Assembly (NCBI RefSeq): GCF_020055635.1
Contig: NZ_JAIPUT010000046.1
Span: 1-35,727 of the forward strand
Direction: 5' to 3'
DNA from: Marivita sp.
Lineage (GTDB): Bacteria > Pseudomonadota > Alphaproteobacteria > Rhodobacterales > Rhodobacteraceae
DNA length: 35,727 nt
The translations under genes were made by a program, and so were the position numbers. The notes beneath the pieces are model-generated. The model did not search any database, was not told where the DNA came from, and saw only the letters and a program-made list of their open reading frames with translations. Numbering within the stretch: the first letter of the stretch is position 1; each line of letters opens with the position of its first letter. Shown one piece after another: positions 1-35,727 of this stretch.

Positions 1-808
1 TCAGGTCCTGCACATAGATCACGGCGGGATCGCCCTTGGCGTCATGCTTGGGTTTCATCCCGTGATCGGCCGTCACCACGATGGCCGCGCCCATCGCATC
101 CAGCTCGGCCAGATAGCGATCGAACATGGCGTAGAAATCCTTGGCGCCCTGCTCATCGGGGGCGAACTTGTGCTGGATGTAATCGGTGGTGGACAGGTAC
201 ATCAGGTCCGGTTTCCACTCTTTCAGCAGCTTTACACCAGCAGCGAAGACAAATTCCGACAGCTCGGCGGAATAGACCTCGGGCACCGGCATACCGAGCC
301 AGTCGCTGGCCTTCTCGATGCCGTGTTCGGCTTTGGTCGTGTCGCCGGATCGCTCGGAGGAAAACGCAATTGCGCGGTCTTCGTCGAACTTCAGACCCGC
401 GCCCAGTAACGCGCGCAGCTTGTCTTTGGCAGTGACAACGGCGACCCGTGCGCCAGCGTCGTAGAACTTGGAGAATACGGTGGGCGCACGGAGGAAGCGC
501 ACGTCGTTCATCATCACCTCTTCGCCGGTTTCCGGTTCACACAGGAAGTTGCCGCAGATGCCGTGCACCGATGGCGGGCGGCCCGTGGCGATGCTCATGT
601 TGTTGGGGTTGGTGAAGGACGGGATCACCGAATGGGCCAGTCGGTCTGTGCCGGTTTCGCGAATGCGCTTGAGCGTCGGCATCAGCCCTTCGGCGATGGC
701 GACCTCAAGATATTCGGGTTCGCAGCCATCCAGACAGATCGCGATCGCGCAGGTTTTGGGCGCGGGGTAGGTGCGGTCATTTGCGACCACGGGGTTCTCA
801 ATCGGCAT
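1..808 (-). CDS. phnA: Phosphonoacetate hydrolase PhnA, C-terminal part beyond window
   Basis: Phosphonoacetate hydrolase cleaves the C-P bond of phosphonoacetate to acetate and phosphate; it is a zinc enzyme of the alkaline phosphatase superfamily. The 269 visible residues carry the family's metal site. I see D27 in AICLDGCEP, the threonine nucleophile T66 in PSFTNPNN, D209 and H213 in STTDYIQHKF, and D248-H249 in VTADHGM. All sit a constant two residues before the positions I recall for the Sinorhizobium meliloti enzyme. The remaining C-terminal residues, including the last zinc-binding His, lie outside the left edge. The ATG at 808 is preceded by AGGAAG and lies 10 nt after the phnW stop, so the two genes form an operon. 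The gene name refers to this hydrolase, not to the unrelated E. coli PhnA. Confidence 0.93.
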   Translation of the reverse strand, partial: MPIENPVVANDRTYPAPKTCAIAICLDGCEPEYLEVAIAEGLMPTLKRIRETGTDRLAHSVIPSFTNPNNMSIATGRPPSVHGICGNFLCEPETGEEVMMNDVRFLRAPTVFSKFYDAGARVAVVTAKDKLRALLGAGLKFDEDRAIAFSSERSGDTTKAEHGIEKASDWLGMPVPEVYSAELSEFVFAAGVKLLKEWKPDLMYLSTTDYIQHKFAPDEQGAKDFYAMFDRYLAELDAMGAAIVVTADHGMKPKHDAKGDPAVIYVQDL

Positions 809-818
809 ATCTCTTCCT

Positions 819-2000
819 TCAGGCGGCGAGTTTCTTGCGTTCTTCCAAAGCGGCGGCAGGCGGGGCCGCGCTGCTGACCTTCATGTCTTTCAGGGCGTCG
901 CGGGCGGCATCCACCACGCGGCGCATCACGTGTTCATCCATCTGCCCGATCACCCCGATGCGGAAGCTGTCCACCACGGTCAGCTTGCCGGGATAGATGA
1001 TGAAACCACGTTTCTTCATGGCCTCATAGAAGGCCTGAAAGCTGAAGTTCGGATCGGCGGGGCAGAAGAAGGTCACGATGATCGGACTGAGCCAGCGGTC
1101 GGCCAGCAATGTCTCGAACCCCAGATCGCGCATGCCCTGCACGATCACGTCGCGGTTGCGGGTGTAGCGCGCGCCACGTGCGGGCACACCGCCTTCAGCT
1201 TCGTGCAGGTCCAGCGCCTTGAGGAAGGCGGCGACCACATGGGTGGGCGGCGTAAAGCGCCATTGGCCGGTCTTTTCCATCGTGGCCCATTGGGCGTGTA
1301 CGTCCAGCGACAGCGAGTGCGAGTTGCCCTTGGACGCCATGATCTCGTCCTTGCGGGCGATGACAAAGCCGAAGCCGGGGACACCCTCGATACATTTGTT
1401 GGCCGAGGACACGAAGGCGGCGCAGTTGAGTTTGACGGGGTCCAGAGGCAGGGCACCAAAGGCGGACATGCTGTCGATCAGCAGCTTGCGCCCGGCGGCC
1501 TGCGTCGCCTGCGCGATTTCCTCGACCGGGTTCAGGATACCGCTGGAGGTCTCGCAATGGATCGCCAGCACATGGGTGATGGCAGGATCATCGGCGAGGA
1601 CGGCAGCAACCTCGTCCCCGCGCGGTGGAAGGTAGTCGCCCTTGTCGAGCAGGTGACAGGATCGCCCGAGGTAATCCAGCGTTTGCGCCGCACGCAGGCC
1701 GTAGGCGCCGTTCGACAGGATAAGCACCTTGCCGTCGCGGGGCACGAAGCTGCCCAGCATCGCCTCGACGCAATAGCTGCCCGAGCCCTGGATCGGAACG
1801 CAGTCGTAGTCCGGCGCACCGTCACCGATCAGGGCCAGCAAGCGGCTCCGCATGGTCTTGGTCATGGTGCGGAAATCGTCATCCCAGCTGCCCCAATCCT
1901 TCAACATCTCCTGCTTTACGGCATAGGATGTGGTCAGCGGGCCGGGCGTCAGAAGATACGGCTCCCCAAGTCTGGGATCGGGCAGAGGCGGGACAGGCAT
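819..2000 (-). CDS. phnW: 2-aminoethylphosphonate--pyruvate transaminase PhnW
   Basis: PhnW moves the amino group of 2-aminoethylphosphonate to pyruvate, giving phosphonoacetaldehyde and alanine. It is a cytoplasmic PLP enzyme of aminotransferase class V. The N-terminal [10 protein letters not shown] signature, the [11 protein letters not shown] segment and the PLP lysine in [15 protein letters not shown] (about K202 from the chosen start) identify it. I chose the ATG at 2000 because GGAG lies 7 nt upstream; an in-frame ATG at 2033 would add 11 residues but has only a weak ribosome site. The product is 393 aa, within the family range. Because phnA follows directly, phosphonoacetaldehyde is expected to be oxidised to phosphonoacetate (PhnY type) rather than hydrolysed by PhnX. 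No phnY is in the window; it may lie past the left edge. Confidence 0.95.
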
Positions 2001-2065
2001 GGCGCGGCTCCGTTGGTCGGCATCGCCAGTCATATGCGCCGCAAAGCCCCATATGTAAAATCTTT

Positions 2066-2095
2066 GTTCTCTATCGAATTATAGGCTAGGCTTAT
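2066..2095. promoter_or_regulatory. Candidate LysR operator in the phnW/lysR divergent promoter
   Basis: The AT-rich gap between phnW and the LysR gene holds ATAGG-CTAGG-CTTAT at 2081-2095, an imperfect dyad that includes T2082-N11-A2094, the classic LysR box form. It overlaps CTATCGAATTATAG (2071-2084), itself a CTAT-N6-ATAG dyad. A closely similar pair of elements lies in front of the phosphonate monoester hydrolase gene (2994-3017). Read in the direction of phnW, the box centre is about 88 nt upstream of the phnW ATG. Binding by the adjacent LysR protein is inferred. Confidence 0.55.
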
Positions 2096-2118
2096 GGAAC
2101 CTTAATACGGAGCGGTCG

Positions 2119-2997
2119 ATGCGGTACAGCCAGTTGCGTGCGTTCCATAACGTCGCCTTGCACGGGGGGTTCTCCCGCGCGGCGCGGGCGCTCAATATTT
2201 CGCAACCCTCCGTATCGGATCAGGTGCGCCAGCTTGAACAGCGCCATGACGTGCTCTTGTTTTCACGCGAAGCTCGGCAGGTGCAGATGACAGCCGCCGG
2301 AGAAGCATTGTTCCGGCTGACAAGCGAGATGTTCGAAGTCGAAGAACGGATCGCCGCGCTTTTCGATGAAAACCGAAAGGCCCTTTCGGGGCATCTGCGG
2401 ATCATGGCCGACTCTGCGATGCACGTCACCGAAGCCGTGCGGCGCTTTCGGGAATCCAGTCCGGACGTGTTTGTCACCATCCGCACCGGGAACACGGAAG
2501 ACCTGCTGCGGCGCCTGCGCAATTACGAAGCCGAGATCGGGGTCGTCGGAAATTCCATTTCGGCGGCCGATCTCGACTCGGTCGATCTGGGGCGGACTCC
2601 GATCCTTGGTTTGGTCGCCAAGGGATATTTCCCGGAGGGCACGGGCCAACTGCGGTTTCGTGATCTCGGCAACCATCCGTTGGTCTACCGCGAGCAGGGA
2701 TCCCGGACACGTGCGCAGGTCGAGGAAGAAGCGGCGCGGCTTGATCTTGACCTAGTGCCGGCGATTGAGGTCGAAGGCCGTGAAGCGATGCGCGAAGTGG
2801 TGGCGTCAGGCGCGGGGATCGGCTTTATCAGCGAAGCCGAGTTCGGTCATGATCGGCGGCTACAGGCGATACCGTTTGCGGATGTCGATATCGGGATGTG
2901 GGAATCCCTGGTGACCTTGTCGGCGCGGCGGGACGTTCCGTTGATCCGGGGCTTTCTGAAAGCGGTTCAACGATCTCTGGCGGAGCCAGATATATAG
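2119..2997 (+). CDS. LysR-family transcriptional regulator, probably of the phosphonate genes
   Basis: This 292-residue protein is a full-length LysR regulator. Residues 1-60 form the winged helix-turn-helix, with LHGGFSRAARALNISQPSVS as the recognition region. The linker helix follows, and from about residue 90 the type-2 periplasmic-binding-like effector domain runs to the end, including GREAMREVVASGAGIGFISE. The ATG at 2119 has GGAG 6 nt upstream. It is divergent from phnWA and co-directional with the downstream hydrolase, the usual layout for a LysR activator of its neighbours. The TAG stop lies inside the second candidate LysR box. The effector is likely 2-aminoethylphosphonate or a related metabolite, but nothing in the sequence proves this. 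Confidence 0.9.
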   Translation: MRYSQLRAFHNVALHGGFSRAARALNISQPSVSDQVRQLEQRHDVLLFSREARQVQMTAAGEALFRLTSEMFEVEERIAALFDENRKALSGHLRIMADSAMHVTEAVRRFRESSPDVFVTIRTGNTEDLLRRLRNYEAEIGVVGNSISAADLDSVDLGRTPILGLVAKGYFPEGTGQLRFRDLGNHPLVYREQGSRTRAQVEEEAARLDLDLVPAIEVEGREAMREVVASGAGIGFISEAEFGHDRRLQAIPFADVDIGMWESLVTLSARRDVPLIRGFLKAVQRSLAEPDI

Positions 2998-3017
2998 GTT
3001 TTACCTATCGAACTATA
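2994..3017. promoter_or_regulatory. Candidate LysR operator upstream of the phosphonate monoester hydrolase
   Basis: ATAGG-TTTTA-CCTAT at 2994-3008 is a perfect five-base inverted repeat with T2995-N11-A3007, a textbook LysR box. It runs directly into CTATCGAACTATA (3005-3017), which matches CTATCGAATTATA at 2071-2083 in 12 of 13 bases. The box overlaps the stop codon of the LysR gene, and its centre is 80 nt upstream of the preferred start of the hydrolase. That distance is close to the one in front of phnW, which suggests both target genes are controlled by the same protein. Confidence 0.6.
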
Positions 3018-3080
3018 TAAATGACCTCTCTTTACATATGAATACCGCTTGGCATGATCAGACCAATCCTGGGAAATGCC

Positions 3081-4580
3081 GTGACCAAGACCAAGCTGAA
3101 TACACTTTTCATCGTGATCGACCAGTTGCGCGCGGACTGCGTGTTCGGGGCATTGGGCGCCCATCTTGATCTCCCGAATATCCGGGCATTGGCGCGTGAT
3201 GCGGTGTCGTTTGAAAATCATTATTCGGTCGCGTCGCCCTGCGGTCCGTCGCGCGTGTCGCTGCTGACGGCGCAATACACGTCGAACCATGGCGCGACCC
3301 GCAATGGCACACCTCTCAAGCGCGATACTCCGAACCTGGCATCTGTGCTGCGGGACGATGGCCTTGACCCGCTGCTGTTTGGCTATACCGACACGGCGCA
3401 GGATCCGCGTTTCCTGCCGCCCGATGATCCGCGGCTGTTTTCCTACGAGGAAGTCATGCCCGGTTTCTCCGAGGTGCTGCGGATGCGGCTGGAGGGGGAT
3501 TCTCGGGCGTGGGAAGAAAACCTGCGCGCCAATGGCTATGACGTGCCACCTTATCCCGAGCTTTATCGTCCTGCCGGCGACACCCCCGATGCGCCCGCGC
3601 TTTATGCTGCCGAGCACAGCGATACCGCGTTTCTGACCGACCGGACCATCGCCGATCTCGATGCGCGGGAGCCGGGCTGGTTTGCCCTGCTGACCTATAT
3701 CCGCCCGCACCCGCCTTTCGTGGCACCCGCGCCATATCACGCGATGTATGACGCCAAGGACATGCCGTCGGCCAAGACCGCTGACGACCCGGACTGGCAT
3801 CCCTTTGTGACCACGGCGCGGAACAAGGCGTCGGTTGCGTCTACGGTCGTCGGCTTTCCGGATCTGGCCGCCTCGGATGAGACCACGCGGATGATCCGCA
3901 AGCTGTATTTCGGCCTCGCGACCGAGGTGGATCATCACATCGGCCGGCTAATCTCGTGGCTCAGGGAAAGCGGGCAATATGACAACACTCTGATCGTGCT
4001 GACCGCCGATCATGGCGAAATGCTGGGCGATTACGGTCTTTGGGGCAAGATGACCTTCCACGATGCGGCCTTCCATGTGCCGCTGATCATTCGCAACCCG
4101 CAAAGCCCTGCGCGCGGTGCCGTCGTCACAGCACCGACGGAGTCGACGGATGTCACGCCGACGATCCTTGACTGTCTTGGGCTGGATGCACCGCATTCCA
4201 TGGATGGGCGAAGCCTCAAGCCGTTTCTCGAAGGCAGGACCCCAAAGGACTGGAAACAGATCACGGTGTCCGAACTGGACTTCGGGAATCCGCTGGTTCC
4301 GACCGCCTGGCAGAGCGCGCATGGCCTGACGTCCGACGCGGCGAATCTTTCCGTTCTGCGCAAAGAATCGCTGCGCTATGTGCAGTTTGCCGGAGGGTTG
4401 CCGCCTATCCTTATGGATGTATCGGACGGCACCGAAACGCGGAATCTGACAAAAAAACCGGCACATGTGCAGACAATGCTTGATTTGATGCACGAATTGC
4501 TTTGCCATCGAATGGTTAATTCGGATGGCACATTTTCGAAGACACTGATTACCGAGGATGGCGTTAAGGTGGCCTCGTGA
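3081..4580 (+). CDS. Phosphonate monoester hydrolase / sulfatase-family enzyme
   Basis: This alkaline-phosphatase-superfamily hydrolase resembles the Rhizobium and Burkholderia phosphonate monoester hydrolases (PMH), which cleave the ester bond of phosphonate monoesters and some phosphate and sulfate esters. The FIVIDQLRAD segment supplies the first metal aspartate. C54 in SPCGPSR is the CxPSR site converted to formylglycine in this family. LTADHGEMLGDYGLWGK supplies the second Asp-His pair. The product is 499 aa from the GTG at 3081, which has GGGAA just upstream; an ATG at 3054 would add nine residues without a clear ribosome site. PMH and type I sulfatases cannot be separated with certainty by eye. 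Location between phnWA/LysR and an ABC importer, with a shared operator, favours a phosphonate ester substrate. Maturation needs a formylglycine-generating enzyme encoded elsewhere. Confidence 0.82.
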   Translation: MTKTKLNTLFIVIDQLRADCVFGALGAHLDLPNIRALARDAVSFENHYSVASPCGPSRVSLLTAQYTSNHGATRNGTPLKRDTPNLASVLRDDGLDPLLFGYTDTAQDPRFLPPDDPRLFSYEEVMPGFSEVLRMRLEGDSRAWEENLRANGYDVPPYPELYRPAGDTPDAPALYAAEHSDTAFLTDRTIADLDAREPGWFALLTYIRPHPPFVAPAPYHAMYDAKDMPSAKTADDPDWHPFVTTARNKASVASTVVGFPDLAASDETTRMIRKLYFGLATEVDHHIGRLISWLRESGQYDNTLIVLTADHGEMLGDYGLWGKMTFHDAAFHVPLIIRNPQSPARGAVVTAPTESTDVTPTILDCLGLDAPHSMDGRSLKPFLEGRTPKDWKQITVSELDFGNPLVPTAWQSAHGLTSDAANLSVLRKESLRYVQFAGGLPPILMDVSDGTETRNLTKKPAHVQTMLDLMHELLCHRMVNSDGTFSKTLITEDGVKVAS

Positions 4581-4814
4581 CCCGAAGCACTGTCATGGAT
4601 CTGTCACGATTGGCAGGGATACAAGGCCCGGCTGTTCACGCACCGGCTGGGGATACAAAGGAGACAACACGCCGGAGTTCAGTCCGTGGCGCGACACTGT
4701 CTGCCAGAGTGTCCGCGCGTGAGTCCGGACATCCGAAATGACCGGCTGTGAAAACGGACCGGGACAAGAAGGGGGAACAGCCCCCGTCACCACTTGGAAC
4801 CAACAGGAGAGACA
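4581..4814 (+). other. Non-coding leader between hydrolase and ABC importer
   Basis: This 234-bp gap shows no convincing gene. It contains two near-identical short direct repeats, GGGATACAAGG (4616-4626) and GGGATACAAAGG (4650-4661), and three copies of CCGGCTG (4628, 4643, 4743). A small GC hairpin, GGGGG-aacag-CCCCC, sits at 4771-4785 shortly before the start of the binding-protein gene. The gap is long enough for a separate importer promoter, but no clear -35/-10 pair or copy of the LysR-type dyad was found. Confidence 0.4.
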
Positions 4815-6854
4815 ATGAAACGGATCCTACTTTCAGGCGTGGCCTTGATTGCGCTTCCGGCAGCGGCCTATGCCAATTGCCCGGCAATCACGATGGCCGA
4901 CATGCAGGGTATCGACCCCGGTGAATACCCCCAGCAATATGAACTGAGTGCCTTTCAAGAGGCAGCCGGTTGCTCCATGGAGTTCAAGGCGAACCCCGAG
5001 ATCGACGCGCTGAACGCGCAGATCAAGGGAAACCCCGAGCTGCCGCCGCTGTCAGAGCGTCTTCCGGCGGAACCGCTTGTGATGGTGCCGTATGACAGCA
5101 TCGGTCAGTATGGCGGTGAATTGAACGCCCTGTCCAACGCGACCGAAGCGGGCACTTCGGACTTTTTGTCCGTGCGCCACGTGAACCTGGTGCGCTATTC
5201 CGACGACCTTCAGACGATCGTTCCGAACATCGCGAAGTCCTGGGAATGGAATGACGATTACACACAGCTGACCTTCACCCTGCGCGAAGGACACAAGTGG
5301 TCCGACGGAGAGCCGTTCACCAGCGCCGACGTGGCGTTCTGGCACGACAACCTAATGCTGGACACGAACATCTACGAACAGCCCCGCGACTATGTCACGG
5401 TCGGCGGCGAAACGATGACGGTCGAGACACCGGATGACGTGACGGTGATCTTCAACCTGCCGGGGCCCAAGCCGGGTCTTCTGACGCATTTCGCGACCAC
5501 CTATGCGCCGGGCTTCCAGCCGAAGCATTTTCTTGGTCAGTTCCATCCGGACATCAACCCGGATGCCGACAGCTATGCGCAGTCCCTGGGCTTCGAGAAT
5601 GGCTATGATGCCATCCTCGCCTATTACGGCAACTCGGACTGGACAGATACGCCGACGCCGATGCTGTCGCGCTCGGATATCGTCGACGGCTTGCCCAAGG
5701 CCACGATGCCGACGCTGGAATCGCATATCTACATCACCGACACCACCGAGGGTCGGAAACTGGTGGCCAACCCCTATTTCCACCAGGTCGACACCACCGG
5801 TCAGCAGCTTCCGTATATCTCGACGCAGGACGAGCTTTACATCAACGACAACGAAGTGCGCATCCTCAAGCTGGTGAACGGCGAAGTGGATTACAAATCG
5901 CAATCCGTGCGTCTCGAGTCCGTGCCGTTGCTGCTGGAAAACCAGGAAAAGGGCAACTACGCGATCCAGCTCAAGCCGACAGTCGGCATGCCCGCCTTCA
6001 GCTTCAACTTCACCATCGAAGACGAAGCCAAGCGCGCGGTCTACAATGACATCCGGTTCCGCGAAGCGATGTCTCTGGCCATCAACCGGGACGAATTGAA
6101 CGAGATCGCCTATTTCGGTCAGGGCACACCCAGTCAGATCGCACCGTTCAACCCGGCGCCCAGTTTCGTTGATCCCAGCTGGGAAACCTACAAGGCCGAG
6201 TTCGATCCCGACACGTCAAAGGCGCTGCTTGACGAGATCGGTATGGTCGATGTCGATGGCGACGGGTTCCGTGAGCTGCCGAACGGCGACAAGGTCACGC
6301 TGAACATGCAGTTCTCGACCCAGGGCATCGCCGGGGCGGTGGTTGAACTTGTCGGTCAGAACTGGGCCGATGTCGGTGTGCAGACGCAGGTCAAGGAAGT
6401 GACCCCGGATGAATACCGGTCTGCCCAATCGGCCAACAACCTCGATGTGGGCCTGTGGCAATACGGGGCACCGCTGGCGATCCACCTGGGCCTGAACAGC
6501 TTCTTCCGTCCGCCGTTCGGGACCTATTTCGAACACCGTACCGGGATGCTCTGGGCGGAATGGCTGGATACAGATGGCGCGTCAGGCGTGGAGCCGCCGG
6601 AATGGGCCAAGAAGCTGGCCGCCGATATCGACGCGTTCCAGTCGGCCGTTCCCGGCACGCCGGAATCCGACGCGCTGGGTGCCGGTCTTGTCGAGAATTT
6701 CGTCGGCAACATGGTGATGATCGGCACGGTGAAAGCGCCCGAACCGATCTATGCCAGCAACAACCTCAAGAACTTTACCGAGTTCCGGACATGGTCCTAT
6801 GAATATTACCGGACCTACCCCTACCGCGCGACGCAGTGGTGGCTGGACGAATAA
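4815..6854 (+). CDS. ABC importer periplasmic solute-binding protein, family 5
   Basis: This 679-residue protein is a family 5 (DppA/OppA-like) extracytoplasmic binding protein. A signal peptide covers about residues 1-20, MKRILLSGVALIALPAAAYA, with likely cleavage before NCPA. The family core follows, with LRYSDD-like and WSDGEPFTSADVAFW segments and later DIRFREAMSLAINRDELN. It is longer than typical DppA (about 530 aa), placing it in the large-ligand subgroup. Two cysteines near the mature N-terminus (C22, C53) could form a disulfide; there is no lipobox. The ATG at 4815 follows AGGAGAG; upstream in-frame codons lack a ribosome site. It heads a five-gene importer cluster. Ligand class cannot be read from sequence; context suggests an organic phosphonate, with oligopeptides or sugars as alternatives. 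Confidence 0.9.
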   Translation: MKRILLSGVALIALPAAAYANCPAITMADMQGIDPGEYPQQYELSAFQEAAGCSMEFKANPEIDALNAQIKGNPELPPLSERLPAEPLVMVPYDSIGQYGGELNALSNATEAGTSDFLSVRHVNLVRYSDDLQTIVPNIAKSWEWNDDYTQLTFTLREGHKWSDGEPFTSADVAFWHDNLMLDTNIYEQPRDYVTVGGETMTVETPDDVTVIFNLPGPKPGLLTHFATTYAPGFQPKHFLGQFHPDINPDADSYAQSLGFENGYDAILAYYGNSDWTDTPTPMLSRSDIVDGLPKATMPTLESHIYITDTTEGRKLVANPYFHQVDTTGQQLPYISTQDELYINDNEVRILKLVNGEVDYKSQSVRLESVPLLLENQEKGNYAIQLKPTVGMPAFSFNFTIEDEAKRAVYNDIRFREAMSLAINRDELNEIAYFGQGTPSQIAPFNPAPSFVDPSWETYKAEFDPDTSKALLDEIGMVDVDGDGFRELPNGDKVTLNMQFSTQGIAGAVVELVGQNWADVGVQTQVKEVTPDEYRSAQSANNLDVGLWQYGAPLAIHLGLNSFFRPPFGTYFEHRTGMLWAEWLDTDGASGVEPPEWAKKLAADIDAFQSAVPGTPESDALGAGLVENFVGNMVMIGTVKAPEPIYASNNLKNFTEFRTWSYEYYRTYPYRATQWWLDE

Positions 6855-6868
6855 GGGTCATTGACCTT

Positions 6869-6895
6869 GCCACGGGCGGTTCTGCCGCCCGTGGC
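6869..6895 (+). terminator. Strong hairpin between binding-protein and permease genes
   Basis: GCCACGGGCGG (6869-6879) pairs perfectly with CCGCCCGTGGC (6885-6895) around a 5-nt loop, 14 nt after the binding-protein stop, followed by GTTTCTC. The U tract is poor, so this is more likely an attenuating or mRNA-stabilising stem than a full terminator. Such stems are known to raise binding-protein level over the membrane subunits. Confidence 0.6.
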
Positions 6896-6972
6896 GTTTC
6901 TCAAGAATGAAAGCTGTCTGAAAGGCACACCGGATCAACCGGAGGCGCAGACGCAACCCAGGGGCAAGCTTC

Positions 6973-7977
6973 ATGTTGAATTTTGCGCGCTTCGTGATGA
7001 CACGTGCAGTGCTGGCGATGATCACGCTGATCATCGTGTCGCTGGTCGTGTTCTCGCTCATGGAGCTGGTGCCGGGCGATTGTGCCGAACGGTATCTCGC
7101 GTTCAAGAACACCCAGGGCTCGGGAATTTCAGCCGCCGATATCGAGAACGAGCGCATCCGGCTCGGGCTTGACCGGCCATTCCTCGAACGCTGGGGCAAA
7201 TGGATCGTGAACGCCTTCCAGGGTGAATTCGGGGACAGCTGCATCCTGCGTGTGAACATCGCCCAGCTTCTGGGCGACAAGTTCTGGATCTCGTTGGGGC
7301 TGTGCCTTGCGTCGCTCGCGCTGGCCTACGCGATTGCCCTGCCGGTCGGCATCATCGCCGCCGCATCGGACAACGCGGTTCTCAACAATTCGCTTCGCCT
7401 GTTCAGCTATCTTGGTCTGGCGCTGCCGAACTTCCTGCTGGCGCTGATGATCATGCTGTTCTCGACGGTCTATTTCGGAGACACGCTGACGGGGCTCTTC
7501 TCGGCCGAATACCGCGATGCGGACTGGAGTTGGGGGCGGGTCGTGGACCTGCTCAGCAATGCCTGGCTGCCCATCTTCATCCTTGGCTGGTCGGCCACCG
7601 CCTTTGCGCTGCAAACCGTGCGCGCGCTGATGTCCGACGAGATCGGCAAGCTTTATGTCACGGCCGCATCGGCGCGGGGGGTGCACGGGCGCAAACTCTT
7701 GTGGAATTACCCGGCGCGGCACGCGCTGGGGCCGATCGTCAACAGCCTTGGCTTCGATCTCAACCGCATCTTCAACGAATTGCCGATCGTGGCGCTGATC
7801 CTGACGCTGACCGAAGCGGGGTCGCTTCTGATCGAGGCGCTGGCCCGGTCGAATGACCAGCAGCTTGCCGGTGCGATCATCTTCCTTCTGACCGCGTCCA
7901 TCGTGACGCTGAATTTCCTGACGGACGTCATGCTTGCGGCTCTTGATCCGCGCGTCCGCAAGAGCATCGTGAGGTGA
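6973..7977 (+). CDS. ABC importer permease, DppB type
   Basis: This is the first transmembrane subunit of the family 5 importer (334 aa). It has an N-terminal membrane helix (about residues 10-30), a periplasmic stretch of about 70 residues, and then the conserved core of five helices. The ABC-coupling loop is present around residues 220-250, in the region of ASARGVHGRKLL. The periplasmic stretch has two cysteines, C37 and C90. Its ATG has GGGG upstream. The next permease gene starts 4 nt after its stop, consistent with one transcript and paired synthesis. It lies in the inner membrane and forms the translocation channel with the second permease. Confidence 0.92.
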   Translation: MLNFARFVMTRAVLAMITLIIVSLVVFSLMELVPGDCAERYLAFKNTQGSGISAADIENERIRLGLDRPFLERWGKWIVNAFQGEFGDSCILRVNIAQLLGDKFWISLGLCLASLALAYAIALPVGIIAAASDNAVLNNSLRLFSYLGLALPNFLLALMIMLFSTVYFGDTLTGLFSAEYRDADWSWGRVVDLLSNAWLPIFILGWSATAFALQTVRALMSDEIGKLYVTAASARGVHGRKLLWNYPARHALGPIVNSLGFDLNRIFNELPIVALILTLTEAGSLLIEALARSNDQQLAGAIIFLLTASIVTLNFLTDVMLAALDPRVRKSIVR

Positions 7978-7981
7978 CGCC

Positions 7982-9181
7982 ATGACGACGACACCCGATC
8001 CCCTCAAGCCGAACATGGCCGAAACCACCGGCCCGCATGTGCAGGTCGTGGAAACCGACGCCGCCGTCGAGCGCCGGTCGAAAGAGGCGTATTTCACCGC
8101 CTCGCAGGGGCAGCTGATCTGGGCGCGGTTCAAGAAACAACGCTCTGCCATGATCGCGGCCAGCGTTTTGCTGTTCCTTGTCCTGTCCGGAATTTTCGCG
8201 CCGTTCCTGTCACCCTACAATCCGACGATTGCCGGCAAGAACGATGACTACACCAACGGCGCGCCACAAATTCCGATGTTCTGTGATACCAATGGCTGTT
8301 CGCTTCGGCCCTTCGTTCACGCGGTGGAACGGGAACGGTCGATGGCGACGAATTTCCGCTGGGTGACGACGATCAACGAGGACGAACGCAACTACGTGCA
8401 TTTCTTCGTCGAAGGCTGGGAGTACAAGCTGTTCGGCTTCATCCCGATGGACACGCATCTGTTCGGCACGCAGGAAGGGTTCATCCACGTCTTCGGCACC
8501 GATGCCAGCGGCAAGGACATCTTTTCCCGCACCTTCCATGCCATCTGGACCTCGTTACAGGTGGGTACCATCGGCGTGTTGATCGCCTTTGTCCTCGCGC
8601 TCGTGATCGGAGGGGTGTCCGGCTATTACGGCGGCTGGATCGACTCCGTCCTGCAAATGATCACCGATGCGGTCCGAACGGTGCCCGCCATTCCGCTCTT
8701 CATGGCGGTGGCGGCCTTCATGCCACCCGAGCTATCGGCCGAGGAACGGTTCTTCTACATATCCCTGATCCTTGGCCTCATCGGCTGGCCCACGCTGGCG
8801 AGGCGTGTACGGACGCACCTGCTGACCGAACGCAATCAGGAATACGTATTGGCGGCTCAGCTTTGCGGTGCGTCCTCGGGCCACGTGATCCGGCGCCATC
8901 TGCTGCCCAGCTTCACCAGTTACATCATCGTCGATCTGGTGATCTCGTTTCCCTACATGGTGCTGTCGGAAACCGCGCTTTCCTTCATTGGCCTTGGCCT
9001 CAAGGACCCGGTGAACAGCCTTGGCGTGATGCTTCAGAACGTGACCAGCGCCGACGTGCTTCTCAATTATCAATGGTACTTCATCCCGGTGATCTTTTTC
9101 ATCGCACTGGTGATGGCGTTCGTGTTTGTCGGAGACGGCTTGCGCGACGCGGCAGACCCCTATTCGGACAACAACAAATGA
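7982..9181 (+). CDS. ABC importer permease, DppC type with long periplasmic loop
   Basis: This second transmembrane subunit is 399 aa, against about 300 for standard DppC. The extra length is an N-terminal cytoplasmic tail of about 55 residues and a periplasmic insert between helix 1 and helix 2, about residues 78-180, which includes a CDTNGC cysteine pair (C101, C106). From about residue 180 the permease core is normal: LQVGTIGVLIAFVLALVIGG begins it and the coupling loop contains LCGASSGHVIRRHLLPS. GAGGTGA precedes the ATG. Its stop overlaps the next ATG as ATGA. Long-loop DppC relatives occur beside large binding proteins, as here. Confidence 0.92.
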   Translation: MTTTPDPLKPNMAETTGPHVQVVETDAAVERRSKEAYFTASQGQLIWARFKKQRSAMIAASVLLFLVLSGIFAPFLSPYNPTIAGKNDDYTNGAPQIPMFCDTNGCSLRPFVHAVERERSMATNFRWVTTINEDERNYVHFFVEGWEYKLFGFIPMDTHLFGTQEGFIHVFGTDASGKDIFSRTFHAIWTSLQVGTIGVLIAFVLALVIGGVSGYYGGWIDSVLQMITDAVRTVPAIPLFMAVAAFMPPELSAEERFFYISLILGLIGWPTLARRVRTHLLTERNQEYVLAAQLCGASSGHVIRRHLLPSFTSYIIVDLVISFPYMVLSETALSFIGLGLKDPVNSLGVMLQNVTSADVLLNYQWYFIPVIFFIALVMAFVFVGDGLRDAADPYSDNNK

Positions 9182-10173
9182 CCGCGCTGATCGACGTTGA
9201 AAACCTGACGCTCAAGTTTCGCACCGACGAAGGGCTGATCACCGCTGTCGACAATGTGAGCTTTTCGCTTGGGACCGGAGAGGTGATGGGGCTGGTCGGT
9301 GAATCCGGGTCGGGCAAGTCCGTGACGGCCAAGGCGCTGATGCACCTGAACGCAAAGAACGCGGTCTATACCCCGGAAAGCAAGATCACCCTGCATACCG
9401 AAAATGGGCCGGTCGATGTTCTGTCGCTCAGGACGCCGCGGGAACTGAACATCGTGCGCGGCGGTGCGGTGTCGATGATCTTTCAGGAACCGATGGCCAG
9501 CTTTGCGCCTGCGATCAGCATCGGCAAGCAGATGGTCGAACAGCTTTTGCTGCATGGCGATTACACAAAGGAACAGGCGAAACGCTGGTCGATCGAGATG
9601 CTCGATCGGGTCGGGATTTCGGATGCTGCGAAACGTTTTGACCAATACGCATTCGAACTCTCCGGCGGGATGCGCCAACGCGCAATGATCGCGATGGCGC
9701 TGTCGACGCAGCCGAAACTGCTGATCGCGGATGAGCCGACGACCGCGCTTGACGTGACCATTCAGGCGCAGGTGATCGACCTGATGAAGGACCTCGTGGA
9801 AGAGTTTCACATGGGGATCGTCTTCATCACACATGACCTTGGTGTGGTGGCACAGACCGCCGACAAGGTGAATGTGATGTATCTGGGCCGGATGATCGAG
9901 GAAGGACCGGTACGCGACGTGATCCGAAACTCGAAACACCCCTATACCCAGGGGCTTCTGGCGGCGCTGCCGAAACTCGACGATCTGGATTCACCGCTGA
10001 CTCCCGTGCCGGGGGACATTCCGTCGCCGCTGGAACGGCCATCGGGTTGCGTTTTTCACACCCGATGCAGCCAGATGGTTGGTGACGTTTGCAAGACGGT
10101 CGAACCGCGTGAGCGGGACATCGACGCAAGCCACAAGGTGGCCTGCCATATCTACGAAAAGGTGCCCGCATGA
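9178..10173 (+). CDS. ABC importer ATP-binding protein, DppD type
   Basis: This cytoplasmic ATPase subunit (331 aa) has Walker A GESGSGKS, the Q-loop IFQEPM, the ABC signature ELSGGMRQR, Walker B LLIADEPTTALD and the H-loop ITHD. The C-terminal oligopeptide/dipeptide extension carries a cysteine group (CVFHTRC, VC, VACH) that in some Dpp ATPases binds an iron-sulfur cluster. The ATG at 9178 overlaps the permease stop by 4 nt; in-frame upstream codons back to 8863 run through the permease gene and are not used. It pairs with the next gene to drive import. Confidence 0.95.
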   Translation: MTALIDVENLTLKFRTDEGLITAVDNVSFSLGTGEVMGLVGESGSGKSVTAKALMHLNAKNAVYTPESKITLHTENGPVDVLSLRTPRELNIVRGGAVSMIFQEPMASFAPAISIGKQMVEQLLLHGDYTKEQAKRWSIEMLDRVGISDAAKRFDQYAFELSGGMRQRAMIAMALSTQPKLLIADEPTTALDVTIQAQVIDLMKDLVEEFHMGIVFITHDLGVVAQTADKVNVMYLGRMIEEGPVRDVIRNSKHPYTQGLLAALPKLDDLDSPLTPVPGDIPSPLERPSGCVFHTRCSQMVGDVCKTVEPRERDIDASHKVACHIYEKVPA

Positions 10174-11171
10174 GCGACGTTCTGATCCGTGCGAAAGGTC
10201 TGTCCGTCGGCTTTCCCATCGGCGGCGGGCTGTTCAGCAAACAGATCCTCAAGGCCGTCGACAATGTGTCCCTCGACATCGAAAAGGGGTCGTTCTTCGG
10301 TCTTGTCGGGGAAAGCGGGTCGGGCAAGACAACGCTGGGACGCGCACTGCTCAAGGCGGCACCGATCACCGCAGGGGGTGCGCATTACTCCGATGGCGAG
10401 GTGGATTATGACCTCGAAAACATCACAAGGGACCAACTCAAGGATTACCGCAAGCGTGCGCAACTGATCTTTCAGGATCCCTATGCCGCGCTTAGCCCAC
10501 GGATGACGGTGCGGGACATCATCGCCGAACCGCTCGAGGTCATGGGACTGACAAGGAACCGGCAGGAAACCGACGCCCGCGTGCGCGAGATCGCGGCGAA
10601 ATGCCGGTTGAACCTGGAACATCTGCGCCGTTTTCCGCACGCCTTTTCAGGTGGTCAGCGCCAGCGCATCTCGATTGCCCGCGCTTTGGTTTCGGCGCCC
10701 AAGTTCATCGTTGCGGATGAAAGCGTGGCCGCTCTTGACGTGTCGATCCAGGCGGATGTGCTGAACCTGCTCAAGCAGATCCAGTCGGAGATGGGGCTGA
10801 CCTTCATGTTCATCAGCCATGATCTGTCCGTGGTGGCACATACCTGTGACCATCTTGCGGTGATGTATCTGGGCCGGCTTGTCGAAACGGCACCGACCCG
10901 CAAGTTGTTCGCTGCGCCGCGTCATCCCTATACCAAGGCGCTTTTTTCCGCGATCCCGTCGCTCGATCCGGACGATCGTGGCACAGCGCAAAAGCTGACG
11001 GGCGAAATCCCGTCGCCGACCAACCAACCTTCGGGCTGCAAGTTTCACACGCGCTGCCCCTTTGCCATCGACCATTGCAAGCAGGTCGAACCGCAACTGG
11101 AGTCCGATGGGACGGGGCATGAGGTGTCGTGCCACCGCTGGAAGGAGCTGATGGCGCCCGTCGCGGCGTGA
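10170..11171 (+). CDS. ABC importer ATP-binding protein, DppF type
   Basis: This second ATPase (333 aa) has Walker A GESGSGKT, signature FSGGQRQR, Walker B KFIVADESVAALD (ADES instead of the usual ADEP; the catalytic Glu is kept) and FISHDLS. The C-terminal oligopeptide-transport extension has CKFHTRCPFAIDHC and SCH. Its ATG overlaps the previous stop as ATGA, so the two ATPases are translationally coupled. It closes the importer cluster. Its TGA abuts, with no spacer, the stop of the convergent gene on the other strand (TGATCA at 11169-11174). Confidence 0.95.
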   Translation: MSDVLIRAKGLSVGFPIGGGLFSKQILKAVDNVSLDIEKGSFFGLVGESGSGKTTLGRALLKAAPITAGGAHYSDGEVDYDLENITRDQLKDYRKRAQLIFQDPYAALSPRMTVRDIIAEPLEVMGLTRNRQETDARVREIAAKCRLNLEHLRRFPHAFSGGQRQRISIARALVSAPKFIVADESVAALDVSIQADVLNLLKQIQSEMGLTFMFISHDLSVVAHTCDHLAVMYLGRLVETAPTRKLFAAPRHPYTKALFSAIPSLDPDDRGTAQKLTGEIPSPTNQPSGCKFHTRCPFAIDHCKQVEPQLESDGTGHEVSCHRWKELMAPVAA

Positions 11172-13202
11172 TCAGCTGTCCAGCGGGCGCCGCATCGGGG
11201 CGTGGGTCAAGCTGCGTCTGAGGTCGTCCTCGAGGATCGGGCTGAGCGACAAGGACCCGCTCGTCGTCAGCCGCGTCGACGTGATGTAATCGCTCGACAA
11301 CCCGCCGCGCGCATCGCAGCGTGTGGCGGAACAGAAGACGGGCCAAGTGTCGAGATATGTCGCCAGTCCGCGGGCAGCCAGACGATGGAAGACCGCGTCA
11401 ATGTCGGCATGAAGGTCGGTCGCGGCCTCGAGGGAGGTTGCCTCCGAAAGCGCGGGCATTCTGTAATAGAGCCCGCTTCCCGGTGCGCTGGCCCGCGCGG
11501 CGACCTCGGCATCGAAACCGGGCTGTGCCGGAACCTGCCGCAGAACCGACACACGCAATCCCTGCTCGACCAGCGACGCGATCGACTGTTCAACAGCGGT
11601 CGCCACGTATTCTGCCTGCCGGGTGATGTCGATCGGGGTGCCGTCGGATGGGCCAAGGCGAACCGCCGGACGCGGCAGCAATTCGGCAGACCGGGCTTCG
11701 GTATAATAGAGCCAATCGGCAACAATCGTGACCTGGCGCAGGCTGGGCAGGTGCGGAACAGCTTGTAGAACCTGGTCGGAATGCTGGTCACACTCCCGTC
11801 CAGACAGGCCGACCCTCTCGGAAAAGCGTGTTTGCAAGCCGTCGGCCGGGATGCAGTTTTCCTGGCTGATCAAAAGCGTCGGCACCATGGCCCGGCGCGC
11901 GGCCTCGGCAAACCCGGCGCGCATCGACTCCAGCTGGTGATCGCCCCAGACGAGCGCTTGCGGAGCTCCGGGCGGGCCGACATGACACACTTCGAGACCG
12001 GCCAACGGGCCGTCGGTCTCGATCGGGCAGGTCAGCGCGGTGCCGCGCGTTTCAACGGCGTGGATATAGGCGTGGGCACTTTCGGGAAACCGCAGCTGAA
12101 GCCCGTGTGACGTCAGGCTGATCAACCCGTTGACGAAGAGGATACTCGCCAGAACGCCACTGATCACGAACTGGTCCAGCCCGGCGCGCTGTTCGACATG
12201 TTGCCAGAGCACCCAGGAAAAAATCGCGAACAGCAGGCAAGGGATGATCAGGACAAGGAAATCCGAATGATCTGGTCCATGGATGCTGAGTGCGCCGGCC
12301 AGTTGGGTCAGGGGGACCGCCCAGAGAAACGTGTGCAGCGTCATGCCGAACCAGCGGCGACGCAGCGCGGTCTTGCCGGGATCGACGTTGCGCGGGCGGC
12401 TGCCGAGGTAGAGAAACGCAATGCCAAGCGCCACGATGGCGCGGGCGAACAGCGTGTCACCCGTCGCCGTGATGGCAAGGATACCTGCCAGGAGGTTTAT
12501 CACCCCGATGGCGAATGCGTGTTTCAGGATCGGAAAACGATTTGTCGCGATGAAGGGGATGGCCCCGCACAGAAACGCCCATAATCCACCAAGCGGCAGC
12601 AGGCCGATATCCGGGTTCATCACCAACGACAGCATCAACGAGGCCACGGCGATGGCCCCCAGTACGGTCAGAAGCTGTGCCGGATTCCTGTTCAATCGCC
12701 AGTACAGCACTGCCAGGATCGCGCTGCATTGTCCGATCAATGCGGGGAGCCAGAGATGATCGAAAAGCCCGTCCATCCGCAATCCGCTGTCGACGGGAAA
12801 GAACAGCAGACCCAGGTTGGTCGAAAACGTGGCCGCAAGAAGAAGCGCATGGCCAAGACCGGCGAACTCGCTTGGAAGGAATACCAGCCAGCCCACCATA
12901 AACAGCAGGGCCGCACAGCACAAGATGCCGATGAAGTAAGCCTGAAGGACACAGATGACCTGCTGCCTGAAGATGTCCTGACCGCGGATCAGCTGGTTGG
13001 CGCACCACGAGCCACAGAAAACCAGCACGATATCAGCAGCAAAGGCGTTCGTGCCAAGGTTCCCGGTGCCCAGAGCTGCCAGCGCAAAGGCCAGACATGC
13101 CACCGCAAACAGGAATTGCCGCATTTCGGAACGGGCGGATTCCGTGTCTTTGAGTTGCAGGAGATCTGTCAGTCTGACGGGCAGTCGGGCTTGCACACGC
13201 AC
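11172..13202 (-). CDS. Acyltransferase-3/SGNH-like membrane protein with altered catalytic motifs
   Basis: This protein of up to 676 aa has about ten N-terminal membrane helices (residues about 30-370) followed by a soluble domain (380-676). The layout matches O-acetyltransferases that fuse an acyltransferase-3 domain to an SGNH domain and O-acetylate glycans. The first half keeps the outline: ADIVLVFCGSWCANQLI resembles GVDVFFVISGFLIT, and H149-L-W151 with Q158 matches the HTWSLAVEEQ block. However, the glutamate pair is I156-G157 and the early R-X10-H histidine is missing. In the second half the GDSH nucleophile motif reads WGDHQ (419-423) and the final DxxHLS reads STRLTTSG. I infer loss of standard catalysis. 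Start is uncertain: GTG 13202 or ATG 13124. It probably belongs with the two glycan genes upstream. Confidence 0.72.
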   Translation of the reverse strand: MRVQARLPVRLTDLLQLKDTESARSEMRQFLFAVACLAFALAALGTGNLGTNAFAADIVLVFCGSWCANQLIRGQDIFRQQVICVLQAYFIGILCCAALLFMVGWLVFLPSEFAGLGHALLLAATFSTNLGLLFFPVDSGLRMDGLFDHLWLPALIGQCSAILAVLYWRLNRNPAQLLTVLGAIAVASLMLSLVMNPDIGLLPLGGLWAFLCGAIPFIATNRFPILKHAFAIGVINLLAGILAITATGDTLFARAIVALGIAFLYLGSRPRNVDPGKTALRRRWFGMTLHTFLWAVPLTQLAGALSIHGPDHSDFLVLIIPCLLFAIFSWVLWQHVEQRAGLDQFVISGVLASILFVNGLISLTSHGLQLRFPESAHAYIHAVETRGTALTCPIETDGPLAGLEVCHVGPPGAPQALVWGDHQLESMRAGFAEAARRAMVPTLLISQENCIPADGLQTRFSERVGLSGRECDQHSDQVLQAVPHLPSLRQVTIVADWLYYTEARSAELLPRPAVRLGPSDGTPIDITRQAEYVATAVEQSIASLVEQGLRVSVLRQVPAQPGFDAEVAARASAPGSGLYYRMPALSEATSLEAATDLHADIDAVFHRLAARGLATYLDTWPVFCSATRCDARGGLSSDYITSTRLTTSGSLSLSPILEDDLRRSLTHAPMRRPLDS

Positions 13203-13298
13203 ACATTTCTATTTTGCGGCCCCACACCGTAGCACGGTCCTACAGGTCCGGATCGCGCCATGGCAACAATCAATACGGAAACACTCTGTTATGCTGCT

Positions 13299-14636
13299 TC
13301 AGGCCGACTCTTTTTGTGATTGCCACATTTCCGCCTTGAAAACGTCAGGTTTCGCGGATTGCTTTTTCGCACATGCCCAATCGTAGACCTGCCGAACCTG
13401 CTCGGCCTTGCGGGACCACAGGAAATGCGTCTCGATCCGGGTTTTCGCGGCTCGAGCCATGGGCGCAAGCTGTTCGGGGCGTTCCGCGAGCCGAGACAGG
13501 GTCTCTTGGAACCCCGCTATGATCTCGCCGCGGCTGCCGCACGGGATCTTGAAGCCGGTCTCCGCGGTCACCAGTTCGCCCGGGCCGGCATAGTCCACGA
13601 TCACCGGAACCACCCCAAGCGCCATGGCCTCGAGAACGACACCGCCACCGAATTCGCGGATCGAAGGGAAGCTGAGCACGTGGGACCGGCCCAGGATGGA
13701 TTGCACCTCGGCGTGCGGAATCCACTTGTGAAACGTCACTCCTGCCTCGCACTCCAGGGCTTTCGTCTGGGCGACAAGCTGCGCCAGCATGGGACCGTCC
13801 CCGATGATATCGAGGGTCATCCGTCCCGCCCGCAATAACTCGGCCGCGGACGAGATCAGCATGTCGGCCCCCTTGTAGGGCACCAGTCGGCCCACGAAGC
13901 AGGCTTTCAGAACCGGGCTCTCGGGCTGCGCGGTCTTGTTGAACCGTGCCGGATCAATTCCATTTTCGGGAATATAGACCGTCTTGGGCTGATAGGCTGC
14001 CGGAACCTCGCTTTGGGTATGCCTTGAGCCTACAAGGATCGCGGACGCATGTTTCAAGGTGCTGGTCCGCCCCGGCAGATGCTTGTAGACGCTTCTGAGA
14101 TAGCTGAGCCACTCTTTCTCCTCGCGCCGTTCCGCATCGAAATGCCGAGGCCAGGGAACGCCGCCATTCAATGGACCCAGGACAAACGGTACGCCCGCCT
14201 TGGCCACCTTCCCGGCGATCGGTGACGCAATTGTCGGGCTGAGGGGCGTGACGCGGTGCACAAGGTCAAACTTTCCGGCCTTGATCGCTGGCCCGAATTC
14301 CTTCCAGACCAGGTGTTCGAACCAAGGATAGATCAGCGCGTTGATCGCCTGAAGGGTGGTCCACCCCTTGCCTTCGCCCATGCGCAGCTTTTCGGCCACG
14401 GCCCAGAGCGGACGGGCCACGGCCTCTGAATCGATCACCGTGAAATCGCGCCCTTCGATCAATCCGGCCCGCAGGATGGCGTCCTTGTTGCGGATCTGCG
14501 TGACAAGATGAACATCCGCCACCTCCCGCAGCGCCTGCGCCATGGACCAGCCGACCAGCGGCACGCTGACCCATTCCGGATTGGCGGCTTCCGCAATGGC
14601 CAGAACGCGTGGCCTCTCGAGAGGATGTGTTGTCAT
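13299..14636 (-). CDS. Glycosyltransferase, GT4-like (family 1 group)
   Basis: This 445-residue GT-B fold enzyme transfers a sugar from an activated donor to a growing glycan in the cytoplasm. The N-terminal acceptor half includes VLGPLNGGVPWPRHF. The C-terminal donor half has ACFVGRLVPYKGADML, LDIIGDGP, and the EX7E element EFGGGVVLEAMALG typical of retaining GT4 enzymes. The ATG at 14636 has GAGG 6 nt upstream and begins just past the stop of the ligase gene; an earlier in-frame codon at 14663 would overlap that gene. The donor sugar cannot be told. Context (ligase plus acyltransferase-like protein) suggests surface polysaccharide. Confidence 0.88.
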   Translation of the reverse strand: MTTHPLERPRVLAIAEAANPEWVSVPLVGWSMAQALREVADVHLVTQIRNKDAILRAGLIEGRDFTVIDSEAVARPLWAVAEKLRMGEGKGWTTLQAINALIYPWFEHLVWKEFGPAIKAGKFDLVHRVTPLSPTIASPIAGKVAKAGVPFVLGPLNGGVPWPRHFDAERREEKEWLSYLRSVYKHLPGRTSTLKHASAILVGSRHTQSEVPAAYQPKTVYIPENGIDPARFNKTAQPESPVLKACFVGRLVPYKGADMLISSAAELLRAGRMTLDIIGDGPMLAQLVAQTKALECEAGVTFHKWIPHAEVQSILGRSHVLSFPSIREFGGGVVLEAMALGVVPVIVDYAGPGELVTAETGFKIPCGSRGEIIAGFQETLSRLAERPEQLAPMARAAKTRIETHFLWSRKAEQVRQVYDWACAKKQSAKPDVFKAEMWQSQKESA

Positions 14637-14644
14637 GTCCGGCC

Positions 14645-16039
14645 TCAAAGAACCGGGCGCCACTGGAGGCGGTGCTCGGACTGGTAAGCGTTGCGGCTGG
14701 TGCGCAGGGACTCGGCGTAACCGGTCAGCGCCCCCGCCATCAACCAGGTCAGGGGAGTCAGCGTCGCGTTGGGCAGCATGTCGAAGACATTGATCGCCAG
14801 CATCAGCGACAGCGGCACGATCAGCGGTGAATAGTCCCGCGGGTTTCGATACCGCGTTTCGCGCCAGAGCAGGAAGACCGGCAGGACAAGCAACCCGAAT
14901 TCGGCCAGAAAGCCCAGCCAGCCAAGCTGCCCGATCAGTATGACCCAGCGCCCGTCCGTGACGGTTTCGACTTCGCCGGTCGTGGTGTCCAGGATCTGGT
15001 TGCGATCATAGTTGCCCCAACCGAACAACGGTCGTTCCTTTGCCCGTTCCAGCAACTGGTATTCGTTGCCGAACCGAAAGCCCAGGGACGCGGCGCGTTC
15101 AGGATCGATGCTTTCCGCAAAGGACAGGATCCTGTCTTCCGGAACCACTGTCAGGCCCTTCAAGGCCGGATAGGCGATGGCGAACCCTGCAATGAGAACT
15201 GCCAGCCGCATCTGCCAGCGCGCGCCGCAGACCAGGAAGATGGGGATCAGCACGGCAGCGAAGATCCAGGCACCAAGCGACTTTGAAAGGACAAGCACAC
15301 CGGTGAGGTACAGGGCGACCAGCAAGAGCTTCCAATTCGATTTCGCCTGCTTCGTGCGCCACAAGGCATAGGCCGACAGGAGCGCCATCAGGAGGTAGAA
15401 CGCGGCCCAGATGCCGTGGTAGACGAACACCATCGGACGGAAGCCTCCGAAACGGATCGTCTGGATGAAATCATGTTGATAATAGCCGTAGATCCACATG
15501 TTGAGCTGCGGTGACAAGGCGACCTCGACCAGCATCAGCGGCGAATAGACCAGCCCCCCGATCATGAAGGCATAAAGCAGATCGCGCTGATCCTCGGCCC
15601 GGTAGAGGAACCGTCGCGCCAGCAGGAACGGGATCACCAAAAGCATTTGCTGGATCACGAACCCAAGGGAATCCTTGAGCGTCATCCCCTGGATGTAGAA
15701 TTCGCCCCAATGGATCGGGTCCATGTTCAGAAGCGTCGTCGCGACGGGCGAGAACACGAAAAGCAGCAGCAGCGCGACTGCGAGGCCGGTTCTGGGCAGC
15801 AGGTTGGTATTCAGCGGGTAAAGCCAGAGCCACATCACCAGGGCGCTCAGCGCCGGGATGGTGTGTTTGGTAAGCGGCGGAATCAAAGGAAGGTCGAAAC
15901 CCGCCGGCGGTTCCGGCAGAAAAAGATATCCTGCCAGCAACGTTGCGATCACGGCCCGACCCGGCGGCAGTTTCAGAAAAAGAAACACCGTGACCAATGG
16001 CCAGACAGCCAGTGCCAATGTTGCCAATGCATTTGGCAT
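14645..16039 (-). CDS. O-antigen ligase/polymerase-like membrane protein
   Basis: This 464-residue inner-membrane protein has about twelve hydrophobic helices and a large periplasmic loop at about residues 305-360, just where O-antigen ligases and Wzy polymerases have theirs. The loop contains RFGNEYQLLERAKERPLFGW, very like the R...A...P..G-G block of the WaaL/Wzy family. It likely joins or polymerises lipid-linked glycan units at the periplasmic face. AGGA lies 6 nt before its ATG. It leads a minus-strand run with the glycosyltransferase (8 nt away) and probably the acyltransferase-like gene. Whether it acts in LPS, capsule or exopolysaccharide cannot be decided. Confidence 0.8.
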   Translation of the reverse strand: MPNALATLALAVWPLVTVFLFLKLPPGRAVIATLLAGYLFLPEPPAGFDLPLIPPLTKHTIPALSALVMWLWLYPLNTNLLPRTGLAVALLLLFVFSPVATTLLNMDPIHWGEFYIQGMTLKDSLGFVIQQMLLVIPFLLARRFLYRAEDQRDLLYAFMIGGLVYSPLMLVEVALSPQLNMWIYGYYQHDFIQTIRFGGFRPMVFVYHGIWAAFYLLMALLSAYALWRTKQAKSNWKLLLVALYLTGVLVLSKSLGAWIFAAVLIPIFLVCGARWQMRLAVLIAGFAIAYPALKGLTVVPEDRILSFAESIDPERAASLGFRFGNEYQLLERAKERPLFGWGNYDRNQILDTTTGEVETVTDGRWVILIGQLGWLGFLAEFGLLVLPVFLLWRETRYRNPRDYSPLIVPLSLMLAINVFDMLPNATLTPLTWLMAGALTGYAESLRTSRNAYQSEHRLQWRPVL

Positions 16040-16136
16040 TCAAAGTCCTGTGTTCTCTCCGCACGCGAGCGCGGGTGTTTTCCTTGTAGCCCTGTGCCGT
16101 GACAGCGCGAATGAAATTCACTCGTGGCAAGCATAC

Positions 16137-16234
16137 TGCAATCGAAATTCGGCACAATTGGCACGCGATTGCAGCAAATGCATGGTTCTCTATCGAAGAG
16201 TCCTTTGCGCGCCTTGCATCATTTTGGCTATAAC
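16137..16234 (+). promoter_or_regulatory. Candidate xsc promoter with dyad and shared motif
   Basis: The 296-bp gap between the ligase gene and xsc holds three elements in order. First is an eight-base perfect inverted repeat, TGCAATCG (16137-16144) with CGATTGCA (16166-16173), enclosing two GGCAC repeats. Second is GTTCTCTATCGAA (16185-16197), identical to a 13-mer in the phnW/lysR promoter. Third is a possible promoter, TTGCGC (16205) and TATAAC (16229) 18 nt apart. The gap therefore looks regulatory. No protein is linked to it by direct evidence, and no taurine-type regulator gene is in the window. Confidence 0.45.
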
Positions 16235-16335
16235 CCGCGATCCGAAGTGGCCCTATCGACTGGACCCGGACGCAGATAGTGTTCCGGCTGAACGCGCTGG
16301 CCCCGAGGCCTGCGTCCGTGTTTGGGAGAGTTGCC

Positions 16336-18114
16336 ATGAAAATGACCACCGAAGAAGCCTTTGTCAAAGTCCTCCAGATGCATGGGATCGAACATGCTTT
16401 CGGGATTATCGGGTCGGCTTTCATGCCGATCTCCGATATCTTCCCCAAGGCGGGTATCACCTTCTGGGATTGTGCCCACGAAGGATCAGGTGGGATGATG
16501 GCGGATGGCTACACCCGTGCGTCAGGCAAGATGAGCATGATGATTGCGCAGAACGGCCCCGGCATCACCAACTTCGTCACCGCTGTGAAAACCGCCTACT
16601 GGAACCACACGCCGCTTCTGCTGGTCACACCGCAGGCGGCGAACAAGACGATCGGGCAGGGCGGGTTTCAGGAAGTCGAGCAGATGAAACTGTTCGAGGA
16701 CATGGTCGCCTATCAGGAAGAGGTTCGCGATGCATCCCGCGTGGCCGAGGTTCTCAATCGTGTGATCCTGAACGCCAAACGTGCGTCGGCCCCGGCCCAG
16801 ATCAACATGCCGCGCGATTTCTGGACCCAGGTGATCGACATCGACCTGCCCGAAGTGGTCGAATTCGAACGCCCCTCGGGTGGCGACAGCGCGATCCGGA
16901 AGGCGGCGGAATTGCTGTCGGATGCCAGGAACCCTGTCATTCTGAACGGTGCAGGTGTCGTTCTGGCGGGCGCGATCCCAGCATCGATGCAACTGGCCGA
17001 ACGGCTGACCGCGCCAGTCTGTGTGGGATATCAGCACAACGATGCTTTCCCGGGGTCGCATCCGCTTTTTGCAGGTCCCCTGGGCTATAACGGTTCCAAG
17101 GCCGCGATGGAGCTGATCTCGGGCGCAGACGTGGTGTTGTGCCTTGGCACGCGCCTCAACCCGTTCTCGACATTGCCCGGCTACGGTATCGACTACTGGC
17201 CCAAAGACGCCAGGATCATTCAGGTCGACATCAACCCCGACCGCATCGGCCTGACCAAAAAGGTCAGCGTCGGTATCGTTGGCGATGCCAAGCAGGTGGC
17301 CGAGGGTATTCTGGCGCGTCTGTCTGCCGGCGCCGGCGACGAGGGCCGTGAGGATCGAAAAGCGCTTATCGCCAAGACCAAATCCACGTGGGCGCAACAA
17401 CTGTCCAGCATGGACCACGAAGACGACGATCCCGGCACGACCTGGAACGAGCGTGCGCGTGCAGCCAAGCCGGATTGGATGAGTCCGCGCATGGCGTGGC
17501 GCGCGATCCAGTCGGCGCTGCCGAAAGACGCGATCATCTCCTCCGACATCGGCAACAATTGCGCCATCGGCAACGCCTATCCGACCTTCGAGGAGGGCCG
17601 CAAATACCTTGCTCCGGGGTTGTTCGGCCCCTGTGGTTACGGCCTGCCCTCGATCGTTGGTGCAAAGATCGGCTGTCCTGACGTGCCGGTGGTCGGTTTT
17701 GCAGGTGACGGGGCCTTCGGGATTGCCGTGACCGAACTGACGGCGATCGGCCGGCCTGAATGGCCCGCGATCACCCAGATCGTGTTCCGCAACTACCAAT
17801 GGGGCGCGGAAAAGCGCAACTCGACGCTGTGGTACGATGACAATTTCGTCGGCACCGAACTGGACGAAGGCGTCAGCTATGCCGCGATCGCCAAGGCCTG
17901 TGGTCTCAAGGGGGTTGTCGCGCGCACGATGGACGACCTGCGCGACGCGTTGAACACGGCGATCAAGGACCAGATGGAACACGGCAAGACCACGTTGATC
18001 GAGGCGATGATCAACCAGGAACTGGGTGAACCGTTCCGCCGCGACGCGATGAAGACCCCGGTCGCCGTGGCCGGGATCGACCCTGCTGACATGCGTCCGC
18101 AAAAAATTGCCTGA
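16336..18114 (+). CDS. xsc: Sulfoacetaldehyde acetyltransferase
   Basis: Xsc is a cytoplasmic thiamine-diphosphate enzyme that converts sulfoacetaldehyde and phosphate to acetyl phosphate and sulfite. It is the common end step for taurine, isethionate and other C2 sulfonates. The 592-aa product has the N-terminal pyrimidine-binding domain (FGIIGSAFMPISD), the central domain, and the C-terminal diphosphate-binding motif beginning GDGAFG. The Xsc-specific stretch FRNYQWGAEKRNSTLWYDD separates it from acetolactate synthases. The ATG at 16336 follows GGGAGAG at good distance. The ackA start is 1 nt after its stop. The usual partners for making sulfoacetaldehyde (tpa, tauXY, iseJ) are absent from the window. 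Confidence 0.96.
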   Translation: MKMTTEEAFVKVLQMHGIEHAFGIIGSAFMPISDIFPKAGITFWDCAHEGSGGMMADGYTRASGKMSMMIAQNGPGITNFVTAVKTAYWNHTPLLLVTPQAANKTIGQGGFQEVEQMKLFEDMVAYQEEVRDASRVAEVLNRVILNAKRASAPAQINMPRDFWTQVIDIDLPEVVEFERPSGGDSAIRKAAELLSDARNPVILNGAGVVLAGAIPASMQLAERLTAPVCVGYQHNDAFPGSHPLFAGPLGYNGSKAAMELISGADVVLCLGTRLNPFSTLPGYGIDYWPKDARIIQVDINPDRIGLTKKVSVGIVGDAKQVAEGILARLSAGAGDEGREDRKALIAKTKSTWAQQLSSMDHEDDDPGTTWNERARAAKPDWMSPRMAWRAIQSALPKDAIISSDIGNNCAIGNAYPTFEEGRKYLAPGLFGPCGYGLPSIVGAKIGCPDVPVVGFAGDGAFGIAVTELTAIGRPEWPAITQIVFRNYQWGAEKRNSTLWYDDNFVGTELDEGVSYAAIAKACGLKGVVARTMDDLRDALNTAIKDQMEHGKTTLIEAMINQELGEPFRRDAMKTPVAVAGIDPADMRPQKIA

Positions 18115-18115
18115 C

Positions 18116-19276
18116 ATGGCGCGCCCCGCTCAGACAGGACCGATCCTGGTCCTCAATGCGGGGTCGTCTTCGATCAAGTTCGCATTGTTCGACCAGAAGC
18201 TGCACGAGACCGTCGGGGGCATCGCCGAATCCATCGGCGGCGCCTCGCGGCTGCGGGTGGGGGACCAAACGACCGAGGCTCGGTTTGCCGATCACGCCGA
18301 CGCGCTGGACGCCATACTCGGCGCTTTGGCGGCCCAAGATGTGACACCCGAACGCCTGCGCGCCGTTGCGCACCGGGTCGTGCATGGCGGCGACCGTCTG
18401 ACCGGGCCGATGCGCGTCACCGATGCGGTGCAGCGGGAAATCGCAAAGTGCACGCCGCTTGCGCCGCTGCACAATCCGCACAACCTGGCACCGATGCGGA
18501 CCTTTGCCCGGATCGCTCCGGACGTGCCGCAATTCGCGAGTTTCGACACGTCGTTTCACGCGGCCAACCCCGAGGTCGCCACACGCTATGCCATTCCGAA
18601 GATGGTCGAGACGCAGGGCATTCGTCGCTACGGCTTCCATGGCTTGAGCTATGCGTCTTTGGTTCGACGACTTCCCCAGGTTTCTGGCACCGACCTGCCA
18701 TCGCGACTTCTGGCGTTTCATCTTGGCAACGGCGCGTCTCTCTGCGCGATCCGCAATGGCCAATCGATTGCCACGACCATGGGATATTCGCCGCTGGACG
18801 GTCTCACCATGGGCACGCGCTCTGGCGGAATCGACGCCAATGCCGTTTTGCGCCTGGTCGAAGAGAACGGGGTGGAGCGGACAAAGGCCATCCTCAACCA
18901 CGAAAGCGGGCTGCTGGGCTTGTCTGGCGGAAAGTCGGACATGCGCAAGCTGATGCTAGACCCGTCCGAGAAAAGCGCCTTTGCCGTGGACCATTTCTGC
19001 TACTGGACGCTCCGTCATGCCGGGTCGCTGATGGCGGCGCTCGAGGGTGTGGACGCCATCGCCTTCACGGGCGGTATCGGCGAAAATGCCAGCGAGATCC
19101 GGGCGCGCATCCTGCACGCGCTGGCCTGGGTGGGAGTCCGGGTCGATCCGGAGCGCAACGATCGCAATGCGACCCGGTTGCACGCGGAGGGCTCTGCGGT
19201 TGCCGTGTGGATCGTCCCCGCCGATGAAGAGCGCGAAATCGCCTTGGATGCAGTGCGGCTCCTGTCGGCGGGCTAG
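18116..19276 (+). CDS. ackA: Acetate kinase
   Basis: AckA converts acetyl phosphate and ADP to acetate and ATP in the cytoplasm. The 386-aa protein has the N-terminal ILVLNAGSSSIKFALF signature, the second acetokinase signature in RRYGFHGLSYASL, the phosphate-binding FHLGNGASLCAI and the TMGTRSGGIDANAVL segment, with GGIGENASEIR near the C-terminus. The ATG at 18116 is 1 nt past the xsc stop, so translation is probably coupled to Xsc, which makes its substrate. An in-frame TTG at 18107 inside xsc is less likely. Its TAG overlaps the convergent pta stop in the four bases CTAG. Confidence 0.94.
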   Translation: MARPAQTGPILVLNAGSSSIKFALFDQKLHETVGGIAESIGGASRLRVGDQTTEARFADHADALDAILGALAAQDVTPERLRAVAHRVVHGGDRLTGPMRVTDAVQREIAKCTPLAPLHNPHNLAPMRTFARIAPDVPQFASFDTSFHAANPEVATRYAIPKMVETQGIRRYGFHGLSYASLVRRLPQVSGTDLPSRLLAFHLGNGASLCAIRNGQSIATTMGYSPLDGLTMGTRSGGIDANAVLRLVEENGVERTKAILNHESGLLGLSGGKSDMRKLMLDPSEKSAFAVDHFCYWTLRHAGSLMAALEGVDAIAFTGGIGENASEIRARILHALAWVGVRVDPERNDRNATRLHAEGSAVAVWIVPADEEREIALDAVRLLSAG

Positions 19277-20142
19277 GGGGCAGGCCGGGTGGCAAGCATG
19301 ACGGTGACAAGCGTGGCAGCAATGATGTCGTCGACCGTGGCGCCACGACTGAGGTCGCAGACCGGATGGCGAAAGCCTTGCAGGAACGGCCCGATCGCCT
19401 GTGCGCCGCCCAGTTCCTGGCAGAGCTTGTACGCGATGTTGCCCGCGTCGAGCGACGGGAACACCAGAACGTTGGCGTCGCCCGCGTCCAGACCCTTCTT
19501 CGCGGCGATACCGGCATTCAGCGCAGCATCGGCCTGGATCGGGCCGGTGAAGCCGGTCGCCTCGGCCACCTTTCGAACGTTGTCCACGCTGTCACCCGCG
19601 CCACTGGTCCCGGTCGAGAAAGACAGCAGCGCCACCCGCGTCTTGCCCAGCAGGGCCTGTCCGGTTTGTTCGGAGGCCCGTGCAATGGCTTCCAGGGCGA
19701 CAGCATCCGGAGCCACGTTGACTGCGCAATCCGCGAAGATGAAGGCCCGCCCGTCCGGGAACTGCATCAGGAAATACGAGGACGGGATGCTGTCGCCGTC
19801 CGCAAGGCCGATTCCGATGCTGGCGGCCTCGATCACCCGGCGGGTCGGGCTGTTGGCCCCTGCGACCATGGCGTCCGCCATCCCCGCGCGCACCATCGCC
19901 GCGGCGCGGTACAGGGGTTTGTGCAACAGGCGGCGCACCAGCGCCTCTTTGGTGCCGCGTACGTCCAGCATCGCTGAGACAAGCGCGTCATTGACCTCGT
20001 CGACCACCGGAATCGCTGTGCACAACCCCTCCGCATCAAGCCGCCGGGTCGCTTCGGCCACGCGGGGGTCTGTCCATTCCGGAAAAACCACCGTCGCATT
20101 TGCTGCACGCGCGACGTCGCGTGCGGTGTCCAGAACAGTCAT
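19273..20142 (-). CDS. pta: Phosphate acetyltransferase, short single-domain form
   Basis: Pta converts acetyl phosphate and CoA to acetyl-CoA and phosphate. The 289-residue protein consists of the catalytic PTA/PTB domain only, without the long N-terminal regulatory part of E. coli Pta. Recognisable segments are MVAGANSPTRRVIEAASIGI, FADCAVNVAPDA, ALLSFSTGTSGAG and NVLVFPSLDAGNIAYKL. The ATG at 20142 has AGGAGA upstream; a longer in-frame reading back to 20217 lacks a ribosome site. It is convergent with ackA and divergent from soeA. It should feed Xsc-derived acetyl phosphate to central metabolism. Confidence 0.94.
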   Translation of the reverse strand: MTVLDTARDVARAANATVVFPEWTDPRVAEATRRLDAEGLCTAIPVVDEVNDALVSAMLDVRGTKEALVRRLLHKPLYRAAAMVRAGMADAMVAGANSPTRRVIEAASIGIGLADGDSIPSSYFLMQFPDGRAFIFADCAVNVAPDAVALEAIARASEQTGQALLGKTRVALLSFSTGTSGAGDSVDNVRKVAEATGFTGPIQADAALNAGIAAKKGLDAGDANVLVFPSLDAGNIAYKLCQELGGAQAIGPFLQGFRHPVCDLSRGATVDDIIAATLVTVMLATRPAP

Positions 20143-20315
20143 TTCCGTCTCCTGTCTTGCGTCACCTGCCAGGCTTGCGTTACGTGTCCGGATCAAGAGA
20201 CAGTCGCGCCGCGTCACCGTGGATGCATTGCGCCTTTACCATTTCCCGAGAAACATGAAGAGTGTCGCCGAATTATGACCGGGGAGACAACCCAGGCTGC
20301 AGAGGGAGGAAACCC

Positions 20316-23138
20316 ATGAGTCATGTCCAACCAGAGTTGAACCTGTCGCCTGACGTGTCGGACGAGGTGCGCAAGACAACCTGCTACATGTGCGCCTGTC
20401 GCTGCGGCATCAACGTGCACATGAAAGCGGGCAAGGTCGCCTATATCGAGGGCAATCGCGACCATCCGGTGAATAAGGGAGTGCTCTGCGCCAAGGGCAG
20501 TGCCGGGATCATGCAGCACAACGCGCCATCCCGTCTGCGCGCGCCGCTAAAGCGTGTCGGTCCGCGCGGGTCTGGCGAATTCGAAGAGATCAGCTGGGAC
20601 GAGGCGCTGGAGATCGCGACGGGTTGGTTGAAGCCACTGCGCGACACCGCCCCCGAAAAGCTGGCTTTCTTCACCGGGCGCGACCAGTCGCAATCCTTTA
20701 CCAGCTTCTGGGCACAGAATTTCGGCACGCCCAACTATGCCGCGCATGGCGGGTTCTGTTCCGTCAACATGGCAGCAGCCGGCATCTACACGATGGGCGG
20801 TGCGTTCTGGGAATTCGGCCAGCCCGACTGGGACCATACCAAGCTGTTCATGCTGTTCGGCGTGGCCGAAGACCACGACAGCAACCCGATCAAGATGGGA
20901 CTTGGCAAGATCAAGGCGCGGGGCGCCAAGGTGATCGGCGTCAACCCGATCCGCACCGGGTATAACGCGATTGCCGATGACTGGGTCGGCATCACGCCGG
21001 GCACGGATGGTCTGTTCATCCTCGCGCTGGTCCACGAGTTGCTGAAGGCGGGCAAGATCGACCTCGATTATCTGGCCCGCTACACCAACGCGCCCGTGCT
21101 GGTGAACGGCGATCCGAAATCGCCCGAACATGGCCTGTTCCTCAAGGATGACAACGGCAAGCCGCTGGTCATGGACCGCGTGACCGGCAAGCTGACCCCG
21201 TTCGACCAGCCAGGCGTGAAGCCTGATCTGGCGGCGACTTATCGTCATGCGGGGATCACGCATCGCCCGGTGATGCATCTTCTGGCGGAACGCTATCTCG
21301 ATCCGAAATATGCGCCTGACGCGGTGGCGGACACCTGTGGCGTGTCTGCTGCCAAGATCAAGCGCATCGCGGCCGAGATTGCGCATGTGGCTTTCGATCA
21401 GGCCATCGAGATCGACCAGCCCTGGACCGATTTCCGGGGCGAAACGCACGACACCATGATCGGCCGCCCCGTCAGTTTCCACGCCATGCGCGGGATCAGC
21501 GCTCATTCCAACGGCTTCCAGACCTGCCGCGCGCTGCACGTGCTGCAAATCCTGCTCGGGTCCGTCGAAACTCCTGGCGGGTTTCGGTTCAAACCGCCTT
21601 ATCCCAAACCAGCGACTGCGCATCCGAAACCGCATTGCAAGGTGACACCGGGCAAACCGCTGGATGGCCCGCATCTGGGCTTTGTGCACGGCCCCGACGA
21701 CCTCTGCCTGAAGGAAGACGGCACGCCCGCGCGTATCGACAAGGCGTTCACCTGGGAAAACCCCATGAGCGCGCATGGCCTGATGCACATGGTCATTTCG
21801 AACGCTTATGCGGGCGATCCCTACAAGATCGACACGCTGTTCATGTACATGGCCAACATGGCGTGGAATTCGTCGATGAACACGCGCGGCGTCATCGAGA
21901 TGCTGACCGACACCGACGACAGCGGCGAATATGTCATCCCGCGCATCATCTATTCCGATGCCTACAGCTCGGAAATGGTGGCCTATGCCGACCTGATCTT
22001 GCCGGACACGACCTATCTGGAACGCCATGATTGCATCAGCTTGCTGGATCGCCCGATCTGCGAGGCCGAGGCCGCCGCCGACGCGATCCGCTGGCCGGTG
22101 GTCGAACCCGACCGCGATGTGCGCGGGTTCCAGTCGGTGCTGTGCGACCTGGGGGCGCGGCTGAACCTGCCCGGTTTCGTGAACGCGGATGGCAGCCAGA
22201 AATACGCCGATTACGCCGACTACATCGTCAACCACGAACGCAAGCCGGGGATCGGACCGTTGATGGGGTTCCGGGGCGACGGCTCGGATATCGGGCGGGG
22301 ATCGCCGCATCCCGAGCAACTGGAACGCTACGTGGACAACGGCGGGTTCTGCGTCAGCCACATCCCGCAAGAGGCGCAGTTCTACAAACCGTGGAACATG
22401 GCCTATCAGGATTGGGCCGTGAACCTTGGCCTGTTCGACAGCCCGCAGCCCTACCTGTTCAACCTCTATGTGGAACCCATGCGCCGGTTCCAGCGCGCCG
22501 CCGAAGGCCATGGCGACCGCCAGCCGCCCGAGCATCTGCGCGCGCGGGTCCAGACCACCATGGATCCGCTGCCGATCTGGTATCCGCCGTTCGAAGATGA
22601 CGCCGTGGATACCGAAACCTTTCCGGTTCACGCGCTGACGCAACGGCCCATGGCGATGTATCATTCATGGGGCACGCAAAACGCATGGCTGCGCCAGATC
22701 CACGGCCACAACCCCTTGTTCGTGCCGACCGGGATCTGGGAGGCGAACGGCTTTGCCGAAGGTGATTGGGCGCGCGTGACCTCGGCCCACGGGGCGATCA
22801 CGGTGCCGGTGGCGCATATGGCGGCGCTGAACGAACACACGGTCTGGACATGGAATGCCATCGGCAAGCGCAAGGGCGCCTGGGCGCTGGACGAGGATGC
22901 GCCCGAGGCCACCAAGGGGTTCTTGCTCAACCATCTCATACATGAACTCATGCCGCCCAGGGGCGACGGGCTGCGCTGGTCGAACTCGGACCCGATCACC
23001 GGGCAGGCGGCATGGTTCGACCTGCGGGTGCGGATCGAAAAGGTGGAGGCGCCCACCGAGGCGCAACCGGAGTTTCCGCCGCTGACATCGCCGGTCGGCA
23101 AGGGCCCCGGGTCACTGGCGTGGAAGGTGGGGCGATGA
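20316..23138 (+). CDS. soeA: SoeA-like molybdopterin oxidoreductase, sulfite dehydrogenase catalytic subunit
   Basis: This 940-residue protein of the DMSO reductase family resembles SoeA, the cytoplasmic catalytic subunit of the SoeABC sulfite dehydrogenase known from Allochromatium and roseobacters. A [4Fe-4S] motif C23-X2-C26-X3-C30-X27-C58 opens it; C148 in HGGFCSVNMA is the likely molybdenum ligand. The C-terminal MoCo-binding domain follows from about residue 750. There is no twin-arginine signal, as expected of a cytoplasmic-facing Soe enzyme and unlike periplasmic PhsA/PsrA relatives. GGAGG precedes the ATG at 20316. The complex would oxidise sulfite released by Xsc to sulfate and pass electrons to quinone. 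SoeA and other family members cannot be fully separated by eye, but the context fits well. Confidence 0.88.
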   Translation: MSHVQPELNLSPDVSDEVRKTTCYMCACRCGINVHMKAGKVAYIEGNRDHPVNKGVLCAKGSAGIMQHNAPSRLRAPLKRVGPRGSGEFEEISWDEALEIATGWLKPLRDTAPEKLAFFTGRDQSQSFTSFWAQNFGTPNYAAHGGFCSVNMAAAGIYTMGGAFWEFGQPDWDHTKLFMLFGVAEDHDSNPIKMGLGKIKARGAKVIGVNPIRTGYNAIADDWVGITPGTDGLFILALVHELLKAGKIDLDYLARYTNAPVLVNGDPKSPEHGLFLKDDNGKPLVMDRVTGKLTPFDQPGVKPDLAATYRHAGITHRPVMHLLAERYLDPKYAPDAVADTCGVSAAKIKRIAAEIAHVAFDQAIEIDQPWTDFRGETHDTMIGRPVSFHAMRGISAHSNGFQTCRALHVLQILLGSVETPGGFRFKPPYPKPATAHPKPHCKVTPGKPLDGPHLGFVHGPDDLCLKEDGTPARIDKAFTWENPMSAHGLMHMVISNAYAGDPYKIDTLFMYMANMAWNSSMNTRGVIEMLTDTDDSGEYVIPRIIYSDAYSSEMVAYADLILPDTTYLERHDCISLLDRPICEAEAAADAIRWPVVEPDRDVRGFQSVLCDLGARLNLPGFVNADGSQKYADYADYIVNHERKPGIGPLMGFRGDGSDIGRGSPHPEQLERYVDNGGFCVSHIPQEAQFYKPWNMAYQDWAVNLGLFDSPQPYLFNLYVEPMRRFQRAAEGHGDRQPPEHLRARVQTTMDPLPIWYPPFEDDAVDTETFPVHALTQRPMAMYHSWGTQNAWLRQIHGHNPLFVPTGIWEANGFAEGDWARVTSAHGAITVPVAHMAALNEHTVWTWNAIGKRKGAWALDEDAPEATKGFLLNHLIHELMPPRGDGLRWSNSDPITGQAAWFDLRVRIEKVEAPTEAQPEFPPLTSPVGKGPGSLAWKVGR

Positions 23139-23971
23139 GCGCGGGATTCGTCACCAGCCGCGACGGCACCCGGCTTGCGTACCTGACAGCGGGCGATCCG
23201 GCCCTGCCGCCGATCGTGCTGATCCATGGGTGGGCACAATACCATGGCTGCTGGATCGACCTGATGGATCTTCTGGCCGATCGCCATCATCTTGTGGCCA
23301 TCGACCTGCGCGGACATGGCGCGTCGGACAAGCCCGAGGACGAGGCCGCCTATACCGACACCGCCCTTTGGGGCGATGACGTGCACGCGGTGATCGAAGA
23401 CCTGGGATTGATCCGGCCGGTCCTGGTCGGCTGGTCCTACGGGAGCCGGGTGATCGCGGCCTACCTGGCCACCCATGGGAATGACGATATCGCGGGTGTC
23501 GTTCTGACCGGCGGCATCCTTGCGATCGGATCGGCGCGCGAGGACTGGATGGTCGGCACGACCAGTCCCGGGCTCGACCGCGACCTGTATACCGAGGACA
23601 CCACCCGCCGTCTGGCCGCCACGGCGCGGTTCGTCGAGGCCTGCACGACCAAACCTTTGTCCCGGCAGGACTTCGCCGCGTATGTTGGTGCCAACATGCT
23701 GTGCCCCGCCCATGTCCGGCGCGCGCTGTTCGCCGCGAACGTCGATCTCAAACCCGCCTATGGGGCCATGACCTGCCCGGGTCTGGTGATACACGGCACG
23801 GCCGATACGGTGGTCACGCCGCGCACCGGCGAGATCGCCGCCGACCTGATGCAACGGGGGCGATACCTGCCCTATGACGGCATCGGTCATGCCCCCTTCG
23901 TGGAAGACCCGGACCGGTTCGAGAGCGACCTGCACGCCTTTGCCACATCCGTGACGGAGCCCGCCGCATGA
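23135..23971 (+). CDS. Alpha/beta hydrolase lodged between soeA and soeB
   Basis: This 278-residue alpha/beta-fold hydrolase has the oxyanion segment LIHGWAQYHGCW, the nucleophile elbow GWSYGS with S101, D224 in HGTADTVVTP and H252 in GIGHAPF. The triad is therefore complete and the enzyme should be active; it has no signal peptide. Its ATG overlaps the soeA stop, and its stop overlaps the soeB start, each as ATGA, so its synthesis is tied to both subunits. Its substrate is unknown: esterase, lactonase or C-C hydrolase are all possible. I do not know a hydrolase as part of the SoeABC complex. It may act in cofactor or complex maturation, or hydrolyse a sulfonate-related ester. Confidence 0.9.
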   Translation: MSAGFVTSRDGTRLAYLTAGDPALPPIVLIHGWAQYHGCWIDLMDLLADRHHLVAIDLRGHGASDKPEDEAAYTDTALWGDDVHAVIEDLGLIRPVLVGWSYGSRVIAAYLATHGNDDIAGVVLTGGILAIGSAREDWMVGTTSPGLDRDLYTEDTTRRLAATARFVEACTTKPLSRQDFAAYVGANMLCPAHVRRALFAANVDLKPAYGAMTCPGLVIHGTADTVVTPRTGEIAADLMQRGRYLPYDGIGHAPFVEDPDRFESDLHAFATSVTEPAA

Positions 23972-24723
23972 CCGCGCTGCCCAAGACGACCGACCGCAAG
24001 CTTGGCCTTGTCATCGATCTTGATACCTGTGTGGGCTGTCATGCCTGCGTGATCAGCTGCAAGGGCTGGAACACGGAAAATTACGGTGCGCCGCTGTCGG
24101 ATCAGGACCCCTATGGCGCGGACCCGGTCGGCACCTTCCTGAACCGCGTTCACAGCTACGAGATCACCCCCGAAAGCGGCCCCGCGCAGCTGGTGCATTT
24201 CCCCAAGTCCTGCCTGCATTGCGAGGATGCGCCCTGTGTCACCGTCTGCCCCACGGGGGCCAGCTACAAGCGGCAGGATGACGGGATCGTCCTGGTCAAC
24301 GAGACCTCGTGCATCGGCTGCGGCCTGTGCGCCTGGGCCTGCCCCTATGGCGCGCGGGAAATGGACGCGGTGGCCGGCGTGATGAAGAAATGCACCCTGT
24401 GCGTGGACCGGATCTACAACAAGAACCTGCCCGAGCAAGACCGGCAGCCCGCCTGCGTGCGCACCTGCCCGTCCAATGCGAGGCATTTCGGCGACCTGGG
24501 CGACCCGGACAGCGATGTGAGCCGGCTGGTGGCCGAGCGGGGCGGCATGGACCTGATGCCCGAACAGGGCACCAGGCCGGTGAACAAGTATCTGCCGCCG
24601 CGCCCCAAACAGGATACCGCCCCCGCAGGCGAGGTCGATATCCTTGCCCCGTTCCTTGAACCGGTCGCCGACAGCCCGCAGGGGTTCCTGGGCTGGCTCG
24701 ACCGCGCGCTGGAGAAGCTCTGA
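23968..24723 (+). CDS. soeB: SoeB-like iron-sulfur electron-transfer subunit
   Basis: This 251-aa ferredoxin-type subunit links the molybdenum subunit to the membrane anchor. It carries four cysteine clusters: C21-X2-C24-X2-C27-X3-C31 in CVGCHACVISC; CLHCEDAPCVTVCPTGA; CIGCGLCAWACPYGA; and CTLCVD followed by ACVRTCPSNARHFGD. Four [4Fe-4S] clusters are thus predicted, as in the DmsB/PsrB/SoeB family. No signal peptide is present, matching cytoplasmic location. The ATG overlaps the hydrolase stop by 4 nt. The final 40 residues extend past the cluster domain, ending EKL. soeC begins 1 nt after its stop. Confidence 0.93.
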   Translation: MTALPKTTDRKLGLVIDLDTCVGCHACVISCKGWNTENYGAPLSDQDPYGADPVGTFLNRVHSYEITPESGPAQLVHFPKSCLHCEDAPCVTVCPTGASYKRQDDGIVLVNETSCIGCGLCAWACPYGAREMDAVAGVMKKCTLCVDRIYNKNLPEQDRQPACVRTCPSNARHFGDLGDPDSDVSRLVAERGGMDLMPEQGTRPVNKYLPPRPKQDTAPAGEVDILAPFLEPVADSPQGFLGWLDRALEKL

Positions 24724-24724
24724 C

Positions 24725-25603
24725 ATGCATCCGGCCCCTTCGGTCATCGTGTTCACCACCCTGTCCGGCCTCGGGTTCGGCCTGTTGGTGTTTCTGGGCA
24801 TCGGCCAGCCCGCCGTGACCGGGTGGGGCGCGTTCTGGTTTTTCCTGATCGCCTATGCGCTGGCGGTCGGCGGGCTTGCGGCTTCGACCTTTCACCTGGG
24901 TCATCCCGAGCGCGCGCTTCTGGCGTTTACCCAGTGGCGCACCAGTTGGTTGAGTCGCGAGGGATGGGCGGCCGTGGCGGCATTGGTCGTCATGGGGGTC
25001 TATGCCTTTGCCGCCGTGTTTTTCGGCACGCGCATCATGGTGTTGGGCTGGATTGGAGCCGGGTTGTCCCTGGCGACTGTCGGCACCACCGCGATGATCT
25101 ACACGCAGCTGAAATCCGTGCCGCGCTGGAACCAGGTTCTGACGCCCCTGCATCTTGTTTCGCTGAGCCTTGCGGGCGGGGCGCTGATGGCGGGCCAGAT
25201 CACCGAAACCGCTGTCTTGATGATCCTGGCCCTGATGCTGCAACTGGGTCACTGGCAGGTGGGCGACAAACGCTTTGCCGAAGCGGGCCATACCATCGCC
25301 AGCGCCACGGGGCTGGGACGCCCCGGCCGTATTCGCGCCTTCGAGCCGCCGCACACCGGAAGCAATTACCTGCTGAAGGAAATGGTGCATGTGGTGGGCC
25401 GCAAGCACAGCCTGAAACTCCGCGCGATTGCGTTGGGCCTTGGTTATGTCGTGCCCATCACGCTGATCTTGTTGCCGGGGGCGGGCCACCTTTTGGGCGG
25501 GCTGGCGGTGCTGAGCCACGTGGCGGGTATCCTTGCGTCGCGCTGGTTGTTCTTTGCCGAGGCTGAACACGTGGTGGGCCTATACTACGGCGCGCGCGGC
25601 TAG
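24725..25603 (+). CDS. soeC: SoeC-like DmsC-family membrane anchor
   Basis: This 292-residue protein has about eight membrane helices and belongs to the DmsC/SoeC anchor family, which docks the MoCo and Fe-S subunits on the inner membrane and reduces or oxidises quinone. The segment STFHLGHPERALLAF with its histidine, and the later RAFEPPHTGSNYLLKEM, resemble conserved DmsC-type motifs. The ATG at 24725 lies 1 nt after soeB; the in-frame upstream reading back to 24644 runs over soeB and is not used. In a sulfite dehydrogenase it would pass two electrons to ubiquinone. Confidence 0.9.
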   Translation: MHPAPSVIVFTTLSGLGFGLLVFLGIGQPAVTGWGAFWFFLIAYALAVGGLAASTFHLGHPERALLAFTQWRTSWLSREGWAAVAALVVMGVYAFAAVFFGTRIMVLGWIGAGLSLATVGTTAMIYTQLKSVPRWNQVLTPLHLVSLSLAGGALMAGQITETAVLMILALMLQLGHWQVGDKRFAEAGHTIASATGLGRPGRIRAFEPPHTGSNYLLKEMVHVVGRKHSLKLRAIALGLGYVVPITLILLPGAGHLLGGLAVLSHVAGILASRWLFFAEAEHVVGLYYGARG

Positions 25604-25633
25604 ACCCCGCGCCTGACAGCAGGGGCAGACCGA

Positions 25634-26686
25634 ATGCCACAGATCATCGAAAACCCTTACCTGGGCCTGGGGATGCCGGGGATGCCGCACCTGCGCCCCC
25701 GTGCCGATGCCTCTGCGGTGGGGGCCTTGTTGGCGCATTGCCCCCGGCACGCCCAGACGCCGCTTTCGACGCATCCCGGTCTGGCGGCGCTGTGCGGGGT
25801 CGAAACCGTGCATATCAAGGATGAACGCGGGCGCATGGGGTTGGGAAGCTTCAAGGCGCTTGGCGCGGCCTTCGCGATCGCGCACGCCGCTGGTGCCGCG
25901 CGCGGCGATGGCCCGTGGGACAAGGCCTTGCAGGGCCGGACCTATATCGCGGCCAGCGCGGGAAACCACGGTCTGTCGGTCGCGGCCGGTGCCGCCCTGT
26001 TCGGCGGGCGCGCGGTGATCTACCTGTCCGAAACAGTGCCCGAGACCTTTGCACAGCGCCTGCGCGCGAAAGGCGCGGACGTGGTGCGCCGGGGCGCCAC
26101 CTACGAGGACAGCATGGACGCCGCCGCCCGCGACGCCGCGACACAAGGCTGGGCGCTGCTGTCCGACAGCACGTGGGACGGCTACACCGACCTGCCCATG
26201 CGCGTGATGGAGGGGTATCTGCAACTGGCCGACGAGGCCGCACGCCAGATCCCGGCACCGCCCACCCATATCCTGTTGCAGGCGGGCGTGGGCGGCATGG
26301 CCGCCGCCGTCGCAGCTCATGCGCGGGCGAGCTGGGGGGATGCGCCCGCCATCATCGTCGTCGAACCCGACGCGGCACCGGCCCTGTTCGACAGCATCCG
26401 CGCGGGCGCGTTGGTCACGGCGGAGGGGCCGGTGTCCGCCATGGGGCGGCTGGATTGCAAGACGCCGTCGCTGGTGGCGCTTGCGGGGCTTGCCCATGAT
26501 GCGAACAGGTTCGTGACCCTCACCGAGGATGAGGCCGCAAGCGGCGTCACCCGCCTGGCGGATCATGGTCTGGCGACCACGCCATCCGGCGGCGCGGGGC
26601 TGGCGGCCCTGATCGCGGGCTTGCCGGGCATCGGGCCGGATGCGCGGGTGCTGGCGATCCTCAGCGAAGGGTCCGAGACCGGGTGA
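25634..26686 (+). CDS. Diaminopropionate ammonia-lyase-like PLP enzyme
   Basis: This 350-residue fold-type II PLP enzyme most resembles diaminopropionate ammonia-lyase (YgeX, about 400 aa). K74 in GLGSFKALGAAFAIA is the PLP lysine. SAGNHGLSVA binds the cofactor; GVGGMAAAV is the phosphate loop. The acidic residues used for D- and L-substrates in YgeX have counterparts in TYEDSMDAA and in SDSTWDGYTDLP. It starts 30 nt after soeC with a GGGG-rich ribosome site, so it is probably cotranscribed with the sulfite genes. The family reaction gives pyruvate and two ammonia. A role in sulfur chemistry, for instance beta-elimination on a cysteate-like compound, is only a guess from location. Confidence 0.82.
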   Translation: MPQIIENPYLGLGMPGMPHLRPRADASAVGALLAHCPRHAQTPLSTHPGLAALCGVETVHIKDERGRMGLGSFKALGAAFAIAHAAGAARGDGPWDKALQGRTYIAASAGNHGLSVAAGAALFGGRAVIYLSETVPETFAQRLRAKGADVVRRGATYEDSMDAAARDAATQGWALLSDSTWDGYTDLPMRVMEGYLQLADEAARQIPAPPTHILLQAGVGGMAAAVAAHARASWGDAPAIIVVEPDAAPALFDSIRAGALVTAEGPVSAMGRLDCKTPSLVALAGLAHDANRFVTLTEDEAASGVTRLADHGLATTPSGGAGLAALIAGLPGIGPDARVLAILSEGSETG

Positions 26687-26712
26687 GCCCCGCCGGCCGT
26701 GCCCGGACCTTT

Positions 26713-27975
26713 CTACCGATCCGGCCCGGACCAGTCGGAGGGCGGAACATGGCGGCGGTGCATGCGCAGGGCCAGCCCCAGCGTGACACCGACACCGATC
26801 GCCACCGCAAGATCGGCGACCACCGTCAGAACCAGGGTCAGCAGCAACAAGAACTGATCGGACCGCCGTTGCGCAAGGTATCCGCGCCACTTGTGCGGCT
26901 CGCTCATGTTCCAGGCCGTCAGGATCAACAACCCGGCCAGCGCCGGCATGGCGAGGTACCCCGCCATCGGGGCCGCCACCATCATCACGACCAGAATTGC
27001 CAAGGCATGCACGAGGCCCGCAACCGGCGTCTTGCCACCCGCGCGCACGTTGGTTGCGGTGCGCGCGATGGCCCCCGTCGCGGGCATGCCGCCGAACAGT
27101 GCCGATCCGATATTGGCCGCCCCCTGCGCCAGCAACTCGGCATTGGGCCGGTGGCGCCCCTCGATCATCCTGTCGGCGACCATGGCCGACAATAGGGATT
27201 CGACCCCGGCCAGGAACGCGATGACGAAGGCAGAGGGCAAAAGCTCGATCATTCTGCCAAGGCTGATGTCGGGCAGCGCCGGCCAGGGCAGGGAATTGGG
27301 CAGCGTGCCAAATCGCGACCCGATCGTATCGACCGGCAAAGCCGCAAGCGCCACCACCGCCGAGGTCAGCGCCACTGCGACGATCAGGCCCGGAAACCTG
27401 GGAAAGGCGCGGCGCAACACGACGATCAGCACCATCGTCACCATGCCAATCAGGGCGGCGGCACCCGAAACGGTGTCGCGAGCGGCCCAAAGAACCTCGA
27501 TCTTGGTGATGAACTCTGCCGGTACATGGTCCGCCTGCAGGCCCAGAACATCCTTGAATTGGCTGGTCGCGATAATGATCGCGATCCCGATGGTGAACCC
27601 GTTGATCACAGGTTCGGGCACTAGCGAGATCAGGTTTCCGGCACGAAAGAACCCCGCCACCAGCAAGATCAGCCCAGCCATCATGGTTGCGATCACCAGC
27701 CCATCATAGCCATGTTCGGCGATCACCCCGAACACCACGACGATGAAGGCCCCGGTTGGCCCGCCGATCTGCACCCGGCTGCCCCCCAGCAGCGAGATCA
27801 GAAACCCCGCGACAATGGCCGTGACAAGCCCCTTGGCCGGGTCGGCCCCCGACGCGATCGCGATGGCAAGGCTCAGGGGCAGCGCCACCATCGCAACGGT
27901 CAGCCCGGCCAGGACATCCTGCACGAACAGGCTGCGCGAGTACCCCGGAAGCGTTGTCAGAATTTCAGGTTTCAT
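26713..27975 (-). CDS. SulP-family anion transporter without STAS domain
   Basis: This 420-residue inner-membrane protein is a SLC26/SulP transporter core: about twelve or more helices, with VAMVALPLSLAIAIASGADP near the N-terminus and VQIGGPTGAFIVVVFGVIAE as the second signature. The usual cytoplasmic STAS domain (about 130 residues) is absent; the protein ends shortly after the last helix with a basic HRRH tail. Members move sulfate, bicarbonate or other anions. The ATG at 27975 is preferred; a longer reading to 28044 adds an unlikely N-terminus. It is convergent with the sulfite cluster with a 26-bp gap. Sulfate or sulfite export, or bicarbonate uptake, are possible. Confidence 0.88.
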   Translation of the reverse strand: MKPEILTTLPGYSRSLFVQDVLAGLTVAMVALPLSLAIAIASGADPAKGLVTAIVAGFLISLLGGSRVQIGGPTGAFIVVVFGVIAEHGYDGLVIATMMAGLILLVAGFFRAGNLISLVPEPVINGFTIGIAIIIATSQFKDVLGLQADHVPAEFITKIEVLWAARDTVSGAAALIGMVTMVLIVVLRRAFPRFPGLIVAVALTSAVVALAALPVDTIGSRFGTLPNSLPWPALPDISLGRMIELLPSAFVIAFLAGVESLLSAMVADRMIEGRHRPNAELLAQGAANIGSALFGGMPATGAIARTATNVRAGGKTPVAGLVHALAILVVMMVAAPMAGYLAMPALAGLLILTAWNMSEPHKWRGYLAQRRSDQFLLLLTLVLTVVADLAVAIGVGVTLGLALRMHRRHVPPSDWSGPDR

Positions 27976-28063
27976 AGCGGGTTTGAAAAAGATGCGCGGT
28001 GATGCGGCAACATCCCCAAGGCGACACGTTCCGCGACCGAGCACAAGGGATATCGACCCTGTC

Positions 28064-28082
28064 TTGGGTTTGCCGAACCCAA
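28064..28082 (-). terminator. Short hairpin downstream of tRNA-Pro
   Basis: A perfect seven-base stem, TTGGGTT (28064-28070) with AACCCAA (28076-28082), encloses a 5-nt loop about 40 nt past the 3' end of the minus-strand tRNA. No U tract follows in either direction, so it is a weak terminator candidate or processing stem only. Confidence 0.3.
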
Positions 28083-28120
28083 AAGCGCCACACGATCCTT
28101 CGCCCTGGTGCTTGAAAAAC

Positions 28121-28197
28121 TGGTCGGAGTGAGAGGATTCGAACCTCCGACCCCTGCCTCCCGAAGACAGTGCTCTACCAGGCTGAGCTACACTCCG
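28121..28197 (-). tRNA. tRNA-Pro, anticodon CGG
   Basis: The minus strand folds as a complete 77-nt tRNA with encoded CCA. The acceptor arm is CGGAGTG/CACTCCG with discriminator A. The D arm GCTC/GAGC has loop AGCCTGGTA. The anticodon stem CTGTC/GGCAG has loop TTCGGGA, so the anticodon is CGG at 28163-28161, reading the proline codon CCG. The T arm is GGAGG/CCTCT with TTCGAAT. No integrase gene or duplicated tRNA 3' end was seen nearby, so this does not appear to mark an integrated element. Confidence 0.97.
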
Positions 28198-28253
28198 ACC
28201 GTGCCGCGCGGGATAGCCATTGCCGCAGGGCTTTGCAAGGGCCTTCCACCGGC

Positions 28254-29240
28254 TCAGGCGTCTTGGGTTTGGGTGTGAACGTCGCGTTGTTCATCGGTCA
28301 GGAACGTGCCCACCCGTGGCGCGGCGGGGGCGACCACGCGCGACCGGGTGCGCAGAACCGGCGTGTTGGCGGAGCCGCCGCCGCGATCCTCGCGGAACAC
28401 GATGTAGATGCCGGACGCGACGATCACCGCCGTGCCTGCCAGCGTCTGCCATGCCAGCGCCTCATCGAACAGCACGACCCCGAAAGCCGTGGCCCAGATG
28501 ATCTGGGAATACTGCATCGGGGCAACCGTCGCCGCCGGTGCAAGGCGGTAGGCCCAGATCAGGCAGCTTGTCGCCACCAGCGCCAGCACCGCGATCACCG
28601 CCAGCGCCGCCATGTCCTGGCCCGGCATCGGCTGGTAGACAAAGGGCATTGCCGCGCCCATCAAGACGACATTGGCCATCATCGGGTAGAGGATCAGCAC
28701 GACCGACCGTTCCTCTTGCCCGATCTTACGCACGATGACCGACCCAAAAGCACCAAAGATCGCGGCCACCAGCGCCGCCAGGTGCCCCAGCTCAAGCTGC
28801 GTGGTGCCGGGCCGCAACACGATCACCACCCCGAGCAGGCCGACCAGGACTGCCAGACCGCGCCGGATGCCGACACGTTCGCCCAACATCGGGATGGCCA
28901 TCAGGGTGATCAGAAGCGGCGAGGCGAACAAGATCGCGTAGACCTGCGCCAGTGGCAGTGCCGTGAACGCGTAGAAGGCACATACCGCCGTGATCACCAC
29001 GGCCACCGTGCGCAGGCCCGTCCAAACGGGATACACCGGCCTGAGGTTCGATGCCCGTTCATCCCGCATCAAGAGGAAGGTGACCAACGGAAACCCGAAC
29101 AGAACGCTGAAGAACACGATCTGGAACGGCGAATAGCTGCCGCCGAGATACTTGATGATCACGTCATGGGTCGCGAAAATTCCGAAGGCGGCAAGCGACA
29201 GCAGAACCCCGTTTCGTGTGTTTCCGGCGGTCGAGGTCAT
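28254..29240 (-). CDS. EamA-family (DMT) transporter
   Basis: This 328-residue protein has ten predicted inner-membrane helices in two EamA repeats, residues about 10-145 and 155-285. YAFTALPLAQVYAILFASPL in the first half and SQIIWATAFGVVLFDEAL in the second mark the two. A hydrophilic tail of about 35 residues follows. EamA proteins export or exchange small metabolites; substrate cannot be inferred. It lies 115 bp downstream of the SDR gene, on the same strand, and just upstream of tRNA-Pro. The ATG at 29240 lacks a strong ribosome site. Another EamA gene at the right edge of the window is decayed. Confidence 0.9.
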   Translation of the reverse strand: MTSTAGNTRNGVLLSLAAFGIFATHDVIIKYLGGSYSPFQIVFFSVLFGFPLVTFLLMRDERASNLRPVYPVWTGLRTVAVVITAVCAFYAFTALPLAQVYAILFASPLLITLMAIPMLGERVGIRRGLAVLVGLLGVVIVLRPGTTQLELGHLAALVAAIFGAFGSVIVRKIGQEERSVVLILYPMMANVVLMGAAMPFVYQPMPGQDMAALAVIAVLALVATSCLIWAYRLAPAATVAPMQYSQIIWATAFGVVLFDEALAWQTLAGTAVIVASGIYIVFREDRGGGSANTPVLRTRSRVVAPAAPRVGTFLTDEQRDVHTQTQDA

Positions 29241-29355
29241 ATGGTCAATCAGATCGTTGGGTCGGGTTCACCCCCACACAACGCGGATCGCCACCAAGGA
29301 TCAAGAGACGATCGCGCAATCCTGCCTTGCATATGCGCCGCAGCGTTTCCGCATC

Positions 29356-30102
29356 TCAGCGGCGCAGCGCGGGCAGACCGACGCCGGAGGCCTCGAACCC
29401 GCCATCCACCGCCAGTGTCTGGCCGGTGATGTAGCTGGCGCGATCGGAACACAGGAACACGATGGCGTCGGCGATTTCGCGTTCCGACCCATAGCGGTTC
29501 AGCGGGATGGCATCATGGTAGGCGTCGATGATATCTTGTGTGTGGACGGCCATGGCCAGTTTCGTGCGCACCGGGCCCGGACAGACGCAATTGGCGCGAA
29601 TTCCGTATTCCCCCAGTTCCACCGCCTGTTGCTGCGTCAGCTGGATGACACCGGCCTTGGATGTGCCGTATGCCACGCGCAGGGTGCTGGCGCGCAGGCC
29701 CGAGATCGAGGCGATGTTCACGATCGCCCCCCTGGCCTTTCGCAGCGCCGGGATGGCGGCCTGGCTGCACAGGAAGACACCGTCGAGATTGGTTTCCATC
29801 ACCTCACGCCAGCGATCGAAACCGGTGCCTTCGATCGGTCCGAAATCGGCGACGCCGGCATTGTTGACCAGCGCATCGAGCCCGGTCCGGGCGATGTCCG
29901 CCTCGGCCAGCACCCGGTCGACCTGATCGGGGATCGAGATATCGGCGACCACCGCGCGGGCATGGTCGAGCCCGGCGGCGGCTTGGGTCAGTTCCGCGCC
30001 GTCGCGGTCGACCATCACCACCTGCCACCCCTCTTCGAGGAAGAGATGCGCGGTGGCCAGGCCGATCCCCCGCGCAGCACCGGTGATGAGCGCCGTTTTC
30101 AC
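29356..30102 (-). CDS. Short-chain dehydrogenase/reductase
   Basis: This 248-residue classical SDR oxidises or reduces a small alcohol or carbonyl with NAD(P). It shows the cofactor motif TGAARGIG (residues 7-14), D32 after the second strand favouring NAD, NNAG (80-83), the catalytic serine in NIASISG, and Y145-X3-K149 in AYGTSK. The start is a GTG at 30102, immediately after the leuB stop (TGAGGTG), so it is read as the last gene of the leu run; there is no good ATG. A longer upstream reading overlaps leuB and is rejected. Its substrate is not evident. Confidence 0.85.
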   Translation of the reverse strand: MKTALITGAARGIGLATAHLFLEEGWQVVMVDRDGAELTQAAAGLDHARAVVADISIPDQVDRVLAEADIARTGLDALVNNAGVADFGPIEGTGFDRWREVMETNLDGVFLCSQAAIPALRKARGAIVNIASISGLRASTLRVAYGTSKAGVIQLTQQQAVELGEYGIRANCVCPGPVRTKLAMAVHTQDIIDAYHDAIPLNRYGSEREIADAIVFLCSDRASYITGQTLAVDGGFEASGVGLPALRR

Positions 30103-30103
30103 C

Positions 30104-31207
30104 TCAGGCGCCTGCGGCCAGCTTGGCGACGATGGCATCGCCCATCTGCGCGGTCGACACCGGCTGAACGCCATCGTCACCCAGCAGATCAGCCGTGCGC
30201 AGGCCATCGGCCAGAACCGCCTCGACGGCCTGTTCCAGCTTGGTGGCCTCGGCCCCCAGGTCGAAGGAATAGCGCAGCGCCATCGCAAAGCTGAGGATAC
30301 AGGCAATCGGGTTGGCCTTGCCCTGGCCCGCGATATCGGGGGCCGAGCCGTGCACCGGTTCATACAGCGCCTTGGGCCGTCCGTTGGTCATCGGCAGGCC
30401 AAGGCTGGCCGAGGGCAGCATGCCAAGCGATCCGGTCAGCATCGCGGCGAGGTCGGACAGAAGATCGCCGAACAGGTTGTCGGTCACGATGACATCGAAT
30501 TGCTTGGGCCAGCGGGTCAGCTGCATGGCGCCGGCATCGGCATACATGTGGCTGAGTTCGACATCGGGGTATTCGGCGGCATGCACCTCGGTGACCACGT
30601 CACGCCACAAGATGCCCGATTCCATGACATTGGCCTTTTCCATCGAACACAACTTGTTGTTGCGCTTGCGCGCCAGTTCAAAGGCCGACCGGGCCACGCG
30701 TGCGATCTCGGATTCGGTATAGCGCTGGGTGTTGATCCCCACGCGTTCGTTGCCTTCCTTGTGGATGCCGCGCGGCTCGCCGAAATAGACGCCCGAGGTC
30801 AGTTCCCGCACGATCATGATGTCGAGGCCCGCGACCACATCCTTTTTCAGGCTGCTGAAATCGGCCAGCGCGTCGAAACACTGCGCCGGGCGCAGGTTCG
30901 AGAACAGGTCCATTTCCTTGCGCAGGCGCAACAGGCCGCGTTCCGGTTTCACGCTGAAATCCAGCACGTCGTATTTCGGGCCGCCCACGGCGCCCAGAAG
31001 GACGGCGTCGACCTCTTGCGCCTTGGCCATGGTCGCGTCGGTCAGCGGCGTGCCATGGGCGTCATAGGCCGCGCCGCCCACAAGGTCTTCGCTGACGTCG
31101 AAGGCGATGCCTTGCGTGCCGTACCAGTCGATGACTTTGCGCACCTCGGCCATCACCTCGGGGCCGATCCCGTCACCGGGCAGAATGAGAAGCGAACGGT
31201 CGGTCAT
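30104..31207 (-). CDS. leuB: 3-Isopropylmalate dehydrogenase
   Basis: LeuB carries out the third step of leucine synthesis, NAD-dependent oxidative decarboxylation of 3-isopropylmalate. The 367-aa product has the N-terminal [16 protein letters not shown], the substrate-binding arginine region RPAQCF, the [15 protein letters not shown] segment, the lysine in [10 protein letters not shown] and the metal site in [20 protein letters not shown]. Length and motifs are normal. AGGG lies upstream of the ATG. Other leu genes in the window are leuD (33436-34041); leuC and leuA are not here. Confidence 0.97.
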
Positions 31208-31354
31208 GTGCGGGGTCCCTCTGGATGGAAATTGCTTTGCGCCATCGCCTAGTCGCCCCTTGCCGAAGGGTCAAGTGAGCGCCGGCTTCAACCCGTCGGC
31301 CAATGCCTGCCAAGGCACATCCACGCGCGGCACGTGGCGCAGGCCCCACGGACC

Positions 31355-32392
31355 TCAGAACCGCAGATCCAGCCACAGCAGGCGGTGATCTGAGGCGGCG
31401 GCGGCCTGTTCGGCGGTGATGCCCATGATCGGCTGGTCCCCCGGCCAAATGATACCTGCGGCCGCGACATCCATCATGGCGGCAGGCAAGATGTAGTCGA
31501 CCCTCAGATCGCCGGGCGTCGGGTCGGCCCAGTCGGCGGTGGCCGTGCCGCCTGTCCCGGTCCGGGGGCGCGGATCCTGAAGCCTGGGATGAGTCACCAG
31601 TGGCCCGATGCCGCCCGGTCGCCCCTCGCCGCGCATGGGGTCGACATTCAGCGTTCCGATCACCGCAAAACGGTCGGCGGCAAACCGGGCGCCATCGGGC
31701 GACCAGCCGTCGAGGTACAACTGCCAGAACCTCAATTCATCCTCGTTGCGGCGGCCATTGCGATCCTCGGGACCGTCGAACACTGGCGGGCTGGCGTGGC
31801 TTGTCAACAGATGCAGCGCCCCGTACGGCGTCAGGATCTGGACATCCCACGCGGCCACGGAATGCAGCCGCAGCAGGTCGAGGGCCGGGGCCGGCACGAC
31901 GTCGGCAGCATGACCGCCGGGCAGATCCGCCCAGACAAACGCGCTGAAATCGCGGATGTCCCCGATCGGATGGCGCGACAGCACGGCCATGCCGCCCTGC
32001 CCGTTGAAGAACCCGTAGCCATGGGCATCGCGGGCCGCGTGGCTGCGGCCGTCGCCATCGATATCCACGCCGGTAGGTCGGCCGGTATTCGGTCGCAGCG
32101 CCAGATGGTGCGGGTAATCGACACCCAGGCCGGTCAGTTCATCGGCCAGCCGCCGCAACGCGGCATGGTCCGCGTCGTAATCCATGTCTTGCAGCACCAG
32201 GATATCGGGCGCGGCCGCCGCGATGACGGACAGGGTCGCGATGATCCGGGTGTCATCGCCCGACTGCAGATCCCGCAGCAAGAGCCCGGGGCCGTTGCGG
32301 GACAGGGATGTGTGATAGGTGGCCACCCGCAGGGTTTCAGCCGATGCGCTGGCGCCGGACAGAACGGCCAACGCCACGAAATGCGGGATCAG
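31355..32392 (-). CDS. Endonuclease/exonuclease/phosphatase-family secreted protein
   Basis: This protein of about 345 aa has the DNase I-like fold. After a hydrophobic leader ending GASASA comes TLRVATYHTSLSR, then ILVLQDMDYD with the metal-binding acidic residue (the usual QE is QD), YGFFNGQGGMAVLSRHPI, LHLLTSHASPPVFDG, IGTLNVDP and, near the C-terminus, SDHRLLWLDL. The core is complete. The start is unclear: CTG at 32392 overlaps the upstream stop as CTGA, GTG at 32377 gives a very short leader, and GTG at 32518 overlaps the preceding gene by 130 bp. Export is likely, but the positive n-region is missing from the shorter choices. Its substrate may be nucleic acid, a phospholipid or a phosphoester. 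Confidence 0.8.
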   Translation of the reverse strand: MIPHFVALAVLSGASASAETLRVATYHTSLSRNGPGLLLRDLQSGDDTRIIATLSVIAAAAPDILVLQDMDYDADHAALRRLADELTGLGVDYPHHLALRPNTGRPTGVDIDGDGRSHAARDAHGYGFFNGQGGMAVLSRHPIGDIRDFSAFVWADLPGGHAADVVPAPALDLLRLHSVAAWDVQILTPYGALHLLTSHASPPVFDGPEDRNGRRNEDELRFWQLYLDGWSPDGARFAADRFAVIGTLNVDPMRGEGRPGGIGPLVTHPRLQDPRPRTGTGGTATADWADPTPGDLRVDYILPAAMMDVAAAGIIWPGDQPIMGITAEQAAAASDHRLLWLDLRF

Positions 32393-33228
32393 TAGGCGGT
32401 GCGAGGTGCGTCGGCGGCCACTGCCGCCACAAGCCGGGCGCGCCGGTTCGTGATCATGTCGGCGATGCGCCCCATGGCGAGGCCGCGCATGAACAGGCTC
32501 AACGGCAGGAACATCCACAACGCAATCCCCCAGACCATCGTGTGGTGCGACCCGAGTATGGACATGCCCATATGCCGTGCCGCGAAAATTGCGATCATCG
32601 GAACGACAAATAGCAGCGCAAACCCTAATATGATGTTAATGCGCGCGTCCCGCTTCAGGCGTTTGACCACGTCTCCGCCGGCGGTCGGGTCGAATGTGGG
32701 CAGGTTGATCCAGACATTGAACGCCATTTCGCGGTTCGGCCATTGGCGAAGCCGGAGCAGCAGGGCAAAGATGGCAAGCGCACCCAGCATGATGAAAATG
32801 GTAAGCCCCACCATGACCTTGATCTCGGCCAATGACACCGGGGCCATGCCGTCGGGCAGGCGATCCAGAATGACCGTCATCGGGCTCCAGGGGAAATCCA
32901 GCGCCGCGCCCATCACAAGACCCAGCGCCCGCAAAACGAGGGCAAGACTGGAATCGGGGCCACCGGCGATGACGACGCTCAAGCTGAACAGGGTCAGCAT
33001 CAGCGTCAGGGCGCGAACACGGTTGAAGGGAGGAGCGTCGCGGAATTCGACCAGTGCAGGGTAGGTTGCGCCATATTCCATGGCTACGAACCCGGCCAAA
33101 GCAAGGCCGACAAGGGTCACCATCTGTGCCCCTTCCGCGGTTGTACCGGGAAGGATCAGCGATGGGGTCGCAACAACCAACAAGACAATGATCGCCCGAA
33201 CCACAGCACCGATGAGCTGCGAAAGCAC
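32389..33228 (-). CDS. Conserved-looking hypothetical membrane protein
   Basis: I do not recognise this 279-residue protein. It has about six hydrophobic segments (around residues 10-30, 37-57, 75-110, 138-160, 195-217 and 225-245) and a cytosolic-looking stretch near 160-195 with charged runs such as KRLKRDARIN. No catalytic motif is evident. The GTG start at 33228 has AGGTGG upstream. It is followed by the phosphatase-fold gene with at most a 4-nt overlap, and sits between leuD and leuB. Its gene context is the only hint, and points to no clear role. Confidence 0.75.
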   Translation of the reverse strand: MLSQLIGAVVRAIIVLLVVATPSLILPGTTAEGAQMVTLVGLALAGFVAMEYGATYPALVEFRDAPPFNRVRALTLMLTLFSLSVVIAGGPDSSLALVLRALGLVMGAALDFPWSPMTVILDRLPDGMAPVSLAEIKVMVGLTIFIMLGALAIFALLLRLRQWPNREMAFNVWINLPTFDPTAGGDVVKRLKRDARINIILGFALLFVVPMIAIFAARHMGMSILGSHHTMVWGIALWMFLPLSLFMRGLAMGRIADMITNRRARLVAAVAADAPRTAY

Positions 33229-33376
33229 GTCCTACCACCTCAAATTTCGGCCAGGCAATGCCCGGTCCCGTTACCCGTCAGTCCATGGTTAACCACGGCT
33301 TAAGAGCTTTGTTTTGGCGGTAACGTGCCCAAACCAAGACACCTGCGCAAGATTTCGGCCAAGTCTTGCCACATTT

Positions 33377-33397
33377 CCGCCCCAATTGACGGGGCGG
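33377..33397 (-). terminator. GC-rich hairpin just downstream of leuD
   Basis: A perfect stem CCGCCCC (33377-33383) / GGGGCGG (33391-33397) with loop AATTGAC lies about 40 nt past the leuD stop on the minus strand. No U tract follows. It may partly separate leuD expression from the membrane-protein gene, or stabilise the leuD transcript end. Confidence 0.35.
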
Positions 33398-33435
33398 TGT
33401 TTCCGTATTGCATCACCAATCGTCGGCGATCGGTG

Positions 33436-34041
33436 TCAGACCCAGGGGCGCGCCTGTGCCGCCTGTGCCTCGAACGCATCGATGGACGCCGATTTTTCGA
33501 GGGTCAGACCGATGTCGTCCAGCCCGTTCAACAAGCAGTGCTTGCGGAAGGCATCGACCTCGAACCCGATCGAGCCGCCATCGGGCCCGGTGATCGTCTG
33601 GTTTTCCAGATCGATCGTGACGACCGCATTGGCGCCGCGGTCCGCGTCATCCATCAGCTTGTCGACATCTTCTTGCGGCAAAACAATCGGCAAGATGCCA
33701 TTCTTGAAACAGTTGTTGAAAAAGATGTCCGCAAAAGACGGCGCGATCACGCACCGGATCCCGAAATCCAGCAAGGCCCAGGGCGCATGTTCCCGCGACG
33801 ATCCGCAGCCGAAGTTTTCGCCGGCCACGAGGATTTCGGCGTTGCGATAAGCGGGCTTGTTCAGCACGAAACCGGGGATCTCATCGCCATTGTCGTCATA
33901 GCGCATTTCATCGAATAGGTTCACGCCAAGGCCCGACCGCTTGATGGTCTTCAGGAACTGCTTGGGAATGATCATGTCGGTATCGACATTGATCAGGGGC
34001 ATGGGCGCGGCAATGCCCGTCAGGGTGGTGAATTTTTCCAT
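33436..34041 (-). CDS. leuD: 3-Isopropylmalate dehydratase small subunit
   Basis: LeuD is the small subunit of isopropylmalate isomerase, working with the Fe-S subunit LeuC. The 201-aa protein has the swivel-domain motif [20 protein letters not shown], the [13 protein letters not shown] signature (SREHA substrate loop) and the [20 protein letters not shown] segment. Length is normal. The ATG at 34041 has GAGGAG upstream; a longer reading to 34140 is unlikely. leuC is not in the window. In its mRNA leader the ribosome site lies inside a small stem (34050-34066), described separately. Confidence 0.96.
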
Positions 34042-34049
34042 GGCTCGTC

Positions 34050-34066
34050 TCCTCGAAGATCGAGGA
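34050..34066 (-). promoter_or_regulatory. Hairpin enclosing the leuD ribosome-binding site
   Basis: In the minus-strand mRNA, TCCTCG-ATCTT-CGAGGA forms a perfect six-base stem. Its 3' arm includes GAGGA, the leuD Shine-Dalgarno sequence, ending 8 nt before the ATG. Translation control is therefore possible, but six pairs may be too weak to block ribosomes. Confidence 0.4.
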
Positions 34067-34143
34067 TGCTTTAGCGGGTTGGCCGCGCGCCGACAAGACA
34101 GCCGTGGCGCGGGCCGGGGTGTTTGCAGACGGAGTGCCACCTA

Positions 34144-34947
34144 TCAGGGCACGGCAAAGGTCAGATTGGCCCAATGCGTCAGCCATTCGGCGTCATTGGG
34201 CAGTCTTGGGTCCACCGGTTCGAGCGTCACGGCGTCGGCCATGTAAATGTGGCCGGGTTGAACCGGCAAGATCGCGATGCCATCCGCATCGGTGCGGTGA
34301 GTGGTGATCGTGACCGTGCCGTCAGGGGCCTGGTCGAACAGTTCCACCTGTTCATTGGCACGAACGGCATCATTCAGCCACAGCTGCACCGGAACCCCGC
34401 CCGAGACATCATCGGTGTAAGGATTGGCCAGCGCCACAAGCTCGGTCAGCATGCCGACCCGCGTATCGGATCCCGCCCCCGCGCCCACCGCGATCAGCGA
34501 TTTGGCGTAGCGGTAATAGGTCTCGCGCACGTCGTCCTGATCCAGCCCGCGTTCAGCCTGCATCGTGGTCACATCGCCCAGGTCCTTGTGTTCGGCAAAA
34601 CCCAGGAACCGATCCCAGGTGGTCCAGGTCAGATCGCGCGATGTGGTTTCATGCACCACGACCGCAAGCCCGTCTGGCAGACCGTCGATGGACAGGGCGG
34701 GAATATCGCCCATGCGGCCCCGGACCTCGAGGGCCTGGCCACCCGCCATCACCTCGAAGCGTTCAAAATTCCGTGGAAGATAGGACATGGTCGTGCCGTT
34801 GAAGGCCTCCCCCACACGCAGTTGCGCGGTGACCGTTTCGCCCTGGGCGACCATGTAGGCGGCAGGGTCGATCCAGAATTCATGGGCCCCGGCCTTGCCA
34901 ACGAGGATCATAGATACAACTGTTGCTGCCAATAGAATCTGTTTCAT
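34144..34947 (-). CDS. DUF4198-type periplasmic protein
   Basis: This 267-residue protein has a cleavable signal peptide (residues 1-21, ending GKAGA) and a mature start HEFWIDPAAYMVAQGE, typical of DUF4198 proteins. The rest looks like beta-rich repeats; TDADGIAILPVQPGHIYMADA resembles a carboxypeptidase-regulatory-like domain. Some DUF4198 members (NikK-like) accompany nickel or cobalt uptake; no such transporter is beside it here. The HEFW N-terminal histidine could bind metal, but this is unproven. The ATG at 34947 is preceded by AAGG. It lies 102 bp upstream of leuD; the gap has the leuD hairpin only. Confidence 0.82.
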   Translation of the reverse strand: MKQILLAATVVSMILVGKAGAHEFWIDPAAYMVAQGETVTAQLRVGEAFNGTTMSYLPRNFERFEVMAGGQALEVRGRMGDIPALSIDGLPDGLAVVVHETTSRDLTWTTWDRFLGFAEHKDLGDVTTMQAERGLDQDDVRETYYRYAKSLIAVGAGAGSDTRVGMLTELVALANPYTDDVSGGVPVQLWLNDAVRANEQVELFDQAPDGTVTITTHRTDADGIAILPVQPGHIYMADAVTLEPVDPRLPNDAEWLTHWANLTFAVP

Positions 34948-35084
34948 GGGACGCGCCTTGTTAATGACCCTGTTTAACCTGATCCGACCGGTCCTGCTGT
35001 CAATGGCAATTATGCTCACCAGCATGGTGCCGACCGCCGCCCACGAGATCCGCCGCGGAGAGCGGGAGAGCGGCGAGGTGCCCC

Positions 35085-35727
35085 GTGGCGCCGCCCCCGG
35101 CCGCCCGGCAAGGCCTCGGACTGGCCGCCGCCCTTGCCACCGTTTCGATCTGGGCCAGCTTCATGCTGGTAACGCGGAACGCCGTCGACGGCGCGTTTAC
35201 CGTGGCCGAACTGATCTTCTTGCGGATGGTGCCCGCCGATATTCTGCTGGCGCTGGCGATGCTGAGCAAGGGCGTCGTCCCGCACGGTCTGCCCCCTGCC
35301 GGCCCAGCTCTTGATGATGATCGGCGCGCGCATCGGCTTCCCGGCACTGCTGATGCTTGGCCTTCGGTAGGCCTCGGATGCCGGGGCGCTGGCGCCCGGG
35401 ACCATGCCGTTCTGGGCGGCCCTCGCGGCCTAGGCGCTTGCGGCCGAGCGGCCGGACCGCCGTCGGCGGGCTGGTCCTGATCCTGGTCGGCGCCATCATG
35501 ATGAGCCTGTGGTCGGTGGCGGTCGGTGCGCTCGACGTGCGTGGCGCGGTCACCTGCTGTTTCTGTCTGCTGCCGTCTTGCGGAGCACCTATGCCGTGGT
35601 GTTCCGGCAAAGCGGGCTCGACCCGCTGCACGCGCTGGCCATCCGCGTGTTCTGGCCTTGCGTGACGCTCATGCCGGTCCTGCTGTGGATTGGCCTGCCG
35701 TTCGATGGCGCCGGTCTGCGCGACATC
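35085..35727 (+). pseudogene. Decayed EamA-family transporter, running off the right edge
   Basis: Three frames together spell an EamA transporter. The first part, from GTG 35085 (GAGG upstream), reads LATVSIWASFMLVTRNAVDG and AELIFLRMVPADILLALAML. It then shifts by one frame near 35290-35300 to LLMMIGARIGFPALLMLGLR, hits an in-frame TAG at 35368, continues ASDAGALAPGTMPFWAALAA, and hits a second TAG at 35431. A second shift gives GGLVLILVGAIMMSLWSVA, and a third gives STYAVVFRQSGLDPLHALAI up to the edge. At least three frameshifts and two stops make function very unlikely. Sequencing error is an alternative for single shifts, but not for all of these together. Confidence 0.85.

Follow-up and report, generated by a model that had tools for sequence, protein, structure and literature searches.

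The closest described systems are the AepXVW-PhnWAY clusters of marine bacteria, Rhodobacteraceae included, which combine phnWAY, a LysR gene and a dedicated ABC importer (PMC8316502). AepX, which binds free aminoethylphosphonate in these clusters, is small and not related to the binding protein described here; the available part of that paper mentions no phosphonate monoester hydrolase (PMH) as a partner. The phosphonate importers named in a review, as far as its excerpt goes, take free compounds (PMC10574752). A PMH-type enzyme of Sulfitobacter sp. HI0054 has been proposed to free phosphonates from marine polysaccharide esters; the excerpt of that work mentions it together with alkaline phosphatase, for strains that have C-P lyase, and names no importer (PMC5649143). 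Part of marine phosphonate occurs as esters on polysaccharides or glycoproteins, and in the accessible parts of the papers this is mostly demonstrated for methyl- and hydroxyethylphosphonate (PMC5649143, PMC8931226, PMC9381506). The excerpted literature presents PMHs as promiscuous model enzymes and describes them as cleaving phosphodiesters as well as phosphonate monoesters (PMC5488252, in part). In the literature searched, no precedent was found for the pairing of a family-5 importer with a PMH.

The window analyzed here is an entire contig of 35,727 nucleotides from Marivita sp., and the gene list was taken from positions 2-11171. As shown in Table 1, it was found that phnA (cut), phnW, a phn-type LysR gene, a PMH gene and a complete family-5 ABC importer form a contiguous block. 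The gene calls and the family models agree with the earlier note, which had read this same set, with a CxPSR-type PMH, as contiguous. Compared with the AepXVW-PhnWAY clusters, as far as they are described in the available text (PMC8316502), the Marivita block has a family-5 importer, a PMH and a Pho box; compared with strain HI0054, the PMH of this module goes with PhnWAY or, in other species, PhnWX and with its own importer. An Rfam scan of the window at gathering scores returned tRNA and nothing else. From these sequence comparisons, I lean toward reading the module as one for the uptake and opening of sugar-, polyol- or glycerol-esterified aminoethylphosphonate, and probably also of phosphoethanolamine.

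Table 1. Features of the Marivita block (positions in the window).
Feature	Position	Strand	Remarks
phnA, phosphonoacetate hydrolase	2-808	-	269 aa; C-terminal part lost at contig end
phnW, 2-aminoethylphosphonate:pyruvate transaminase	819-2033	-	NF010006; PDB 7e7g
LysR regulator, aminoethylphosphonate type	2119-2997	+	best model TIGR03339 phn_lysR
PMH, probable phosphonate monoester hydrolase / phosphodiesterase, D-PMH type	3054-4580	+	508 aa; PDB 4upk match; Y111, D113
Predicted Pho box CTGTCATGGATCTGTCAC	4590-4607	+	one mismatch vs CTGTCATNNNNCTGTCAT
Candidate -10 element GATACA	4618-4623	+	10 bases 3' of Pho box; inferred
Family-5 (cluster C) solute-binding protein	4815-6854	+	679 aa; PF00496
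ABC permease, OppB/DppB type	6973-7977	+	PF00528, PF19300
ABC permease, OppC/DppC type	7982-9181	+	PF00528, PF12911
ABC ATPase, OppD/DppD type	9178-10173	+	PF00005, PF08352
ABC ATPase, OppF/DppF type	10170-11171	+	PF00005, PF08352

The PhnW protein passes its model with 556 bits (cut-off, 296). The PhnA protein scores 335 bits against TIGR02335, under the cut-off of 407.55, with model positions 3-258 of 408 matched; truncation of the gene at the end of the contig limits the match to about 256 of these positions. Against the phosphonoacetate hydrolase of PDB 3szy, it reaches 447 bits. The LysR protein scores 272 bits with its top model and stays under the family threshold of 341. No phnY was found within the window, and in Marivita relatives the gene adjoins phnA (TIGR03250, 769 bits; cut-off, 636). 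Of the PhnWAY set, the window has PhnW and the partial PhnA, and PhnY was seen in Marivita relatives only. It had been claimed that PhnW and PhnA work via an oxidation step; both genes are there, but PhnY is also required and, judging by the relatives, probably sits just outside.

The PMH belongs to PF00884 with the motif C63-G-P-S-R67, and it matches PDB 4upk over nearly its full length (552 bits), with identical active-site residues. Its best NCBIfam model, NF045661 (PehA), gives 396.8 bits, far under the curated cut-off of 900, so the protein is not called PehA here. Is it a PMH or a sulfatase? At two positions, PMHs have Tyr and Asp/Thr where arylsulfatases have Lys and His, according to the available part of PMC5488252. 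The Marivita protein has Y111 and D113 at both separating positions, and the Tyr/Asp signature is present in 76 of the 78 aligned rows covering the site; the two other rows carry K and H and are distant paralogues (32 and 34% identity). C63, the formylglycine precursor, and R67 are kept in all 76 covering rows, the arylsulfatase-type ones included. The residues are of the PMH type, which favors the reading of the CxPSR gene as a PMH; a sulfatase was ruled out by the Tyr/Asp test.

No signal peptide of the PMH was seen by visual inspection. Loci L033 and L036 have the contig coordinates of the G007 and G010 matches, in which a stop codon was flagged (see below); there the open frame runs from base 10028, nine codons inside the PMH match. 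Since this frame starts later, the true PMH start may fall slightly after 3054, and the assigned start codon may be off by some codons. A formylglycine-generating enzyme is demanded by PMH chemistry, not by family membership. A PF03781 search of the window's genome revealed no clear one; I read its matches as EgtB and as a protein resembling NirV.

The importer has an SBP_bac_5 protein (192 bits against PF00496), two BPD_transp_1 permeases and two ATPases with an oligo_HPY tail, as expected of family 5 (cluster C). The permeases and ATPases match Opp/Dpp-type models, and the top NCBIfam models of the importer are peptide and nickel importers. The binding protein falls in PF00496 and not in the AepX/PhnS2 family (TIGR03261), of which genome G000 has no match at E 1e-60. 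In the predicted structure (pLDDT 91.9), the nearest folds are SPH1118, MelB and chitin-oligosaccharide binders, and the best 20 PDB chains, representing few different proteins, are 19 sugar binders and one titled OppA. SPH1118, a cluster C pectin-binding protein (PMC9314435, in part), and MelB Atu4661 are near folds with a named sugar ligand, with identities of 26% and about 20%, respectively. The stacking Trp594 of SPH1118 is Tyr in 53 of the 54 rows of the binding-protein alignment. Judged by the predicted fold, the ligand would contain a sugar or polyol rather than a lipid. When the SPH1118 ligand residues were mapped onto the binding protein, the arginines holding acidic sugars were not conserved, and no pocket for a phosphonate was identified in it.

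A Pho box precedes the binding-protein gene and is kept across the genus Marivita. The consensus is CTGTCATNNNNCTGTCAT. Among 66 loci, 15 have it ahead of their binding-protein gene with two mismatches or fewer (0.2% in random sequence of like composition), and it is in none of the 319 upstream stretches of nine other module genes. It is present in 12 of 13 Marivita-type loci versus only 3 of the 53 others. At three mismatches, nine of these 53 have a site, while the whole window contains 4 sites against 1.97 expected, which is not clearly above chance. The candidate -10 element reads GATACA in seven and ATACA in all of the eight aligned Marivita loci. PhoB control of the importer is suggested by the predicted Pho box.

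Is the block common among relatives? In Marivita, the binding protein, PhnW and PMH are each found in 16 of 17 genomes, and G008 (100% complete) has none of the three. Among the 16 genomes, the PMH of G002 is divided over two contigs, and one stop codon was flagged inside the matched PMH stretch of both G007 and G010. In a sample of 295 family genomes, one per genus, the binding protein is present in 48, PMH in 47 and PhnW in 55. The binding protein occurs jointly with PMH in 37 genomes (Fisher 4.6e-28) and with PhnW in 37 (8.9e-24), and PMH with PhnW in 35 (3.1e-21), although these p values overstate the association because genera are not independent. On the same contig within 12 kb, the three pairs lie in 27, 14 and 15 genomes, respectively. 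Choline sulfatase, a control from the same superfamily, was found in 38 of the 48 importer genomes versus 225 of the 295 overall (p 0.71). The binding protein has 67 distinct loci; PMH lies within about 15 kb in 47 of them and PhnW in 26. In the midpoint-rooted binding-protein tree, the branch opposite all others shows PMH linkage as well. The importer, PMH and PhnW are linked across many genera in several gene orders. The scheme had been said to fall if the block were not conserved in relatives; the block did prove to be conserved there, which removes that objection. Twenty of the 67 loci have no PMH and 14 have none of eleven marker genes within about 15 kb, contig ends accounting for only some of these; because of these loci, the importer family may serve wider uses.

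In plasmid CP049030, from a sea-cucumber gut, the importer, phnW, phnX and PMH form a single-strand run, and phnW and phnX lie between importer and PMH in L154-L156 as well. In Pseudodonghicola loci L045 and L048, phnW stands beside PMH with no importer of this kind within 10 kb. A PMH relative was found in 15 plasmid records, of which just 2 contain the binding protein and 13 do not. On four of these 15 plasmids (Ruegeria pomeroyi, Aliiroseovarius crassostreae, Ruegeria B32 and Rhizobium NLR16a), no phn-annotated gene was found within 8-10 kb of the PMH, and the binding protein is absent from the whole plasmid at E 1e-100. These four neighborhoods count against a strict PMH-importer pairing. 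The PMH relative on the R. pomeroyi megaplasmid has neither a phn-annotated gene nor an importer of this kind within 10 kb. On the Rhizobium NLR16a plasmid, about 6 kb separate the PMH from a different ABC binding protein with a permease.

Other genes recur in the relatives' loci. Ethanolamine gamma-glutamyl pathway genes, an inositol-monophosphatase-family gene and a Na/Pi transporter gene neighbor PMH and importer, both where phnW is present and where it is missing. The ethanolamine operon adjoins phnY in all eight Marivita loci with extended reading, and six further family genomes, as well as a Ruegeria conchae plasmid, have ethanolamine-pathway genes next to PMH or importer. The RpiR, amidohydrolase, TRAP transporter, glutamine-synthetase-like, aldehyde dehydrogenase and alcohol dehydrogenase genes beside phnY in Marivita follow the gene order of the Eto operon of Phaeobacter MED193, as given in part of PMC10132767. 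By gene order, the FGase beside phnY was reassigned from a formylglutamate enzyme to the gamma-glutamylglycine amidohydrolase of this operon. Since these neighbors occur with and without phnW, the ligand is probably not an aminoethylphosphonate ester alone; of the 37 genomes in which binding protein and PMH coexist, 5 lack any PhnW match, and this too points to phosphoethanolamine or other phosphate diesters.

It is conceivable that the importer takes free 2-aminoethylphosphonate in place of AepXVW, with the PMH as an accessory for other esters. AepX (TIGR03261 over cut-off) is found in none of the 14 genomes with binding protein and PhnW within 12 kb but in 17 of the 41 remaining PhnW genomes (Fisher p 0.0026), which fits such a replacement. 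However, PMH is linked to the importer oftener than PhnW is, also in phnW-less loci; the binding protein has an oligosaccharide-binder fold and about twice the size of AepX (334-position model); AepX and the importer coexist in 7 genomes; and PhnCDE is reported in all seven Marivita genomes of PMC8774927, as far as its excerpt shows. I consider this quite unlikely. It also seems unlikely that importer and PMH serve only phosphate diesters (glycerophosphoethanolamine, sugar phosphodiesters), phnWAY being merely clustered as another phosphorus or aminoethyl pathway. The phosphodiesterase activity of PMHs and the PhnW-less genomes fit this, as do the neighbors of PMH or importer in Ruegeria conchae (without a phnW match), L152, L153 and L163, which are varying sets of ethanolamine-pathway, inositol-monophosphatase-family, Na/Pi transporter and DeoR regulator genes. 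The position of phnW and phnX between importer and PMH in CP049030 and L154-L156, and of phnW next to the PMH in the Pseudodonghicola loci, where no such importer lies within 10 kb, argues against it. Peptide and nickel importers as top models, and the 14 marker-less loci, would suit an ordinary sugar or peptide importer lying by chance beside phn genes and a sulfatase; the co-occurrence and linkage statistics with their null control, the Pho box, the PMH residues and the all-or-none presence within Marivita make that very improbable.

If the module handles esterified aminoethylphosphonate and phosphoethanolamine, as I favor, PhoB would switch the importer on under phosphate starvation via the Pho box at 4590. 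The binding protein would capture the conjugate in the periplasm, the ABC complex would import it whole, and the cytosolic PMH, cleaving phosphonate monoesters and phosphodiesters, would split the ester. Freed aminoethylphosphonate would pass to PhnW, PhnY and PhnA, or in other species to PhnW and PhnX; the likely inducer-responsive regulator is the LysR protein. Freed ethanolamine would enter the neighboring gamma-glutamyl pathway. The sugar or polyol phosphate may be opened by the inositol-monophosphatase-family enzyme, and surplus phosphate may exit through the Na/Pi transporter. Gene content, families, active-site residues, conservation, co-occurrence, the Pho box and the fold class come from the sequences themselves, and the ligand, the direction of each step and PhoB control are inferred from them. 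So is the phosphoethanolamine branch, for which the ethanolamine operon and the Na/Pi and inositol-monophosphatase genes were seen in relatives' genomes. The earlier note had proposed a route from importer through PMH to PhnWA for a glyceryl or lipid headgroup ester. The PMH-type site, the linkage, the CP049030 run and the Pho box favor its outline, while the ligand is probably broader than an aminoethylphosphonate ester and the fold favors a sugar or polyol over a lipid. According to the available part of PMC10132767, MED193 opens the head groups of phospholipids extracellularly, whereas the importer and cytosolic PMH here suggest opening inside.

Ester intake, if true, would explain the cell entry of bound aminoethylphosphonate, give PMHs a physiological setting and tie phosphonate, phosphoethanolamine and nitrogen use into one locus. 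More tentatively, and with some doubt, this may be the first importer specialized for whole aminoethyl-phosphorus diesters (C-P and C-O-P), feeding PhnWAY, PhnWX and the ethanolamine pathway; conjugate feeding might then be the physiological role of Rhodobacteraceae D-type PMHs, and fragments of phosphonoglycans and phosphoethanolamine-glycans would share one intake. On the plasmids, the binding protein is annotated as 'ABC transporter substrate-binding protein' and the PMH as 'sulfatase-like' or 'alkaline phosphatase family'; because of these generic names, neither protein would turn up in surveys that look for phnD and aepX.

The module on contig C67 is a new variant arrangement of known parts that gives a clear and testable prediction of ligand and enzyme. 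C67, which the window spans in full, belongs to a genome (G000) of about 4.9 Mb, whose nearest named relatives are Marivita. Every gene named in the earlier note was found at its coordinates with the expected family by gene calls and by family-model and structure-database matches. The phnA gene is truncated at the contig end, and the nearest NCBIfam models of the LysR protein and of the phosphonate monoester hydrolase (PMH), phn_lysR and PehA, respectively, score below their curated cut-offs. The earlier note had proposed that the family-5 importer brings in esterified 2-aminoethylphosphonate (AEP), that PMH splits the ester, and that PhnWA degrades AEP. This scheme is partly supported, with a ligand range that may extend to phosphoethanolamine conjugates, but PhnY is absent from the window; it adjoins phnA in relatives (769 bits, cut-off 636). 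In the part of the open-access literature covered, the pairing of PMH, PhnW, and a family-5 importer was not found, which is no proof of novelty as most subscription journals lie outside.

Coordinates of features in the window, elsewhere in its genome, and in related loci
Feature	Location	Positions	Strand
phnA-to-ATPase module	window	2-11171	
PMH	window	3054-4580	+
Candidate Pho box	window	4590-4607	
Binding protein (679 aa)	window	4815-6854	+
SGNH domain protein (acyltransferase-fused type)	window	11172-13202	opposite
tRNA-Pro (cgg)	window	28121-28197	
phnJ	G000 contig C32	8010-8822	
phnJ	G000 contig C32	22397-23197	
EamA-type membrane protein	L034	2878-3705	
TmpA-type dioxygenase	L158	15078-16196	

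Is the block conserved in relatives, as the earlier note asked? The binding protein, PhnW, and PMH each occur in 16 of 17 genus genomes, all three being missing from G008. All nine Marivita-type loci that span the module (L033, L034, L036-L041, and L055) share the order phnA-phnW-LysR-PMH-binding protein-permeases-ATPases, as does the Roseovarius locus L056. Since the C-P lyase protein PhnJ is present in 10 of the 17 genomes, the module is independent of C-P lyase. The two phnJ genes of G000 lie on opposite strands with about 14 kb between them and score differently; several relatives also have two. The binding proteins of the Marivita-type loci (L033-L042, L053, and L055) are of two types, 91-93% or 75-77% identical to that of the window. 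Since these sit in different tree clades although the adjoining permeases are 93-97% identical in full loci, the binding-protein gene seems to have been exchanged while the rest of the locus stayed fixed, and the ligand may have changed with it. The SGNH domain protein following the importer is 60-69% identical in Marivita-type loci, and no RNA gene other than tRNA-Pro was found in the window.

The family survey covered 295 genomes, drawn evenly with one per genus (binding protein, E <= 1e-140; PMH, <= 1e-100; PhnW, <= 1e-80), and found the three proteins in 48, 47, and 55 genomes, respectively. The binding protein co-occurs with PMH in 37 genomes (Fisher 4.6e-28; 27 with both on a shared contig at most 12 kb apart) and with PhnW in 37 (8.9e-24; 14), while PMH and PhnW co-occur in 35 (3.1e-21; 15); as genera are not independent, these p values overstate the significance. 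A PhnW match is absent from five of the 37 genomes with binding protein and PMH (G054, G085, G089, G343, and G366). Choline sulfatase, a control from the PMH superfamily, occurs in 38/48 importer genomes versus 225/295 overall (p 0.71). In a class draw of 298 genomes, the binding protein was found in the window's genome and four others, all four outside the family.

Among solved structures, PDB 4upk (552 bits), whose title reads phosphonate monoester hydrolase, is closest to the window PMH, and RlPMH (2vqr) and 2w8s are within the best four structure matches. According to excerpts of PMC5488252, two active-site positions set PMHs apart from related arylsulfatases (Tyr versus Lys; Asp or Thr versus His), and PMHs also cleave phosphodiesters. 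The window PMH carries Y111 and D113. This pair is kept in 76 of 79 aligned rows (the window PMH and 78 relatives from fetched loci, after removal of rows with in-frame stops), so that the gene is, by sequence, a D-type PMH. One row ends before the site, and two have K and H; the latter are remote paralogues at 32% and 34% identity, the 34% one coming from the window's own genome. Since no signal peptide is visible by eye at the N-terminus, PMH is expected to work in the cytosol. The enzyme shows 76-81% identity in L033-L041 and L055 and 70-71% in two further genomes, while its neighbours vary less (LysR 84-89%, PhnW 86-93%, permeases and ATPases 90-97%), which may reflect fast change or exchange. 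No clear formylglycine-generating enzyme (PF03781) was found in G000 despite its PMH and choline sulfatase; the PF03781 matches on its contig C28 (L172 and L173) read as EgtB and a NirV-like protein.

What does the importer carry? Accessible parts of the literature describe AepXVW as an importer for free AEP (PMC8316502) and propose that PMH acts on the phosphonate esters in dissolved polysaccharides (PMC5649143). The family-5 importer might itself take up free AEP, replacing AepX. AepX (TIGR03261 over cut-off) occurs in 21/295 family genomes and in 17 of the 55 with PhnW; it was found in 0/14 genomes in which a family-5 protein and phnW are at most 12 kb apart, and in 7/23 that have the two in separate places. 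This distribution fits replacement, so that free uptake retains some weight. On the main reading, the importer would take in AEP or phosphoethanolamine esters whole for opening by PMH in the cytosol. The AlphaFold2 model of the binding protein (54 rows, pLDDT 91.9) has as nearest solved folds SPH1118 (pectin), one chain titled OppA, MelB (raffinose, melibiose, and galactinol), and chitin-oligosaccharide binders, with nickel and peptide binders ranking behind these; the sequence search concurs on the top relatives. Of the SPH1118 residues noted in excerpts of PMC9314435, the acidic-sugar arginines are replaced and the stacking Trp is Tyr in 53/54 rows. Because sugar binders are nearest and these arginines are replaced, the model suggests that the ligand likely has a sugar or polyol part and is not likely to be acidic pectin.

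The extension to phosphoethanolamine touches the ethanolamine pathway. As excerpted from PMC10132767, the Phaeobacter MED193 set comprises RpiR, gamma-glutamylglycine amidohydrolase, the TRAP transporter genes EtoV/W/X, ethanolamine gamma-glutamylase, and aldehyde and alcohol dehydrogenases. Matching families in identical order adjoin DUF6 and phnY in all eight Marivita genomes extended upstream (eight of the 15 module-bearing genomes other than the window's own), with a Na/Pi gene in three of these stretches and pbfA in five. PMH or the importer also has the ligase and two dehydrogenase genes as neighbours in G237, G257, G196, G166, G273, and G343, and on a Ruegeria conchae plasmid, whose stretch yielded no phnW match and has a PhnD-type and a DUF1045 gene at its edge. 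Of the 57 further family genomes that carry the binding protein or PMH, at least six show such adjacency, against 0.4 to 0.9 expected for one randomly placed operon per genome (Poisson 6e-6 to 3e-4); six is a lower bound, as some of the 57 were read partially.

The gap between PMH and the binding-protein gene contains CTGTCATGGATCTGTCAC, which I take to be an alphaproteobacterial Pho box with one mismatch to the consensus; GATACA follows 10 bases downstream. The whole window holds four sites at 3 mismatches versus 1.97 expected, so that it is the close fit of this site, its position, and its conservation that make the case. In the 66 loci whose upstream DNA was long enough, a box precedes the binding-protein gene in 15 at <=2 mismatches (0.2% in random sequence of matched dinucleotide composition) and in 22 at <=3 (2.1%). 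The 15 comprise 12/13 Marivita-type loci and 3/53 others (L143, L137, and L114), while nine other module genes have 0/319 in all. Because the box precedes the binding-protein gene and none within 2 mismatches precedes phnW, the Marivita importer would probably respond to phosphate starvation, with phnW under its own LysR switch.

Marker genes within about 15 kb of the binding protein (67 distinct loci from named records and family genomes) and Pho boxes upstream of module genes
Gene	Near binding protein	Box, <=2 mismatches	Box, at 3 mismatches
PMH	47/67	0/45	3
phnW	26/67	0/25	0
LysR	20/67	0/19	0
phnA	18/67	0/18	1
phnY	18/67		
phn_DUF6 (EamA-type)	16/67		
pbfA	13/67		
Na/Pi transporter	10/67	0/10	0
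DeoR	9/67	0/9	1
phnX	7/67		
Inositol-monophosphatase family	6/67		
permB		0/66	5
permC		0/64	0
atpF		0/63	0

All eleven markers are missing from 14 of the 67 neighbourhoods. On the midpoint-rooted binding-protein tree, a quick tree with several long branches, PMH linkage occurs in the window's kin and in the branch that stands across the root from all the rest; phnWX and phnWAY loci both occur, and the fewest changes are 11 for PMH linkage and 14 for phnW. Plasmid pSC52_2 (CP049030, from a sea cucumber gut isolate) carries binding protein-2 permeases-2 ATPases-phnW-phnX-PMH on a single strand. A PMH relative is found on 15 plasmid records (eight of Aliiroseovarius crassostreae) and the binding protein on two of them; the pairing is not strict among plasmids. 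The EamA-type membrane protein, as in L034, has TIGR03340 as its best model, below cut-off. The phnWAY-PMH locus of genome G152 also encodes a TmpA-type 2-trimethylaminoethylphosphonate dioxygenase (513 bits, cut-off 400).
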